The position numbers and the translations under genes are program-made. A DNA stretch of 64,000 nucleotides from Ferruginibacter sp. (GTDB taxonomy: Bacteria > Bacteroidota > Bacteroidia > Chitinophagales > Chitinophagaceae): assembly GCA_014379905.1 (NCBI GenBank), contig JACMKX010000142.1, forward strand, positions 1-64,000. The letters run 5' to 3'. This document shows, one piece after another, positions 1-64,000 of this stretch (position 1 is its first letter; each line of letters begins with the position of its first letter). The notes under the pieces were generated by a model that did not search any database, was not told the DNA's origin, and saw only the letters and a list, made by a program, of their open reading frames with translations.

Positions 1-664
1 GATTTGGATTTATTCCATCATAAGTATTGCAACACACTTATTGCACTAACCAGGTAATAACTCTGATAAAATAGGGACTGTGAAAGTAATTCACAATTCG
101 TTAACAACAACGCGCTTTACACAACAAAATATAATAAAAAATTCTGCAATGTTTAAATTATTGATTAATAAATATTAATGCATTGTTAATTTTTGAACTG
201 TTAATAAATGCAGATTTTTCTAGAAGTTTTACTACAAGGAAACAGGATATCCCGGCAGAAATGCCGTATAAACCTGCATGATTTTGAGGGATATGTAGGG
301 TTGCGGTGTAAGTTTAAGCGGGTTTGGTTTTGTATTATTGTCATCCCTTTCGTTTTGCTTTCATTAACACCTGAAATTATGAAGCTACACGCTGGTAGGC
401 GAACCATAAAAGACGTAATATATTGATATGTTTTGTCACAGCCTTTAAGTTTATAGGGTTGTTTCTATTAACAGGTAAAACTTGTCACAAAAGTCCGGGG
501 TTTTCTTTGTGACATTTTTTAAGGAAAAAGTTTAAAGAACATCTTCACCATTCCGTGACCCAATGATTGGTAACCCGGTATACAGCAAGGAAACATTGCC
601 TGAGGGGTAATACTCCCGTGTAACAGGATCTATACTTTCCACGAAACTCTGTGGGAGTTCTATT
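1..664. other. AT-rich intergenic region without a convincing gene
   Basis: No open frame here has a credible start, composition or family resemblance; two overlapping frames of about 70 codons at roughly 200-426 on opposite strands look like chance. The only structures seen are three copies of TTGTCACA or its complement (433-440, 482-489, 506-513), two of which form the hairpin listed separately. The stretch 532-690 in the minus +1 frame reads as about 50 codons running out of the 3' end of the SNF2 gene, without a start of its own. The first 200 bases are strongly AT-rich and could hold a promoter for a gene left of the window. Confidence 0.5.
483..520. terminator. Hairpin, possible bidirectional terminator
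   Basis: The arms TGTCACAAA (483-491) and TTTGTGACA (506-514) form a perfect 9-bp stem around a 14-nt GC-containing loop. On the plus strand the stem is followed by six T; on the minus strand by AGTTTT. It lies about 150 bp beyond the stop of the minus-strand SNF2 gene, so it may end that transcript. Its alternative role is as a terminator for something left of the window. Confidence 0.4.
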
Positions 665-3600
665 TTAACTAAAAAGGTATTCCACATCAGCCCTGGTCAA
701 TGCTTTTACAAAACCATTATCATCAGTTATAAGTTCCCTGGCCAGTATTTTTTTACGCTCCTGCAGCTGGAGTATTTTGTCCTCAATGGTATCAATACAA
801 ATCATCCGGTAGGCAAAAATATTTTTGGTTTGGCCAATACGATGCGTTCTGTCAATGGCCTGTTGTTCTACGGCGGGGTTCCACCACGGATCTACGATGT
901 ATACATAATCTGCTGCTGTGAGATTTAACCCTACACCACCGGCTTTTAACGAAATAAGGAATACCCTGCACTCATCATTGTTCTGGAAATTCTGGATGGC
1001 TTTTTCCCGGTCGGTAGCAGAAGTGCTGCCGTCAAAATATTCAAAAGGTATATTCTGTTCCTTTAATTTTTCTCTTATTAAACCAAGCATACCTAAAAAC
1101 TGTGAGAATATAAGGGCTTTATGGTCGCCTATATTTTCTGAAATTTCCCGGGTCAATTCATCGAGTTTGATAGAATGGTTGGGAAATTTTTCTTCTTCAT
1201 TTAATATGGCAGGGCTGTCGCATATCTGGCGCAACTTCATCAAACCCTGTAAAATAGTAAGCTGGGAACGATCGATACCCTGGTTTTCGATGGTACCCAT
1301 AATTTTATCCCGGTAGCTATTGCGGTAAGCTTCGTAAATTTTGCGTTGCTCGGTTTCCATTTCGCAAAACAAAATTGTTTCTGTTTTTTCAGGCAGGTCT
1401 TTGGCCACCTGTTCTTTTGTGCGGCGAAGAATAAATGGATACAATAGTTTACGGAGATGATCCTTTTGTTCCTGCTCACCAAATTTATCGATAGGTGTGG
1501 CAAATTCATTTCTAAAAAATTCCATGCTCCCCAGTAAGCCCGGGTTGAGGAAATTCATTTGTGCATAGATATCAAACGTATTATTCTGTAAAGGAGTACC
1601 GCTCATGCAGATCCTGTTTTTTGCTGTAAGCAGCGATGCAGCTTTGGTAACTTTTGATGATGGATTTTTAATGGCCTGGCTTTCATCCAGCACCACGTAA
1701 TCAAATAGTATCTTTAAAAACAATTGTATATCACTGCGCAATGTTCCATAGGTAGTGATAACAATATTATGTGCCTGTAATTCTTCTGCGTTCCTGCTCC
1801 GGGTATTACCATGATGAATATGGTAGGTAAGGGAGGGGGTGAATTTTTTTACTTCATTCTGCCAGTTATAAATAAGGGTAGTGGGGCATACCACCAGGGC
1901 TTTTAACCCGTCATTGGTGCCTTTATAATAATTGAGCATGGTAAGTGCCTGAACAGTTTTACCAAGGCCCATATCATCAGCTAAAATTCCGCCCCAACCC
2001 ACGTCGTTCAAATAACTCAGCCACTGGTATCCTGCCAGCTGGTAAGGACGCAGTACTGCAGAAACTTCTGCCGGTGCAGGGATCTCCGGAATATTTTTAA
2101 ACTCTTTTAATCGTTCGTATTTTTCATCCAGGGCAAAACTCAATTCTTCTTCATTCCTGTTTTCGTACAACTCATCAATCACACTCATGTGGTATTTGCT
2201 CAGTCGTAACCTGTCGGACCGGCCATCTCCTACTTTAAAAAGCAGGGAATATTTTTTTAGCCATTCATCGGGTAAGATGCCCAGTGTGCCGTCACCCAGT
2301 TGTACAAATGATTGTTTGCCTGCCAATGCACGTTTTATATCTGCGATGCCTACCCGCTGATCGCCGAATTCAATTTCTACTTTAGCATCAAACCAGTCGA
2401 GCCCGCTGCTTACATGAATATGGGTAGTTGGCCTGGCAGTGTTGAAACGAAAATTGCGCAAGGCCTCAAAACCATACACGGGCACTTTCATATCCTTCAT
2501 CGCATCAACAAAAAGGAAGAACCAGTTATTGCGCAATACTTCCAGGCCTTTTAATGCAAGGCTGCCGGTATCTTTTTGTTCCACAAACATGGAGTGAAGT
2601 GTATTCACTTTATTAAGGAAGGCCTGTTCCGCTTCCTTGTTGCGCTGTATCACTAATATCTTATCGCCATCCGGCAGGGTAATGGTTTCCTTATCATTGA
2701 GTCTTGCCTCAAAACCATTGTACGAAAAAACAGGTTGCAGTAAAAGATAATCACCTTTTTCCTGCAGTAATAATTTTATTTCCGGCTGAACGTTTTTGAT
2801 TTCCTTCACCATGCTTTTATCAAACTCCACATGATATTCTCTGGTGAGCGGCAAAATTACTTTCTGCATTTTTTCTGCCCAGTTACTTTTACTCAGTTGT
2901 ATATTTCCTTCCTTAATAAATTTTTCTGCCTGCAATACATCTTCCGGTTTTTTCCAGAGATATAAAATTTCTTCATGCTTGAAAAGTAAACTGCTGTTGC
3001 ATTCATTTTCACTAAAGGGCAATAACTGGCCATTCAGTTTTACCATGCATACAATTTCAAAATTGTTGTTTTTAACCAACACTTTAAAAACAGGTGAAAT
3101 AAATTCATCACTCAATTCTGCGGGAACAAGGTTGGCGGTTTTAAAGGGTTTGCCAAATGGCAAAGTGAATACAAAAGGGCCGGATGCATTTTCCTCAAAT
3201 ATTTTTTTGAGTTTAGGATGCATGTATTCTGTTATCAGTGCCTTTGTTTCTTCCGGCAGATCTTCCCCGTCTGTATGAATGATATTTTCCCATATGCCGC
3301 TAAAGGGAGAGTTTCGGTTAAGGTATTTATTGATCTCCGAATCCTGCAACTTGCGCAACTGCTGGAACAATTGTTTATCTGGTTCATTAAATACCTCGGT
3401 ATTAACAAACCTTGCCAGGTCCAGCTTTTCTGTTTTACTGATATAATTCAATGACTGGTCATCGGTTTCCCCCTGCAAGGCATCTACAGAAAACCCCGGG
3501 TAGGTTTTAGCATTGAAATTAATGACCAGGCCCAGGCGATGGCTTTTTTCTTCCGTCAATATTACTTCTTCCTGCTGTACCGGAGGGGGCACAAATGCCG

Positions 3601-4417
3601 GAACAGGTTTGCTGGTAACCGCCTGGGTTACCCGTTTGATAGAGGTATCCAGTAATTTTAAAAATGGTTTTCCTTCTTTATAAATAAATTCAAACTTGCC
3701 ATCGAGGTCATCTTCCAGGCTATAGCCATATATCTGGAGCAGTTTGTTTTTTTCTTTATCGAGGTTACGGATGCTATCAAAATAATTGGGTCCGTATGCG
3801 TTCAGTAATTGTAAAAACAACAACACTTTGTGTTCGCACAGCGGGTGTTGCGATTCGCTGCAACTGCAGGATGTATCAAAATTTCTTTCATCATTCTTTT
3901 GTACCACCAGCGGATATACTTCTCCGTTATGTTGCAACTCCGCTTCCACTCTTTCATCTGCAGCTTTTATAATATTTGCTTTTGAACTACGCAGCATGGT
4001 TTCTGCTTCCTGGTAAATGGAGGGAGAGGATAGCATACGCATCATTTTAAGATCTATATGCTTCATCTTGGCCACCGTATGCCGTTGGTTATACTGGATG
4101 GCGCTGCTGGACAATAAATTTTTATCTACCATATCCTGCAAACGCAGCAGGGCTGCAGCTTCGTGGCGACATATCTCTCCCAGGTTATAAGGGCAGCTAC
4201 ACCTCAATTCCATGAGTTTTTCATCGGCATACTTTTGAATGTACACTTTATAAAAAGTACTGTACACATCATCTTTAACCCGAAACACAATGCTGCTCAT
4301 GAGTTCATCATGTTCTACCATTTCCACAAATCCCTGTGAATGGATTTTTTTGCCCCGACGAATTACTTCATCGGTTCCGTTGTTGTAAATATGTTTGATC
4401 AGGTGCGGCAGTGCCAA
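665..4417 (-). CDS. SNF2-family DNA-dependent ATPase/helicase with two SWIM zinc fingers
   Basis: A 1250-residue SWI2/SNF2 ATP-driven DNA translocase, probably acting in the cytoplasm on protein-DNA complexes. The N-terminus has a SWIM finger (C73, C75, C83, H85) and a second SWIM-like CxCx7CxH at C184, C186, C194, H196. A poorly conserved middle leads to the C-terminal ATPase core (about 760-1250): Walker A ADDMGLGKT, a DESQ box in place of DEAH, SGTPLQN (motif III), and motif V/VI regions with GVGLNLT and QAIDRTHRIGQ. The start is TTG; an in-frame stop lies five codons upstream and no ATG fits better. A Bacteroidota-type -7 box lies about 85 bp upstream. It is transcribed alone. The exact substrate is unknown. 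Confidence 0.9.
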   Translation of the reverse strand: MALPHLIKHIYNNGTDEVIRRGKKIHSQGFVEMVEHDELMSSIVFRVKDDVYSTFYKVYIQKYADEKLMELRCSCPYNLGEICRHEAAALLRLQDMVDKNLLSSSAIQYNQRHTVAKMKHIDLKMMRMLSSPSIYQEAETMLRSSKANIIKAADERVEAELQHNGEVYPLVVQKNDERNFDTSCSCSESQHPLCEHKVLLFLQLLNAYGPNYFDSIRNLDKEKNKLLQIYGYSLEDDLDGKFEFIYKEGKPFLKLLDTSIKRVTQAVTSKPVPAFVPPPVQQEEVILTEEKSHRLGLVINFNAKTYPGFSVDALQGETDDQSLNYISKTEKLDLARFVNTEVFNEPDKQLFQQLRKLQDSEINKYLNRNSPFSGIWENIIHTDGEDLPEETKALITEYMHPKLKKIFEENASGPFVFTLPFGKPFKTANLVPAELSDEFISPVFKVLVKNNNFEIVCMVKLNGQLLPFSENECNSSLLFKHEEILYLWKKPEDVLQAEKFIKEGNIQLSKSNWAEKMQKVILPLTREYHVEFDKSMVKEIKNVQPEIKLLLQEKGDYLLLQPVFSYNGFEARLNDKETITLPDGDKILVIQRNKEAEQAFLNKVNTLHSMFVEQKDTGSLALKGLEVLRNNWFFLFVDAMKDMKVPVYGFEALRNFRFNTARPTTHIHVSSGLDWFDAKVEIEFGDQRVGIADIKRALAGKQSFVQLGDGTLGILPDEWLKKYSLLFKVGDGRSDRLRLSKYHMSVIDELYENRNEEELSFALDEKYERLKEFKNIPEIPAPAEVSAVLRPYQLAGYQWLSYLNDVGWGGILADDMGLGKTVQALTMLNYYKGTNDGLKALVVCPTTLIYNWQNEVKKFTPSLTYHIHHGNTRSRNAEELQAHNIVITTYGTLRSDIQLFLKILFDYVVLDESQAIKNPSSKVTKAASLLTAKNRICMSGTPLQNNTFDIYAQMNFLNPGLLGSMEFFRNEFATPIDKFGEQEQKDHLRKLLYPFILRRTKEQVAKDLPEKTETILFCEMETEQRKIYEAYRNSYRDKIMGTIENQGIDRSQLTILQGLMKLRQICDSPAILNEEEKFPNHSIKLDELTREISENIGDHKALIFSQFLGMLGLIREKLKEQNIPFEYFDGSTSATDREKAIQNFQNNDECRVFLISLKAGGVGLNLTAADYVYIVDPWWNPAVEQQAIDRTHRIGQTKNIFAYRMICIDTIEDKILQLQERKKILARELITDDNGFVKALTRADVEYLFS

Positions 4418-4499
4418 ATTGCAATAGTTTTAATTGAAAGATCCTTGCACCCATCCCGGCCAAAATGCTGGTAATAGCCATTGCGAAAAGGGCAATTTG

Positions 4500-4507
4500 C
4501 AAAAGTA
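4500..4507 (-). promoter_or_regulatory. -7 promoter box upstream of the SNF2 gene
   Basis: On the minus strand this reads TACTTTTG, an exact match to the Bacteroidota TAnnTTTG -7 element, followed by CA. No clear TTTG -33 box lies at the usual 19-21 nt distance. It would give a leader of roughly 75 nt for the SNF2 gene. Confidence 0.45.
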
Positions 4508-4663
4508 ACGGAAAATAAATGAGCTGTGGTGCCTATTTGAAAAGTTTGTGGAGAAAATGCTGTTAAATGTATTAGAAGACGGGTGCTGGATACTGGCTGT
4601 TCAGATTGTCAGATCATTAGTATCTTGAAGAATTTAAATTAGATGACCAGTGACCAGTATCTC

Positions 4664-5401
4664 CTACATGTGTTTTACCAGCTTTCCATCCCTGTACATG
4701 GGCAATACCGGCGAACCATCAGCGGTTAAGCAGAAGCGGATATCTTTTTCTAACCCAAAATTGGTAAGACGATGATAATGCGAGGCATCGTGCGCTTTCA
4801 TAAATTCATACAGATCGGGCTTTGCACAATTGTATAGGGTAAGGGCTATTTGAGAGGAGTCGCAGTTAAGAGAAAAATCATTTTTAATAGTATTGATAAC
4901 CGCGCCGGCAAACAAGGTATCTTCAATATTTATTTTATCCTTCCAGGCGGCGCAGGCCAGCACCACATTTTTTTGTTGCTGCAACAGGTAATTTGTTACG
5001 GCCGACAGGTTAGGAAAAGACCCGGTAATTACTTCAGGGGCTCCTTTATCCAAAGCCATGTGCAGCAATTTTGTTCCGTTGGTAGTAGTTAACACCAGCG
5101 TTTTACCTGTTATAAATTCTGCCGGGTATTCAAAGGGTGAATTACCATACTGCAATCCTTCGGCTACCTGCCCGTCTCTCTCACCTGCTGTAATGGCTTC
5201 AATCTGCTTACCGATACGAATACAGTCTGCTACACTATCCACCGGTACAATAGCTTTTGCCCCATTGTACAATGCGGTGGCAATAGTGCTTGTGGCCCTT
5301 AGTACATCGATAATAACAACGATGCTGTTGCTTAAATCAAATAATTGTAACAGTGCCGGAGATAAACAGGTGTGGAGCGTTGGTTGGGTATTTTTAATCA
5401 T
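4664..5401 (-). CDS. comB: 2-phosphosulfolactate phosphatase family protein (ComB-like)
   Basis: A 245-residue protein of the ComB family, Mg-dependent phosphatases that release phosphate from 2-phosphosulfolactate in coenzyme M synthesis in archaea; many bacteria without coenzyme M carry it and there its substrate is not established. Family signatures visible are IDVLRATSTI (31-40), the GERDG...YGNSP segment (about 93-109), TTTNGTKLL (about 124-132) and a CAAWKDKINIEDTLFAGA block (about 150-167). The start codon overlaps the end of the upstream SRPBCC gene by 8 bp, so the two are probably translated from one message. Family assignment is firm; the biological role here is open. Confidence 0.85.
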   Translation of the reverse strand: MIKNTQPTLHTCLSPALLQLFDLSNSIVVIIDVLRATSTIATALYNGAKAIVPVDSVADCIRIGKQIEAITAGERDGQVAEGLQYGNSPFEYPAEFITGKTLVLTTTNGTKLLHMALDKGAPEVITGSFPNLSAVTNYLLQQQKNVVLACAAWKDKINIEDTLFAGAVINTIKNDFSLNCDSSQIALTLYNCAKPDLYEFMKAHDASHYHRLTNFGLEKDIRFCLTADGSPVLPMYRDGKLVKHM

Positions 5402-5876
5402 TACTTTTTAATATTTTTTTCCAATACCCGCTTTCTGCATACTGTTTAATAATCCGATTGCGCTGAGTGAGGAATGTTTTTATATAGTTCTTAAGAAAAA
5501 GCATATTTACCATTTTTCCAAGGATACCATAAGGTGCCTCCAGGCTTACCTTATCTGTCATTAAAATACCCTTTTCATTCGGCCTAAAAAAATGTTCGTG
5601 GTAAAAGCTTTTGAAGTCGCCTTTTATCATCTCGTCCCTGAAATAATGCCAAGGTTCCATGGCGGTGATCTTTGTTTGAAAATACCTCGTTTTAAATAAA
5701 TGCCGGGCCTGCCAGGTTACTGTTTCATCTTTATTAATTAACCCGTTTACAATGCCTGCAATAGCAATTTCATTGGTTCGGGCTGTTGAAATCATGTGCA
5801 GGTCGATACTACGGCTGAGATCAAAAATAATTTCGATCGGGGCGTTTATCTGTGTGCTGGTTTCAATGAGAGCCAT
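5394..5876 (-). CDS. SRPBCC/START-like ligand-binding protein
   Basis: A 160-residue protein with the helix-grip pattern of the SRPBCC (polyketide cyclase/dehydrase, START) superfamily. It opens with ALIETSTQINAPIEIIFDLS, the usual first strand and helix, and ends with a long amphipathic C-terminal helix that closes the hydrophobic pocket. The superfamily binds lipids or other hydrophobic ligands; nothing in the sequence gives the ligand. It is the first gene of a pair with comB, whose start overlaps its stop by 8 bp. No signal peptide is seen, so it is likely cytoplasmic. Confidence 0.75.
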   Translation of the reverse strand: MALIETSTQINAPIEIIFDLSRSIDLHMISTARTNEIAIAGIVNGLINKDETVTWQARHLFKTRYFQTKITAMEPWHYFRDEMIKGDFKSFYHEHFFRPNEKGILMTDKVSLEAPYGILGKMVNMLFLKNYIKTFLTQRNRIIKQYAESGYWKKILKSND

Positions 5877-5900
5877 TGGAATGAATAATTTAACAGTGGA

Positions 5901-5966
5901 TAATTGATAATGTTCCTACATAGAAAGTCCTTCCTGATTCTGGCGGCAATTATCCATTATCAATTA
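5901..5966. repeat. Interrupted inverted repeat between gcvT and the SRPBCC gene
   Basis: TAATTGATAATG (5901-5912) and CATTATCAATTA (5955-5966) are perfect 12-bp complements separated by 42 bp. The arms are pure AT-rich repeat sequence of the sort that recurs in Bacteroidota intergenic regions. The loop is too long and there is no T-run, so it is not a classical terminator. Possibly a remnant of a short dispersed repeat. Confidence 0.35.
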
Positions 5967-5978
5967 AACAATTTTCCA

Positions 5979-7082
5979 TTAAACAAACGGCATTTTTACC
6001 ACTTCTGCTTTTAATAATGAATTGCGCACGGAAATAAAGATAGAAGTACCGATAGCACTATGATAAGTATCCACATACCCTATACCAATGGCTTTACCAA
6101 GGCTGGGTGATTGTGTGCCAGAGGTTACCCTGCCAATCACTTCTCCTTCAAAGGTTTTAATTTCATAATCGTGGCGGGCAATACCCTTTTCCTTCATTTC
6201 AAAACCAACCAGTTTTTTTGATGGACCTTCTTCTTTTTGTTTTGCAAAAATATCACTTGAAGTAAACTCTTTGGTGAATTTGGTGATCCAGCCTAGGCCT
6301 GCTTCGAGGGGCGATGTGGTATCGTCTATATCATTTCCATATAAACAAAAGCCCATTTCCAGTCTTAAAGTATCTCTTGCCCCCAGGCCAATTGGTTTAA
6401 TATTTTGTGGAGCGCCTGCAGTAAAAATGGCCTCCCATATTTTATCGGCTGCAGCATCTTTATCTTCTCCGGCGGATTCTGTGGAAAAATAAATTTCCAC
6501 ACCACCAGCACCGGTATAACCAGTTGCACTGATTATAACGTTGTCAACTCCAGCAAATTTCCCTTTTGTAAACGTATAATATTTCAGGTTCAGCACATCC
6601 ATCTCTGTCAATCCCTGTATGATCTTTGTTGCGTTTGGACCTTGTACCGCCAGCAACCCGGTTTTATCAGAAATGTTGTGCATTTCTACATTGTTGATAT
6701 TACGGTTGCTTATCCATTTCCAGTCTTTCTCAATATTTCCGGCATTTACAACCAGCATGTAAACATTGTTTTCTTCGATGCAATACACCAACAGGTCATC
6801 TACTATTCCGCCATTTTCATTTGGCAGGCAACTGTACTGGGCTTTTCCGTTGGTTAATTTAGCAGCATCGTTGCTGGTAAGGCGTTGAATAAGTTCCAGT
6901 GCACCAGGCCCTTTTAGCATAAACTCCCCCATATGACTTACATCAAACACACCAACATTATTGCGAACTGCAGCATGTTCATCGTTAATACCCGAATAAG
7001 AAATGGGCATATTATAGCCGGCAAAGTCAGCCATCTTAGCGCCGAGAGCAATGTGTTTTTCTGTAAAAGGAGTATTTTTCAT
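5979..7082 (-). CDS. gcvT: Aminomethyltransferase, T protein of the glycine cleavage system
   Basis: A 367-residue T protein that takes the aminomethyl group from lipoylated GcvH and passes it to tetrahydrofolate, releasing ammonia and giving methylene-THF. Visible family motifs are the N-terminal [21 protein letters not shown] (about 50), the folate-binding [12 protein letters not shown] (about 192-203), [16 protein letters not shown] (about 241-256) and the C-terminal [12 protein letters not shown]. Length matches the family. The P and H protein genes are not adjacent, as is common in this phylum. A -7 box TATATTTG lies 17 nt upstream of the ATG, implying a very short leader. Confidence 0.96.
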
Positions 7083-7098
7083 AATGAAATTTAGGTTG

Positions 7099-7106
7099 CA
7101 AATATA
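7099..7106 (-). promoter_or_regulatory. -7 promoter box of gcvT
   Basis: The minus strand reads TATATTTG followed by CA, an exact TAnnTTTG match. The predicted start of transcription lies only about 10-12 nt before the gcvT ATG. No good -33 TTTG is seen. Confidence 0.5.
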
Positions 7107-7110
7107 ACCG

Positions 7111-7203
7111 GGATTAATGGATTTTTGTCCTGGATTAATGGATTATTGGATTGTTAGATTATTAAGTATTATAGAAATTGGCGCCTTAGTGTCTCTGCGG
7201 GGC
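7111..7203. repeat. Short direct repeats GGATTAATGGATT and a repeat remnant
   Basis: GGATTAATGGATT occurs at 7111-7123 and again at 7132-7144, followed by further GGATT units. About 40 bp on, the CTTAGTGTCTCTGCGG tract (7184-7199) looks like the short dispersed intergenic repeats I recall from Bacteroidota. No gene is present in this gap. Confidence 0.3.
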
Positions 7204-7211
7204 AGCAAACA

Positions 7212-7235
7212 AAAAGTCCCGCCAAAAGGCAGGAC
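7212..7235 (-). terminator. Rho-independent terminator of the padR-pspC operon
   Basis: On the minus strand the arms GTCCTGCC and GGCGGGAC pair over 8 bp with one G-U wobble around a TTTT loop, then TTTTTG follows. It lies about 45 bp past the pspC stop. Confidence 0.7.
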
Positions 7236-7278
7236 CGTTGTTGCTTCAACTTCAACTCAACTATTGAAACATTTTTAG

Positions 7279-9489
7279 TTATTTCATTAATGCCATAATT
7301 AATGGATTATAGGTTGGCATTAAAAAATCATTATTATTTTTTGATGCGGCTGCATTGCTTTTCTTTTCATCTACTTTTTTCAATTCTTCTTCAATTTTAT
7401 CCTTTGCCTTTTGCAAGGAGTCTTTCACTTTTTGCACTTCCGTTTCCCTGTTTACTTTTATAGAATCAACTGCTTTTTCGTGGCGTTCTTTTTCATACCG
7501 GTAGTCTGCATCGTCTTCAATCTGTACACCGTTTTCATTGATGCGAATTCTGTTATTGCCATCTTTGATATCGATACCTCTTTCTCTTCTCCTGTTATCT
7601 CTTTTCCACTCATCTGCTGGTTCGTTATCAAGCACATCATATAAACCGTCTTCTTTCATTATGTAGGTGGTGCCCCGGCCCCAGCCATGTTCAACGTCAT
7701 CCATTTCTATTCTCCAGTCTTCGCCCCAGGGGCCGTCCATTTGTATTTCGTTGCCCCAGCCAATGCTTTCATCTACCCTTATTTGTTTTCCTACCGGTAC
7801 GTGTACAGTAATGATCACCCGTTGGTTGCGGAACTTGTCTGTTTTGTTGATGGCTATTCCCCTGTCGATGATCAGTGATGAATCCAGTTGTCGTGCTGTA
7901 AAGTCGATTTTTGAGGCTAAAACGTTAGCTTCATTTTTATTGTAACCGTTGCTAAGCCTAAGCATGGTAACGTAGAAACTATCGCCTGTAGTTTTTACAA
8001 TTTCTACCCTTGTATTTCTTACAAATGCAGTGTCTTCTGTTAATGCATCGAAAGGTCTTAATTGTAACCATTGCCTGCGATAATATTTTTTCTCAGGAGT
8101 TAATGTTGTTATCTCCAGTTTGTTGATACCGGGATTGCTTAGTACAACCTTTTCTTCTGTAATATTATTAATACTCCTGAAATCTCTTACCACAGAACTT
8201 ATTAAAGCGATGAAACAAACAAGACCTAGTATCCACATGGCGGCAAAACTGCTGCGTAACCATTTACGGTTGGATTTAATTTTTGCGATCCTGCGAATGA
8301 TCCAGGTAATGATACCTATAATAGGAATAGCTATAAAAAATATTAAAGTACCCCAGGCAAAAGTATTCTGCCAGCCACTGTGCAATAAAAAGTCTTTTGC
8401 AGGAAACAGTCCTATTGATACCACACCAAAACTAAAGAGGGCAATAATGAGCGATATTAAAACAGTTCCTATAATGAAGTAGGCAAATATTTTAAACAAC
8501 AGTGCGATTATATCTCCGAAAGAAGTCCTGCTTCTTTTGGCAATATGTCCAATGTCAGATCCCAAAGCCTGGCCTTTTTCCTGCGCCATTGCAGTTGCTT
8601 CTTTACCAAATTTTTCTGCACGTTGTTGCATGCCTTTCATTTCTTCCATCACAGAATTTTTAATTGAGTTCATATCTACTTTTTCTCCCTTCATTTCCAG
8701 TTTTTCAGTAGTGGTATTTGCTTCAGGAATTACCAGCCAGAGAATGATGTAAATGATTAAAGCGCCCGGGCTGAAAGTGAATCCTAAGGGAAAATCGCCC
8801 CAATGTCCCCAGCGGGAAACAAAACTTAAGAAAGGCAGCAGGAACAATACTCTTGGGATCCAGGAGTTGATGCCGAAATAATTTCCTATACCGCTACAAA
8901 CACCGGCAACAATTTTATCATCAATATCCCTGTAGAATTTTTTTTTCATCCCGCCTATTTCTGCAGATGCTGTGCTGGGTACCGCTACCCACAGGATGAG
9001 GTAAGGCAGTAATCCAAAACCAAAGGAAAAGAACAGGATGGCGAAAATAATACGCACCACTACTACATCTATTCCAAAGTAGTTGGCCAAACCGCTACAA
9101 ACACCACCGATAACTTTTTCGTTTTCGTTGCGGTATAAACGTTTACGACCAGACTGGAAAGGAATGGACGAACCTGCGGGCTCATTTTGCTTTTGAGAGC
9201 TGCCGGCATTAGATGAAGTTTCTTCTGCAGCTTCGAAATCCTCAGGTCTTCCCATACTTTTAATGATAGCATTTACGTCATCGTCTGTAATACAGGTAGA
9301 CCCTGACTTTAAGCGATCCTGGAATAATTCACCGATACGGCTTTCTATATCGTTAATAATTTCTTCTTTACCCTCTTCATTGGCGAAGTGCCTGTTGAGG
9401 CTCTCGGTATATTGCTTTAAAAGTTCAAAAGCACTAACTTCTATTGGAACTACCTGCCCCTGGAAGTTTATGTTTATTACTTGTTTCAT
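7279..9489 (-). CDS. pspC: Double PspC-domain inner-membrane stress protein
   Basis: A 736-residue membrane protein. Residues 1-85 are a soluble domain with a conserved RPEDFE ending, common at the N-terminus of Bacteroidota PspC proteins. Two PspC domains follow (about 116-175 and 184-255), each with the K-x-YR...(I/V)GGVCSGLANYFGI pattern and a hydrophobic pair of segments. Further membrane helices lie at about 330-440, then a long soluble part and a Lys/Glu-rich coiled coil near 660-705. PspC in enterobacteria senses and limits membrane damage; here the sensor role is inference. It follows padR in the same direction, 117 bp apart, so is probably under PadR control. Confidence 0.88.
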   Translation of the reverse strand: MKQVININFQGQVVPIEVSAFELLKQYTESLNRHFANEEGKEEIINDIESRIGELFQDRLKSGSTCITDDDVNAIIKSMGRPEDFEAAEETSSNAGSSQKQNEPAGSSIPFQSGRKRLYRNENEKVIGGVCSGLANYFGIDVVVVRIIFAILFFSFGFGLLPYLILWVAVPSTASAEIGGMKKKFYRDIDDKIVAGVCSGIGNYFGINSWIPRVLFLLPFLSFVSRWGHWGDFPLGFTFSPGALIIYIILWLVIPEANTTTEKLEMKGEKVDMNSIKNSVMEEMKGMQQRAEKFGKEATAMAQEKGQALGSDIGHIAKRSRTSFGDIIALLFKIFAYFIIGTVLISLIIALFSFGVVSIGLFPAKDFLLHSGWQNTFAWGTLIFFIAIPIIGIITWIIRRIAKIKSNRKWLRSSFAAMWILGLVCFIALISSVVRDFRSINNITEEKVVLSNPGINKLEITTLTPEKKYYRRQWLQLRPFDALTEDTAFVRNTRVEIVKTTGDSFYVTMLRLSNGYNKNEANVLASKIDFTARQLDSSLIIDRGIAINKTDKFRNQRVIITVHVPVGKQIRVDESIGWGNEIQMDGPWGEDWRIEMDDVEHGWGRGTTYIMKEDGLYDVLDNEPADEWKRDNRRRERGIDIKDGNNRIRINENGVQIEDDADYRYEKERHEKAVDSIKVNRETEVQKVKDSLQKAKDKIEEELKKVDEKKSNAAASKNNNDFLMPTYNPLIMALMK

Positions 9490-9530
9490 GAGTTCATTTT
9501 TTTGTCTTGATCAATTCTCTTCAGAACTGA

Positions 9531-9975
9531 TTCATGGCTAAATGTTGTTTCGGTTTTGTTGAAGTTGAATACCAAAAAGCATGGCTATACTTTAAATGGT
9601 AGTTTGTTATTCTTTTTTTTCCGTGAGTGCCTGTACTGCGTTGGCCAACTCATTCCAGGTGGCTTCCAGTTCATTGTAAAAGGCAGCTCCTTTATCTGTG
9701 AGTGAAAAATATTTTCGTGGCGGCCCGCTGTTGCTTTCTACCCACCGGTAGGTAAGAAATTCCGCATTCTTGAGCCGGGTGAGCAAAGGGTAAAGGGTGC
9801 CCTCAAAAATGTTCAGGTTGGCGGCCCGCATCTTGTCTATAATATCAGAAGGATATGCCTCCCCCTGTTTTATGACCGACAAGATGCAGAATTCCAAAAC
9901 CCCTTTGCGCATCTGGCTTGCTGTGTTATCAATATTCATGGCTGTACTTTTTTAAAATTCATGGCTATACTTTTC
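9531..9975. promoter_or_regulatory. Repeated motif TTCATGGCTATACTTT around padR, candidate operator
   Basis: Copies lie at 9531-9540 (partial, TTCATGGCTA), 9580-9594 (CATGGCTATACTTT), 9934-9952 (ATTCATGGCTGTACTTT) and 9957-9974 (ATTCATGGCTATACTTTT). The last two are spaced 23 bp, about two helical turns, and one covers the padR start codon. The first two lie in the padR-pspC gap. Placement at both leaders of the unit fits autoregulation by PadR, but this is inference. Confidence 0.4.
9607..9939 (-). CDS. PadR-family transcriptional regulator
   Basis: A 110-residue regulator with the PadR winged helix: MRKGVLEFCILSVIKQGEAYPSDI at the start, the recognition-helix and wing motif GTLYPLLTRLKNAEFLTY (about 46-63), and a short C-terminal helix used for dimerisation, as in the small s2-type PadR proteins. 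Such proteins repress neighbouring genes and sometimes respond to small hydrophobic molecules. It is upstream of, and co-directional with, the pspC gene, the usual Bacteroidota arrangement. Short direct repeats overlap its start codon and lie just upstream, a plausible autoregulatory site. Confidence 0.92.
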   Translation of the reverse strand: MNIDNTASQMRKGVLEFCILSVIKQGEAYPSDIIDKMRAANLNIFEGTLYPLLTRLKNAEFLTYRWVESNSGPPRKYFSLTDKGAAFYNELEATWNELANAVQALTEKKE

Positions 9976-10349
9976 AAAGTTTATCCGAGTTTGGTTAGTA
10001 GGTGGTGGGTGATCCGGACTTCCCACTTACTTCTTGCCATTTACCTCTTGCTTCCTTTGATAGAACAAAGATATAGTTTATTTGGTACTATGCAACACAT
10101 AATACCATTTATTTTAAAGTAGCTGGTGGTGTGGTAGATGCTGGTAAACGCTTAAACCCAGTAAAATCAATGATTTCTGCCGAAAATGAACTGTTCAAAA
10201 ATAAAAACTAAGGTACGATTGGTAGAATAATGGGATGATCGGTAGTATATTTATAGCTTCTTACGCATCCTGTTAAATAATATATAAGTCATAGCTTTGT
10301 TTTCAACGAATACCTGTCCCAAACGTCCAACCGGCATAAATCATTAGCC
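9976..10349. other. Intergenic region between padR and a lipoprotein gene
   Basis: A divergent gap of about 370 bp. No tRNA-like cloverleaf, riboswitch or small open frame with a credible start was found. It should hold promoters for both flanking genes, but I see no exact TTTG-N19-TAnnTTTG pair. Confidence 0.4.
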
Positions 10350-11510
10350 ATGAAAAGATTTTTACCTTTTATTTTATTAATAACTCTCCTGTTTACTGCC
10401 TGCAAAAGCAGCAAAAATTACCTGGAACGCACAGACGAAGACCGGGCTTTACAGGATGCTGTAAAACGCCTCGGTAAAAATGCAGGCGATGAGGATGCGG
10501 TAACTGCTGTTCCTATTTTATATAAGAGTATCTCTGCCAACCGCCTGGCCCGCATCAAAAGTTACCAGTCCGGCGTTGATCTTGGCCGCTGGGATAAGAT
10601 CATTTCCGAATACTACCAGTTGCAATCTGCTTATACCAGTATCATTAATACTACCGGCGCATTTAAACTGGTAACACCCGAAAATTACAGTACTCAATTA
10701 CTGGAAGCAAAACAGCATGCATCAGAAAATTACTATGATTATGCCCAAAGCTTTTTACAAAAAACCGGCAGGGACAATGCAAAGAGAGCTTACAGCAATT
10801 TTAAAAAAGCCAATGGTTACCTGGATGGAGGTTATAAAGACGCGCAGGCTAAAATGAATGAAGCTTACGAAAATGCGATAGTTGATGTAATGATCAACCC
10901 TGTACAAGACAATAGTTTTTTTAACAACAATGGCTGGGGAAATAGCTGGAACAGTTACAGCAACGATTATTTTCAGCGTGCCCTCGTAAGAGACCTCGAT
11001 AACAACAGCAGCAATAACAGGAATTATGCAGCAAGGTTTTACAGCGATTGGGAAGTACGAAATAAAAATATAGCCGTGGATTGGGAAGTGAACCTCTTTT
11101 TAAGGAACATGGATATTCCACAACCAACCAGGTATAATTCCAGGCAGAACAGGAGTAAAAAAATTGAAACAGGAAAAGATACTTCGGGCAGGCCGGTTTA
11201 TCAAACAGTAACAGCAACTGTAAATATAACCCGCTATAGTTTTACCGCCTATGCTGCAATGGATGTACAGGTAAAAGATCTTGTTACACCGAAAAATATC
11301 AGCAGCCGAAATTTCAGGGAAGATTATCGCTGGCAGGAAGAAAGGGGAACGTACAGCGGCGATAGCCGTGCATTAACCAACAGCGACTGGGAGGCAGTTA
11401 ATAACAACAGGGGTTACCAGGAACCACGCAGGGAACAGGTAGTAGAGGAATTGTATAAAAAATTATATAGCCAGATATTGAATCATATAAGGTATACGGT
11501 GGAGTGGTAA
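10350..11510 (+). CDS. Putative lipoprotein of unknown function
   Basis: A 386-residue exported protein. The signal MKRFLPFILLITLLFTAC ends in an LFTAC lipobox, so Cys18 should be lipidated. The mature part starts with a helical region (about 28-170) with TPR-like spacing of Tyr and Ala (YYDYAQSFLQK, AKRAYSNFKKANGYL), followed by an Asn/Gly/Ser-rich linker near 188-225 and a beta-rich C-terminal half. I recognise no named family. A strong terminator follows, so it appears to be a single-gene unit. Confidence 0.75.
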   Translation: MKRFLPFILLITLLFTACKSSKNYLERTDEDRALQDAVKRLGKNAGDEDAVTAVPILYKSISANRLARIKSYQSGVDLGRWDKIISEYYQLQSAYTSIINTTGAFKLVTPENYSTQLLEAKQHASENYYDYAQSFLQKTGRDNAKRAYSNFKKANGYLDGGYKDAQAKMNEAYENAIVDVMINPVQDNSFFNNNGWGNSWNSYSNDYFQRALVRDLDNNSSNNRNYAARFYSDWEVRNKNIAVDWEVNLFLRNMDIPQPTRYNSRQNRSKKIETGKDTSGRPVYQTVTATVNITRYSFTAYAAMDVQVKDLVTPKNISSRNFREDYRWQEERGTYSGDSRALTNSDWEAVNNNRGYQEPRREQVVEELYKKLYSQILNHIRYTVEW

Positions 11511-11534
11511 TGTAAATAACCAGAAATAAATTGT

Positions 11535-11560
11535 AAACCGGTAATTGCTTACCGGTTTTT
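11535..11560 (+). terminator. Rho-independent terminator
   Basis: AAACCGGTAA (11535-11544) and TTACCGGTTT (11549-11558) form a perfect 10-bp stem with a TTGC loop, running into a T-run. It follows the lipoprotein stop by about 25 bp. Confidence 0.8.
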
Positions 11561-11561
11561 T

Positions 11562-11590
11562 ACTTGAGGTCATCATTTGTGACCTCAAGA
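11562..11590. repeat. Inverted repeat upstream of the ORF6N gene, related to its internal palindrome
   Basis: CTTGAGGTCA (11563-11572) and TGACCTCAAG (11580-11589) pair perfectly over 10 bp around a 7-nt loop. The 29-bp block matches 21 of 29 positions of the core of the palindrome inside the ORF6N gene (11885-11913). Two differences are paired changes on both arms, so the symmetry is kept. It ends about 75 bp before the ORF6N start, a fitting place for an operator. No T-run follows. Confidence 0.6.
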
Positions 11591-11664
11591 TTTACGCTAC
11601 GGGGAAAATCCCCTGTTAGTTTAAAACTTTGTTTTTAATTTGAGCCCGTCATTATACGCTTGAT

Positions 11665-12228
11665 ATGAAAACAATTAAGAGCATTCAAAACAGGATCTAT
11701 GAGATAAGGGGAGAGCGGGTAATATTGGACCAGGACCTGGCTATTCTTTACGAAACTGAAAATAAAAGGCTAAAAGAAGCTGTCAGAAGAAATATTAAAC
11801 GATTTCCGGCTGATTTTATGTTTCAGCTTACAAAGGATGAATATGAAAATATTATCCAATATATCGAAGAATTAGAACCCCATGACTTGAGGACGCAAAT
11901 TGCGTCCTCAAGTCATGGGGGAACAAGGTATCTTCCCTATGCATTTACGGAACAAGGTGTTGCCATGCTCAGCGGCGTGCTCAGTAGCGAAAAGGCCATA
12001 TCTATGAATATTGCTATAATGAGGGCTTTTGTAGATATAAGGAAACTCTTTTTAGCAGAAAATAATTTAAAAGATCAATTAAAAGAGATTAAGGAAAGAT
12101 TGGGAGAACATGATGTTCAACTCAACCAGATCTATGACGCAATGGAAAATCTTTTGGATGAAAAAATTGTTCAAAGAAAATGGGAAGACAGGGAACAGAT
12201 AGGTTTTAAAAATAACCACGTTAACTAA
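11665..12228 (+). CDS. ORF6N-domain DNA-binding protein
   Basis: A 187-residue protein of the ORF6N family (Pfam PF10543), first known from phage antirepressor-like proteins and common in Bacteroidota. The domain spans about 8-95: IYEIRGERVILDQDLAILYETE, then NIKRFPADFMFQLT and the hallmark RYLPYAFTEQGVAMLSGVL. The tail (about 125-170) is a coiled coil suited to dimerisation. Target genes are unknown. Codons 72-86 coincide with a perfect 43-bp palindrome, and a related inverted repeat lies upstream, suggesting autoregulation. The stop overlaps the end of the convergent feoB by 8 bp. Phage or mobile-element ancestry is possible, but no other phage gene is near. Confidence 0.9.
   Translation: MKTIKSIQNRIYEIRGERVILDQDLAILYETENKRLKEAVRRNIKRFPADFMFQLTKDEYENIIQYIEELEPHDLRTQIASSSHGGTRYLPYAFTEQGVAMLSGVLSSEKAISMNIAIMRAFVDIRKLFLAENNLKDQLKEIKERLGEHDVQLNQIYDAMENLLDEKIVQRKWEDREQIGFKNNHVN
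11878..11920. repeat. Perfect 43-bp palindrome inside the ORF6N coding region
   Basis: Bases 11878-11898 and 11900-11920 are exact reverse complements (21-bp arms, one central base at 11899). The arms begin CCCCATGACTTGAGG and end CCTCAAGTCATGGGG. In frame it encodes P72 to G85, with DLRTQIASSS in the middle, just before the family's RYLPYAFTEQG motif. A chance perfect match of this length is very unlikely. It would form a very stable hairpin in the mRNA or a cruciform in DNA. Confidence 0.9.
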
Positions 12229-14335
12229 AAATCCTGTACACAATCCAGCTCATTCCATAAGCCAGGGCCGTCATGTATAATAATTGAATAACCGGCCATT
12301 TCCAGCTGCGGGTTTCTCTTTTTACAATAGCCAGCGTACTCATGCATTGCATGGCAATAACATAAAATACCAGAAGCGACAAGCCAGTTGCAAGATCGTA
12401 CACCCTGCTGCCATCGGACCTGGTGGCGGCATGCATTTTTTGACGTAGTGTAGTTTCATTTTCATCTTCGCCAACACTGTATAATGTTGCCATAGTTCCC
12501 ACAAATACTTCTCTTGCCGCAAAGGAAGTGATCAGTGCAATACCAATTTTCCAGTCGTAGCCCAATGGTGCAATGGCCGGTTCTATCGATTTACCTAAAA
12601 TACCTGCATAAGAATTTTCCAGCAATTCCGTATTTTTCAGCTTTTCTATTTCAAACGAATCGCTGGGTGCCTGTTGCAAAATGGCTTCGTATTTCTGTTC
12701 TACTTTCTCCATCCTGTTACCGGGCCCATAACTGCTCAGGGCCCATAACAAAATACTGATCACCATAATGATTTTACCTGCATCTAGCACAAATATTTTT
12801 GCTTTTTCTACCATGGTGCTCAATGCATTTTTCCAGCGGGGGCTGCGGTAGGTGGGTAATTCTAAAATGAAAAAACTTCTTTCGGTACTTTTAATAAACC
12901 ATTTCATTATCCAGGCCACAATAAGCGCCAGCACAGTGCCTAAAAGATAAAGCGCCATCATCACCAGTCCCTGCAAACCAAACATGCCGAGTACCAGCTT
13001 TTTTGGAATAACCAACCCTATCAATATCGTATATACCGGCAACCTTGCGCTGCAACTTAGCAGCGGTGTTATCATAATAGTAAGCAACCTTTCTTTTTTA
13101 TTTTCAATACTTCTTGCACTCATAATGGCAGGCACTGCACAGGCAAAGCCACTAATCATGGGCATTACACTCTTACCATTTAAACCAACCTTACGCATCA
13201 GCTTATCGGTTAAAAAACTGATGCGTGCCATGTAACCCGAATCTTCCAGTAAAGTAATAAGGCCAAATAAAATCATTATCTGGGGCACAAAAATTATGAT
13301 GCCGCCTAAACCGGCCAGTATCCCGTTTACAAAAAGGTCGCTGAACCAGCCTTGTGGCAATATGGATGAAGACCAGGAACCCAGCTTGGCGAATGTCCAC
13401 TCTATGGCATCCATTGGATAAGATGCCAGCCAGAAAATACTTTGAAACAATAAAAATAATACAACAATTAAAATAACATAGCCCCATAGCCTGTGCATCA
13501 AAACATTGTCGAGTTTTTCTGTAAACAATGATTTTTCCAACGGGCCTTCTTCTATTACCGTGTGCTGCATGGCCTGCCGGATGCGGGCATACCGTTGCAA
13601 AATTTCTTCCGCCTGGCTTCTTGTATGATTGAACTTATAATCAGTTTCGGCCTTTTCAATATTTTCCTGCACATCACTTGCAAGGTCAAAATTTTCGTGA
13701 TTGATCAGGTAGTGCATCGCCCCGTAATTACTTAAACCCGGTACAATTTCCTTCACACGACCAATGGCTTCAGGCGCTAAAGCGGTGATTTCAATAAAAT
13801 CTCTTGAAGTATTTTGTGCATAATTATCAATCGTAAATTCAATCGCTTTTTTAAGCTCGGTGATGCCTTTTCCTTTCCGTGGATTGATAGCCACCACAGG
13901 TACTCCTAACTCTCTTTCCAAACCAGGGATGTCAATTTTTATTCCTTTCTGTTTGGCAAGATCCATCATACTCAATGCAATAACTACCGGTATTTTAAGA
14001 TCAATGATTTGCGAACAGAACAATAAATTTCTTTTCAGGCTGCTGGCATCTGCTACTAATACAATCATCTGCGGCTTTGTATCCACATCCTGCCTGAGTA
14101 ATACTTTGTACGACACCCATTCATCAGCCCGCTTGGGATATAAACTGTAAGTACCCGGAAGATCAATAATAGTAGCTTTGCGTTTATCCGAAATAACAGC
14201 AGTACCTGTTTTTTTATCAACAGTTACTCCGGGAAAATTGCCAACTTTTTGTTTCAAACCAGTAAGCACATTAAACAGGCTCGACTTTCCACTATTGGGA
14301 TTGCCTACCAATGCTATGTTTAATTGTATACTCAC
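12221..14335 (-). CDS. feoB: Ferrous iron transport protein B
   Basis: A 704-residue inner-membrane Fe(II) importer. The N-terminal G domain has GNPNSGKSS (G1), DLPGTY (G3) and, where NxxD is expected for G4, SMMD (Ser122). After a helical linker the membrane part has the paired Gate motifs (PQIMILFGLI..., SCSARLPVYTILIG) and a C-terminal FAAREVFVGTM. I place the start at the GTG at 14335, giving MSIQLNIALVG. An upstream TTG at 14368 in the same frame lies inside the predicted -7 box and cannot be in the message. No feoA is adjacent. Confidence 0.93.
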   Translation of the reverse strand: MSIQLNIALVGNPNSGKSSLFNVLTGLKQKVGNFPGVTVDKKTGTAVISDKRKATIIDLPGTYSLYPKRADEWVSYKVLLRQDVDTKPQMIVLVADASSLKRNLLFCSQIIDLKIPVVIALSMMDLAKQKGIKIDIPGLERELGVPVVAINPRKGKGITELKKAIEFTIDNYAQNTSRDFIEITALAPEAIGRVKEIVPGLSNYGAMHYLINHENFDLASDVQENIEKAETDYKFNHTRSQAEEILQRYARIRQAMQHTVIEEGPLEKSLFTEKLDNVLMHRLWGYVILIVVLFLLFQSIFWLASYPMDAIEWTFAKLGSWSSSILPQGWFSDLFVNGILAGLGGIIIFVPQIMILFGLITLLEDSGYMARISFLTDKLMRKVGLNGKSVMPMISGFACAVPAIMSARSIENKKERLLTIMITPLLSCSARLPVYTILIGLVIPKKLVLGMFGLQGLVMMALYLLGTVLALIVAWIMKWFIKSTERSFFILELPTYRSPRWKNALSTMVEKAKIFVLDAGKIIMVISILLWALSSYGPGNRMEKVEQKYEAILQQAPSDSFEIEKLKNTELLENSYAGILGKSIEPAIAPLGYDWKIGIALITSFAAREVFVGTMATLYSVGEDENETTLRQKMHAATRSDGSRVYDLATGLSLLVFYVIAMQCMSTLAIVKRETRSWKWPVIQLLYMTALAYGMSWIVYRIFS

Positions 14336-14365
14336 TTTGTAATAATGCCGGTTTATTTCGGGGCA

Positions 14366-14373
14366 CAAAAATA
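14366..14373 (-). promoter_or_regulatory. -7 promoter box of feoB
   Basis: The minus strand reads TATTTTTG, an exact TAnnTTTG. Transcription would begin near 14359, about 24 nt before the GTG start at 14335, which fixes the start codon choice. No Fur-like dyad was recognised nearby. Confidence 0.5.
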
Positions 14374-14547
14374 GCCTTTCGTAGCTGAACGGTATTACGA
14401 ATTAAGAAAGTAGGAATACCGTATCCGGAAAATTTGCCCGGTCAGTTCACTTGCTGGTTTTCAAATAAAAATGGACAACTCCACCTTCATATTTTATATT
14501 ATGGTAAATCATTGATATATATTCGTACTTTAATATAAAATTTATCT

Positions 14548-15852
14548 ATGAAAAAAACTATACTTTATCTTATAACAGGCTGGATTGCCAATATTTCCAT
14601 AGGTCAAAATGTAGGTATAGGTACCGTTTCTCCCCAATCACAGTTATCGGTAGGCAGTAATTCGCAATTTAGGGTTGAAACAACAGGGAATATTTCAAGA
14701 ATAAATAATGTGCCTTACGCTTTTCCTGCTTCACAGGGAACAGGTGGAAAAACGCTGGTAAATGATGGTTTGGGCAATCTTAGCTGGAAAGAAGCAGGTG
14801 TGCCAATTGGAACCACTGTTTTATCTTCCTATTCAGACACTGCATATTTAATGACAAAAGGATTTTATATTTCCGGCATATCAGAAATTTACAGCCGTTC
14901 ACGAATAACACGTACAGGCTTATGGACTCCTTTTGCAAGTTCAATAAATACAAGCGGCGGATTTTATATGCAGGATAATCCAACGGTTTATAGTGGAACA
15001 GAAATGTTGGTGTACTACAATAATTATGTTTACAGGTGGAATCCATCTACAACCGTATGGACGCAATCTGCTATAAATCCAATTGCCGGATATTTACCGG
15101 GTAGCGGTGCCAGCGCCTCTTGGTCGGGTACAGAGATGATCATTTACGGAGGTAACAGCGGCGAAATAAGTAATAAAGGGGTGAAGTATAACCCTGGTAC
15201 CAACACATGGACAGCCATTGCAAATGGGCCGTATAAAAAAACAAATCACAGCGCTGTTTTTACAGGCACTGAAATGATTGTATTTGGCGGAGATACCTGC
15301 TCATGTGTTTTGGGAAGTACACAGTCTGGATATAAATATAATGTGGCTACCAATAGCTGGAGTACAGCAATAAGCACGCTAAACGCACCGTCAGACAGGG
15401 CATTTCATGCAGCGGTTTGGGATGGTACAAAAATGATAATAAGCGGGGGCAAATCTGCGGATGGTAATAGCACGGGGGGATGTTTTCTGTATAATTCTGC
15501 CAGTAATACCTGGTCATTTGCCAGCAGCCCTTTTTACAGTTTGCAACAGGCAAAAGCCATTTGGACCGGCAATGAAATGTTGGTATGGGGTTCGGTATTC
15601 ATGAATCAAACAAGCGCTTATTATAATATAGGATTGGCATATATTCCGTCAACAAATTCCTGGACAGAATTTGCAACCGAAGGTCATGTTCCCAATAATG
15701 ATTCAAGGTCAAATATTGCGTGGACGGGTACAGAGATGTTAATGATACGTGGCTCCGACGCACAAAAATTTTCTTATTCCGGCAGTGGTAATTTTATCAC
15801 CCTCCCCTCCCTGTCGTCTTATTATATAATGACAAAGATTATAAATAATTAG
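14548..15852 (+). CDS. Kelch-like repeat surface/secreted protein
   Basis: A 434-residue exported protein with signal MKKTILYLITGWIANISIGQ. Just after it comes NVGIGTVSPQSQLSV, the NxGIGTxxP opening shared by many Bacteroidota cell-surface and tail-fibre-like proteins. From about residue 150 onward are at least five kelch-like units of about 50 residues with (E/K)M(I/L)(I/V)(Y/F)GG followed by YN...N(T/S)W(T/S), e.g. EMIIYGGNSG, EMIVFGGDTC, KMIISGGKSA. These should build a beta-propeller. No C-terminal T9SS sorting domain is evident, so how it is anchored is unclear. Single-gene unit. Confidence 0.75.
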   Translation: MKKTILYLITGWIANISIGQNVGIGTVSPQSQLSVGSNSQFRVETTGNISRINNVPYAFPASQGTGGKTLVNDGLGNLSWKEAGVPIGTTVLSSYSDTAYLMTKGFYISGISEIYSRSRITRTGLWTPFASSINTSGGFYMQDNPTVYSGTEMLVYYNNYVYRWNPSTTVWTQSAINPIAGYLPGSGASASWSGTEMIIYGGNSGEISNKGVKYNPGTNTWTAIANGPYKKTNHSAVFTGTEMIVFGGDTCSCVLGSTQSGYKYNVATNSWSTAISTLNAPSDRAFHAAVWDGTKMIISGGKSADGNSTGGCFLYNSASNTWSFASSPFYSLQQAKAIWTGNEMLVWGSVFMNQTSAYYNIGLAYIPSTNSWTEFATEGHVPNNDSRSNIAWTGTEMLMIRGSDAQKFSYSGSGNFITLPSLSSYYIMTKIINN

Positions 15853-16015
15853 TTTAACCTATTAGTTCGTTGGTAAAGTTTAAAATAACCGCACACCTGT
15901 ACAATTCATCAGCGTTGCAGCATCCAGGGAGAAAATGCTTTCATTGAATTGCAATGGTTTGGTAATTTTTTATGCTGTTCATCATTTTGTTCAACCGCTT
16001 TTAACCCTGTTTAAT

Positions 16016-16023
16016 TAGTTTTG
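16016..16023 (+). promoter_or_regulatory. Possible -7 box before the M28 peptidase gene
   Basis: TAGTTTTG matches TAnnTTTG. A TTTG lies at 15986-15989, but the 26-nt spacing is longer than usual. The GTG start is only 20 bp downstream. Confidence 0.3.
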
Positions 16024-16042
16024 CTACCTAAATATTTATATA

Positions 16043-17254
16043 GTGAAACAATTGATACTGTTAGCGGTTTTTTTTTCAGGTAGCGCCGCCATTGCCCAAC
16101 ATTCAAAGGACCAGGAGCTGTCGCTCGGGCGCATCAAAACTTCTGTTAGCTACCTGGCAGATGATAAACTGGAAGGGAGAAGAACGGGAACCGCAGGTGA
16201 AAAATTAGCAGCTGAGTATATAACCGGGCAATTTAAAAAAGCTGGACTTACTGCTTTAGGAACCAACAAAACGTATTTGCAGCCGTTTCCTGTAAAAAAT
16301 GATAGTGGCAGAACAGGCCATAACGTAATTGGTTATATAGATAATAAGGCTGCGCACACAATTGTATTAGGCGCACATTACGATCACCTGGGTTATGGAG
16401 AAGATAAAAATTCCATGTATCGCGGCGAAGGGAAACAAATACACAATGGTGCCGATGATAATGCCAGCGGTACCAGTGCATTGATTGAATTGGGTTACTG
16501 GTTAAAAAAATCGGACCTGAAAAAATACAACTACATTTTAGTGGCATTTTCGGGCGAAGAATTGGGTTTATTTGGATCAAAATATTTTGCAGATAACAGC
16601 CCGCTTCCGCTAACCAGTATCAACTACATGATCAACATGGATATGGTAGGCAGGCTGAACGACAGCACACATAGTATGAGTGTGGGTGGTTTTGGAACAT
16701 CGCCTGCCTGGAGCGAACTGATAAGCAGGGATGATAAAAGTTTTAAAATTAAAATTGATAGCAGCGGAACAGGACCAAGCGATCACACTTCTTTTTATTT
16801 AAAAGATATCCCGGTATTATTCTTTTTTACAGGAACCCATACGGATTATCACAAACCCGGTGACGATGCAGATAAAATCAACTACAATGGAATGCTTCAT
16901 ATCATAGGCTACATTAAAAACCTGCTTACGGCTACCAATAATAAAGACAAAATTGCTTTTACCAAAACCCGTGAAGTACATACTGGTATGCGCAGCAGTT
17001 TTAAAGTTACCCTGGGTGTGATGTTGGATTATACTTTTGCCGGTCCTGGTATTTATGTAGATGTTGCTACGGAAGATCGCCCGGCAGCCAAAGCAGGTGT
17101 AGAAGCAAAAGATATTATTGTGCAATTAGGCGAATATCCTTTGGAAGATGTACAGGCTTATATGAAGGCTTTAAGTAAATTTGAAAAAGGGCAAACAACT
17201 AATATAAAAGTGAAAAGAGGAGATAAGGAACTTTTATTGCCCGTTACTTTCTAA
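16043..17254 (+). CDS. M28-family zinc aminopeptidase with C-terminal PDZ domain
   Basis: A 403-residue exported peptidase. The GTG start gives signal MKQLILLAVFFSGSAAIAQ. The M28 catalytic domain (about 90-305) shows the two-zinc ligand set: GAHYDHLG (His), GADDNASGTSAL (Asp), FSGEELGLFGS (Glu pair), NMDMVGR (Asp) and HTDYHKPGD (His). A PDZ domain follows (about 325-400) with GPGIYVDVATEDRPAAKAGVEAKDII. This layout is common in Bacteroidota periplasmic or outer-membrane peptidases that trim N-terminal residues. The substrate is unknown. It may be read through into the next gene, about 120 bp downstream. Confidence 0.9.
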   Translation: MKQLILLAVFFSGSAAIAQHSKDQELSLGRIKTSVSYLADDKLEGRRTGTAGEKLAAEYITGQFKKAGLTALGTNKTYLQPFPVKNDSGRTGHNVIGYIDNKAAHTIVLGAHYDHLGYGEDKNSMYRGEGKQIHNGADDNASGTSALIELGYWLKKSDLKKYNYILVAFSGEELGLFGSKYFADNSPLPLTSINYMINMDMVGRLNDSTHSMSVGGFGTSPAWSELISRDDKSFKIKIDSSGTGPSDHTSFYLKDIPVLFFFTGTHTDYHKPGDDADKINYNGMLHIIGYIKNLLTATNNKDKIAFTKTREVHTGMRSSFKVTLGVMLDYTFAGPGIYVDVATEDRPAAKAGVEAKDIIVQLGEYPLEDVQAYMKALSKFEKGQTTNIKVKRGDKELLLPVTF

Positions 17255-17348
17255 ATCTGGATTAAAAGATTTGAAGATTAAAGGATTTTACCCCAAAATT
17301 GTTTTTATTTTGATACAGGGGATTTTACTTTAAAACTTCAAAGCTAAA

Positions 17349-17371
17349 TTCCCCCTTTAGGGGGCCAGGGG
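17349..17371. repeat. CCCCCTTTAGGGGG-type dispersed repeat
   Basis: TTCCCCCTTTAGGGGGCCAGGGG is a short G/C-rich palindrome-like element in an otherwise AT-rich gap. I recall similar C5-TTTAG-G5 elements as frequent intergenic repeats in Bacteroidota. It stops one base short of the start codon of the following gene, so it could affect translation. Confidence 0.45.
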
Positions 17372-17372
17372 T

Positions 17373-17813
17373 ATGAAACTCAAAATTGATAATGAATCTA
17401 TTGCGGAAGAATTTTTTGAGAACAGTTTTCTCATGGGCATTGTTGCGCCGATGAAGGATTATCTTTTTACCTGGCACATTAATTATAAACTAGGCCTTAA
17501 GTTTAGGAATAACCGCACAGAAATAGAATTAAAAAAAAAGGGGCGTTATTATTTTTTTTCAGTATTTGAATTTATTGAACCGCATACGGGCAATCTCCAT
17601 TATTTATATAACAATCAAAAAGATGGTGAATACCTTTTGCCCGAATTTAAACACCTCGACTTTTTATGGCTCATTAAAGGGGTGAATGAAGAACCGCCTG
17701 ATAAAAATGACAGCAACAGGTTGTTACAAAACATCCGGCTAATACCTGCTGTACAACTGGTAAATGAAATGACAAATGAGAAAATAAAAAATAAGCAGCA
17801 TTTGATATTGTAA
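17373..17813 (+). CDS. IPExxxVDY-family-like protein of unknown function
   Basis: A 146-residue cytoplasmic protein. The layout agrees with the IPExxxVDY family of Bacteroidota: an N-terminal (L/F)MGIVAPMKDYLFTWHINYKLGL, a middle beta-rich part with YLYNNQKDGEYLLPEF, and a terminal HLDFLWLIKG corresponding to the VDYFLKI end motif, then a short extension. No biochemical role is known for the family. Assignment rests on my reading of the motif spacing and is moderate. The start lies directly after a C5-TTTAG-G5 repeat. A small gap separates it from the pterin dehydratase gene. Confidence 0.55.
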   Translation: MKLKIDNESIAEEFFENSFLMGIVAPMKDYLFTWHINYKLGLKFRNNRTEIELKKKGRYYFFSVFEFIEPHTGNLHYLYNNQKDGEYLLPEFKHLDFLWLIKGVNEEPPDKNDSNRLLQNIRLIPAVQLVNEMTNEKIKNKQHLIL

Positions 17814-17885
17814 AACCTATGGGCGTTTGAGCACAACTGGCACCAACTTTGATCCTTAAACGTTTTAAACGTTAAACCTTTTACC

Positions 17886-18122
17886 ATGTGGACAGAAGAA
17901 AACAATGCGCTTTATCACAAATTTGAATTTGCCGATTTTTCACAGGCTTTTGCTTTTATGAACCGTGTAGCTTTTGCTGCAGAAAAAATGGACCACCACC
18001 CCAAATGGACCAATGTTTACAATACAGTAGAAGTATGGTTGAACACTCACGATGCGGGTGATGTCGTGACCGAAAAAGATCATTCGCTTTCCAAACAAAT
18101 AGATAAGATCTTTGCCAGTTAA
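17886..18122 (+). CDS. phhB: 4a-hydroxytetrahydrobiopterin dehydratase
   Basis: A 78-residue PCD/DCoH-family enzyme that dehydrates 4a-hydroxytetrahydrobiopterin to the quinonoid dihydropterin, recycling the cofactor of aromatic amino acid hydroxylases. The signature [20 protein letters not shown], followed by TH(D) and VTEKDHSLS, contains the catalytic His pair and Trp/Asp of the family. It is slightly shorter at the N-terminus than the usual 95 residues. The stop is 2 bp before the start of ctlX, so both are probably in one message. Its hydroxylase partner is not in this window. Confidence 0.93.
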
Positions 18123-18124
18123 TT

Positions 18125-19030
18125 ATGCAAAACACACAGCATATTGCCATGGTGCGACCTTCCGCTTTTGGTTTTAATAACGAAACAGCAATCAACAACC
18201 ATTTCCAAAAAAAGAAGCAGCTAAACAACTGGGATCTGCAGGAGCATGCCTTGCAGCAGTTTGACGACATGGTTTCTTTACTAAGAGCTAATGGGATTGA
18301 TGTATTGATATTAGATGACAATCCTGCTCCTCCCAGGCCAGATGCCATTTTTCCCAACAACTGGTTTTGTTGCAATAGAAGTATGATCCAGGTTTTTCCC
18401 ATGTTTGCACCCAGCAGGCGATTGGAAAAAAATTGGAAGATGATCGATGCGATCAAAGATAAAACAGGCATCTCCATTGTAAAGGACTGGGGACCTTACG
18501 AGGAAAAAAATATGTTCCTGGAGGGCACGGGCAGCATGGTCATTGATCATGATCATAAAATTGCCTATGCCTGTTCATCTGTAAGAACAGATGAAAGTTT
18601 ATTCAACCAGTTTTGCAAAGAAAATAATTACCTACCCATTTACTTTACCGCCGCCGATGAAGACGGCCGGGAAATTTATCATACCAATGTGATGATGTGT
18701 ATAGGAAAAAGCTTTGCCGTTATTTGCCTCCGTGCCATTGAGGAAGATATTGACCGGAAAAAAATTATTCATGAACTGCAAACAACGGGTCACGAGATTA
18801 TTGATATCTCCTTTGAGCAAATGAATCATTTTGCAGGCAACATGCTTGAGCTGTTAACCAACAACAGCGAGCATATTGTAGTAATGAGCAAAACTGCTTT
18901 TAATAGTCTGCAAACAATACAGGTTGAAACGATTCGTAAATGCGCCCGCATCCTTTCTCCAGATGTTAGTGTAATTGAAAAAGCTGCTGGCGGCAGTGTA
19001 CGTTGTATGATGGCAGAACTATTTTATTGA
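18125..19030 (+). CDS. ctlX: CtlX-type arginine deiminase-related hydrolase
   Basis: A 301-residue amidinotransferase-fold protein similar to citrulline-utilisation hydrolase CtlX. It begins IAMVRPSAFGFN, with RPDAIFPNNWF (about 59-69), the EGTGSMVIDHDHKIAYACSS block (about 137-156), YHTNVMMCIG (His at about 181) and the nucleophile Cys294 in GGSVRCMMAELFY. The fold uses a Cys-His-Glu/Asp triad to attack guanidino or ureido groups. The exact substrate (citrulline or arginine derivative) is not proven by sequence. It starts 2 bp after phhB and converges on the GH5 gene with an 11-bp gap. Confidence 0.85.
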   Translation: MQNTQHIAMVRPSAFGFNNETAINNHFQKKKQLNNWDLQEHALQQFDDMVSLLRANGIDVLILDDNPAPPRPDAIFPNNWFCCNRSMIQVFPMFAPSRRLEKNWKMIDAIKDKTGISIVKDWGPYEEKNMFLEGTGSMVIDHDHKIAYACSSVRTDESLFNQFCKENNYLPIYFTAADEDGREIYHTNVMMCIGKSFAVICLRAIEEDIDRKKIIHELQTTGHEIIDISFEQMNHFAGNMLELLTNNSEHIVVMSKTAFNSLQTIQVETIRKCARILSPDVSVIEKAAGGSVRCMMAELFY

Positions 19031-19041
19031 TCTGCCAGCTT

Positions 19042-20775
19042 TTAAAATTTGACCTGTTTAAAACTAATCGTTCCGTTCAATACTTTTATCCGGATTTTCT
19101 GTAAGCCTTTTTTTAAAACCATCTCTGGTAATACATATTGCTGCCATTTTTGCATTCCGCCTGTATTACCTACATTAATTGTATGACCTGCTGCGCCATC
19201 AACAGAAAATTGAACACTATTTAATGCTGTGTTGGATGCTATATAAAGCATTGGTTTATGTTTACCCGTTTTTTTTACATCAATTGAATATTGAAGCCAC
19301 TCGCCTGATTCAAAGCTTCCAACATAAACAGCTTCATTTTCCTCTTCCCTGAAAATATCCACACCGTCATTTCTATAAGTGCCGCCTTTGTTGCCAACTC
19401 CTGGTTTGCCGCTCACCCTGTAATTTGCTGTATCAAGATCATAACAGGCAAATCCATTTTTACCAAGATCATAATCAGTAGCATTTATAATTTTACCAGG
19501 AACTATTGTATTGTTTCCGAATGGTTTTGTTTCATCGCTAAAAGGTTGTCTCATCATTGCATCCACCACATCTTTGTGAAAAATATTTTTACTGATATTG
19601 GTATTGTTTGCAAATGTTATCAGCGTTTTATAAAAATCAACCTGTAGGGGAATTTTTGTTTTACCGTTCCAGTAGTCTGCTATTTTATTGTAATCATCAT
19701 TTCTTTTCACCTGTAAAGGATTATTGTAGCCTAGTTTTTTCAACGGCCACCAGGCCCATCCAATATTATTTGATTCCAGTAAATGGATGGCTTGTGTGAA
19801 CCATACATTGGAATTTTCTCCTGTTTCACCCAACCATACCGGCACATTTAAATCGTCTCTGTATTTTATGATATGGCTGATTGAATTCTGGTCATTATAA
19901 TTCCAGTATTTATGAAAGCTTAGCACCATATTATTATCCCATAAACCATCATCCAATATTCCGGTATAATTGTTTCCCCAGCCATTCCCTTCAATTATAA
20001 TAATATGATTTTTATCCACCTCCCTGATAGCAGCGGTTATCTCCCGCATTAGCTTTTCTAAGGGCTCATTCTTTTTTTCACTTAATCCATTTTTATCTTT
20101 TTCGGCATCTTCAAAACCCCAGTTAGGTTCGTTGATAATATCGTAAGCTATAATGGTTGTTTCATTTTTATACCGTTCTGCTAGTTTTTTCCAAAGTGCA
20201 ATTGTTTTTTGTTGATTTTCCGGGCTATCCCATAAGGAAGGTTTAGATGGATCCCGGTCTGCTATATTGTAATCATTTCCCTGGCCTCCGGGTGCAGCAT
20301 GGAGGTCTAATATGAGGTACATTTTATTTGCTTTGCACCAGCGCACCAATTCATCCGTCATATTAAAGCCGTTGCTGATCCATGTTTGCTGGTTTGCCAA
20401 TTTCTCATCTTCTACCGGCAGGGTATACAAATTATAGTGCATGGGTAATCGTACCGAATTAAAACCCCATGCTTTCAGGGAATCTATATCAGTTTTAGTA
20501 GTATGGTTGGCCAACCAGGTATCATAAAATTCCTGCGTTTTCTCTTTGCCTATCAGTGAATCAATCCGCTGATGTATGCGGTATTGCTGACCTTCTTTAT
20601 TCACCCCCAACATGTATCCTTCCTGCAGCATCCATCCTCCCAGGCCCATTCCGCGGAGTAAAATATTTTCTCCTTTTTCATTTACTATTCTTTTGCCATT
20701 TGTCTTTAAAAACCCCTGGCAGTTCGCCTGTAAAATGCTGCCGGCTAAAAATAAGAATGCCACTATTTTCTTCAT
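19042..20775 (-). CDS. Secreted GH5-type glycoside hydrolase with CBM6-like domain
   Basis: A 577-residue exported glycosidase. The start is the ATG at 20775 (MKKIVAFLFLAGSILQANCQ), which gives a clean signal peptide; an upstream in-frame start adds 18 residues of unlikely sequence. The GH5 barrel (about 25-400) has RLPMHYN, LDLHAAPGGQG, the acid/base Glu216 in INEPN and the nucleophile Glu317 in LGETGE. Residues about 420-577 form a carbohydrate-binding module of the CBM6 type (NATDYDLG, GESGEW-like FESGEWLQY, final FKQVKF). GH5 covers cellulases, mannanases and others, so the substrate is not settled. Probably periplasmic or secreted. Confidence 0.88.
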   Translation of the reverse strand: MKKIVAFLFLAGSILQANCQGFLKTNGKRIVNEKGENILLRGMGLGGWMLQEGYMLGVNKEGQQYRIHQRIDSLIGKEKTQEFYDTWLANHTTKTDIDSLKAWGFNSVRLPMHYNLYTLPVEDEKLANQQTWISNGFNMTDELVRWCKANKMYLILDLHAAPGGQGNDYNIADRDPSKPSLWDSPENQQKTIALWKKLAERYKNETTIIAYDIINEPNWGFEDAEKDKNGLSEKKNEPLEKLMREITAAIREVDKNHIIIIEGNGWGNNYTGILDDGLWDNNMVLSFHKYWNYNDQNSISHIIKYRDDLNVPVWLGETGENSNVWFTQAIHLLESNNIGWAWWPLKKLGYNNPLQVKRNDDYNKIADYWNGKTKIPLQVDFYKTLITFANNTNISKNIFHKDVVDAMMRQPFSDETKPFGNNTIVPGKIINATDYDLGKNGFACYDLDTANYRVSGKPGVGNKGGTYRNDGVDIFREEENEAVYVGSFESGEWLQYSIDVKKTGKHKPMLYIASNTALNSVQFSVDGAAGHTINVGNTGGMQKWQQYVLPEMVLKKGLQKIRIKVLNGTISFKQVKF

Positions 20776-20854
20776 GAATATGTTTTTTAAGAGATAAATA
20801 TAAACATTCATTAGGAGGGATAGTGGCAACCCGTTTTAAACTAACGATATCGTT

Positions 20855-21724
20855 TTAGTTGACGCTTTTTTGCTGCAGCCTGTTCTTTTGTTCCTTTACA
20901 ATTTCATTGAGGTAAGTGGCTGTTTCGTTTTCGATAGCAGCTGCTGAAATTTCCAAAGCTTTTGGATTGGAAACTATTTGTAACCAGGGTTTAGGCCCGT
21001 CAAAGTTATAGGCACCAAAAACAATCGCCGGTATTCCTTTAGCGATTACATTATCTGTTCCTTTTAATTTCCATTGGTCTGCCCATTCGTACATATATTT
21101 TGCGTCTCTCTCCGTCATACGAAGGCAGGAATGAGAAGCCGGGTAGCCAGGTAATTCATATTGATGCCAGCCAATACCCTCTTTGTTTTCAATATTAAAA
21201 TTCCACCTCAATTCCCACTCATCGTTAAATGTACTCACTGTTTCCTCAGCCTTCCAGTTGGTAAAATACAATTGGGGCGGCGTGGGATGGGCCTTGCTTC
21301 CCATATTTGTTTGGCCGGTATAAACAAGCTCGCCAAATTCGTAAGCGGCAAATGACTGTGATGGATAAGAAAAGTAAACAATCTTATCTACATCTTTTAA
21401 GTAAGGTACCTGCAAAGGAAAAGGGAGATAATTTTCTACAGTTTTGCTCAAATCATCGGGTACTACAATAGTATCCATGTTTAGCAGGTGCCGGTAATCT
21501 GTTCTGTTCACTGCTGCAACGATACGAGCTATATCGTTGTTCTTTTTTAAGGTATCTATTAAATTTTTTGTGCTATCGAAACGGAAGCTGATAGCAGATT
21601 TATCTCTTTTAACAGAAGGTTTCCCTTTATTGCCACCGGTTTTATTTTCCGCAGTTTTGTCTGTACATTGAACCAATAATACAATTGTAAATAAAATTAA
21701 TATTCCTCTTGTGATGCGCTTCAT
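20855..21724 (-). CDS. L,D-transpeptidase (YkuD domain) lipoprotein
   Basis: A 289-residue lipoprotein. I use the ATG at 21724 (MKRITRGILILFTIVLLVQC), whose LVQC lipobox fits a lipoprotein signal; the upstream in-frame start at 21841 adds 39 residues before it. The YkuD domain (about 110-235) shows FSYPSQSFAAYEFGELVYTG and the catalytic motif ASHSCLRM with the nucleophilic Cys. The usual motif is SHGC(V/I)R; here Gly is Ser. Such enzymes form 3-3 crosslinks in peptidoglycan or attach lipoproteins to it. Single-gene unit. Confidence 0.82.
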   Translation of the reverse strand: MKRITRGILILFTIVLLVQCTDKTAENKTGGNKGKPSVKRDKSAISFRFDSTKNLIDTLKKNNDIARIVAAVNRTDYRHLLNMDTIVVPDDLSKTVENYLPFPLQVPYLKDVDKIVYFSYPSQSFAAYEFGELVYTGQTNMGSKAHPTPPQLYFTNWKAEETVSTFNDEWELRWNFNIENKEGIGWHQYELPGYPASHSCLRMTERDAKYMYEWADQWKLKGTDNVIAKGIPAIVFGAYNFDGPKPWLQIVSNPKALEISAAAIENETATYLNEIVKEQKNRLQQKSVN

Positions 21725-21892
21725 ATATTTTATCACAGAGAGGCCATAAAACTGTGCCAAGTATTGATATAACAAAAGTTCCGGATATTTAAATATGGGC
21801 ACAAAAAAAATCCGTACTGGAAAGTACAGGTTTTGTGACACATAAAAATTCCACTTTTTATGTTCGTCTGTTCTGAGTAAAATTTTATTGTT

Positions 21893-23329
21893 TCATAAAC
21901 CTGTTGCTGCTACCATCTTCAGCCGTATCATGTACATACCGGTGGGAAGTTTAGAAACATCCATATTTTTTGTATTGGCATTTATTACAAAATTCAAATG
22001 TATCTTACCTGACACATCAATTATATTAACTCTTGTATTAAAGAGTTTGGAATCACTTAGACTTAAGGTTACGATGGACAATGCCGGTGAAGGATAAACC
22101 AGCACCTCGCCTGCAGCATTTCCGCATCCTGAACTAATTCTTGCTACAGGGCTAAATGAATAGCTACGCCCAGTACCCCGTTGCTAAAAAAATTGGTGCT
22201 GTTTAAATATACACCTGCAAAAGTTGAAGAGAATCCTGAGGCAAGATCCTGCCCTCTGAATGCGTATACTTTACGTGCAGTAACAGTTGCTATATTAGGA
22301 AGGTCTGTTACCGTTGTAGAATAAGATTCGCCCAGGGCTCCCACTATAATATCTGCCTTTGAATCGCCGATACAATTTCCTCCTGTTATACTAAACCCAA
22401 ACAATGCGTTGGCTACGGGTGTTATTGATCGCAACACCCTGCTTGGTGATGCGGGCAAACCATTAGCAGAACTTAAATATACAAATACTGCACGGCGCCT
22501 GCTAACGTGGCAGTACCAGCAATTACATTGATTGCCCGGGGGCACCAATAGCTACATCATCAAATTCATCCCCGTTTACATCTCCCAGGCCTGCTATAGA
22601 ATAGCCAACCAATGCATCTACCTGTAGCTGTAAATTATTTAACAACCCGGGTAAAAGTCCATTGGCAGAAACCGTCCATTCTGCAGCGTGCGTTAATGGA
22701 TCAATCGTAATTGGATAAAGAGCATTCTCGTCATCAACTTCAATAATGAGTTCATTGTCTTTCGACAATTTCATGGATGCATTTAATAATTTATGATCTG
22801 CATCCCAAACTTTAAGGTCATCCTATTTTATATAAACCTTCCCGGATGGCTTGTGCGATAATTGTAAAACATTTTCATAGAGTACGGAAGGAATAAGGGA
22901 ACCCGATACTTTCATACTAACCTGCAAAGCTTCGTTACCTGCCGGTTTATTTTTAATGATAAAATTCTGGCGAAGACCTGATTCATCATTGATGTATTCA
23001 ACATCATAAGCGTTAGTAATAAATTTAAGATAATTGTCTTTTGTATATAAAGATGCGTGGGCAGCCGCTGTTTTATTACCAACTGCAGCCATCCCAAATA
23101 CAAGGTTTTGTGTTGTATTAAGCACCGCATACTCTTTGCCTGTATTTCTAAGATGATAAGTTGCTTTATCTCAATGTGATGTTGCCTTTGTCATCCAGTC
23201 ATCACCGGACCCGGCATTGCCTGCAGTAGTAACAGCCTGACTTGTAGTAACAAATGATTATTGAAAATTTTGGGCGGAGCAAACGAACGTGCACAGGCTG
23301 GCCTTCACCAGAAGTAGCGCTAGTTTCAT
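21893..23329 (-). pseudogene. Decayed FG-GAP repeat protein with T9SS sorting domain
   Basis: Reading the minus strand from ATG 23329 gives a signal-like start (MKLALLLVKASLCTFVCSAQ), then in-frame stops at 23258-23260 (TAA), 23171-23173 (TGA) and 22823-22825 (TAG), with matching protein sequence continuing after each. Frame changes are then needed near 22535, near 22495 and near 22160. The pieces hold FG-GAP units (GDVNGDEFDDVAIGAPG; GDSKADIIVGALGE) and a type A T9SS C-terminal domain (VLVYPSPALSIVTLSLS...). Some change of frame may also occur near 21900, where the usual end of the domain would continue. An integrin-like surface protein was probably lost recently. Confidence 0.85.
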
Positions 23330-23568
23330 AACGATAGGTTGGGTTTAAAAAATTGTTTTCTTAGGTTTCAGATTCTTCGAATTGTATTGCTACAACAGGA
23401 ATGGTAAAACAAACCTAGGATGTGAAGAAAATATAAAAGTCCCCAAAATTGTATGATAAGTCCCTAATACATACAAATTAAAAAATAAAAAAGTGTCTGT
23501 TTACTCACATTTTGTTTTACATTTATATTGATAGTTCCACTTCCGTTTTATCCTAACTCCTGAGTACC

Positions 23569-24591
23569 ATGAAACTGAGACCATACGCTTTTAAAGCAGA
23601 TCCCATGTATGCGTACATGGAGAAATTATCCGTTGACTTAAACGTTACGCTACACAATGATATAACACTCAAGCTGCCGCCGGAGAAAGGTTCTGGCTTT
23701 ATTAAGAATATTTTTCTGGAAGATGATTTCTGTATCCGTTATTATCATTTTCACCTCAACCAGAGTATGCCCTTTCATTGGTGTTACGATACCGAAGCGG
23801 ATGAATTGTTGTACAAGCTGATGTTTACCTGCGGTTCCACACCTGTTGCCATGGATAAAAATTTAGATTCACCAGATCCCCAATCCTTTACACAAAACTC
23901 CAGTGTTTTATACCCTGTTGATTCGGAGACCGTGCAAATTATTCCTGCAAATATCCGGATCACCAGGATTGCATTAATGTTTACCAAAGAATGGCTGGAA
24001 CAAAATTTCCCGGATGCATCGTATAAAATAACAGAGATCGTTGACCTGCTTGGCAAAAAACACAGGCCTTCCTTTATTCCGGCAAGAATGGGATATTCCT
24101 ATTATGCTACCGTAAATGAGATGGCAAAAGAAATGGATAATGATATTTTTCCGGTGATCCATATCAAAACAAAAAGCCTGGTATTATTAAATGAATTTTT
24201 GAATAAAGTTGTTGAAACCAGCGAAGCAAATTCTTTTGACCAGAAAAGTCTTTATTCCGAAACCATTATAAAAGTGGAGCAAAGACTTCAAAAATTCCTG
24301 CTTACATCTATGCCAAGTATTGCCCAATTATCTGCAGAGTTTAATATGAGCCCGTCTACCCTGCAGCGACACTTTAAAATTATATATGGAAAAAACATCT
24401 ACCATTATTATCTTGAACAAAAGCTGGCAATTGGAAAAGAGCTAATCGCTTCCAAAAAGAAAACCATATCCGAAGTGGCTTATATACTTGGATACCACAA
24501 GATCAACAGTTTTTCAAAAGTATTTAAAAAATATTTTGGAGTTTTACCAAAAGATATAAATGCATTAAACAAGATAAATGCGAAAAAATAA
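23569..24591 (+). CDS. AraC-family transcriptional regulator
   Basis: A 340-residue regulator. The C-terminal AraC/XylS domain (about 238-335) has two helix-turn-helix units: SIAQLSAEFNMSPSTLQRHF and TISEVAYILGYHKINSFSKVFKKYFG, with the family's GxLPKDI end. The N-terminal two-thirds (about 1-220) resembles the cupin-like sensory region of Bacteroidota AraC proteins, with FHLNQSMPFHWCYDTEADELLYKL, but the ligand is unknown. It is transcribed away from the FG-GAP pseudogene, a possible lost target. It converges on selD with a gap of 5 bp. Confidence 0.9.
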   Translation: MKLRPYAFKADPMYAYMEKLSVDLNVTLHNDITLKLPPEKGSGFIKNIFLEDDFCIRYYHFHLNQSMPFHWCYDTEADELLYKLMFTCGSTPVAMDKNLDSPDPQSFTQNSSVLYPVDSETVQIIPANIRITRIALMFTKEWLEQNFPDASYKITEIVDLLGKKHRPSFIPARMGYSYYATVNEMAKEMDNDIFPVIHIKTKSLVLLNEFLNKVVETSEANSFDQKSLYSETIIKVEQRLQKFLLTSMPSIAQLSAEFNMSPSTLQRHFKIIYGKNIYHYYLEQKLAIGKELIASKKKTISEVAYILGYHKINSFSKVFKKYFGVLPKDINALNKINAKK

Positions 24592-24596
24592 AATGC

Positions 24597-25664
24597 TCAT
24601 TTGCCTTCCTGTTTTACCAGGATAGTTTTTTCTTCTTTCTTTATAAATCTTCCTATTGGTTCCATAAATCCTGTAAGGTCATTTTGCTGAAGAATTTCTC
24701 TTACTTCCTTTAGAGCCTTTTCCTTTACTGCAAACAAAATTCCACCATTGGTTTGCGGGTCTGGCAATAAATTAAAAGCTTCCATTACATTCACTCCTTT
24801 TTCAAAACCTGTTTGAGCGCTGTAGCTATTCCAGTTCCTGTAGGTGGCGTCGGGAACTATTCGTTGTGCAAGATATTCTCTCGCGCCTTCCATAACGGGT
24901 AGTTGTGAATAGTAAATTTCTGCAGATAAATTAGCGGCATTGGCCATTTCAAACAAGTGACCTAGTAAACCAAAACCTGTAACATCTGTCATGGCGGTTA
25001 CACTTCTTACATCACCTAACTCTATTCCAATTTTATTGAGCCTGCACATTTGATCTATCATTATTTGAACATGCTCTTGCTTTATCAGGCCGCGCTTTTG
25101 TGCTGTTGATAAAATTCCTGTTCCTATCGGTTTGGTCATTAATAACCAATCTCCTTCATTTGCGGTGTTATTTCTTTTTATTTTTTCTATGCCGGTTAAT
25201 CCATTTACAGAAAGTCCGAAAATAGGTTCTGCAGAATCAATGCTATGACCACCTGCCATGGCAATTCCAGCTTCTGCACAGATAGTTCTTGCCCCATCCA
25301 GTACCTCCCTCGCAAGGGAAGAGGGCAATTTTTCAACAGGCCAGCCTAGTATAGCCAGTGCTAAAAAAGGACGCCCTCCCATTGCATAAATATCACTGAT
25401 GGCATTGGCTGCGGCTATCCTGCCAAAGTCGAATGCATCATCAACTACAGGCATAAAAAAATCTGTTGAGGAGATGAGTGCCTGGCCATTTCCTATATCG
25501 TACACAGCCGCATCATCGTTGCTGCTGTTTCCTACCAACAAATTTTTATCAGGAGTTGGTTGTAAGGTTGTTTGAAGTATTTCCTCCAATACCTTTGGTG
25601 CTATTTTGCAACCACAGCCCGCTCCGCGGGAGTACTGAGTTAGTTTAACGCGTTCTTCTGCCAT
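24597..25664 (-). CDS. selD: Selenide, water dikinase (selenophosphate synthase)
   Basis: A 355-residue enzyme that makes selenophosphate from selenide and ATP, the selenium donor for tRNA and protein. The N-terminal YSRGAGCGCK has the catalytic Cys17 (not Sec) and Lys20, aligning with the E. coli enzyme. DDAAVY, TDFFMPVVDD, GGHSID and MTDVTGFGLLGH are the usual nucleotide and metal-binding motifs. It is the third gene of a co-directional set, mnmH - secreted coiled-coil protein - selD, with 12 bp to the gene before. With mnmH here and no selA/selB in view, its product probably serves tRNA 2-selenouridine. Confidence 0.97.
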   Translation of the reverse strand: MAEERVKLTQYSRGAGCGCKIAPKVLEEILQTTLQPTPDKNLLVGNSSNDDAAVYDIGNGQALISSTDFFMPVVDDAFDFGRIAAANAISDIYAMGGRPFLALAILGWPVEKLPSSLAREVLDGARTICAEAGIAMAGGHSIDSAEPIFGLSVNGLTGIEKIKRNNTANEGDWLLMTKPIGTGILSTAQKRGLIKQEHVQIMIDQMCRLNKIGIELGDVRSVTAMTDVTGFGLLGHLFEMANAANLSAEIYYSQLPVMEGAREYLAQRIVPDATYRNWNSYSAQTGFEKGVNVMEAFNLLPDPQTNGGILFAVKEKALKEVREILQQNDLTGFMEPIGRFIKKEEKTILVKQEGK

Positions 25665-25676
25665 GCAGCAAAGGTA

Positions 25677-27101
25677 TTATTCCTTTCTGCGGTTAAATAC
25701 AATGGATGCATTTTTTTGCAGGTCGCCACTAAAGCGGATCTCGTACAAGTCCTTTCCATCTTTTATCACCAGCAGCCCTGTATTGGGTGCAATAGATCCT
25801 AATGTTTCAGCATACATCACCATTTCTATCCTGTCCATCTCGCGGGGAATATAAATGGTATGTTTAATTGCTTTTATACCGAGGCCTTGTTTTGCCAATA
25901 TTAGTTGTCCGTTCATTAATACACTTACGGTATCTCCATCTATTTCGCCGTTATCATACAGGGAAAGTTGTAAACTATCGGCAGAGAAATTAACCGTTTG
26001 CTGAACAATTGTTTTTCTTAATGCCACATCTGCAGCTGGTTCTGTATTGATTTTAAAACCTGTGGCCGGCTTATTTATTTTTTCGGCCGTTTCTTTTTTA
26101 GCTATTTCCTTTTTTGCCCTTTCCGCTTGTTGCAAAAGTTTTTCGGCCGCCAATGTTTTGGCGGCTTCCTGCTTTGCAAGGGTTTTATCCTGCTTTTCCT
26201 TTTCGAAGGTTGCTTCTTTTTCCTGTTTCCCTTTAATGGCTGTTTGTTTAGCTAATTCCTTTTCTGCAGCAGTTTGTTTTGCCATTTCCTGGCGGGTAAG
26301 TATTTTTTCTGATTGTTCTTTCTCCCCCGCAACTTTTTTAGGTTCCTGTTCAGTAGCAGTTTCCTGTTTCGCCAGGTCTTTTTCGGCTTCTATTTTCTTT
26401 GCTGCTTCCTGCTTTGTTACAAGCTTCTCCTGCTGTTGCTTTTCTATTGCTGCAAGTTTTGCTTTTGCCAAGGCCTGTTTATCTTTATCATTCTGTGCTT
26501 TTTCTTTATTGATAGAAATATTTTTTTCTGCCAGTTGTAATTCCCGATCTGCCGCGTCTGCTTTTGCCAATGATTGTTTTTCTTCTTTTACGAAAGAAAG
26601 TTCTTCGTCTTTACCCAACTCCTGCAAATGCGGCACCAGCGATGATTGCCAGAAATCATTTTTTCTTTGTAAACTAATGCTACCAGTTAATGAGTGAAAA
26701 TCTTTTGTACGATTGGTAGCAAACGGACCTGCTAAGGTCATTATACTATCGCTTGCATTGAGGGTTAATACATTTAATTGTTTCACTCCCTTATTTGGAG
26801 GTATAGGATAATTATTTGCGATAAGCCCGTTGTCTTCTACCAGGATTTTGCCATCGCCGGCTAATTTTACGGTAACTTTTTTAACACCAAAGTATTGAGT
26901 GTCTCCGATTAAAAACCAGGTGTGCGAAAACCCTGTGTATTTCCCTTTTTCTTTGCTGATGCCTATTTCGTATTTATAATACTTTTGTGTGCTGTCGTTA
27001 AAAAGGGTGCCTTTCCATAGGCCGGTGATATCTTTTTCCTGCGCCAAAACGCATAGCGGAATAAAAAATAAAAATGTCATTATAGTTTTGCGGAACTGCA
27101 T
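25677..27101 (-). CDS. Secreted protein with Ala/Lys/Glu-rich coiled coil, unknown function
   Basis: A 474-residue exported protein of no named family that I recognise. After signal MQFRKTIMTFLFFIPLCVLAQ comes a beta-rich domain (about 25-160, starting DITGLWKGTLFNDST, ending FWQSSLVPHL). A long coiled coil (about 170-345) repeats AKQEAAK and AEKELAKQ units. A C-terminal beta domain (about 358-474) has LSLYDNGEIDGDTVSVLMNG. The first domain is paralogous to the 180-residue protein at 28251-28793. The gene starts inside the end of mnmH (22-bp overlap; an inner ATG at 27080 forms TAATG with the mnmH stop), so it is probably translationally coupled to it. I prefer 27101, which has a charged n-region. 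Confidence 0.7.
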   Translation of the reverse strand: MQFRKTIMTFLFFIPLCVLAQEKDITGLWKGTLFNDSTQKYYKYEIGISKEKGKYTGFSHTWFLIGDTQYFGVKKVTVKLAGDGKILVEDNGLIANNYPIPPNKGVKQLNVLTLNASDSIMTLAGPFATNRTKDFHSLTGSISLQRKNDFWQSSLVPHLQELGKDEELSFVKEEKQSLAKADAADRELQLAEKNISINKEKAQNDKDKQALAKAKLAAIEKQQQEKLVTKQEAAKKIEAEKDLAKQETATEQEPKKVAGEKEQSEKILTRQEMAKQTAAEKELAKQTAIKGKQEKEATFEKEKQDKTLAKQEAAKTLAAEKLLQQAERAKKEIAKKETAEKINKPATGFKINTEPAADVALRKTIVQQTVNFSADSLQLSLYDNGEIDGDTVSVLMNGQLILAKQGLGIKAIKHTIYIPREMDRIEMVMYAETLGSIAPNTGLLVIKDGKDLYEIRFSGDLQKNASIVFNRRKE

Positions 27102-28129
27102 AGCAATAGTTTTTCTGTATTGGATAAGGTATCAACGCTAAAACAGGTTATTTTATTTAATAAGCCCTCCACATTTTCCCTGTTAAGCAGCGCTTTATTA
27201 TAAACTTTATCATAATAGCGGAGTAAAATGGCAAAGCATCCTCCAATTTCGTTTTGTTGCAGGAGTGCCAGCGCTGTTTTTGTTTCCAGGGGACCCAATC
27301 TTTTTTGAATGCGTTCAATAGAAATTTTCAGTTTCTCTTTATCGCATTGGCCATATTCGCGTACAATATTTTGTAACCGTACTTCAAAAGGAAGATCCAA
27401 AAAACTGATGTTTTTTTTTCGCATTGTTTTCCATAACTCATGTGGAATATGTAGTACACCAATACGCTGGCTTTCATCTTCCAAAAAAAAATGAACCGTT
27501 TGATTTTTATGCAACTCCGCAGCCAACCTATTTTCAAACATTTCCTGGCTGGGTTGCGGTAAAAGACCAATACCACCAAAGGCAGAACCTTTATGGCTGG
27601 CCAGCCCTTCAAGATCTATTGTGTGTTGTTCCTTTCTTTTCAGTTCATGAAGTATAGCGGTTTTCCCGCTGCCGGTATATCCACCCAATAGGGTAAAGTC
27701 ATACTCTTTTTCAAAATACTGAAGCACATGATTTCGATAGGCTTTGTATCCTCCCGCCAATGTATACACTTCAAATCCGTATAGGTCAAGCAACCAGGCT
27801 ACTGCCCCGCTGCGCATTCCGCCACGCCAGCAATGGACCAATATTGATTTATTATCTTTTTGTGTTTTTCCGCTTGCCTGCTCTACCTGCTCCACCATCG
27901 GCCGCATTTTCGGACCAAAAAAATCGAGTCCTTCCTTTATTGCTCTCTGCTTTCCTTCCTCTTTGTACAATGTGCCCACTACTTTTCGTTCTTCATCAGA
28001 AAAAAGAGGCAAGCTAATGGCTCCGGGAATTTGTGCATGGTTATACTCGCCGGGGCTGCGTACGTCGAATACGGGTAGTGTTGCTGCCAGTTTTAAGAAT
28101 TCTTCTATGAGTAATTTTTTTACAGCCAT
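27080..28129 (-). CDS. mnmH: tRNA 2-selenouridine synthase
   Basis: A 349-residue enzyme (also SelU/YbbB) that replaces sulfur by selenium at the wobble uridine of certain tRNAs, using selenophosphate and passing through geranylated tRNA. A rhodanese domain (about 5-125) has FDVRSPGEYNHAQIPGA and the active Cys100 in HCWRGGMRSG. A P-loop domain follows with GGYTGSGKT (149-157) and a DLEGLASHKGSAFGG switch region (about 172-186). Its 3' end overlaps the start of the secreted coiled-coil protein gene, which is in turn 12 bp from selD. The pairing with selD supports its function. Confidence 0.96.
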   Translation of the reverse strand: MAVKKLLIEEFLKLAATLPVFDVRSPGEYNHAQIPGAISLPLFSDEERKVVGTLYKEEGKQRAIKEGLDFFGPKMRPMVEQVEQASGKTQKDNKSILVHCWRGGMRSGAVAWLLDLYGFEVYTLAGGYKAYRNHVLQYFEKEYDFTLLGGYTGSGKTAILHELKRKEQHTIDLEGLASHKGSAFGGIGLLPQPSQEMFENRLAAELHKNQTVHFFLEDESQRIGVLHIPHELWKTMRKKNISFLDLPFEVRLQNIVREYGQCDKEKLKISIERIQKRLGPLETKTALALLQQNEIGGCFAILLRYYDKVYNKALLNRENVEGLLNKITCFSVDTLSNTEKLLLCSSAKL

Positions 28130-28204
28130 AATACAAGAGGCTGCTAATTTAATTCTTATTTATCATGCTATTGATTAATAGTTTGACTAATTACCCGCAA
28201 CAAA

Positions 28205-28227
28205 AACTGCCGGAACAACCGGCAGTT
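28205..28227 (-). terminator. Rho-independent terminator upstream of mnmH
   Basis: AACTGCCGG (28205-28213) and CCGGCAGTT (28219-28227) form a perfect 9-bp stem around AACAA. On the minus strand a TTTTTG run follows. It ends the message of the 180-residue paralogue gene and separates it from mnmH. Confidence 0.8.
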
Positions 28228-28250
28228 ATATCAAATCAATAAAATAGGTT

Positions 28251-28793
28251 TTATTTTTTATTTCTCACCATTGGGGCTGTTGACTCGCTTATAAAACTCA
28301 GGTCTTGCCCGCTGGATATTTGCTGCAGGTGAGGTACAAGATCACTTTGCGAAAAATTGCTTTTCTTTTTCAAACTAATCTGACCTGTAAGGGGCAAAAA
28401 CTCTTTTGTTCTATTCGTTACAAAAGGGCCATTCAATGCAATTTCATCACCATTTGTTTGCAGGTCAAGAATATTTAACTGCCTTACATTTTTATTGGGT
28501 TGAACAGGATAATTGTTCAGCATCAGTTCCCCGTCTTCAATAATGATCTTTCCATCACCGGCAATTCTTACTTTTAATTTTTTAACACCGAAGTATTTTT
28601 TATTGTCAATCATAAACCAGGTATGCGAAAACCCGGTGTATTTCCCGTTCTCCCTGGTTATACCGATTTCGTACTGGTGATATTGCCGGGTGGAATCGTT
28701 GTAGAGCGTGCCTGCCCAAAGGCCTGTGATATCCTGGCAAAGGGCAGCAAAAGGGCAGCAAAATGCCAAAAGCATTAGTTTAATTAATTTCAT
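28251..28793 (-). CDS. Secreted beta-domain protein, paralogue of the coiled-coil protein
   Basis: A 180-residue exported protein. After signal MKLIKLMLLAFCCPFAALCQ the mature part is nearly all one domain, DITGLWAGTLYNDSTRQY through LVPHLQQISSGQDLSF. It aligns end to end with residues about 24-170 of the protein encoded at 25677-27101; for instance, both have KYTGFSHTWF and NRTK(D/E)F. It lacks the coiled coil and the C-terminal domain. The two flank mnmH, so a duplication and later domain loss or gain is likely. Function unknown; the domain resembles small beta-barrel ligand-binding folds only in its alternating pattern. Confidence 0.7.
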   Translation of the reverse strand: MKLIKLMLLAFCCPFAALCQDITGLWAGTLYNDSTRQYHQYEIGITRENGKYTGFSHTWFMIDNKKYFGVKKLKVRIAGDGKIIIEDGELMLNNYPVQPNKNVRQLNILDLQTNGDEIALNGPFVTNRTKEFLPLTGQISLKKKSNFSQSDLVPHLQQISSGQDLSFISESTAPMVRNKK

Positions 28794-28886
28794 AAAGACT
28801 GGTTTCAGGTTTATTAGGTAAGGCTATAAACGAACAACCAGCTGTTTTATTTTAAAAAAGTATACTATTTTTAAAAAAATGGCATA

Positions 28887-28919
28887 AAAAAACTGCCGTA
28901 AAAAGCGGCAGTTTTTTTA
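28887..28919. terminator. Bidirectional terminator between rho and the secreted-protein gene
   Basis: AAAAAACTGCCG (28887-28898) pairs with CGGCAGTTTTTT (28906-28917) around TAAAAAG. A/T runs on both sides suit termination in either direction. It follows rho on the minus strand by about 15 bp. Confidence 0.75.
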
Positions 28920-28932
28920 TAAATTTTGCTTC

Positions 28933-30567
28933 CTAACCATTCATAGAGGTTAAGAACTCTGCATTATTTTTTGTGCCTTTCATATTTTTCAACAAAAGGT
29001 TGATGGCTTCCTCCGAATTCATATCTGCCATGTGTTTACGCAATACCCACATGCGCTGGAAAGTATCTTTATCAAGCAACAGGTCATCGCGGCGGGTACT
29101 GGATGCAACAATATCAATTGCAGGATAAATACGCCTGTTGCTCAGTTTACGATCAAGCTGCAGTTCCATATTACCTGTTCCTTTAAACTCTTCAAAGATC
29201 ACTTCATCCATTTTACTACCTGTATCCACCAGGGCTGTGGCAATAATAGTGAGCGATCCGCCGTTTTCAATTTTACGGGCGGCGCCAAAAAACTGTTTTG
29301 GTTTTTGCATCGCATTTGCTTCCACACCACCACTTAATACTTTACCGCTGGAGGGAGCCACCGTATTATGAGCCCTTGCCAAACGGGTGATAGAATCCAA
29401 TAGTATAACCACATCATGACCACATTCCACCAGGCGTTTTGCTTTTTGCAAAGCAATAGTAGAAACTTTTACGTGTTTTTCTGCCGGCTCATCAAAAGTT
29501 GAAGCGATCACTTCTGCTTTTACGCTTCGTTCCATATCTGTAACCTCTTCAGGTCTTTCATCCACCAAAACAATCATTAAATAACATTCAGGGTGATTTT
29601 CGGCAATAGAGTTGGCCACTTCTTTTAGTAGCATTGTTTTACCTGTTTTTGGCTGGGCAACAATCAATCCGCGCTGGCCCTTACCAATTGGGGTAAACAG
29701 GTCCATGATGCGGGTGCTGTAATTATCGCTCTTGGAAACGAGGTTCATTTTTTCAAATGGAAACAATGGAGTCAGGTAATCAAACGGAACCCTGTCTCTT
29801 ACTTCTTCCGGTGTTTTACCATTAATGGTTTCAACCTTCAACAAGGCAAAATATTTTTCACCTTCTTTTGGAGGACGAACCGATCCGTAAACAGTGTCAC
29901 CCGTTTTTAATCCGAATAATTTTATTTGTGATGGAGAAACATAAATATCATCGGGCGATGAAAGATAATTATAATCGCTGCTGCGCAAGAAACCATAACC
30001 ATCTGGCATCATTTCCAATACACCTTCACCCAGCACCACACCATCAAACTCTATGTTAAATACAGGTTCTTTTTTATACTGCTGGCGTTGTATGGTAGAT
30101 GGCTGAGGCCTTGACTCTGCTTCTTCCATATTTACTTCGGGTTGCTGTACATCTTCTGCCTGCAGCATTTGTGCAATGGCCGCGGGTATGGTACTTTGCT
30201 CACTGGTAATGGGTTGCAGGTCTTCTTCGTCTTCTATGTTCTCAGATTGTTCTGTTTTTGTTTTTTTAACAGGCTTTTTTTCCGCCTCTGCTTTTTTTGC
30301 ACGGGCAGGTGCAGGTGCGGCTTCTTTTTGAGGCACTTCTTCTGCGGCTGCTTCTTCTCCCCCTTCTTTATCTGACTTTAAAATCCTTTTACGCTTTGGT
30401 TTTTCTGCTTCGGGGTTTTTATCTGTTGCCATATTGGTTTGTTTTTCCAGGATGGTAGAAACCAGTTCCTGCTTATTCATTTTTTTTGAGTTGGGTATTT
30501 TAAGTTCTTCTGCAATATCATGCAGTTCGGGAACGAGCAATTCGTTCAGTTGTGTTATATCGTACAT
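28933..30567 (-). CDS. rho: Transcription termination factor Rho
   Basis: A 544-residue hexameric RNA-dependent ATPase that ends transcription. Residues 1-45 are the Rho N-terminal fold ([24 protein letters not shown]). Residues about 45-165 are a Lys/Glu/Ala-rich, low-complexity insert, frequent in Bacteroidota Rho. The RNA-binding fold starts at about 178 ([21 protein letters not shown]). The ATPase core has Walker A AQPKTGKT at about 305, [11 protein letters not shown] (about 330), [13 protein letters not shown] (Walker B) and the Q-loop SGGVEANAM. The insert may bind RNA or promote condensates, as shown for gut Bacteroides Rho. Single-gene unit. Confidence 0.98.
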
Positions 30568-30855
30568 AAAGTATGAGAAATACGTTTTTCCAAAAGTCCG
30601 CCAGGCAGAGCCGTTAAATGAAAATTGAAGTTGAAAATTTTGCTTGATGGAAGCCGGCTATACCGATAGAAGTTTATTGATATGGGATAAAATCAACCGT
30701 TTCCGTTGCAATGATACGATGATTTTTGAATAATAAAAGATTTTTTTTAGGGCAGTTGCCCCTTTCCTGCTGCCTTTCACCCGTTTGGAACGCTGATTGC
30801 AGATAAAAAAATAGCGCCTTTCGTGTAAAAATCAACGCAAATTTTTGCAATAGGG

Positions 30856-30863
30856 TATCTTTG
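30856..30863 (+). promoter_or_regulatory. -7 promoter box before the beta-helix protein gene
   Basis: TATCTTTG followed by CA matches TAnnTTTG exactly. No TTTG at the proper -33 spacing. Between the box and the gene lies a five-codon open frame (ATG 30879 to TGA 30896) that ends 2 bp before the ATG at 30899. Confidence 0.5.
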
Positions 30864-30898
30864 CACTCCGTTACAAACATGAAAAAAACTAACTGAAA

Positions 30899-32698
30899 AT
30901 GAAAAAAATCTACTCTTCCCTTTTTCTTTTTTTTGTATCATTTACTGTTTCAGCCGCACTATATACTTCCCCGGGCACCGGTGTGCGTTGGAATTTAAAT
31001 AATCTTGTGGCTAACTCAGGGGGCAATATTATCCAGCTTGGAACGGAATATTTGGTAAGTGATCTTATCACCATAAATACCAACGATACCCTTGAAATAA
31101 TTACGGATGAGATCGTCCGGTTTTCTCCTTCAGTATTGTTTACTGTAAAAGGGGTTTTATTGATAGCAGCCCCCAATAATGTATTGTTCACAGCTACCGA
31201 TCCGCTTACGGGATATATAGGCCTGAGGATAGAATTTTCTGACAGCAGTAAAATTGATAAACTCACTTATGAATATGCCAATACATTAACGATTGCAGAT
31301 TGCAGTCCGCGTATTACTAATGCTACTTTTCGTTACTGTGGACAAAACGGTGGTACAGAAGGTGCCATTAATTTATTCAGATCGAAAGCCCGGTTGTTAA
31401 ATTGCACTTTTTTTGAAAACCGGAGAGCCGCAATACAGGGAGGATCCAACATTGCCAATGCTCCTTTGGTTTTAAATTGTAATTTACTACAAAATAATAC
31501 CTCCAGCTCTAACCGGCCGCAAATAAACCTCGGTTCTACAGGAACGGACACTGCCAAAATCATAGGATGTAATATAATTGGCGGAGATATCATGAGTGGA
31601 GGTATAGGATTTTTGCCTACGGGTATTGTTCACGCCGTTATAAAACAAAACCTTATAAAAGGTAACCGGTATGGCATTACATTGAATGGAGGGTCGAATA
31701 TAAATTGTATGGTAAGTTATAACCAGATTGAAGACAATAATATTCAAAACGATCCCAACCTTGGTGGAAGCGGTATCGCTTTTTCGGGGGGTACCAGTAC
31801 CAGTCATCAAAATACAATTGTAACCGGTAATACTTTTTCCAATAACCTTTGGGGTATTACTATTGTTCGGTTAAGTGGTAGTGTGCCAATATCAGGCTCT
31901 ATGCCTAACCTGGGAAACCTTAATAATGCGGACACAAGTGATGATGGCAAAAACAGGTTTCTCAATAATACAAATGCAACTACTCCCGGAATTGATCTTT
32001 ACAATAATAGCGCTGACTCCATTTTCGCCATGGGTAATTACTGGAATACGAATATTCAATCTGAAGTAGAAGGAAAAATCTTTCACCAGGCAGACAATCC
32101 TGCGCTTGGCCTGGTGACGTACAGTAGTTTTGTTTTACCTGTTGAACTTCTTTCCTTTACCGCCATTCGTCAAAACAATGATGTTAAACTGCAATGGAAA
32201 ACAGCGCAGGAAGCAAACAGCCATCATTTTGATATTGAAAAAAGTTACGACGGAAGTAATTTTTATATTGCCGGAAATAAGGCTGCTGCAGGCAACAGCA
32301 ATACAATACTTACTTATAATTATACAGATGAAAATGCCAATGCTGCAGGCGGTAGCATTTATTATCGACTGAAACTGGAAGATATAGACGGTAGTTATAC
32401 ATATTCTTCCGTGATCGCGATAACATTTCCAACTGGGGCTACTAAACTGGTCCGGCATTATCCAACCATAATTACTACAGGTGCGCCGTTGGCTATTGAA
32501 TTCATTAGTGAGAAAAATCAACAGGTAAGTTTGCAGTATTATGATGCAATTGGTAATTTATTGGCAAATGAATTTAAAACACTGGTTGCAGGCTTTAATA
32601 AGATCGCAGTTTCTATACCGTCAAATGCTAAAGGTGCTTTAATAATTAAGTTAGCTGTGGAGAATTTTAGCAAGGCCATCCCGGTAATTGTTCAATAA
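30899..32698 (+). CDS. Secreted right-handed beta-helix protein with T9SS-like C-terminus
   Basis: A 599-residue exported protein with signal MKKIYSSLFLFFVSFTVSA. Residues about 90-400 contain repeating N-rich turns (NATFRYCGQNGG, LLNCTFFENRRAAIQGG, NPLIKGNRYGITLNGGSN-like steps) typical of a right-handed parallel beta-helix as in pectate-lyase-like folds. After a PVELLSFTAIRQ linker (about 420) comes a beta-sandwich with DVKLQWKTAQEANSHHFDIEKS, then a final beta domain (about 510-599) resembling a T9SS sorting domain. These linker motifs are common before Por domains. An adhesin or polysaccharide enzyme are both possible; no catalytic residues are evident. Confidence 0.7.
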   Translation: MKKIYSSLFLFFVSFTVSAALYTSPGTGVRWNLNNLVANSGGNIIQLGTEYLVSDLITINTNDTLEIITDEIVRFSPSVLFTVKGVLLIAAPNNVLFTATDPLTGYIGLRIEFSDSSKIDKLTYEYANTLTIADCSPRITNATFRYCGQNGGTEGAINLFRSKARLLNCTFFENRRAAIQGGSNIANAPLVLNCNLLQNNTSSSNRPQINLGSTGTDTAKIIGCNIIGGDIMSGGIGFLPTGIVHAVIKQNLIKGNRYGITLNGGSNINCMVSYNQIEDNNIQNDPNLGGSGIAFSGGTSTSHQNTIVTGNTFSNNLWGITIVRLSGSVPISGSMPNLGNLNNADTSDDGKNRFLNNTNATTPGIDLYNNSADSIFAMGNYWNTNIQSEVEGKIFHQADNPALGLVTYSSFVLPVELLSFTAIRQNNDVKLQWKTAQEANSHHFDIEKSYDGSNFYIAGNKAAAGNSNTILTYNYTDENANAAGGSIYYRLKLEDIDGSYTYSSVIAITFPTGATKLVRHYPTIITTGAPLAIEFISEKNQQVSLQYYDAIGNLLANEFKTLVAGFNKIAVSIPSNAKGALIIKLAVENFSKAIPVIVQ

Positions 32699-32714
32699 AA
32701 TATTTTAAATTTAT

Positions 32715-32750
32715 AAAGCCATTCGCCCTGCAGGTGAATGGCTTTTCTTT
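32715..32750 (+). terminator. Rho-independent terminator
   Basis: AAAGCCATTC (32715-32724) pairs with GAATGGCTTT (32736-32745), extended by one G-U and two C-G pairs around CTGCA, followed by TTTTC and further T. It ends the beta-helix protein gene. Confidence 0.8.
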
Positions 32751-32772
32751 TCATTGATTTTGATAAAAGATT

Positions 32773-33882
32773 ATGGCGGCGCCGCTTAAAAATATTTACA
32801 ATGATGTGTTTTTTGCAGAGTTAAAAACCTGTCTTAAAAAAATATTGCCGGATATAAACACAAAAAATTTCCAGGCTGCTGTAAAAAATAAAAATTGGAA
32901 TGCAATGGAATTGAAACAGCGTATGCGCCAGCTTTCAACAGTTTTACATGATCATTTACCCGGGGATTATATAAATCAATTATCACAATTGTTAAAACTG
33001 GTGGATGTTTTGCCCGCCAATAGTAAGGTGCAATATATTGGACTGGCGTATATGTATATCCCTGATTTTTTAGCGCAATATGGTTTAAATGATGTAGGGC
33101 TTTCTTTAAAAGCTATGGAAAAAGTTAATATGGTAACCAGTTGCGAATTTGCTATAAGACCTTACCTTTTAACAGACCAAAAAAAAGTAATGAAACAAAT
33201 GCTTTCGTGGAGTAAACATCCCCATGAAAACATTCGCCGGTTTGCAAGTGAGGGCTGCAGGCCCCGCCTTCCCTGGGGCGCAGCCATTCCCTCGTTAAAA
33301 AAAGACCCTTCTCCGGTATTACCCATATTAGAGAATTTAAAAAATGATCCATCGGTTTATGTACAAAAATCTGTGGCAAATAATTTAAATGATATTGCTA
33401 AAGATCATCCTGAACTGGTTGTTGAGATAGTAAAAAAATGGCAGGGGAAATCTATTGTTACCGACTGGATTATTAAGCATGCCTGCAGGGGTTTACTAAA
33501 AAGCGGGCATAGAGAAGTGTTGCATTTATTTGGAACAGGATCGGATGTGAAATGTAAGGTGAATCGTTTAAAGATCAGTAAAACAACATTAAAAATCGGG
33601 GAACAATTTGAATTCAGTTTTCAATTATTGCTCAAAGAAAAAGAAAATACAAAATTAAGATTGGAGTATGCGGTGTATTATCAAAAGGCCAACGGAACGC
33701 TTTCAAAAAAAATATTTAAAATAAATGAAGGCGTTTATCATTTTAACAAACTTTATTCCTTTAATAAAAAACATTCCTTCAAAAATTTAACCACCCGGAA
33801 ACACCATCCCGGCAAACATGAACTGGCTGTTGTTGTAAATGGAAATGAACTGGCGAAACAGCCCTTTACGCTCACTCTTTAA
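32773..33882 (+). CDS. AlkD-like HEAT-repeat DNA alkylation repair protein
   Basis: A 369-residue protein with AlkC/AlkD-type HEAT repeats. These proteins remove alkylated bases such as 3-methyladenine without flipping them out. The helical part (about 1-260) has AFAIRPYLL-like FAIRPYLLTDQ, the NIRRFASEGCRPRLPWGAAIPSLKKDPSP block (about 154-182) and YVQKSVANNLNDIAKDHPE, which match the family's core. A C-terminal beta-rich domain (about 270-369) with FEFSFQLLLK and KKIFK is found in many Bacteroidota members. No signal peptide. Its 3' end overlaps the convergent YihY gene by 11 bp. Confidence 0.85.
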   Translation: MAAPLKNIYNDVFFAELKTCLKKILPDINTKNFQAAVKNKNWNAMELKQRMRQLSTVLHDHLPGDYINQLSQLLKLVDVLPANSKVQYIGLAYMYIPDFLAQYGLNDVGLSLKAMEKVNMVTSCEFAIRPYLLTDQKKVMKQMLSWSKHPHENIRRFASEGCRPRLPWGAAIPSLKKDPSPVLPILENLKNDPSVYVQKSVANNLNDIAKDHPELVVEIVKKWQGKSIVTDWIIKHACRGLLKSGHREVLHLFGTGSDVKCKVNRLKISKTTLKIGEQFEFSFQLLLKEKENTKLRLEYAVYYQKANGTLSKKIFKINEGVYHFNKLYSFNKKHSFKNLTTRKHHPGKHELAVVVNGNELAKQPFTLTL

Positions 33883-34843
33883 AGGGAGTTGTTTCCACGG
33901 GGGGGATAATTGGTTTTACCTCGTGGATAATAGGTTTATTAACGGTAATCTCTTCTATTTTAATAAAAACAGAATAAGCGTTGGGAAAAATTTTACCGCC
34001 AAAATTAGTGGCATACACTTTTGTAAATACAGCGCCCAGGTATAAAATTGCGGCACTGTAATAAACCCACACCATTAATATTATTACAGAACCGGCTGCA
34101 CCGTATATATTGGTGAGATTACTTTCCCCCAGGTAAAAACCAATGCCATATTTTCCCAGCATAAACAGGAACGCTGTAATTAATGATCCTATTAAAACAT
34201 CCTTCCACTTTATTTTTGCATCGGGCAATACTTTAAAAATGGTTCCAAATAAAACAGTGGTGATTACCAATGACAGGACATTATCGAGCACCAGCAATAA
34301 ATTTTCGCCTGAAGAAGAAAACCATGAGCTTATTTCAGCACTCAGGGCTGCCACCAACGCATTGAGCAACAATGAAACTACCAGTACAAAGCCCAGGCTT
34401 ATAATCAAAGAGAAAGAGATGAGCCGGTCTATGAGTAATTTCCACCACACTTTTTTTGCCTGGCTTAGTCTTAATCCCCATATTTTATTGAGAGAATCCT
34501 GTATCTCCCCAAATATCCCTGTGGCACCTACTACTAATACTATGATTCCTACAACAGTAGCAAAAAAATTGTCTGAACTCAGGTGTACATTTTGCACGAT
34601 ATTCTGTACCTGTAATGCCGCATCTGCACCCACTAAATCCTTTATTTGTCCGTATAATTCTCCCCGGATTGCTTCTTCCCCAAATAATTTACCGGTAATA
34701 GACAAGATGATGATGAGCAGGGGGGCGAGCGACAGTATGGTATAATAAGCCAGGGAAGCACTGTATTTAAGTACATTGTCGGCAATAAACTCTGATATTA
34801 CCTGCTTATTAAATTTAAAAAATCCGACTGCCTGTTTTCTCAT
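33872..34843 (-). CDS. YihY/BrkB-family inner-membrane protein
   Basis: A 323-residue membrane protein with six hydrophobic segments (about 33-55, 95-115, 140-165, 185-210, 220-240 and 250-270). Family signatures are ALAYYTILSLAPLLIIILS, GIVGATGIFGEIQDSLN-like VVGATGIFGEIQDSLNKIWG, and YGAAGSVIILMVWVYYSAAILYLGA. Once wrongly called ribonuclease BN, the family has no settled function. A cytoplasmic tail of about 45 residues ends with PPVETTPFKE. It is convergent with the AlkD-like gene and divergent from the YtxH gene. Confidence 0.88.
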   Translation of the reverse strand: MRKQAVGFFKFNKQVISEFIADNVLKYSASLAYYTILSLAPLLIIILSITGKLFGEEAIRGELYGQIKDLVGADAALQVQNIVQNVHLSSDNFFATVVGIIVLVVGATGIFGEIQDSLNKIWGLRLSQAKKVWWKLLIDRLISFSLIISLGFVLVVSLLLNALVAALSAEISSWFSSSGENLLLVLDNVLSLVITTVLFGTIFKVLPDAKIKWKDVLIGSLITAFLFMLGKYGIGFYLGESNLTNIYGAAGSVIILMVWVYYSAAILYLGAVFTKVYATNFGGKIFPNAYSVFIKIEEITVNKPIIHEVKPIIPPVETTPFKE

Positions 34844-35043
34844 AATGACTATTTATATACGCTGTTCCAACAATTTACAATAAACCTGCCAGTACCAGGA
34901 AACGAAGTGCTTGCATCTATCGTATTTATTTTGTAATTTATATGAAGCTGCCGCTCTAAGAGACTGTTAAAGACATTTGTAGAAAGATTGGCAGCATTTT
35001 GGTTTAGAACATAATAAATCATTTAAATTTTAAAACTATCATT

Positions 35044-35292
35044 ATGAGCAACGGAAAATTTTTAGCAGGTATTTTATTAGGTGCGGCGGCGGGTGCTGTA
35101 TTAGGTGTATTATTTGCCCCGGATAAAGGAACCGATACCAGAAAGAAAATCGCAAAAAAAACTGGTAAATTGGGCGAAGACCTGAAGGCTAAATTTGATG
35201 AAATGACGGATACTATTAAAGAAAAATTTGACAACATCAGGACGGATGCCAACGATATGATGGACAAATCGAAAACAGCGAACAATATATAA
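35044..35292 (+). CDS. YtxH-domain small membrane-associated protein
   Basis: An 82-residue protein with one N-terminal hydrophobic Gly/Ala segment (GKFLAGILLGAAAGAVLGVLFAP) immediately followed by DKGTDTRKKIAKK, the YtxH signature, and an amphipathic helix for the rest. YtxH-like proteins are induced by general or envelope stress; their activity is not known. First gene of a three-gene set with a holin-like membrane protein and a third small protein. Confidence 0.85.
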   Translation: MSNGKFLAGILLGAAAGAVLGVLFAPDKGTDTRKKIAKKTGKLGEDLKAKFDEMTDTIKEKFDNIRTDANDMMDKSKTANNI

Positions 35293-35328
35293 TTGAATTT
35301 TTCAAGAAACTCCTAAGCTTGTTTTATT

Positions 35329-35679
35329 ATGGAAGAAGAAAAAAAAGACGCCTCAGTAAATGGTTTATTTGAAAAGGCAGGAGATTACCTGGAAACCAGG
35401 TTGGATCTTGTTAAATTAAAAACCACCCAAACCACTTCGGATGTGGTGGCCTCTTTTGTTAGCATCGGCATCATTTCATTATTCCTTATTTTTTTCCTTG
35501 CCTTTATAAATATTGGATTGGCACTGGTTATAGGAAATGCGCTGGGAGAAACACACTATGGATTTTTTATCATGGGGGGTTTTTATGCATTGCTCGGGTT
35601 GGTATTTCATTTATGTCGTGAAAAATGGGTTAAGAACCCTATTTCAAATGCTATTATACAAAAAATGACGAAGTCATGA
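35329..35679 (+). CDS. Phage-holin-family-like membrane protein (Phage_holin_3_6)
   Basis: A 116-residue protein with two transmembrane helices (about 44-66, SFVSIGIISLFLIFFLAFINIG, and 72-100) after an N-terminal amphipathic helix GLFEKAGDYLETRLDLVKLKTTQT. This is the pattern of the cellular Phage_holin_3_6 family, which is found with YtxH genes in many bacteria and is not known to lyse cells. Its TGA overlaps the next ATG (ATGA), so it is translationally coupled to the third gene. Confidence 0.75.
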   Translation: MEEEKKDASVNGLFEKAGDYLETRLDLVKLKTTQTTSDVVASFVSIGIISLFLIFFLAFINIGLALVIGNALGETHYGFFIMGGFYALLGLVFHLCREKWVKNPISNAIIQKMTKS

Positions 35680-36050
35680 TCATTAATAATGAAGAAGAAT
35701 TAGCTGTTGCTATTCAACAGCTTGAGTTAAAAAAGAAAAGGCAGGAAACAGAACTGGTTGAACATTTTCACGCTACAGTGGATAGTTTTAAGCCTGGCAA
35801 TCTTTTAAAGTCAGCAGTGAGTAAAATTGGTAACCCGGCTGTAATTGGTTCTATATTAAAAACAGCCGGAAGCCTGGGAGTGGGTTTACTTACAACCAAA
35901 TTAACGGGCGGCGCTGCTGCAACAGCAAGCGGCAGGAGTTTTATCGGATCTTTGTTAAAGCAATCAGCAGCAAGAACTGTTTTTTCAAATTTTGATAAAA
36001 TTAAGGCCTACGGCACCTCAGCCTTCAGGAATATTTTTGGTAAAAAATAA
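35676..36050 (+). CDS. Small protein of unknown function, end of the YtxH operon
   Basis: A 124-residue protein. The first third is a charged helix (EEELAVAIQQLELKKKRQETELVEHFH); the rest is Gly/Ala/Ser-rich with hydrophobic stretches (AVIGSILKTAGSLGVGLLTTKLTGGAAATASG) and may insert in or contact the membrane. No family recognised. The start overlaps the holin-like gene by 4 bp. With that partner it probably works in the cell envelope, which is inference from context only. Confidence 0.65.
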   Translation: MIINNEEELAVAIQQLELKKKRQETELVEHFHATVDSFKPGNLLKSAVSKIGNPAVIGSILKTAGSLGVGLLTTKLTGGAAATASGRSFIGSLLKQSAARTVFSNFDKIKAYGTSAFRNIFGKK

Positions 36051-36166
36051 TTGGCATTGCAATTGATTTATACTTTTTAAATCCATCCTCCTTTTTAAAA
36101 CCGTAAGTGTATCGGATTGTATGTGATGTAACTAGTTATATACACATAACCTTAAAAATTAACGCT

Positions 36167-36655
36167 ATGTATAACAACGGTGAAAGTTTCGGTTTTATAA
36201 CCGATAAAATTAAAGAGATAAAGGTTGGTCTTTTCAAATCAGAGATCAATTCAGAACTATTACTCCCTAATAATGTAATTCAAATATTACGGGTTGATGA
36301 CGACGGGCATCTTTGGTTTTTTACATCCTGTAACGGAAGGCAGGCAGCCAACATCAACAAAACGTTTTATGCCTACCTGGATTTTCATAAACGTGGAACT
36401 GATTCAAGATTACTCCTTAACGGGGCTGCATTTATCGTAGATGAGGAAAACGATGTGGAAGAATTAATTGCTCAAAGTAACTACAGCAAATCTGTTGCTC
36501 CAAGCCTGGTACTTATCAAAATGAAAATAATGCAGGCTGAATATTTTGAAGGTCATGATGATCAAAAAAACAGTTCCTGGAAAGATAAACTGTTTAACAG
36601 TTTTGCGGGACTATTTTCAGATAACAGCAATCATAAGATCTTCGATTTTGGATAG
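36167..36655 (+). CDS. Pyridoxamine 5'-phosphate oxidase-like (general stress) protein
   Basis: A 162-residue protein. The ATG at 36167 (MYNNGESFGFITDKIKEIKVG) is chosen over an upstream in-frame start at 36107, whose 20 added residues look non-coding. The pattern ITDKIKEIKVGLF...LRVDDDGHLWFFTSCNGRQAANINKTFYAYLDF...LLLNGAAFIV matches the split-barrel flavin-binding family used by general stress proteins. Flavin binding is not certain, as the phosphate-binding arginines are hard to place. It follows the YtxH set by about 115 bp. Confidence 0.6.
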   Translation: MYNNGESFGFITDKIKEIKVGLFKSEINSELLLPNNVIQILRVDDDGHLWFFTSCNGRQAANINKTFYAYLDFHKRGTDSRLLLNGAAFIVDEENDVEELIAQSNYSKSVAPSLVLIKMKIMQAEYFEGHDDQKNSSWKDKLFNSFAGLFSDNSNHKIFDFG

Positions 36656-36678
36656 ACAATTATAATCACATATAAAAT

Positions 36679-36712
36679 AAAAGGTTGCTTACTGGCAACC
36701 TTTTATTTTTTT
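36679..36712. terminator. Bidirectional terminator
   Basis: AAAAGGTTGC (36679-36688) pairs with GCAACCTTTT (36695-36704) around TTACTG; the plus side has a long T-run and the minus side a run of AT. It serves the convergent PNPOx-like and enoyl-CoA hydratase genes. Confidence 0.85.
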
Positions 36713-36732
36713 TTAAAGACTCTATAAATTAT

Positions 36733-37488
36733 TTATGCCTTCGTTTTAAATTTTTCAATCGCTGTTTTTGAAAAAGCACTCAATACCAGTTTACCGCTGA
36801 TGGCTGCACGCATTTTTAGTAATTCATCCCAATGTTCGGTACCATTCCAGAACATTTTTTTCATTTCCGCCATAGCTTCGGGATTAGAGTGAGATAAGGT
36901 ATTAGCAAGGCGATCGATAGATTCATCCATATTCTCAATATTTTCGTGCACTTCTGCAAATAGGCCTTTTCTTTTCGCCCATTCGCTGTTTCGCCACATG
37001 CTTGCATCAATAGCCAGTGCGCTAAATGCGGCAGGTCCTATTTTTCTTTCCACGGCAGGGCCAACCACAAAGGGGCCAATACCTACCGCCAGTTCACTTA
37101 GTTTAATTTCGGCTGCTACCGTAGCAATAGCATAATCGGCGGCCGCGGCAATGCCTACACCGCCGCCCACGCATTTACCCTGGATCCTTGCAATAATGAA
37201 TTTAGGACACTTGCGCATAGCATTGATCACCTGGGCAAATCCACTGAAGAATTTTTGTCCTTCGGCCTCATTTTTTATTTCCACCAATTCATTAAATGAA
37301 GCGCCGGCGCAAAAAGTTTTGTCGCCTGTACTTTTCAGGATGATCACTTTTGTCTCTGCATGCGTTCCTGCAAAATGAATTTCGTAAGCCAGTTGCTCTA
37401 AAATTTTTCCGGGTAAAGAGTTGCTTTGCGGGTGGTGGAACTCAATAGTTGTTATGCCGTTGTGGGTCTCCGTTCTAACATATTCCAT
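36733..37488 (-). CDS. Enoyl-CoA hydratase/isomerase family protein
   Basis: A 251-residue crotonase-fold enzyme. The oxyanion hole loop is FCAGASFNEL (about 60-69) and the second signature is IQGKCVGGGVGIAAAADYAIA (about 102-122). The usual catalytic Glu positions of classic hydratases are not conserved in an obvious way, so isomerase or hydrolase chemistry is possible. It lies about 100 bp downstream of paaZ on the same strand, consistent with a step of the phenylacetyl-CoA pathway or the beta-oxidation that follows it. I would not name it paaG or paaF on this evidence. Confidence 0.85.
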   Translation of the reverse strand: MEYVRTETHNGITTIEFHHPQSNSLPGKILEQLAYEIHFAGTHAETKVIILKSTGDKTFCAGASFNELVEIKNEAEGQKFFSGFAQVINAMRKCPKFIIARIQGKCVGGGVGIAAAADYAIATVAAEIKLSELAVGIGPFVVGPAVERKIGPAAFSALAIDASMWRNSEWAKRKGLFAEVHENIENMDESIDRLANTLSHSNPEAMAEMKKMFWNGTEHWDELLKMRAAISGKLVLSAFSKTAIEKFKTKA

Positions 37489-37586
37489 ATTAAAATTTTA
37501 AGAAGGATTTTGGCAGTGAGCCTGCCCTTTTCCCATTTTTAAAGGGATAATAAAATTATGCAAATAGTTTAAAAAATTGTTTTTAT

Positions 37587-39674
37587 TTATTTATTTAACA
37601 ATGCCTTTTTCATTTCAACCATGGTTAAAATAGTAGCCACGCCCGTCAATTCATCGGTGTTATCAAATATTTCCACGTACCATTTTACAATGCCCTTTGG
37701 TATATCCTGGCCTTTTACAAAATCAATATCCGGGTTGGCCTCTTTTAATTCCTGCGCTGTTTTTTCTTTGCATGTAAACCTTATATAAATACTATTGCCC
37801 GGGTAAACAGGCTTGGTAAACCTTAGTTCATCAATGCCATAATTTAGCAATACCGGGTTCTTACTAAAGGAGTCAACAAAGAGTCCTGCCGCTGCGCTCA
37901 TAATAAAATATCCGTGTGCTACCTGCTGTTCAAACATAGTGCCATCAAAATTGGTTTCTTTCAAATGGGCGTAGAACTGATCTCCGCTCAGTAAAGCAAA
38001 CCTGTCTATGTCTTCGGAAGTGATCATTCTTTTTTCTGTTACCAGCTGATCTCCGATACTTAGCTCTTCAAAATACTTCTTAAACGGATGTGTGCCGTCA
38101 TTATTGCCTTTTGCGTTGGGTTGGTACACATTGCTAATGGCAGTTATCATGGAGGGTGATCCTTGTATGGCAGTACGCTGCAGGTAATGTTTTATGCCCC
38201 GCAATCCGCCCATTTCCTCCCCGCCTCCAGCCCGCCCTGGCCCTCCATGTACCAGCAATGGGAGGGGTGATCCATGTCCTGTACTCTCTTTTGCGCATTC
38301 ATTGTTCAGCACTAAAATTCTGCCATGGTGGGTTGCTGCGCCCAAAACATATTGCCTGGCTATAGCTGCCTCCGCAGTTATAATGGATGAGCACAAACTG
38401 CCTTTGCCTTTTTTACTCAGTTCAATTACCTCGTCCATTGTTTTATACGGCATTATTGTACTTACAGGACCGAAAGCTTCTACATTGTGAGAGGCTTCTG
38501 CCAAAAAGGGATCTGGGTTGTATAACAAAACAGGACTTATAAAAGCACCGGTTGCGGCATCCGCATCTATTACCGTTACACTATCCAGCGAACCATAAAT
38601 TATTTGAGAAGATGCCAGGAGTTTTTGTACCTGTGTCCGCACTTCTTTTCTTTGTTCCTGGCCGGCCAATGCACCCATTCTCACCTTTTCATTGGAAGGG
38701 TTACCAATAACCGTCTTGCCCAATTCGGCTATTAATGCTTTTGAAATATCTTCCAGTTTATTTTCCGGAACAAATATGCGGCGCACTGCTGTACATTTTT
38801 GTCCGGCCTTAACCGTCATTTCCTTTTTTACTTCCTTAATAAAAATGTCCCATTCAGGCATACCGGGTTGCACATCTGTTCCCAATACAATACAATTCAA
38901 AGAATCTGCTTCCATATTAAAGGGAACCGATTCACTCAAAATATTATTATTTGATTTTAATTTAAAACCCGTGGATGCAGAACCGGTAAAGGTTACCACA
39001 TCCTGCGAATTCACATGGTCGAGGATATCGCCTGCACTGCCACAGAGTAACTGCAAAGCGCCTTCCGGCAAAATTTTACTGGCAATAATCACTTTTACAA
39101 CGGCTTCTGTAAGATAAGAGGTAACAGTTGCAGGTTTTACCACAGCCGGCATGCCTGCCAATAAATTCACTGCAATTTTTTCCAGCATTCCCCATACAGG
39201 AAAATTGTAGGCATTAATATGTACAGCCACTCCTTCTTTTGGTACCAGCAGATGATGGCCCATAAAAGTACCGCCTTTGCTTAATGAGATGGGATCACCA
39301 TCCAGGCAAAATGGATCATCGGGTAATTTTCTGCGGAGCGATGCATTGGAAAAAAGATTGCCGATACCGCCTTCAATATCTATCCAGCTATCAATTTTTG
39401 TTGCACCGGATTGGGCACTAATGGTATAGAACTTTTCTTTGTGTTGCATTAAATGAAGCGCAAGTGCACGCAACATACGGCCTCTTTCCTGGAAGGTCAT
39501 TTTACGCAAAGCGGTATTACCTTTTTCCCTGGCATATTGTAAAATGGCCTGGAAATCTAACCCTTTTGTTGTAGCTGTTGCTATCGTTTGTCCACTTATG
39601 GCATTAAACAATTCCTGGCCGGCGCCATCTCCTTCTATCCAATTGCCGGTGATATAATTTCCAAGTTTGTACAT
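37587..39674 (-). CDS. paaZ: Phenylacetate degradation bifunctional protein PaaZ
   Basis: A 695-residue fusion: an aldehyde dehydrogenase domain (about 1-520) and a MaoC-like (R)-hydratase domain (about 545-690). In the phenylacetyl-CoA pathway the hydratase opens the oxepin ring and the dehydrogenase oxidises the resulting semialdehyde. Catalytic Cys is in KAGQKCTAVRR at about 293, with EADSLN as the Glu region; the MaoC part has LSGDQFYAHLKET, with the Asp/His dyad. I use the ATG at 39674 (MYKLGNYITGNWIEG); a start at 39695 would add 7 residues. The other paa genes are not in this window. Confidence 0.94.
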   Translation of the reverse strand: MYKLGNYITGNWIEGDGAGQELFNAISGQTIATATTKGLDFQAILQYAREKGNTALRKMTFQERGRMLRALALHLMQHKEKFYTISAQSGATKIDSWIDIEGGIGNLFSNASLRRKLPDDPFCLDGDPISLSKGGTFMGHHLLVPKEGVAVHINAYNFPVWGMLEKIAVNLLAGMPAVVKPATVTSYLTEAVVKVIIASKILPEGALQLLCGSAGDILDHVNSQDVVTFTGSASTGFKLKSNNNILSESVPFNMEADSLNCIVLGTDVQPGMPEWDIFIKEVKKEMTVKAGQKCTAVRRIFVPENKLEDISKALIAELGKTVIGNPSNEKVRMGALAGQEQRKEVRTQVQKLLASSQIIYGSLDSVTVIDADAATGAFISPVLLYNPDPFLAEASHNVEAFGPVSTIMPYKTMDEVIELSKKGKGSLCSSIITAEAAIARQYVLGAATHHGRILVLNNECAKESTGHGSPLPLLVHGGPGRAGGGEEMGGLRGIKHYLQRTAIQGSPSMITAISNVYQPNAKGNNDGTHPFKKYFEELSIGDQLVTEKRMITSEDIDRFALLSGDQFYAHLKETNFDGTMFEQQVAHGYFIMSAAAGLFVDSFSKNPVLLNYGIDELRFTKPVYPGNSIYIRFTCKEKTAQELKEANPDIDFVKGQDIPKGIVKWYVEIFDNTDELTGVATILTMVEMKKALLNK

Positions 39675-39732
39675 ATAGCTTATTTGAGCTGACAAAACTA
39701 AGCAGGATAACCTGAATTAAAAGCACAAAAAA

Positions 39733-39753
39733 ACCGGTTCATTACGAACCGGT
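39733..39753 (-). terminator. Rho-independent terminator
   Basis: ACCGGTTC (39733-39740) and GAACCGGT (39746-39753) pair perfectly; on the minus strand TTTTTTTG follows. It ends the lipoprotein gene at 39775-40482, so paaZ is transcribed from its own promoter. Confidence 0.8.
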
Positions 39754-39774
39754 ATCAAAAATTATGACAGTACT

Positions 39775-40482
39775 TTAATTACACTGGTGTTGATAATTGT
39801 AAGTAATATTCGAAGCACCTGTAGCATTTAAGGTAATGATCTTACCATCTCCGTCAAAAACATAATCAAGATTTGATATAGATCCCCCTGCAAACAGCGA
39901 CTTAATTGGATTTTTTGCCTTTATGATCCTGTATCCCTGGAGGGTTTGTGCTATATCCCAGTAATCACCGGTTTGTGAAGGCTTGTCTGTATAGTATTCA
40001 ACTGTCTGCACATTTGCGCCGGAAGTGATGGTGGTAGGATTTCCACCGGTCCAGGTTACTGTGGTTATATCAGGAGTACCACCGGATGAACTGGTAGATG
40101 TTTGCTTGATCAGCTCTGTACCGCTGTATTCAAAAGCGAGGTTCGACCAGCTTGTACCGGCCATGTCATTTTCGGTTCGCATGTTAATGGTAAGTCCATT
40201 GCTATTGCTTGTAATGATCCTTTTTGAATCGAAAGTTCCGGAAGTGGTTGTTGTGGCAACAGCATTGTTACCACTGTAGGCGTAGGTAGTCACCGTATTG
40301 CCGGTTGTAATGTTGCTTATTTTACCTTCGGTATTATAGCTTATGTTGTTGGCAGTACCCGCATTTGGAGTTATAGTAATGATCCTGCAGGTTGGTTTTG
40401 GATCATCTTTACTACAGCCAGAAAACAATGTCATCATACCAAGGCATAATAATGTCATTAAGAAAAATAGGTGTTTTTTCAT
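39775..40482 (-). CDS. Lipoprotein of unknown function (DUF4595/RHS-like strands)
   Basis: A 235-residue lipoprotein with signal MKKHLFFLMTLLCLGMMTLFSGCSKDD and Cys in the FSGC lipobox. The mature domain has alternating strands of the form Y(D/N)xxGKI(S/T)xI (YNTEGKISNITTGN, VFDGDGKIITLNATG), as seen in the DUF4595 and similar outer-membrane beta-propeller-like lipoproteins of Bacteroidota. No catalytic residues are visible. Single-gene unit. Confidence 0.7.
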   Translation of the reverse strand: MKKHLFFLMTLLCLGMMTLFSGCSKDDPKPTCRIITITPNAGTANNISYNTEGKISNITTGNTVTTYAYSGNNAVATTTTSGTFDSKRIITSNSNGLTINMRTENDMAGTSWSNLAFEYSGTELIKQTSTSSSGGTPDITTVTWTGGNPTTITSGANVQTVEYYTDKPSQTGDYWDIAQTLQGYRIIKAKNPIKSLFAGGSISNLDYVFDGDGKIITLNATGASNITYNYQHQCN

Positions 40483-40633
40483 TTTACGTTTTTTATTTGG
40501 TTAGGGCTGTAAGATAGCAAACGCTTGCTGGCACTACAATACCACTTTTGAGGTAGCGTCATCACCTAAGCTGGTTATAAAATAAAAAACTAACTTTAAT
40601 GGGTTGTTATTAATAATCTTTGAATACTTTTTT

Positions 40634-40861
40634 ATGAAACAATTTTTTGTACTTGCCTTTGTTTTTATGATCTCCTGTAAATGCACAAAAACAGCTGCGA
40701 ATAAAAATTGTAAAGGGGTTGAAATAAAAGATTGTATGTGTACTATGCAATACGATCCTGTTTGCGGTTGCGATGGTAAAACCTATAGCAATGAATGTGT
40801 GGCAAGATGCGCCGGGGTAAAAACCTGGACGAAGGGGGAATGTTTACCAGCAAAAAACTAA
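40634..40861 (+). CDS. Kazal-type serine protease inhibitor domain lipoprotein
   Basis: A 75-residue lipoprotein. The ATG at 40634 gives [15 protein letters not shown] with lipobox MISC; an earlier in-frame start at 40604 adds 10 unlikely residues. The mature part has a Kazal pattern: C-x-C-x3[23 protein letters not shown]...GEC. Kazal domains are tight inhibitors of serine proteases and are mainly known from animals; a lipidated bacterial copy would sit on the outer membrane or periplasmic face. Its 3' end overlaps the convergent DinB-like gene by 4 bp. Confidence 0.8.
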
Positions 40862-41328
40862 TCTATCAAACTAAATTGTTTTAAATGATGCCTCACATGT
40901 TTGTGGTGCAGTAATATCCATTGTTCATAATTAAGATGGCCAAAAGCCGGGTGCAGGCTGGTTTTGGATGGATTGTCTTTAAACCATTCGATAAATTTTT
41001 CTACAGAATGACGCAGGTTTTCTTTTGCATCGTTGAAAGAAGGCTGGCGAAGATCAAGTGGTACATCGCCTAATACATTTCCGGGGGCTTTGGTATTTTC
41101 TCTAAAATCTTTATCGCTGTATAAAAAGGCTTTGTACTTAGGTAGATGTTCTTCGGGTACAGACAAAGGAAAAATGATCTTCTCATAACTAACATCAAAA
41201 AAATCTGCCAGGTGCTCCAGCATTTGTTGGGCATTCATTAGCCCCCAATTTGCAGAAGTATTTTCGGGTAGCTGGTTCAGCACATCAAACATTTCCTTTC
41301 TTAAGAAATCAATTTTCCCTGGTTGCAT
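40858..41328 (-). CDS. DinB/DUF1569-like protein
   Basis: A 156-residue protein. The four-helix pattern and His-containing motifs ([15 protein letters not shown] at about 28-42, and [24 protein letters not shown] at about 129-152) match the DinB/DUF1569 group, which often binds a metal through three His residues. Related proteins are bacillithiol or mycothiol transferases, but the role of DUF1569 is unknown. The neighbour upstream on the same strand is adk, 44 bp away. Confidence 0.75.
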
Positions 41329-41372
41329 TGTTTTTAAAATTAAAAACTCCGCCTGGGCAGAGTTTATATTTT

Positions 41373-41948
41373 TTATATCCTGTTATCTATTTCTTTGCAA
41401 AGTCCCTCGAAAATTTCATCGATAGACCCTTCCCCCTTTACCATCACTACTTTATCAAACTGGCGGTAGTAATCTGCCACAGCTTCTGTTTTATTCCTGT
41501 ACTCTGTAATGCGTGCTCTTATAACGAGCTCATTGTTATCATCAGTGCGGCCACTTGTTTCGCCGCGTTTCAACAACCGTTTTACCAATTCTTCCTCACT
41601 TACATCCAGCGCAAGCATAACACCTATAGCCGTTTTTTTGAGATCCAGTAGTTTATCCAATGCTTCTGCCTGGGCAGAGGTTCGGGGAAAACCATCAAAT
41701 AAAAAACCTTTTGCCCCCGGGTTTTCGTCGAGTGCAGAGCTAATCATGCCTATCACTACTTCATCAGGAACCAGCTGGCCTTTATCCATAAAGTTTTTTG
41801 CTTCCATTCCCAATGCTGTCTGCCTGCTTATTTCAGAACGGAGTAAATCGCCCGTACTCAGGTGTTTTAATCCGTAACGAACGATCAATTTTTCGCTTTG
41901 CGTACCTTTTCCGCTGCCCGGGGGGCCGAAGAGTATTAAATTGAACAT
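41373..41948 (-). CDS. adk: Adenylate kinase
   Basis: A 191-residue kinase that interconverts ATP + AMP and 2 ADP. P-loop GPPGSGKGT at 8-16, the AMP-binding STGDLLRSE (about 31-39) and FDGFPRTSAQAEAL (about 84-97), and RGETSGRTDDN (about 127-137). The short LID without zinc-binding Cys puts it in the short class. A -7 box lies about 55 bp upstream. The downstream DinB-like gene may share the transcript. Confidence 0.98.
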   Translation of the reverse strand: MFNLILFGPPGSGKGTQSEKLIVRYGLKHLSTGDLLRSEISRQTALGMEAKNFMDKGQLVPDEVVIGMISSALDENPGAKGFLFDGFPRTSAQAEALDKLLDLKKTAIGVMLALDVSEEELVKRLLKRGETSGRTDDNNELVIRARITEYRNKTEAVADYYRQFDKVVMVKGEGSIDEIFEGLCKEIDNRI

Positions 41949-42003
41949 AATTTAATTAAACCGGTTTTATTGTGTTAAGGTATCTGGCAGGCATCGATTG
42001 TTT

Positions 42004-42011
42004 CAAAGATA
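42004..42011 (-). promoter_or_regulatory. -7 promoter box of adk
   Basis: Minus strand TATCTTTG, an exact TAnnTTTG. The leader would be about 50 nt. No good -33 box seen. Confidence 0.45.
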
Positions 42012-42136
42012 ATTAAGCATTTGTAAATACAGCACTTTTATACGTGTATGTCTTGTCTTTTACCATTATCAAAATACAATAATAATGGAAAAAAGCAGAA
42101 AGCCCGCCTTTCTGTACATATTGGCACTTTGCCCGC

Positions 42137-42167
42137 TTTGTAAACAGGCCCATATCAAGTACATTTG
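42137..42167 (+). promoter_or_regulatory. Complete Bacteroidota promoter of the aminotransferase gene
   Basis: TTTG (42137-42140), 19 nt, then TACATTTG (42160-42167): both boxes and spacing agree with the Bacteroidota sigma consensus TTTG-N19-21-TAnnTTTG. The predicted transcript begins near 42173, so the start must be the ATG at 42204 and not the in-frame TTG at 42165 inside the box. Confidence 0.75.
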
Positions 42168-42203
42168 CAGGGGTCCAGATTCTCTCAATATAAACTTCCA
42201 TGT

Positions 42204-43469
42204 ATGGGTACTTCTAAACTAAGCTTACTTGCAGAAACATTGATCGGTTCAGAAATAGTTAAACTGGGAAGTATTATCAAGGAAAAAATAAGCCAGGGCG
42301 ACCAGATCTATAATTATACCATCGGTGATTTTGATTCTACCCAATTTCCCATACCCGAACAGCTGGAAAAAGAGATTATTAATGCTTATAAAGAAGGTTT
42401 CACCACTTACCCTGCAGCAGACGGAGAACTGGATCTAAGGATTGCGGTAAGCAATTTTATTAAAGCAAACGAGGCCCTGGATTACAGCCCTTCCGAAATA
42501 TTGATTGCCGCAGGGGGCCGACCACTTATTTATGCCATTTACAGGGCCATTGTCGATAAAGGGGATAAAGTGATTTACCCTGTTCCAAGCTGGAACAATA
42601 ACCACTATGTTCACTTTACCGAAGGCGAACATGTAATGATTGAAGCCACCCGGGAAAATAATTTTATGCCTACCGCAGCACAGATCCGGCCCCATGTTAA
42701 AGGTGCTTCCCTCATTGCTGTGTGCAGCCCCCTCAACCCAACCGGCACTACATTTAGCAAACAAGAACTGGAAGCTATCTGCGACCTGGTAATTGAAGAA
42801 AACAACCAGAGAAAAGAAGGTGAAAAGAAATTATACGTCATGTATGACCAGATATACCGGGCACTTACTTTTGGGGATACGGTACACTACAACCCTGTTT
42901 CCCTAAGGCCTGAAATGAAGAGGTACACCGTGTTTGTGGATGGCATCAGTAAAGCCTTTGCGGCAACGGGTGTAAGGGTGGGCTGGTCTCTTGGGCCTGC
43001 GGAAGTAATTGCAAAAATGAGGGCGATTAACAGCCATGTTGGTTCCTGGGCGCCTATGGCCGAGCAAAAAGCTGTTGCGAGATTTCTAAACAATACTGCT
43101 GCAGTAAATAATTACCTGGTTCATTTCCGGTCCGAGATCTCGTACCGCTTAACAAATATATACAACGGCTTTAGTGACTTGAAAAAAAGTGGTTTCCCTG
43201 TTGATGCCATTGCACCACAGGCCGCCATATATCTTGCTGTAAAAATAAACCTGGCGGGCAAAAAAACTGCCGGTGGCGATGTTCTTGAAACACAGGCAGA
43301 GGTAACTGCTTATATTTTGAACGAAGCAAAATTAGCCCTGGTTCCCTTTTATGCCTTTGGAGCAGAAAAAACTAGTAGCTGGTACAGGCTAAGTGTGGGT
43401 TGCTGCAAAAAAGAAGATATAGTAGTAATGTTGAGTAAGCTAAAAGCTGCGCTGGAAAAATTGTCTTAG
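42204..43469 (+). CDS. PLP-dependent aminotransferase (class I/II)
   Basis: A 421-residue fold-type I aminotransferase. Start ATG 42204 (MGTSKLSLLAETL), set by the promoter. Motifs: YTIGDFDSTQFPIP, AAGGRPLIYAIYRAI, CSPLNPTGTTFSKQEL (about 177-192), YDQIYRALTF (Asp and Tyr of the cofactor site, about 214) and the PLP Lys in FVDGISKAFAATGVRVGW. The amino donor is not evident; aspartate-type is likely by family. The 3' end overlaps a small convergent gene by 4 bp. Confidence 0.9.
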   Translation: MGTSKLSLLAETLIGSEIVKLGSIIKEKISQGDQIYNYTIGDFDSTQFPIPEQLEKEIINAYKEGFTTYPAADGELDLRIAVSNFIKANEALDYSPSEILIAAGGRPLIYAIYRAIVDKGDKVIYPVPSWNNNHYVHFTEGEHVMIEATRENNFMPTAAQIRPHVKGASLIAVCSPLNPTGTTFSKQELEAICDLVIEENNQRKEGEKKLYVMYDQIYRALTFGDTVHYNPVSLRPEMKRYTVFVDGISKAFAATGVRVGWSLGPAEVIAKMRAINSHVGSWAPMAEQKAVARFLNNTAAVNNYLVHFRSEISYRLTNIYNGFSDLKKSGFPVDAIAPQAAIYLAVKINLAGKKTAGGDVLETQAEVTAYILNEAKLALVPFYAFGAEKTSSWYRLSVGCCKKEDIVVMLSKLKAALEKLS

Positions 43470-43714
43470 TTCTTGTTATTCAGAAAAATGAAGGGTTTTT
43501 CTTTCCCACTGCGGAGATATTTTTTTATGTGCTGATCCTTATTTACCACTTTATATTTACAAAGATCAATCAGTTCGTGAGCAGTTACAAGGTTTTCAAT
43601 TTTTTCTACAGTATATAATAAGCCATGCAGCCATGAAACTTCACGTTCAATGGCCTGCGGATTTTTAAGTTCCTGTTTAAAAAGTACCAGTAAGTCTCGG
43701 TTTGCGTTGTTCAT
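43466..43714 (-). CDS. Small cytoplasmic protein of unknown function
   Basis: An 82-residue protein, helical throughout, with no signal or membrane segment. Nothing matches a family I know. It follows the 41-residue lipoprotein gene by 22 bp and shares its strand, so the two may be one unit. Charged ends, with IERE and KKYLRSGKEK, suggest a soluble protein. Confidence 0.55.
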   Translation of the reverse strand: MNNANRDLLVLFKQELKNPQAIEREVSWLHGLLYTVEKIENLVTAHELIDLCKYKVVNKDQHIKKYLRSGKEKPFIFLNNKN

Positions 43715-43736
43715 ATAAACAACATTTTAGCATTCA

Positions 43737-43862
43737 TTAATAACCAACAAAACCTTTTTTCTGAGGACATCCACAGGCTCCTTTTTTAGAAGATGAACAA
43801 CCTGTTGCAATTAAAGTAATGGCAATTAATAAGAGTGCTGAGATTTTAATTAAATTTTTCAT
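43737..43862 (-). CDS. 41-residue cysteine-rich lipoprotein
   Basis: A very small gene: ATG at 43860-43862, stop TAA at 43737-43739. It encodes MKNLIKISALLLIAITLIAT followed by GCSSSKKGACGCPQKKGFVGY. The first 22 residues are a good lipoprotein signal with ATGC lipobox; the mature part has a CGC pair and only about 20 residues. Small lipoproteins ending in this CGCPxxxGF style occur in other Bacteroidota by my recollection, but their role is unknown. The spacing and signal make a real gene likely. Confidence 0.7.
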   Translation of the reverse strand: MKNLIKISALLLIAITLIATGCSSSKKGACGCPQKKGFVGY

Positions 43863-43916
43863 GCTTTTTCAAGTTACAAATTAAACTATTTTCACCAATA
43901 TTTATTGCACGTCTAC

Positions 43917-45035
43917 ATGAACGGTGAAAATATTAACATTGAGGCCAAACCGCTGCGGGTATTGATTTCGCCGCTTGACTGGGGACTTGGTCACGCAACC
44001 CGTATAATTACTATCGTAGAAATACTGCAAAAGTACGATGTTCAAGTATTAATTGCTGCTGAAGGAGCTGCAGCTTTGCTCCTTCAAACAGAATTTCCAG
44101 GTATAAAGATCTTATCTCTAAAAGGCTACAGGGTAAGATACAGCAGGTCAAAAAAAAATTTCATTTTTAAACTGGCAGGGCAGCTCCCGGGCATATTTGC
44201 CAGCATTAAAAGAGAAAACCGCTGGTTAAAAAAAGTGGTGATGGATCATAAAATTGATGCTGTCATCTCCGATAATCGCTTTGGGTTTTATCATCGAAGT
44301 ATCCCTTCTGTTTACATAACGCACCAGTTATTTATTGAAACAGGAAAAAAATGGATGAATGATCTCGCTCAAAAAATTCATTATAAATACATCAACAGGT
44401 TCACAGAATGTTGGGTACCTGATTTTGAAGAAGGAATCACATTGGCAGGAAAACTATCACACCCGGAAAAGTTACCCAACGTTCCTGTTAGTTATTTAGG
44501 ACCATTATCAAGGTTTAAAAAAGAGAAAGAAAATATTTCAGATCAGTTGCTGATCATACTCTCAGGGCCGGAGCCACAAAGAACTATTTGGGAGAAAGAA
44601 ATTTTACAACAGGTAAAAAAAATTCCCGGTTCAGTAATATTGGTACGTGGATTACCCGGTAATGATGAAAAGATAGCAGCACCTGCCAACTTAACTATTT
44701 ACAATCATATACCTGCCCGGGAGTTAAATACATTGATACTAAGATCTGCTGTTATCCTGTCGCGCAGTGGCTACTCTACTGTGATGGACCTGTTTGCATT
44801 ACAGAAAGCAGCACTACTCGTTCCTACACCAGGTCAGTCAGAACAGGAATACTTAGCTGATTACCTTCACCTGGATCAGCATTTATTTTACAGTTGCCGG
44901 CAGCACGAAATGAAATGGGAAAACATTTTTATGCTGGCGGGAGATTTCCTGGAAAACAGGCCGGTTGAAGATTACTTATCTTTGAATGAACAAGTGATAA
45001 AAAAATGGATCAGGTCCCTTCGGGCTTCGAAATAA
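43917..45035 (+). CDS. MurG-like (GT28-type) glycosyltransferase
   Basis: A 372-residue cytoplasmic or membrane-associated glycosyltransferase of GT-B fold. Start ATG 43917 (MNGENINIEAKPLR). N-terminal LRVLISPLDWGLGHATRIITIVEIL is the family opening (GHATR). The C-terminal donor site region has LSGPEPQRTIWEKEIL (about 217-232), VRGLPGN, and LSRSGYSTVMDLFALQKAALLVPTPGQSEQEYLA (about 286-318), the sugar-nucleotide binding stretch. The acceptor is unknown. The 3' end overlaps the convergent GT2 gene by 26 bp. Confidence 0.82.
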   Translation: MNGENINIEAKPLRVLISPLDWGLGHATRIITIVEILQKYDVQVLIAAEGAAALLLQTEFPGIKILSLKGYRVRYSRSKKNFIFKLAGQLPGIFASIKRENRWLKKVVMDHKIDAVISDNRFGFYHRSIPSVYITHQLFIETGKKWMNDLAQKIHYKYINRFTECWVPDFEEGITLAGKLSHPEKLPNVPVSYLGPLSRFKKEKENISDQLLIILSGPEPQRTIWEKEILQQVKKIPGSVILVRGLPGNDEKIAAPANLTIYNHIPARELNTLILRSAVILSRSGYSTVMDLFALQKAALLVPTPGQSEQEYLADYLHLDQHLFYSCRQHEMKWENIFMLAGDFLENRPVEDYLSLNEQVIKKWIRSLRASK

Positions 45036-46239
45036 ATTTTCCTTTGCTGTTCTTATTACTGCTGCCCACCATGCAACTGCTTCCGGCTGCATGAAAAAGC
45101 ATCTCCGTTTTTACGGGTATTTTTTCTGCCTGCTGAATGATCATTTTAAATGATTGCTCCTTTTCACAAAAGATAAGCTGGTTTATTTTATATTTTGAAA
45201 GGATGTTTACAATGTTTTCCATTCTACCTAGCGCAGTGCCGGTATCTCCATTGCGCACAGCAATTCTTCCGGCAATGGCCAGCGGAGGTGAAGCGAATTT
45301 TACCAGCTGCAGGCACTCATCAAATTTTTGTTGCCCGGCAGCAATAGCGGTGTTTAATGGTTTTGCGGAGGAAGTATCTGTTTTTCTTTGTGCAAAAAGG
45401 GTTTTGAAAGAAGCCAGCATTCGCCCGCCGGTGATGGCAAGACCGGTTAAAAACAGCATGGCTTTTTTATCGGAAAAATGTTTTTTTACAAACAACTTCA
45501 TTGCTCCGTAAAAATGCTGGTTATAGGATGTAGAGAACCTTTGGGTACTTTCTCCTTTAAAATGAATGATGGTAGTTCCTGCAAAATAAACATTTTGTAG
45601 TCCGGCTTTTTGAATGCGGTAACTCAGGTCCACATCTTCGCCGTACATAAAAAAATCCTCATCAAAACCTTTAGTAATTTCTATTGTTTTCCTGCTTAAC
45701 ATCATAAATGCACCTGCCAATATATCTACGTCATTTGTTTCGTGTTGCTTTAAATGACCCAAATAATAATGGGCAAATGTTTTTGAAGTGGGAAATAAAG
45801 AAGAAAATCCGCTCATCTTAAAAAAAGCAGCGCCCGCCGTGGGGAAGCCTCTTTTACTTTCTTTTAAAAACTTTCCCGAGCCGTCAATCATTCGTACACC
45901 GAGTGCACCTATGGTTTCATTTTTTTTCATTTCGTTCAGGCAAAGTAATAAACTGTCTTCTGCAATGATAGTATCCGGGTTAAGAAATAAAAGATAGGCT
46001 CCTTGCGCTGTCTTCAGCGCATAATTGTTGGCTTTTCCAAAACCATTATTGTTGGTTTGCCATATAAATTTTACCTGCGTAAATTTTTGTTCCAGCCATT
46101 CCCTGCTTCCATCTGTACTGTTATTATCTACAACTATTATTTCTGATTCTATTCCAATACATGCTTTTTGTACCGAGCAAAGGCATTGCTCCAGGAAGTA
46201 TTTTACATTGTAATTAACGATAATGACAGATAACAGCAC
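45010..46239 (-). CDS. GT2-family glycosyltransferase with extra C-terminal domain
   Basis: A 409-residue glycosyltransferase. The GTG start gives MLLSVIIVNYNVKYFLEQCL, the usual GT2 first strand. The catalytic domain has VVDNNSTDGSREWL, FLNPDTI (DxD-like), DFFMYGEDVDLSYRIQKAG (about 193-211) and a KGEST end, as in rhamnosyltransferase-type enzymes. After a hydrophobic helix (about 260-275) a C-terminal region of about 130 residues ends with MLFHAAGSSCMVGSSNKN, which is not part of GT2 domains. It may be a small Rossmann-like accessory domain. Target polysaccharide unknown. Confidence 0.82.
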   Translation of the reverse strand: MLLSVIIVNYNVKYFLEQCLCSVQKACIGIESEIIVVDNNSTDGSREWLEQKFTQVKFIWQTNNNGFGKANNYALKTAQGAYLLFLNPDTIIAEDSLLLCLNEMKKNETIGALGVRMIDGSGKFLKESKRGFPTAGAAFFKMSGFSSLFPTSKTFAHYYLGHLKQHETNDVDILAGAFMMLSRKTIEITKGFDEDFFMYGEDVDLSYRIQKAGLQNVYFAGTTIIHFKGESTQRFSTSYNQHFYGAMKLFVKKHFSDKKAMLFLTGLAITGGRMLASFKTLFAQRKTDTSSAKPLNTAIAAGQQKFDECLQLVKFASPPLAIAGRIAVRNGDTGTALGRMENIVNILSKYKINQLIFCEKEQSFKMIIQQAEKIPVKTEMLFHAAGSSCMVGSSNKNSKGKFISKPEGT

Positions 46240-46356
46240 TCTGGTTATTTTGTACGAAATAAGTGGAAATTTATGATTTGTGATTTATGACCGCTGATTT
46301 ATTTCCATTTATTGTCTAAATCGGAAATCAACACTCATAAATCACCCATCTAAATT

Positions 46357-46364
46357 TATCTTTG
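46357..46364 (+). promoter_or_regulatory. Possible -7 box directly before the inositol phosphatase gene
   Basis: TATCTTTG, an exact TAnnTTTG match, lies only 4 bp before the ATG at 46369. If used, the message would be leaderless or nearly so. Confidence 0.35.
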
Positions 46365-46368
46365 TAGC

Positions 46369-47154
46369 ATGATCAAAACAACTTTGCTTAATGCGGTGCA
46401 GGCCGGGGCTGCGCAATTGCAACACTATTTTAATGGTACTTTTAAAATTTCCAACAAGGAAGGGATCAATAACCTGGTAACGGAAGCAGACCATGCTGCA
46501 GAAAAAGCCATTATTGAAGTAATAAAAGCCAGCTATCCCGACCATTTTATCCTGAGCGAAGAAACCGGGGAAATAAAAACCGGCAGTGAATATAAATGGA
46601 TTATAGATCCTATTGACGGGACTGTAAATTTCGCCAATGGTATTCCACTTTGCTGTGTTAGCATAGGCCTGGAAAAAGAGGGTGAGATGATTTTGGGTGC
46701 GGTATATGCGCCCATTTTAAACGAATTTTATTTTGCGCAAAAAGGATTTGGAGCTTCATTAAATGACAAAAAAATTCACGTAAGCGAAAAAACAGCTTTG
46801 ATCAGCAGCTGCCTCGTCACGGGTTTTCCATATACTTATTTAGATGTCCCCAACGGACCTTTACAAACATTTGAAAAACTGATCCGCAAGGGCATACCGG
46901 TTAGAAGGCTGGGCAGTGCTGCCATTGATCTTTGCTGGGTAGCTGCCGGAAGGTTTGATGGTTTTTACGAACACAAACTCCAGGCCTGGGATAGTGCCGC
47001 CGGTTTTTTAATTGTGGAAGAAGCGGGCGGAAAGGTTACAGATTTCGAGGGCAATCCCTTTTCTGTGTACCAGCCACATGTATTAGCAACGAATGGTAAA
47101 ATACATGAAGAATTAAGAGCGGTGGTCAATGGGGGTGAAGTGATGGCTGAATAA
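46369..47154 (+). CDS. suhB: Inositol monophosphatase family protein
   Basis: A 261-residue Mg-dependent sugar phosphatase. The three metal motifs are present: LSEETGE (about 63-69), WIIDPIDGTVNFANGIP (about 81-97) and AWDSAAGFLIVEEAGG (about 208-223). Family members hydrolyse inositol phosphates, fructose bisphosphate or similar, and SuhB in enterobacteria also acts in rRNA antitermination. Which applies here cannot be told from sequence. The start is directly preceded by a -7 box. Confidence 0.9.
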   Translation: MIKTTLLNAVQAGAAQLQHYFNGTFKISNKEGINNLVTEADHAAEKAIIEVIKASYPDHFILSEETGEIKTGSEYKWIIDPIDGTVNFANGIPLCCVSIGLEKEGEMILGAVYAPILNEFYFAQKGFGASLNDKKIHVSEKTALISSCLVTGFPYTYLDVPNGPLQTFEKLIRKGIPVRRLGSAAIDLCWVAAGRFDGFYEHKLQAWDSAAGFLIVEEAGGKVTDFEGNPFSVYQPHVLATNGKIHEELRAVVNGGEVMAE

Positions 47155-47174
47155 ATAATTAACCTTCTGCTGTT

Positions 47175-49532
47175 CTATTTTTCTTTCTCTACTATTTGGA
47201 ATTCCCTTGATATGCTCAGGCCGCTTTCATCCACCAGCGTAAGTACGTGCCGCCCAATACCCGGGTTTACTGCCACCTGGTGAAAATTTTGCGTGGTAGT
47301 TAAAAACTGGTCATCCATGCTCCAGAAAATTTTTGCACTGGCACGACGGTGAGCCGCAGAAAAAACTGTTCTGCCCCTTTCCCCATTTATTTCTAAAGGG
47401 ACATAAATTTTTGCATCGGGTATGGGATAAATAATTTCAATGGCTTTTCCGGCATCACTCAAATCACATCCGGGCTTAAACGCAGGCAATACCTTGTAGT
47501 CTGCACTTTTTTGACGGTAATAAAATTCCATTGCCGGTGTTAATACAAACCATGCTTTGTGCTGCATTGTTGACGGACTTTCGCAATCGGAAGTAACACG
47601 ATAAATTCCCGTTGCATCTAAATTGACCATTCGATGATAAGGGCATTGTGGAGATTTGATCGCATTGGGTGGCATAAAAGAAGTATCAACATCGGGGCAA
47701 TCCATATTGGCCCGGTAACCGCTTTGCCTGCAGGTAGGTATATAAGTAAAGTTGTAAATGGGTTCTTTAAACCAATTTGCCGAAGGCAATAGCCGAAAAA
47801 TATCGAACATTACCGGTGCTGCTGTTTTGATACCCACCAGGTCTGGCCGGCCTTCGCCATCTGTATTACCTATCCACACGGCTACCACATATTTTGGTGT
47901 AACACCAATGGCCCAGCCATCACGAAAGCCAAAGCTGGTGCCGGTTTTCCAGGCAATTGTTTGCGAGGAAGAAAATTGCTGCCAGAGTCCTTCTTCCCCC
48001 GGGCGCATCACTTCCTTCATTGCCTGGAAACTAAAGTAAACAGATGTGGGGTCCGGCAATTCTGTTCCTGTAGAAAACCCGGGCGTTTTCTTTTTCCCTG
48101 GTTCTTTTAAATAATAAGGCGGATGAAAATCTTTCGGATCCTGTATTCCCCTGTTTGCCGCCTGGTGATTTAATGTACGGGCCATAGAAGCATACAGGCC
48201 TGCCATATCCCACATGGTTACCTCGCAGCCACCCAACACCAAACTTAATCCATAATTTCCCGCAGGTCTGTTCAATGTTGTGATGCCGCACTGTTTTAAT
48301 GTTTCATAAAATCGTTGATACTTGTACTGTTGCAACATTTTTAATGCAGGTATATTCAGGCTTCTTGCCAAAGCATTGGCAGCAGGAACAGCACCATCGT
48401 AACCAAGGTCGAAATTTTTTGGCGCATAATCCCCGATCTGCATGGGCACATCAGGAACGAGTGCGTGAGGCAACAGGATTCCATCACTCAATATGGCTGC
48501 ATACAAAATTGGTTTTAATGTACTCCCGGGGCTTCTTGGTGCAGCTATTACATCTACATCACTTTCCATTTCCTTGTTATTGCGATCGCTGATGTTACCT
48601 ATGTACGCCAGCGTATTCCCGGTTTCCACTTCTAATACCAATGCGCATGCATTGTTGATTCCGTTTCCTTTTAAAACAGACTGGTGCTGTTGCAGAATAG
48701 CAGCAACATTTTTTTGTAAGGCAATATCTATACTGGTAGCAATCTTTGTAGCTTTTTCTTTATTTTCTTTTTTAAACCGCTGCAACAAATGTGGAGCATT
48801 TTGTGGCAAAGGAAGGGGTGTTCCCGGTAATGGTTCCTGCTTTGCCAATTCGCAATCGCCGGCTGTTATAATTTCTTCTTTTCGTAGTTTATCTAATAAA
48901 GCATTTCTTTTTTTCAATAGCTTTTCCCGGTTTTTGCCTGGGTGTACCAACGAAGGGGCATTGGGTAGTACTGCCAGTGTAGCCATTTGCCCCCAGCTTA
49001 ATTTTTCGGGGCTGTTGCCATAATAACGCCAGGCCGCCGCATCTAATCCTACCACATTTCCGCCAAATGGAGCATTGCATGCATACAAAGCCATTATTTT
49101 ATTTTTAGAATAGCGACACTCCAGCCTGACGGACAGTATACTTTCTTTTTATTTGTTCCAGAGATTGCGGTTGTTGCGTTGCGAAATTCTTATCACCTGC
49201 ATACTGAGGGTGCTGCCACCCTGGGTACTCCCTTTTCCATCCATGTTTTTAAAAAGCGCTCTTCCGAAAGCTAAGGGGTCCACACCGGGATGATAAAAAA
49301 AACGTTTGTCTTCGAACGTGGTAATGCAGTCAATAAATTTCTCTGGCACATTTGCATTGAAAGGAAAACGCCATTGGCCATCAGTAGCTATGGTAGCATT
49401 TAATAAAATGCCATCCTTATCTTCCAGTATATAGCTGGTTGGAGTATTAAATAAATTTTTGGGAAGGGAAAAATAAAACCAGGTCAAAAGGGCTGCCAGT
49501 ACCAATAATTTGATTTTGGTTTTGCGCTTCAT
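47175..49532 (-). pseudogene. pbpC: Penicillin-binding protein 1C, split by an in-frame stop
   Basis: Read from ATG 49532 (MKRKTKIKLLVLAALL) this frame gives a complete 785-codon class A PBP except for one TAA at codon 128 (49149-49151). Before it lies the GT51 domain with the catalytic Glu74 in FEDKRFFYHPG and GGSTLSMQVIR. After it, in the same frame, the protein goes on with KESILSVRLECRYSK and then MALYACNAPFGGN. The downstream piece holds the transpeptidase (SPGSTLK, KTGTS) and the C-terminal PBP1C domain. An ATG at 49094 could start a separate polypeptide lacking the GT51 active site. TTA (Leu) to TAA would explain it. Either a real nonsense mutation or a sequence error. Confidence 0.8.
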
Positions 49533-49691
49533 CGATTTTAACCTGGTTGCTATATTAGTAAAAGACCTTTTCAAAAATGTATGTTGAATGATACGGGATA
49601 TGGTTGTTTGAAATGATGAAAAATGAACTACAGGTACAAGAGTGCGACGCAAGGATGCTGCCATGAAAAGCCAATGCCCGTTTCAAACAAT

Positions 49692-49720
49692 ATCAATCAC
49701 CGGCATGACCGGTGATTGAT
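49692..49720 (-). terminator. Strong hairpin between the alpha-2-macroglobulin and pbpC genes
   Basis: ATCAATCACCGG (49692-49703) and CCGGTGATTGAT (49709-49720) form a perfect 12-bp stem around CATGA. On the minus strand only ATTGTTTG follows, so termination would be partial. It lies 7 bp past the macroglobulin stop. Confidence 0.55.
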
Positions 49721-49726
49721 AAATAT

Positions 49727-52700
49727 TTATGGTGCCACCACTTCCACCCACTTACCGTTTACACCTGCATTGATACTATTGTCATACATGGCCCCCGCAA
49801 AGGTTCCCGGCATAAAGTAACGCCCGAGGTAAGATGCATTGAGTTGTATATAATAGGTAAGCGTTTCGTTTTCATTAATATCGAAATAAGTGTAAACCCT
49901 GTCATCCCGCACATCCTGATAAGTGAGATAAGAAGATTTAAATGCGCCTTCACCACCGCTCATTCTTGCATTTAAAATCTCCCACCCGCTGGGGAATATT
50001 TGTGAAAGGGCCATCTCCTCATAACGTCCACGCCTGCCTGTATTGGTGATAATTACTTTTGCAACAAAATCGGAGCCCTGTGTAAGTTTGGTAACATCAA
50101 CAGGCTGGCCATTCTGCGTTATATAATTCACACTCATGTTAAGTATAGCCGGATTATTTTTTACACCCAGGCTATCGCCACTCAAAGGCTGGCCTTTTGT
50201 AATTAGCCGCACGTATAAAATATTATTACCCTTATTGCTTACAAGAATATTGCTGCTTCCTTTTTGCAACATCACGGGCAACTGGCGGATATAAGCTGCT
50301 GAATTAATATCCGTTGCCTTTCCGCCCAAAGTTGCCTTTGCAATTATTTTACTGCCGGAAGGATTTTTGCCGCAGAATTTTGCAATAGCAATCAATGAAT
50401 AGGCTGTTGTTTGCGTACTATACCAACTATCCTGCGAAAGTTTTGCCGCCACAGTTGTCAGCAATTGTACAGCCTCTGCTTTCCTGCCAAGCAGGGTCAG
50501 TGTTTCCAATACCATTGCCTGGTCCCTGAGGTCTGAACCAAAAGTGAAGCCGGGTTTTATCCTGGCTTGAAATGTTACAGGTAACCCGCTGATAAGTTGC
50601 AAAGCTGTTTTGTCCTGGCCGGTTAATTTGTAGGCAGCTGCCAGGCGCCATTTTGCTTCGGGGGATAAATATTTAAATTCCTTTAAGCGGTTCATAGCAC
50701 CAAGTTCAGGCGCTTTTGCCAGTGCCAGTGTAAAGAGGCGGTATGCCTGGTCGAGATCTGCGCCATAATAATTTTCCCCGGTTACTGTCCAGTTATTGGC
50801 CCGGCCTTTTTGAAAATTTTTCCATTGCTGCAGCGTGTTATCGCTTATAAAGTACCCGTTGGTTTGTGCTTCCAGTAAAAAGTGACCGGCATAGTTGGTT
50901 CCCCAGGGATCGCTTTCAGGAAGGCCGGGCCAGTAACTAAAGCCGCCATCGGAGCGCTGAAAGTTTTGTATCTGCAGAATACCTGCTTTTACATTTTTAT
51001 CTACCTGCGATTTTTTATAATCATCCAGGTCTGTTAATTGTTTTAAAACCAATTGTGGAAAAACAGCCGATGTTGTTTGTTCGATACAGCCATGCGGGTA
51101 TTGAATTAAATAATCCAGTCTTTTTTCAAGGTTCATCGGAGGCACACTGGAAATTTCAACCACTGCAGTACTTGTATTTGGAGAACCAATTGCCAACGCC
51201 GTTACATTCCATTGTTGCCCGGCATTTAGTACAGTTTCACTTACACTTGTTACCGGCGGGTTAGGATTCCGGATCTCCAGCTCTACTTCGTAACTGGCTT
51301 TTTCAGTTCCGCTGCCGGCTGATATTTTTATCTTTGCAATTCCTACATTGGGCTTAACACGCACATCGAAATAAGCCATCTGTTCGCCGGGTTGTGAAAA
51401 GCTGATATTTTGCGTATTGGCTCCCACCACTTCCAGGTAAGGATTGGATTGAAGAGTAAGGTTAACATTTTTGATATTGTTTTCCATAGCAAAAATAGTA
51501 ACGGGAAGTTTGATCGTTTCCCCAGGGCCTAAAACCCTTGGTATAGTAGCCAACAGCATCAATGGTTTTTTTACAGTCACATTTTTTTCTGTAAGCCCAT
51601 AACTGCCTTTGTGTGCAGCCACCACCATTACCCTCACGGACCCTATATAAGATGGCAGGGTGAATGAACTGGTTTTCTTTTCTCCTTTCTTTAAATGAAA
51701 GGGGCCAAAGTAAGCCACCACGGGTTTGAACCTGTTGGCGGTTTTTTGTTTTACGGGTCCGCCTTCATCATCACCCCCGATGGTTAATATTCTTTCGAGT
51801 CCGCCGCCCCAGGCGCCAATCACGTAATCAAACATGTCAAAACTTTTTACGCCAAGTGCTTCCCTTGCATAAAAAGCATTGTGAGGGTCGGGCGTTTTAA
51901 ATCGGGTTAAGTCGAGCAGCCCTTCGTCAACAATGGCTACAGAGTAAGTCATTTCTTTTCCTTCCTGTTCACTAACCGTGAAACTTGTTTGCTGTTCCGG
52001 CCGGATGCTGCCGGCTATATTCAACAATGGTTTAAGAACAGTATTTTTATCTTCTACAAAAATGGGAATGCTGCCGTACATACGCAACGGCAAATCATTG
52101 AGGGTTTGAGAATGTGGTTGCAGCAAGCTAACGGTGGCGTAAATATTGGGGGCCATTCCCGGTTCTATATTAAACTTAACCTGTGTCTGCCCCTGTTCTG
52201 TTTCTTTCCAAAATGATCTGATCACTTTGCTGCCCGTTTCCAGGCTCACCAATACCCTTCCTCCACTGCTGCTTGGAATATTTAATATGGCTTCGTCGCC
52301 AATATTATATTTTTCTTTATTGCTGCTAAAAGAAAGCATGGTCGCTGCAGTCTGATCTTCATCATTGCCGCTGCGGCTTTGCCAGCCTGGTTCATCAATA
52401 TAAAAAACTGCGCCTGTCATGTGTCCGCTCTTTGTGTCTTTTACCAGTATAAGGTAGCGGCCCCATTCGTTGGGAGAGGTTTTAAACTGCCAGTTTCCTT
52501 TTCCATTGGTTACAGTTACCGTTTCGCTCTTTATTAATTTGTTGTAAGAGTTCTGGGTAAAGTTGCTAAGGTTATCGCCATTATCATCCCACCACCAACG
52601 CCATTGTATCCGGTAAAATTGTACCTCCAATGTCGATTGGCCTGCAACAGGATTTCCTTTTGCATCCACATCTGCAAGGTTGGCTGTATGAGTTTTGCCG

Positions 52701-55420
52701 GCAAGCAAATAGTTAAATGGCTTTTCTCCCTGTGGCAACTTAATGCCCGCATAACTTGCATAGGGGCTATAATTCATGTTCACATTGTCGATACTAAAAG
52801 CTCCGCCCGGTTCAAACACTTTTATGGAAAGATTTGCATTGAGTATTCCGGGCGCAGCTTCATCTGTTGCAAATTCCGGTTTAAGTAAACCATTTCCTTC
52901 TGCATCAAGCGTGCCATCAAACATTGTTTTTGTTTGGGTAGAGTAGCTGGATGTGGGATTATCAAAAACGTAGCCTGTAAATTTTGAAAAGCTGGTTTGT
53001 CTTGCATACAGGGATGCATCGATCTTTGCTTTTAAATTTTTCCCTACAGCGCCAAACAACCACTTGGCATTAATGGTGCCGGTAGTTGTTCCGCCGGTGC
53101 CCAGCAGGGGATCTTTACCAAAGTCTACATTTATTTTTAAACGGTTGGGCATTACCGTTTCTACTTTAATCCGTTTTTCAAAAACCGCTCCCCCGCATTT
53201 TACCTTTACCAGCCAGTTGCCGGTAGGCGATGCTGCATCGGTATTTGTTTTAAATAAATAAAATCCATCTTCTGCGTTGCTTAAAACGGCATGTTTGTAT
53301 AATTGGTTTTGGGGCGTATACAAACTAAACTCCACCGGGTGGTCTTTCGGCAACTTACCTTCCCTGTCTTCAATGATGCAGTTGATGAACATGGTATCGC
53401 CCGGACGCCACACGCCTCTTTCTCCAAATATGAATCCCTTGATACCATTCTTTACTTCTTCGCCGGCCACATCAAAGCGGCTTAATGCAAGCGAACTTCC
53501 ATCATCTAATTTTAAATATCCTCTTTCACTCCCTTTTTTGGCTACGAGTAAAAATGGTTTACGTTTCATTTCTATATCAATAAAACCATCGTTGCCGCTT
53601 TTACCCTTGCCAACAATGGTTTGCTGGTAATCCATAACTTCCAGTTCCACATCTCCCATTGGTTCGGTAGTAAGAATATTACTAACCGCAACAGTGAGTT
53701 TATTGTTGTTGCCTCTCTTAGCCGTAAGACCAATATTACTGGCTAAAATATTTCTTGTTGCCCAGCGGTCTTTATTATAATAGGATTTGCTGTTTGGATC
53801 ATCCCGCCGCTGCCAGTTATAGCCATATGGATAGTAGCTGTCATACCTTTGCCAGAATTCTTCATCATCATCTATACCTCCCTGTGATTCGTCGTCGTAG
53901 TTATTACCATAATATTCTTCCTCGTCAGAACCAGTTTTTTGGGTAGTATCCACGTTTGAATACAAACTGTATTGTGGCCGAAAGCCTATAGTGACCCGGT
54001 AAATAGCGCCGGGCTCTGTTTTCAGAAATTTATCGATGTCTAAAGAAAAGCGTTGTTTTTTGTGCAGGTCCAGAGTTTTATCATCATCCAGCCTCAGTGT
54101 TTTTTCTACAATTGGTTTTGCAACCCTCCGCAGCGAATTGTTTCCATCCATGGAATTATCCTGTAAAAATTTAGGCACATTGTTTTCATAGATCTTGATG
54201 ATGCTGATATCGACTGCGCTCAGGTTTACTGCTTCAAAAGGCAATACCAGTCGCCCGGAATTGGGAAGAATATTCCCTTTTCCAAATATTTTTACGCGGG
54301 GTAATTTATTCTCAAAATTAATATTGGCCGTAAAGCCCTGTTCTAACACGCTGCCCCATCCATTTTTAATTCCGCTGTTTACATTCACTACATAATTTCC
54401 ATCCAGGTTTCCATTAGCAAATACTTTTACTTCACTGCCATTGATAGTATAGGAAACATCGCTTTGATTGCTGAAAGCGATCATGCCTGTGAGGTCCTGC
54501 CCTATGGCAACGGGATCACTAAACTGTACAGAAGCATATTGTTGCGCTTCGTTTACAGCCATTACATTCAGCACTTTAAATTCGCCTGCGGCAGGTACGG
54601 CTATTTGCTTTTCACCACTTTCCTCCATTTTCATTGGCTTGCCATTCCAGGTAACCCGGAGGTTGGTTGCGTTGTTTGTCCGCTCAATTCCTTCAATAGT
54701 ATATGTGTGCAGTTTGGCGGCATCATTGTGTTGCCATTTAATGGTAAGTGATTTGTTATTATGCGAAGCGGTCAACAATTTTTCGATGGCGCTGCCGTCT
54801 TCCATGTCTGCTGTTTCCAGTTCTCCCGCCATGTACATTTTATTTTTTGCGGCAGCACTTCGCAAACCAGATTCTCTTACCACAAAAGAAGGTGTTACCG
54901 TTTTAATATTGAATTTAAATTCTTTGAACTTTTTTTCCGCAACTGAGACAACTTTTCCCAGTTTAAAATTTACTTCATAAAGCTGGTCAGGTTGTAGATT
55001 TTGTGAAGGTTTAAACTCTATGGTAGTAGCATCGATCCAGACAGCTTTTCCTTTTACTGCAGGCGAAAAGCTAAAAAGATTTTCGTTAACGGCTTCTCCT
55101 ACCGTGTGGCCGGTGTTGGAACTGTTGGCTAGCTGAATTCGAATGGCGGAGGTTTTAGACACGATTCCGGTACTGTAGGCGTCAATGTAGCGGCTAAAGG
55201 CAGGATCTACTTCGATCCATTTGTCGGAAGTTTTACAGGAAAATAATAATACAACGGCTGTACATGACAGCATGAACCGCAAAAAAGTTACAAAGAACCT
55301 TTTAGGGCAATTGGCAGCATCGGCTTCCATATGTTGGTGTTGATTTGTGTTGTTCAGCAAAACCAGAACGGTTTTACTGGCCTGTCCCGATTTTTTCGGG
55401 GCGCTTTTATTTGGCAGCAT
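49727..55420 (-). CDS. Bacterial alpha-2-macroglobulin family lipoprotein
   Basis: An 1897-residue periplasmic protease trap. The N-terminus has a lipoprotein signal (RFMLSCTAVVLLFSC) after about 50 extra residues; a start at 55330 (MEADAANCPKRFF) is also possible and looks better, since the first 30 residues read like non-coding sequence. MG domains with FGERGVWRPGDTMFI (about 665-680) and the AYFGPFHLKKGEKK and LPSYIGSVRV block follow. The thioester is intact: YPHGCIEQTT at about 1445, with its CIEQ core. Near 510-550 is an unusual Asp/Glu/Tyr-rich acidic tract. It is upstream of pbpC, as in the yfhM-pbpC pair of enterobacteria. Confidence 0.9.
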   Translation of the reverse strand: MLPNKSAPKKSGQASKTVLVLLNNTNQHQHMEADAANCPKRFFVTFLRFMLSCTAVVLLFSCKTSDKWIEVDPAFSRYIDAYSTGIVSKTSAIRIQLANSSNTGHTVGEAVNENLFSFSPAVKGKAVWIDATTIEFKPSQNLQPDQLYEVNFKLGKVVSVAEKKFKEFKFNIKTVTPSFVVRESGLRSAAAKNKMYMAGELETADMEDGSAIEKLLTASHNNKSLTIKWQHNDAAKLHTYTIEGIERTNNATNLRVTWNGKPMKMEESGEKQIAVPAAGEFKVLNVMAVNEAQQYASVQFSDPVAIGQDLTGMIAFSNQSDVSYTINGSEVKVFANGNLDGNYVVNVNSGIKNGWGSVLEQGFTANINFENKLPRVKIFGKGNILPNSGRLVLPFEAVNLSAVDISIIKIYENNVPKFLQDNSMDGNNSLRRVAKPIVEKTLRLDDDKTLDLHKKQRFSLDIDKFLKTEPGAIYRVTIGFRPQYSLYSNVDTTQKTGSDEEEYYGNNYDDESQGGIDDDEEFWQRYDSYYPYGYNWQRRDDPNSKSYYNKDRWATRNILASNIGLTAKRGNNNKLTVAVSNILTTEPMGDVELEVMDYQQTIVGKGKSGNDGFIDIEMKRKPFLLVAKKGSERGYLKLDDGSSLALSRFDVAGEEVKNGIKGFIFGERGVWRPGDTMFINCIIEDREGKLPKDHPVEFSLYTPQNQLYKHAVLSNAEDGFYLFKTNTDAASPTGNWLVKVKCGGAVFEKRIKVETVMPNRLKINVDFGKDPLLGTGGTTTGTINAKWLFGAVGKNLKAKIDASLYARQTSFSKFTGYVFDNPTSSYSTQTKTMFDGTLDAEGNGLLKPEFATDEAAPGILNANLSIKVFEPGGAFSIDNVNMNYSPYASYAGIKLPQGEKPFNYLLAGKTHTANLADVDAKGNPVAGQSTLEVQFYRIQWRWWWDDNGDNLSNFTQNSYNKLIKSETVTVTNGKGNWQFKTSPNEWGRYLILVKDTKSGHMTGAVFYIDEPGWQSRSGNDEDQTAATMLSFSSNKEKYNIGDEAILNIPSSSGGRVLVSLETGSKVIRSFWKETEQGQTQVKFNIEPGMAPNIYATVSLLQPHSQTLNDLPLRMYGSIPIFVEDKNTVLKPLLNIAGSIRPEQQTSFTVSEQEGKEMTYSVAIVDEGLLDLTRFKTPDPHNAFYAREALGVKSFDMFDYVIGAWGGGLERILTIGGDDEGGPVKQKTANRFKPVVAYFGPFHLKKGEKKTSSFTLPSYIGSVRVMVVAAHKGSYGLTEKNVTVKKPLMLLATIPRVLGPGETIKLPVTIFAMENNIKNVNLTLQSNPYLEVVGANTQNISFSQPGEQMAYFDVRVKPNVGIAKIKISAGSGTEKASYEVELEIRNPNPPVTSVSETVLNAGQQWNVTALAIGSPNTSTAVVEISSVPPMNLEKRLDYLIQYPHGCIEQTTSAVFPQLVLKQLTDLDDYKKSQVDKNVKAGILQIQNFQRSDGGFSYWPGLPESDPWGTNYAGHFLLEAQTNGYFISDNTLQQWKNFQKGRANNWTVTGENYYGADLDQAYRLFTLALAKAPELGAMNRLKEFKYLSPEAKWRLAAAYKLTGQDKTALQLISGLPVTFQARIKPGFTFGSDLRDQAMVLETLTLLGRKAEAVQLLTTVAAKLSQDSWYSTQTTAYSLIAIAKFCGKNPSGSKIIAKATLGGKATDINSAAYIRQLPVMLQKGSSNILVSNKGNNILYVRLITKGQPLSGDSLGVKNNPAILNMSVNYITQNGQPVDVTKLTQGSDFVAKVIITNTGRRGRYEEMALSQIFPSGWEILNARMSGGEGAFKSSYLTYQDVRDDRVYTYFDINENETLTYYIQLNASYLGRYFMPGTFAGAMYDNSINAGVNGKWVEVVAP

Positions 55421-55564
55421 AAATGTTGGATTATTTTTTTAAATATACGTTAGCCCGCACCAATAAATTTTTGTTAAAGCTAATCTGATGTTTGTTATAC
55501 GCCTGCTTTCTTTTTGCAAAGCTTCCGCGACCGCCCTTAATGGTCATTTGCGTAACTTGCGCTA

Positions 55565-56590
55565 ATGGACAATCGTACAGAAATAAGCTCCCTGGGTGAG
55601 TTTGGTTTAATAGACCATTTACTAAAAAACAATGAAATAAAAAATGCTACTACCATTTTGTCTGCAGGTGATGATGGAGCTGTAATTGACCAGTTTGGAA
55701 GACAAACGGTCATCTCTACAGATCTCTTACTGGAAGGCATACATTTTGACCTTAGCTATACCCCTCTTAAACATTTAGGTTATAAATCTGTGGTGGTAAA
55801 CCTGAGTGATATTTATGCGATGAACGCCACACCTACGCAAATTGTACTGAGTATTGCTTTTAGCAACAGGTTCAGCCTGGAAGCTTTGGAAGAATTTTAT
55901 GCCGGTGTGTATGCAGCCTGCGAACAATACGGGGTTGATTTGATAGGGGGTGATACCAGCACTTCTAAAAAAGGATTTGTGATAAGTGTTACGGCCATTG
56001 GCGAAGTGGCCCCGGATAACTTTGTAAAAAGAAGTGGTGCAAAATCCGGCGATCTTATTTGCGTAAGCGGTGAACTGGGGGGCGCTTTTCTTGGCCTAAC
56101 CTTACTGGAAAGAGAGCGAAAGATCTTTGAAGAAACCGGTGCCCAGCCTGACCTGGAAGGACAGGCATACATCGTTGGCCGTTTACTGAAACCCGAAGCA
56201 AGAAAAGACATCATTGAATATTTTGCTGAAGCCGAAATAAAACCAAGCAGTATGATGGACCTGAGCGATGGACTAAGCAGCGACATCATGCACATTTGCA
56301 AACAAAGCGAAGTAGGTTGTGTATTATATGAAGACAAGTTTCCTTTAAATGATGAGGCGAAGGCTTTTGCCTACAAACTACAGTTAGATCCTACGGCATG
56401 TGCCTTAAGTGGCGGGGAGGATTACGAATTATTGTTTACGGTAAGCCAGGATGATTATGAAAAAATTAAAACCAACCCTTCTGTCAGTATCATCGGGTAT
56501 GTAACCGATGCGGCAGAGGGAAAACAAATCATTACCCGGGGTGGAAATAAACACGAACTGGTTGCGCAGGGCTGGAATCATTTGAAATAA
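55565..56590 (+). CDS. thiL: Thiamine-monophosphate kinase
   Basis: A 341-residue ATP-dependent kinase making thiamine diphosphate from thiamine monophosphate. Typical motifs are LSAGDDGAVID (about 33-43), VISTDLLLEGIHFDL, VVVNLSDIYAMNATP (about 79-93), GGDTSTS (about 131-137), MDLSDGLSSD (about 233-242) and LSGGEDYELLF (about 281-291). The GH53 gene starts 5 bp after its stop, so the two are likely co-transcribed although unrelated in function. No TPP riboswitch was recognised upstream. Confidence 0.95.
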   Translation: MDNRTEISSLGEFGLIDHLLKNNEIKNATTILSAGDDGAVIDQFGRQTVISTDLLLEGIHFDLSYTPLKHLGYKSVVVNLSDIYAMNATPTQIVLSIAFSNRFSLEALEEFYAGVYAACEQYGVDLIGGDTSTSKKGFVISVTAIGEVAPDNFVKRSGAKSGDLICVSGELGGAFLGLTLLERERKIFEETGAQPDLEGQAYIVGRLLKPEARKDIIEYFAEAEIKPSSMMDLSDGLSSDIMHICKQSEVGCVLYEDKFPLNDEAKAFAYKLQLDPTACALSGGEDYELLFTVSQDDYEKIKTNPSVSIIGYVTDAAEGKQIITRGGNKHELVAQGWNHLK

Positions 56591-56595
56591 TTGTT

Positions 56596-57663
56596 ATGAA
56601 ACAAGCCAATGTCTTTATTTGGATGCTGCTTATTTTTTGTTCCTGTTCGAAATCGAAAGGAGCTGATCCAGTTATTACACTGGATACCCTGGAAATCAAA
56701 GCCGCCGATATGTCTTTTCTCCCGGAAGTAAGAGCAGCGGGGCTTGCCATAAAAAATGCAGCGGGCCAGCCAGAGGATATGTTGCAAACCCTGAAGCACA
56801 ATGGGGCTACCTGCATACGCCTGCGTTTATGGAAAGATCCTGCAACAGGCACTTCTTCCTTTAACACTGTAAAAGCTTTGTCGCAGGAAATTAAAAGTTT
56901 AGGCATGAAGGTTTGGATCTCAGTGCATTATTCTGATACATGGGCCGATCCCGGAAGCCAAATAAAACCCGCTGCCTGGAATGGTATTTCTTTTAATCAA
57001 TTAAAAGACAGTGTGTTTGTTTACACACAAAAAATAGCTAGAGAAATAAGCCCCGAATACATACAGATTGGCAATGAGATCAATAATGGTTTTTTGTATC
57101 CCGAAGGAAGCCGAAACAACCTTGCGCAAATGAAAGAATTGATTGCAGCAGGAACACAGGCTGTGCGAACTTTTTCGCCCGCCAGTAAAATAATGTTACA
57201 CTGCGCAGGTTATGATGTTGCTGAATATTTTTTTTCTACGTTACAAAATATCGATTACGATATCATGGCTGTGTCCTATTATCCTTTATGGCATGGCAAA
57301 AATTTAAACGATCTCAAAACATCGTTAACCAATCTTTCCAATATTAACAACAAGCCGGTGGTTATTGCAGAAACGGCTTATCCATTTACTTTTGGTTATA
57401 ATGATTACACCAACAATGTTATTGGAGACAACAGCCAGATCATTTCAACTTACCCCGCAAGCATTGAAGGACAGAAGAATTTTTTATCTCAATTGAAAAG
57501 CATTGTAAATGATATTCCAAGGGGAGCCGGCTTTTGTTATTGGGGTGCTGAGTGGGTATCGTTATATGGTGCAACATCCACAGCCGGTTCTTCCTGGGAA
57601 AACCAGGCGCTTTGGGGATTTGATAATAAAGCCCTGCCGGCGATACATGTTTTTAAAGACTGA
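56596..57663 (+). CDS. GH53 endo-beta-1,4-galactanase lipoprotein
   Basis: A 355-residue exported glycosidase that cleaves beta-1,4-galactan side chains of type I arabinogalactan or pectin. Signal MKQANVFIWMLLIFCSCSKSK; a Cys near 15-17 is probably lipidated. GH53 motifs are ATCIRLRLWKDP (about 71-82), VWISVHYSDTWADPG, the acid/base Glu161 in IQIGNEINNG and the nucleophile Glu259 in VVIAETAYPF, with GFCYWGAEWV near the end. Length agrees with single-domain GH53. It lies 5 bp downstream of thiL, and its 3' end overlaps the convergent MOSC gene by 11 bp. Confidence 0.94.
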   Translation: MKQANVFIWMLLIFCSCSKSKGADPVITLDTLEIKAADMSFLPEVRAAGLAIKNAAGQPEDMLQTLKHNGATCIRLRLWKDPATGTSSFNTVKALSQEIKSLGMKVWISVHYSDTWADPGSQIKPAAWNGISFNQLKDSVFVYTQKIAREISPEYIQIGNEINNGFLYPEGSRNNLAQMKELIAAGTQAVRTFSPASKIMLHCAGYDVAEYFFSTLQNIDYDIMAVSYYPLWHGKNLNDLKTSLTNLSNINNKPVVIAETAYPFTFGYNDYTNNVIGDNSQIISTYPASIEGQKNFLSQLKSIVNDIPRGAGFCYWGAEWVSLYGATSTAGSSWENQALWGFDNKALPAIHVFKD

Positions 57664-58486
57664 TTATTTTGCCGGCAGCAGCTGTTTCTATTATTATAAT
57701 TTCATCGCCAACACTGATTTTTCCGCCTGATTCGCAAATAATATTTTGCCCAAAACAAACTTTGTTGTTAATGGTTCTGTAACTAGCCAGCGTTTTTAAT
57801 GGTTCTTTACCTCTTTCGCCCGTTTGTTGATTGGTGGTAGTAACTGCACAACGGCCGCATAATTTTACCCCGTAAAAATTTGAATGGTTAATAGTGAAGT
57901 GCTTCATTGTATCTTCTGCAAAAGCGTTAGTTCCTGTAATAACAATATTTGGCCGGAAGCGGTCCATTGGAACCGCTATTTGCAACTTACTGTTAAGATC
58001 CTCCAGGGAGGCTTCGCTGACCAGGAGTATTGGATAGCCATCAGAAAAGCTGGTTATATCTTCGGCACTCAGCGCATAATCAGGATCTAATTTTCTTTTG
58101 CTTTCATCGGGCATATAAACAGCTTTACAACCGATCCCTAATTTTTGGGTGAACCATTTATTTATTGCCTCAGCTGCGTACTGTGCTTCGCAATAGTCAT
58201 CCCATACCCTTACGGTGATGGTTTCTTTTGCTGCAGGGTATAAAGGCAGCTTAATAACATCTTCGGGTTTGTTACAATGATACACTATAATTGAATCGAT
58301 ATTAATAGCCGTTTTTAGCAACGCCATTTGTGGATATGCTCTTTGCGTAAGAAATTCATTTTTTTCATCTACCAGCATCCAGCGACGGTCATGTTCCAAA
58401 CCACGCCGTGTTATTGCAGAAGCATTTAATTCAATTCCCCCGAGAGATTTTATGGGATAAATGTATATGGCTGAAATACGTGTCAT
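57653..58486 (-). CDS. MOSC-domain protein (YcbX-like)
   Basis: A 277-residue protein. N-terminal MOSC_N domain (about 1-120) with AIYIYPIKSLGGIEL and ARWMLVD-like DRRWMLVD. C-terminal MOSC domain (about 130-270) with RFRPNIVITGTNAFAED, the conserved Cys in CGRCAVTTTNQQTG (about 210-223) and VCFGQNIICESGGKISVGDEI. Relatives bind molybdenum cofactor; YcbX acts with an electron donor in detoxifying N-hydroxylated base analogues. Here that is only inferred. Convergent with GH53. Confidence 0.88.
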   Translation of the reverse strand: MTRISAIYIYPIKSLGGIELNASAITRRGLEHDRRWMLVDEKNEFLTQRAYPQMALLKTAINIDSIIVYHCNKPEDVIKLPLYPAAKETITVRVWDDYCEAQYAAEAINKWFTQKLGIGCKAVYMPDESKRKLDPDYALSAEDITSFSDGYPILLVSEASLEDLNSKLQIAVPMDRFRPNIVITGTNAFAEDTMKHFTINHSNFYGVKLCGRCAVTTTNQQTGERGKEPLKTLASYRTINNKVCFGQNIICESGGKISVGDEIIIIETAAAGKIISL

Positions 58487-58586
58487 TCGTTTTTTTGGTG
58501 CTGGTAAATTAAGTATATCGCTTAGCTTTGAATATAGATTTTTAATAAGGCCGCACTATGGTAATATTAAATTAAACAATTCAATT

Positions 58587-59219
58587 ATGAATGTCAAAAT
58601 ATTTGCAGCTATTGTCATAATACTATTTACAGTTAGTTGCAACAGTAATCCCGGAACCCCGGCATCTCCTGTAACCGACAAAGATACTTTGGTAATATCT
58701 CCTGCAATAATAATTGATAAAGACAGTCTCCTTACTGCAACCGGTAAACAAATACTGGTTTTTTTAAAAAGCAAACAATACGATAGCCTTGTCACGTATT
58801 TTTCGCCGACAGACAGTGTTCATTTTTCGCCTTATGGATTCATTGGAAGCGGTGGCCAAACTTTGAGCGCCCATGATTTTGCAACCCTGCTGATTAACAA
58901 TAAAATTGTAAACTGGGGCGAATTCGACGGAAGCGGTGATCCTATCCATCTTACACTAAAACAATACATAGAGAAGTTTGTTTATAATGCCGATTTTCTA
59001 AATGCAGACAGATCAGCTATCGATTCTTTTATTGGAACGGGTAATTCGGTCAATACCCTAAAAAAGGTTTATCCCAACAGCCGTTTTATCGAATATTATT
59101 TTCCAGGTTTCGACAAAAAATATGGCGGTATGGACTGGACCAGTCTCCGGCTTGTATTTAAAGAGCAAAATGAGAGATATTATGTTATCGCTTTAGTACA
59201 CGATCAATGGACCATTTAA
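58587..59219 (+). CDS. Putative lipoprotein of unknown function
   Basis: A 210-residue lipoprotein. The ATG at 58587 (MNVKIFAAIVIILFTVSC) is chosen over an upstream in-frame start that overlaps the divergent MOSC gene. TVSC is the lipobox; a Ser/Thr/Asp linker follows. The mature domain (about 45-210) has a cystatin/NTF2-like alternation with GKQILVFLKSKQYDSLVTYFSP and, at the end, MDWTSLRLVFKEQNERYYVIALVHDQWTI. Related lipoproteins of unknown role occur in this phylum. It precedes the S41 gene by about 75 bp. Confidence 0.65.
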   Translation: MNVKIFAAIVIILFTVSCNSNPGTPASPVTDKDTLVISPAIIIDKDSLLTATGKQILVFLKSKQYDSLVTYFSPTDSVHFSPYGFIGSGGQTLSAHDFATLLINNKIVNWGEFDGSGDPIHLTLKQYIEKFVYNADFLNADRSAIDSFIGTGNSVNTLKKVYPNSRFIEYYFPGFDKKYGGMDWTSLRLVFKEQNERYYVIALVHDQWTI

Positions 59220-59293
59220 AGAAATTATAACAACCCATTCGTAACGGGCCGCTTGCTGCTTAGCCAAATAGCTTTAATTTAGTTCGATCTGTT

Positions 59294-60802
59294 ATGAAAA
59301 GATTTTTACCGGTCATTTTATTTTCACTCGTTTCACTGCTGCTGTTTTCCTGCGCCGGTACAAAAAATTATTCTCCTGCAACAAAATATCCTCAAAAATC
59401 TTTAAGGAAAGATTATAGCCTGCTCCGGCAAATACTGGAAAAAAAACATCCTTCCCTGTATTGGTACACTCCGCAGGATAGCATGAATTTTTACTTTGAC
59501 CACTACTATGCTGCTATTAAAGACAGTATGACCGAGCAGCAGTTTACCTGGCATATTTTAGCACCACTGGTAGATAAAATCAACTGCGGCCACACCAGTG
59601 TAGGCAGCAGCAAGACATACCGTAAATGGGTGCAGGGAAAAACACTTCCTTCCTTTCCTTTATATTTTAAAGTTTGGGGCGATACTATGGCGGTTAGCGG
59701 GAACCTGAACCGAAGAGATAGTATTTTTAAACGGGGAACCATTGTTACAGCTGTAAATGGGTTAACCACAAAACAGCTCATTGACAGGATTTTTAATTAC
59801 CTCCCTCAGGATGGCTACGCCAATAATCTTAATTATATCCGGTTGAGTGCTAATTTTCCTTATTATCATCGCAATATTTTTGGCCTTAGCACTAAATACA
59901 AAGTGACTTACCTGGATAGTAGGGGTGTAGAAAAAACAACGGCAGTTCCTTTGTGGGCACCGGTTCGGGATACCACTAAAAGACCAGCCGACAGTATTAA
60001 AAGGCCTAGGGAACCAAGGCCGCCAAAAATTCCTAAAGAAAAAAGGCTGGAGTCGCTGCGGTCTTTTAAACTAGACAGTTCCGGCTTAATGGCAACTATG
60101 ACGTTGAATACTTTCAGCAACGGAAAGCTGCGCTCTTTTTTTAGAAGTTCTTTTAAAAAAATGCGGCAGCAAAATATTCCGAATTTAATTTTAGATGTTC
60201 GCAGCAATGGCGGCGGAAAAGTGATGAACTCAACACTGCTTACAAAATACCTTAGCCGTACCCCCTTCAAAGTAGCCGACTCTGTTTATGCGGTTAGCCG
60301 AGGCGTTGGTCCTTATGGAAAATACGTAAAGGGAGGTTTTTTCAATTCGATAGAAATGTTCTTTATCAGCAAAAAGAAAAAAGACGGCAACTATCATATC
60401 GGCCACCTGGAAAGAAAACTGTACAAGCCGAAAAATAAAAATCATTACGATGGTAAAGTGTATGTGCTAATTAACGGCCCCAGCTTTTCTGCTACAAGCC
60501 TTGTATGTAATGTTCTTAAGGGACAAAAAGATGTTTTATTGGTGGGTGAAGAAACCGGTGGCGGCTGGCATGGCAACAGTGGTATTATGATACCGGACAT
60601 TAAATTGCCGCACACAAAAACTACGGTGCGGCTTCCGTTGTTTCGGCTTGTTCAATATAATCATATTCCAAAAACCGGAACAGGAGTGGTGCCTGACTGG
60701 TATATTGGGACAAGTTATGATGCGCTGTTAAAAGGGTATGATCATAAGATGAGAGAGGTGAGGGATCGGATTATAAAGGATGCTTCTTCCGCAACAAAAT
60801 GA
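59294..60802 (+). CDS. S41-family (Ctp/tricorn-like) serine protease lipoprotein
   Basis: A 502-residue exported protease. Signal MKRFLPVILFSLVSLLLFSC with LFSC lipobox. A helical N-terminal part (about 40-110), a PDZ-like domain (about 115-190, RGTIVTAVNGLTTKQLIDR) and the S41 peptidase domain (about 240-480) with DVRSNGGG, YVLINGPSFSATSLVCNVLKG (catalytic Ser in PSFSAT) and VGEETGGGWHGNSG. The usual Lys/Gln partners lie in this last block. A charged Pro/Lys-rich loop (about 230-255) sits between PDZ and protease domains. Its stop is directly adjacent to the stop of the convergent nitrilase gene. Confidence 0.88.
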   Translation: MKRFLPVILFSLVSLLLFSCAGTKNYSPATKYPQKSLRKDYSLLRQILEKKHPSLYWYTPQDSMNFYFDHYYAAIKDSMTEQQFTWHILAPLVDKINCGHTSVGSSKTYRKWVQGKTLPSFPLYFKVWGDTMAVSGNLNRRDSIFKRGTIVTAVNGLTTKQLIDRIFNYLPQDGYANNLNYIRLSANFPYYHRNIFGLSTKYKVTYLDSRGVEKTTAVPLWAPVRDTTKRPADSIKRPREPRPPKIPKEKRLESLRSFKLDSSGLMATMTLNTFSNGKLRSFFRSSFKKMRQQNIPNLILDVRSNGGGKVMNSTLLTKYLSRTPFKVADSVYAVSRGVGPYGKYVKGGFFNSIEMFFISKKKKDGNYHIGHLERKLYKPKNKNHYDGKVYVLINGPSFSATSLVCNVLKGQKDVLLVGEETGGGWHGNSGIMIPDIKLPHTKTTVRLPLFRLVQYNHIPKTGTGVVPDWYIGTSYDALLKGYDHKMREVRDRIIKDASSATK

Positions 60803-61603
60803 TTATACATCAATCTTAAACTCATCCCCGTCTCTCCAAAAAGGAAATTTATTTCTCACATTTTCCAAATGTTCTTTTTGGAGGGTAATGGTAAAAATAT
60901 CTTCTTCGTCTGCCATATGGTACAGCACTTCACCCAAAGGATCTATCACCATACTATTGCCGCTATGGTAAATATCGTTGCCGTCTTTTCCTACCCGGTT
61001 CACGCCAATAACATAACATTGGTTTTCAATGGCGCGGGCGCACAATAAGGTTTTCCAGGCATGGCTGCGGCGCTCGGGCCAGTTGGCTACGTATATCAAT
61101 ACATCGTATTCAGGCAAGTTTTCGCCGGCTTCATTCACATTATTTTGCTGTCGGGCCCATACAGGAAAACGAAGGTCATAACAAACCTGCAGGTTTATTT
61201 TCCAGCCCTTTACAGACGCAATGGTTCTTTTATTGCCCGCTGTGTAAAACTTGTCTTCACCCCCAAAAGCAAAGCGGTGGCGTTTATCATAAATGCCATA
61301 TTGCCCGTTGGGCAGCATCCAGATAAAGCGGTTAAAGAACTTATCTCCTTCTTTTATGATTACACTGCCAGCCAACACAATTCTATAGTGGGCACTCATC
61401 TCTTTCATCCAGCTCACTGTTTCACCATTCATAGTTTCTGCCAGTGCTTCCGGACGCATACTAAAACCTGTACTAAACATTTCGGGGAGCAATACAACTT
61501 CTGCAGATTGCTCAAGGTTACGCAGTTTGTCTTCCAGCATTCGCAGGTTGGCGGTTTTATTTTCCCAATGTAGATCTGTTTGTATAGTGGTGATAGTTAG
61601 CAT
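60803..61603 (-). CDS. Nitrilase-superfamily amidohydrolase (omega-amidase-like)
   Basis: A 266-residue C-N hydrolase. The Glu-Lys-Cys triad is visible: Glu41 in VVLLPEMFSTGF, Lys in GIYDKRHRFAFGGED (about 110-124), and Cys in NLQVCYDLRFPVWAR (about 143-157). ENQCYVIGVNRVGKDG is a further family block. It resembles E. coli YafV and mammalian Nit2, which hydrolyse alpha-ketoglutaramate. No signal. There are 0 bp between its stop and that of the S41 protease gene. Confidence 0.93.
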   Translation of the reverse strand: MLTITTIQTDLHWENKTANLRMLEDKLRNLEQSAEVVLLPEMFSTGFSMRPEALAETMNGETVSWMKEMSAHYRIVLAGSVIIKEGDKFFNRFIWMLPNGQYGIYDKRHRFAFGGEDKFYTAGNKRTIASVKGWKINLQVCYDLRFPVWARQQNNVNEAGENLPEYDVLIYVANWPERRSHAWKTLLCARAIENQCYVIGVNRVGKDGNDIYHSGNSMVIDPLGEVLYHMADEEDIFTITLQKEHLENVRNKFPFWRDGDEFKIDV

Positions 61604-61958
61604 TCTTTTATCGTGCTTTTGTTTTAATTAAATGCCCTTTATTTCTTACGAAAGATACCCAGGATAATTAAAAAAAACAGGTTTCTCCCTTTTTCCTGCA
61701 ATAATGCTGCTAAAAATATTTAAATAGCCTGCTGTCTATAACCCTATTTCATTGGTAGTTTTCCCCTATTTCATCCGTTAAAAAGCCCTGCAAAAAGCGG
61801 CGGTTATACCAGTAGCATTTTTAATATTTCTTAGAAGATTTGTAATGCCGCCGCTTCATTTGGGGCAAAGCAGCGTTTGGCCGTTGCTAACCGAAAGCAC
61901 TGATCGTTATACCAACCATTTTAAACCGTTCCAACAAAGGAGCACAAAACTAAAAGTT
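61604..61958. other. Intergenic region before ssb
   Basis: About 355 bp between divergent genes. No tRNA, riboswitch or small gene with a sound start was seen. An in-frame extension of ssb reaches 61845 but its 38 added residues (MPPLHLGQSSVWPL) do not resemble SSB. AAAGGAG at 61936-61942 is too far from the ATG to be a strong ribosome-binding site. Confidence 0.45.
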
Positions 61959-62303
61959 ATGTTCGCATTAAAAAACAAAGTTCAGCTGATTGGAAATTTA
62001 GGCAATGCACCAGATGTGCGCACTATTGATAGCGGCAGGAAACTGGCCCGTTTTTCTGTGGCCACCAATGAAAACTACACAAACTCACAGGGCCAGAAAA
62101 TTAAAGAAACCCAGTGGCATAACCTTGTAGCCTGGGGCAAAGTGGCCGAAATAGTGGAGAAATATTTAATCAAAGGGTCTGAAGTAGTAATTGAAGGTAA
62201 ACTCATCAGCCACAGTTATACAGACAAAGAAGGAAATAAAAAATATGTGACGGAAGTGGAGGTGAACGAATTGCTGATGCTGGGGAGTAAGCCAAAAGCT
62301 TGA
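61959..62303 (+). CDS. ssb: Single-stranded DNA-binding protein, short form without acidic tail
   Basis: A 114-residue SSB. The ATG at 61959 (MFALKNKVQLIGNLGNAPD) fits the family start. The OB fold is complete: KLARFSVATNENYTNSQGQKIKETQWHNLVAWGKVAEIVEKYLIKGSEVVIEGKL in several strands, then YVTEVEVNELLMLG. The protein ends at GSKPKA, with no flexible linker and no DDDIPF-type acidic tip, which in other SSBs recruits repair and replication partners. So it may be a second SSB used in DNA uptake or by mobile elements, not the replication SSB. Confidence 0.9.
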   Translation: MFALKNKVQLIGNLGNAPDVRTIDSGRKLARFSVATNENYTNSQGQKIKETQWHNLVAWGKVAEIVEKYLIKGSEVVIEGKLISHSYTDKEGNKKYVTEVEVNELLMLGSKPKA

Positions 62304-62361
62304 TTGGTAAGTGAGAAAGCGGATGCAGGATGTTTTTAAAAACGAAATTTTTTCCCGGTTT

Positions 62362-62385
62362 CGGATATAAAAATATCCGCATCCT
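62362..62385 (+). terminator. Weak hairpin after ssb
   Basis: CGGATAT (62362-62368) and ATATCCG (62373-62379) pair around AAAA, then CATCCTTTT follows. The stem is short; termination would be partial. Confidence 0.4.
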
Positions 62386-62469
62386 TTTATTAAGTGAATC
62401 CATGTTATTTTTGAAAGAAATTGATGGCTCTCCCATCTACACCTCTTTTTAAAGCACCGGACATTAATC

Positions 62470-64000
62470 ATGAATATTGATAGTATAGAACGCAACGAAC
62501 TCTTTGACCTGGCTTTTGGTTTTGTAACAGAAACCAGCGAAAATATTTTTCTTACCGGTAAAGCTGGTACAGGCAAGACAACTTTTTTGAAATATTTAAA
62601 AGAGCTTTGTGCTAAAAATATTGTTGTAGCCGCTCCAACGGGCGTTGCCGCCATTAACGCCGGCGGGGTTACATTACATAGTTTGTTTCAATTGCCCTTT
62701 CATCCTTTTATACCTACAAAGGCTGGCAAGGATGAATTGCTGGGTAAAATGAAATTCAACAAACAGCGCCAGCAACTGCTGCGTAAAATGGAGTTGCTGG
62801 TTATTGATGAAATCAGTATGGTGAGGGCCGATACGATGGATGCCATTGATACCCTATTGCGTTCTGTAAGACGCAATCACCATACTCCTTTTGGCGGAGT
62901 TCAGTTATTGTGCATTGGCGATCTGTATCAATTGCCTCCTGTGGCAAAAAATGAAGAATGGAATATCATGCAGGAATATTACGCCTCTCCTTTCTTTTTT
63001 GATAGCCTTGTTGTGCAGGAGCAAATGCCACTCTTAATTGAGCTTAATAAGATATACCGCCAAAAAGAAGATTCATTTGTACGGCTGCTTAACAAGGTTA
63101 GAAACAATGCTATGGGTGCGGATGATTTTGAAGACCTGCATATACGGTACAATCCAGATTTCCGGCCGGGCTATGATGAAAAATATATTACCCTTACATC
63201 TCACAACAACCAGGCAGACCAAATTAATAACCGGGAGATCAATAAACTATTCAATGCGCCTTTTACTTACAAGGCCGAAGTGGAAAATGATTTTCCGGAA
63301 CATATGTTTCCTGCAGAGAAAGAACTGGTATTGAAAGAGGGAGCGCAGGTTATGTTTTTGAAAAATGATACGATTCAACGAAAATATTTTAATGGCAAGA
63401 TCGGTGTTGTTAAATCCCTGGAAGATGATAAGATTTTAGTAGACGCTGATGGCGAAAATATTTATGTAGGCAAAGAAACCTGGGAAAATAGCCGGTACAT
63501 CCTTAACCGGGGAAATGGAAAACTGGAGCAGGAAACGTTGGGCACATTTACGCAATTCCCTTTACGGCTGGCCTGGGCTATCACCATTCATAAAAGCCAG
63601 GGGCTTACATTTGAAAAAGTGATGATTGATGCCGGTGGGGCTTTCAGCAGCGGCCAGGTATATGTAGCGCTCAGCCGCTGCACAAGTCTTGACGGAATAG
63701 TTTTGCTGTCTAAAATTTCTGCCGCAGCAATACTTAGCAACGATAATGTTGTAAAAGGTCAGCAGGCTTTAACGCATAAAGGCTCCTTACCGGAAAGATT
63801 TGCTGGTGCCAGGCTGGTTTTTACACAGCAACTATTAGAACATATTTTTTCGTTTGCAGACATTAATACCAGTTTTAATTTCCTGCTGCACGAAGTAAAA
63901 CGCTATAGTGAAAAATTAAATAGAGATGGGATTGAGAGTATGCTTCAAAATCAGCAGCAGTTTTTAAATGATAAAGCTGTGGGTGAAAAATTCATCGGTC
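62470..64000 (+). CDS. Pif1/RecD-like AAA helicase, 3' end beyond the window
   Basis: At least 510 residues of a superfamily 1 helicase; the frame is open at base 64000. Start ATG 62470 (MNIDSIERNELFDLAFGFV). Walker A is GKAGTGKT (30-37), then VVAAPTGVAAINAGGVTLHSLF, Walker B LLVIDEISMV (about 112-121) and GGVQLLCIGDLYQLPPV (about 140-156). The C-terminal half of the motor has LAWAITIHKSQGLTFEKV and VYVALSRCTSLDGI. In the Bacteroidota this type often carries a further C-terminal HTH/HRDC region, which would be outside the window. It probably acts in DNA repair or replication restart. Confidence 0.92.
   Translation, partial: MNIDSIERNELFDLAFGFVTETSENIFLTGKAGTGKTTFLKYLKELCAKNIVVAAPTGVAAINAGGVTLHSLFQLPFHPFIPTKAGKDELLGKMKFNKQRQQLLRKMELLVIDEISMVRADTMDAIDTLLRSVRRNHHTPFGGVQLLCIGDLYQLPPVAKNEEWNIMQEYYASPFFFDSLVVQEQMPLLIELNKIYRQKEDSFVRLLNKVRNNAMGADDFEDLHIRYNPDFRPGYDEKYITLTSHNNQADQINNREINKLFNAPFTYKAEVENDFPEHMFPAEKELVLKEGAQVMFLKNDTIQRKYFNGKIGVVKSLEDDKILVDADGENIYVGKETWENSRYILNRGNGKLEQETLGTFTQFPLRLAWAITIHKSQGLTFEKVMIDAGGAFSSGQVYVALSRCTSLDGIVLLSKISAAAILSNDNVVKGQQALTHKGSLPERFAGARLVFTQQLLEHIFSFADINTSFNFLLHEVKRYSEKLNRDGIESMLQNQQQFLNDKAVGEKFIG

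What the first reader, a model, noticed from the sequence alone, without database searches (positions are those of the whole stretch)
11562..11920. ORF6N gene carries a perfect 43-bp palindrome and a diverged copy of it upstream
Inside the coding region (11878-11920) two 21-bp arms are perfect reverse complements with one central base. A second inverted repeat at 11562-11590, about 75 bp before the start, matches 21 of 29 bases of its core (11885-11913). Two changed pairs (T-A to A-T and A-T to G-C) are compensated on both arms, so selection or copying kept the symmetry. Translated, the upstream block reads LRSSFVTSR, like the protein segment LRTQIASSS encoded by the internal one, although it is not in the gene's frame. 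So a DNA-binding protein's own coding sequence may double as its operator, with a copy moved upstream for autoregulation. Alternatives: a mobile palindrome that entered the gene, or a hairpin acting in the mRNA.
Basis: partly seen in the sequence, partly recalled or inferred. Interest (0 to 1): 0.75.

Follow-up and report, generated by a model that had tools for sequence, protein, structure and literature searches.

The report
Gene carrying its own protein's binding site
A family of bacterial genes found in many phyla carries, inside the protein-coding sequence, a palindromic DNA site whose letters change in step with the probable DNA-reading helix of the protein the gene encodes, so each gene appears to contain the target of its own product.

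Summary
The 43-bp palindrome (11878-11920) is real and not chance, and is one case of a family-wide feature. In the first sets, 155 of 164 ORF6N genes carry a palindrome of about 25-27 bp in the coding sequence. A tree infers 155 compensated pair changes; 131 lie in the range where out-of-register controls give 1-5. G-T and A-C mismatches are equally common, which argues for DNA rather than mRNA.

The decisive result is a protein-DNA code. Residue 38, in predicted helix 33-42, goes with two palindrome bases: Q-CA 104 of 107, E-CG 53 of 53, K-TC 12 of 12, L-TT/TG 14 of 14, R-GC 17 of 24. On a tree they change together on 63 branches, bases alone on 6, residue alone on none. The window gene (R35, E38) carries the predicted CG.

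Best reading: the protein binds its own coding sequence, probably for negative feedback. Binding and repression are inferred. The window's upstream copy is decayed and CA type, not this protein's; upstream copies occur in 19-22 of 146 genes. Paralogs in one genome tend to avoid sharing a palindrome.

The parts
11665..12228 (+). ORF6N gene, 187 aa
   Evidence: PF10543 E 8.6e-34; PADLOC PDC-S05 2e-53; PHROG anti-repressor family 1.4e-30
11878..11920 (.). perfect 43-bp palindrome; conserved core 11887-11911 (12 bp each side of base 11899), proposed cognate binding site of the encoded protein
   Evidence: a palindrome in 155 of 164 homologous genes; its bases fit the gene's own residues: K34 with G at distance 7, R35/E38 with CG at distances 5 and 4
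11761..11790 (+). codons 33-42, predicted helix, probably the recognition helix of a helix-turn-helix; residues 34 (11764-11766), 35 (11767-11769) and 38 (11776-11778) co-vary with palindrome bases
   Evidence: AlphaFold2 helices 22-28 and 33-42; co-variation; the helix-turn-helix reading is mine
11920..11931 (+). codons 86-89 (G-T-R-Y), possible second DNA-reading element for outer bases (distances 8-12)
   Evidence: tables and mutual information; hold-out gain small for residue 89
11878..11922 (+). codons 72-86, loop encoded by the palindrome, low model confidence (probably disordered)
   Evidence: mean pLDDT 57 for residues 71-80 and 60 for 81-90, below 50 at 81-83
11563..11589 (.). upstream inverted repeat (10-nt arms, 7-nt centre), CA type, left half decayed; not the cognate type of this protein
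   Evidence: code
11535..11558 (+). hairpin followed by a T run, probable terminator of the preceding gene; not of the palindrome family
12221..14368 (-). feoB; in 6 of 19 relatives' loci it lies beside the homologue of gene 10350-11510 with no ORF6N match between

Best explanation
ORF6N proteins of this family bind, probably as symmetric dimers, a 25-27-bp palindrome that lies inside their own gene, in codons for a loop that tolerates many residues. A helix (residues 33-42) reads the inner bases through residues 34, 35 and 38; residues 86-89 may read the outer bases. Because the site is in the coding sequence it travels with the gene through horizontal transfer and works under any host promoter: the protein binds its own gene, hinders transcription through it, and so limits its own amount. 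Paralogs in one genome tend to keep different palindromes, as expected if cross-binding is avoided. Shown here by sequence: the palindrome, its compensated evolution, the residue-base code. Inferred: physical binding, dimer form, repression.
For: Palindrome in 155 of 164 genes, beyond codon choice: mean 11.2 of 12 pairs against 7.07 with synonymous codons (104 segments). 155 inferred compensated changes, 131 of them at distances 4-10, where sliding one arm leaves 1-5. Code: Q38-CA 104/107, E38-CG 53/53, L38-TT/TG 14/14, K38-TC 12/12, R38-GC 17/24; K34 with G at distance 7 in 128/128. On one parsimony reconstruction (210 genes, tree built without helix or loop) residue 38 and its bases change together on 63 branches, residue alone 0, bases alone 6; total 69 changes, against a mean of 134 (45 joint) with bases shuffled among genes. 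Mapping learned on 175 genes predicts 38 of 43 hold-out genes; commonest-type guess 22. Gene hits with one in-gene site fit their own code in 178 of 181, random pairing 35% (same data as the code, and R38 there accepts four base pairs). Of 9 genes without a strict in-gene site, 4 have only flank sites and these fit in all 4. The residues lie in predicted helix 33-42, about 40 codons from the palindrome. 4 of 4 later-fetched plasmid genes whose helix could be parsed fit. Paralogs differ more than equally similar genes of different genomes (126 pairs, 4.60 against 3.81 of 11, p 0.0002).
Against: No binding or expression data. Flank copies fit the gene's own code only about half the time (up 16 of 33, down 18 of 28 rows), so some palindromes near a gene are not its own target. 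Arms of different copies at one locus are not interchangeable (own arms pair 91%, swapped 56%), which without the code would point to folding. Not universal: 6 of 46 genes of the second set and the small-plasmid gene L227 lack it. Three Q38 genes carry another type, though two of them have a CA-type second site (L155, L110). No significant structural match (best Foldseek E 0.79). One of two control stretches also shows a weak paralog excess (p 0.058).
Confidence: 0.72

Rival explanations
1. Identity tag rather than feedback operator: the protein binds the palindrome in its own and in rival ORF6N genes, so elements with the same tag exclude or silence each other (incompatibility). Same binding, different purpose.
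For: Paralogs in a genome differ more than expected, 0 identical in 126 pairs. Flank sites of foreign type occur in many loci. Solitary gene without a constant neighbour.
Against: Over-dispersion is equally expected from avoiding cross-regulation. One recent identical duplication exists (L160/L218, dropped). One of two control stretches shows a weak excess (p 0.058).
Confidence: 0.2
2. Selfish mobile palindrome that inserts in frame in ORF6N genes and their flanks, like Rickettsia palindromic elements.
For: Copies of about 33 bp sit in largely unrelated flanks (L164 units 2-3: 32 of 33 inside, 15 and 7 of 44 outside). In-frame tandem copies in some genes. Several broken copies keep the palindrome.
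Against: The exact core pattern (CA and CG types) is almost confined to ORF6N loci: 36 places in 22 of 198 genomes, 31 in or near an ORF6N gene. Does not predict the residue-base code.
Confidence: 0.04
3. Quasi-palindrome correction: template switching copies one arm onto the other and keeps symmetry without selection.
For: Such mutations are known (PMC3820800, abstract read). Would explain compensated changes and a stop codon mirrored on both arms in L081.
Against: Mismatch frequency differs strongly by position (1 of 181 at distance 10, 22 of 181 at 7 and at 8). One A-C mismatch persists in three array copies. Predicts no residue-base code.
Confidence: 0.02
4. mRNA hairpin controlling translation or stability.
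For: Perfect stems would fold in RNA.
Against: G-T and A-C mismatches are about equal (31 and 34; 38 and 47 in the wider set), against 17 and 4 in 65 terminator-like hairpins of the same loci. At distance 10 no G-T pair in 181 although TTG/TTA is silent. No Rfam match reached its gathering score.
Confidence: 0.02

Closest known systems
Autoregulatory or looping repressors with operators inside coding sequences (lacO2 in lacZ, galO-I in galE, PurR's own gene; all recalled, from no call)
   Same: Operator in coding DNA bound by a repressor (binding inferred here)
   Different: Those are single cases. Here the site is a recurrent feature of a gene family in many phyla, built into its own codons, with a readable residue-base code
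ORF6N / KilA-N / Bro-N phage anti-repressor superfamily (PF10543, PHROG 4792; kinship to KilA-N and Bro-N recalled)
   Same: Protein domain
   Different: Relatives of this gene are rare in phage records: 5 of 50,697, all unannotated faecal contigs. In the listings no title points to a self-target; those papers were not read
PADLOC PDC-S05, phage-defence candidate
   Same: Best PADLOC match, E 2e-53; some ORF6N genes lie beside restriction-modification genes
   Different: A candidate label from embedding in defence regions; the palindrome is not mentioned in the passages read
Rickettsia palindromic elements
   Same: Palindromes translated in frame inside genes (PMC10969869, passages)
   Different: Those are about 150 bp and lie in unrelated genes; here 25-27 bp, one gene family, and coupled to the protein's helix

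Membership tests
ORF6N family (PF10543) | profile match above the curated cut-off | tested here: met
   116.1 bits, cut-off 27.8
Self-binding intragenic operator (autoregulator) | dyad site inside the gene for the DNA-binding protein | tested here: met
   window; 155 of 164 genes; 40 of 46 in the second set with a looser threshold
Self-binding intragenic operator (autoregulator) | site is cognate to the encoded protein | tested here: met
   by co-variation only: 38 of 43 hold-out genes; 63 joint changes
Self-binding intragenic operator (autoregulator) | protein binds the site and represses | not testable with these tools
   needs binding and expression assays
PADLOC PDC-S05 | profile match | tested here: met
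   E 2e-53 for the window protein
PADLOC PDC-S05 | anti-phage activity | not testable with these tools
   needs infection assays
Rickettsia palindromic elements | long palindromic elements in many unrelated genes | tested here: not met
   unit 25-27 bp; core pattern in or near ORF6N at 31 of 36 places
REP/RAYT dispersed palindromes | many dispersed intergenic copies per genome | tested here: not met
   CA-type core in the window genome: one place within 2 mismatches; 22 of 198 genomes have any exact core match
Structured RNA element | covariation with G-U pairs favoured | tested here: not met
   GT 31 to AC 34; terminator control 17 to 4

The most novel reading that the evidence does not exclude
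ORF6N genes are self-addressed mobile genes: each carries, written into its own codons, a private DNA address read by its own helix through a simple amino acid-base code. The address sets which ORF6N genes can live together in one genome, a single-gene incompatibility or identity system spread across bacterial phyla and possibly tied to phage defence.
Probability: 0.3. Interest if true: 0.95.

Novelty: new variant of a known kind. Interest (0 to 1): 0.9.

Why it matters
Autoregulation and intragenic operators are known, but I recall no gene family, and found no paper in the searches made (listings, with passages or an abstract from four papers), in which the target of a DNA-binding protein is built into its own coding sequence over such evolutionary distance and co-evolves with the reading helix. 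It gives a ready-made residue-base code to test, a probable target for a widespread family of unknown role and phage-defence candidate, and a way for a horizontally mobile gene to carry its own control independent of host promoters. Two constraints act on the same bases: the recurrent peptide LRSQxxTS in a low-confidence loop looks like a by-product of DNA recognition.

Tried and rejected
mRNA hairpin: rejected on the G-T/A-C balance with a terminator control; no Rfam match reached its gathering score. Dispersed repeat: rejected. Orphan palindromes: L119, L120, L121 and L132 directly follow the stop codon of a neighbouring open frame, L136 lies by a tRNA-like stretch (by eye); taken as terminator-like or chance. 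Dedicated partner gene: none; the largest neighbour cluster is in 6 of 157 loci, and restriction-modification-like genes (named by eye) are in 6. Sequence match between flank and in-gene copies at a locus is weak: all bases p 0.20; by part, inner p 0.27, middle 0.13, outer 0.007, beyond 0.12, not corrected for four tests. Before the code was found I read the arm-swap result as a sign of DNA folding; the code replaces that reading. DNA looping between the two window sites (323 bp apart) was not tested. One search used a pattern two bases too short and says nothing. PDB sequence and fold searches gave nothing significant; NCBIfam gave no match.

Rows dropped before counts, and other limits of the counts: 12 of 223 genes have a gap at residue 38 and one has F; one search used 210 of 223. 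One search dropped repeats with identical 120-base context, among them one recent identical duplication in one genome (L160/L218). One search counts distinct 27-mers for pairing. One search scores gene hits, some loci overlap, an element near two hits can count twice, 'down' includes copies beyond a frameshift in broken genes, and its code was drawn from the same data. In one search the slid controls cover distances 4-10, the real count 4-12. One search aligned 67 of 83 proteins (82 listed plus the window's). The second set took 60 stretches, chosen from genomes with more than one match. Many loci are from metagenome bins, where a contig may be assigned to the wrong organism.

Full report
What was checked. 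The 43-bp palindrome at 11878-11920 is exact and far beyond chance: the longest arm in 30 dinucleotide shuffles of the window was 11, against 21. The upstream inverted repeat at 11563-11589 is also real. The gene is an ORF6N gene between a gene without a Pfam match (lipoprotein-like by eye) and feoB. In 6 of 19 relatives' loci examined the homologues of those two neighbours lie together, 7 to about 990 bp apart, and no ORF6N match was found between. So the gene probably came in at this place; a loss in the relatives is not excluded.

A family-wide feature. By record title the set includes Bacteroidetes, Gamma- and Betaproteobacteria, Nitrospirae, Terriglobia, Omnitrophica, Spirochaetaceae, Akkermansiaceae, Solirubrobacterales and others; many are metagenome bins. 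Plasmid records with a taxonomy line add Fusobacteriota, Campylobacterota and Bacillota. In one search, 155 of 164 reasonably complete genes carry a palindrome in the gene. Of the other 9, three have a weaker one in place (L031, L067, L169), one an off-centre one (L181), four have one in the flank (L038, L118, L220, L221), and L078 has none. In the second set 40 of 46 have it, at a looser threshold; 4 of the 6 without belong to a distinct subfamily. Among 11 distant genes looked at one by one, L227 on a small Segatella plasmid lacks it. With synonymous codons drawn from each locus, the 104 segments first tested would show 7.07 of 12 pairs on average; they show 11.2 (46 at 12, 43 at 11, 10 at 10, 5 lower).

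Symmetry at the DNA level. Symmetry ends 12-13 bases from the centre in both in-gene and flank copies. Own arms pair in 93% of in-gene positions, arms exchanged between elements in 59%. On a protein tree built without the palindrome-coded residues, 155 changes keep the pair by altering both sides and 59 break it. At distances 4-10 the double changes number 131; with one arm slid by one or two bases, 1-5. G-T and A-C mismatches are about equally common (31 and 34; 38 and 47 in the wider set), whereas terminator-like hairpins of the same loci show 17 and 4. So selection does not appear to act on an RNA stem.

The code. Protein columns were scanned against palindrome bases in 175 genes, using pairs of similar proteins. 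Residue 38 (r 0.83) and residue 35 (r 0.56) stood out for bases 4 and 5 from the centre; the 95th percentile of the shuffled maximum was 0.20. Residue 34 stood out for bases 6-8 (r 0.46, shuffled 0.18). The tables are nearly deterministic: Q38 with CA (104 of 107), E38 with CG (53 of 53), K38 with TC (12 of 12), L38 with TT or TG (14 of 14), R38 with GC (17 of 24); K34 with G at base 7 (128 of 128), R34 with A there in 46 of 70. On a tree built without helix and loop, residue 38 and the two bases switch together on 63 branches, the bases alone on 6, the residue alone on none. That makes 69 changes in all; with the bases shuffled among genes the mean is 134 changes, 45 of them joint. A mapping learned on 175 genes predicts 38 of 43 hold-out genes; always guessing the commonest type gives 22. 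Nine distant genes were also tried and seven could be parsed; all seven fit, but three of them (L177, L179, L180) were already among the training loci, so the independent count is 4 of 4. These residues lie in helix 33-42, directly after helix 22-28, in the AlphaFold2 model (mean pLDDT 81.7), the place of a recognition helix in a helix-turn-helix; no solved structure confirms this. Residues 86-89 also carry information on bases 8-12, but they lie next to the palindrome's codons and the hold-out gain for residue 89 is small (34 against 30 of 44), so I treat this as a lead.

Meaning. Helix and palindrome of the same gene evolve as lock and key. The simplest account is that the protein binds its own gene. 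The palindrome encodes residues 72-86, a low-confidence, probably disordered loop, so the protein can accept the peptide that the site dictates. Where the in-gene site is lost (L038, L118, L220, L221), a site of the right type stands in the flank, which suggests that a locus needs one cognate site and that its exact place matters less. That fits an operator. The step from binding to negative feedback is inference.

The window's own case. K34, R35 and E38 predict G at base 7 and CG at 5 and 4, and the in-gene palindrome has exactly these. The upstream copy has CA in both halves, and its left half is decayed at the centre, so it is not the predicted target of this protein. Upstream copies are found in 22 of 146 genes within 250 bp at a looser and 19 at a strict threshold, against 1-4 and 0 of 137-142 in the three windows farther upstream. 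Downstream there is no clear excess (6 of 146, then 5 of 141 and 4 of 145). The window's own upstream copy falls below the threshold. Of copies beside genes, 16 of 33 upstream and 18 of 28 downstream rows fit the gene's own code, where random pairing gives 35%. What the foreign-type copies do is open.

Paralogs. Genes in the same genome have palindromes that differ at 4.60 of 11 half-site bases, against 3.81 for equally similar genes of different genomes (126 pairs, 47 genomes, 31 with a positive residual, Wilcoxon p 0.0002; in the newly fetched genomes alone p 0.017; no identical pair). One recent identical duplication had been dropped. Of two control stretches of the gene, one shows a deficit and the other a weak excess (p 0.058 for all bases, 0.10 for third positions), so part of the effect could be background. 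It fits either avoidance of cross-regulation or mutual exclusion.

Copies and broken genes. Some genes hold two or three palindromes in frame. In L164 and L220 copies are 25-32 of 33 identical inside, while flanks are at 7-15 of 44 but for one at 25, so a unit of about 33 bp can be copied. Several broken ORF6N copies keep the palindrome (L002 in the window's genome, L202, L207, L210, L213); others show none (second copies in L017 and L168, L206).

Limits. No binding, expression or structural data. Literature was searched only in an open-licence library; of four papers I saw passages or an abstract, of the rest only listings.

Noticed in passing
window 11535-11558: Hairpin AAACCGG...CCGGTTT followed by a T run just before the upstream copy: probable terminator of gene 10350-11510.
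   Followed up: partly
window 11599-11611: Small palindrome GGGGAAAATCCCC between the upstream copy and the start codon; unexplained.
   Followed up: no
L002 (window genome, contig 147): Second ORF6N copy broken by frameshift and stops but with a complementary CG-type palindrome.
   Followed up: partly
L081 3166-3196: In-frame stop codon inside the palindrome with the matching change on the other arm.
   Followed up: partly
L164 and L220: Three similar palindromes around each of two ORF6N genes that lack the in-gene site, in largely unrelated flanks: the palindrome can be copied as a unit.
   Followed up: yes
L074 242-274 and 396-430: Two copies of another 33-35-bp hairpin upstream of the ORF6N gene, unrelated to the ORF6N palindrome.
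   Followed up: no
L061, L062, L063: Unrelated long hairpins near or within about 2 kb of the ORF6N genes of Alistipes.
   Followed up: no
L015, L072, L102, L105, L108, L110, L223: ORF6N genes beside restriction-modification genes (annotated in L223, named by eye in the others).
   Followed up: partly
L264, L272, L283, L286: A distinct ORF6N subfamily (KFP..., PKAFTEKGLYM) without the palindrome; whether it has another self-target is open.
   Followed up: no
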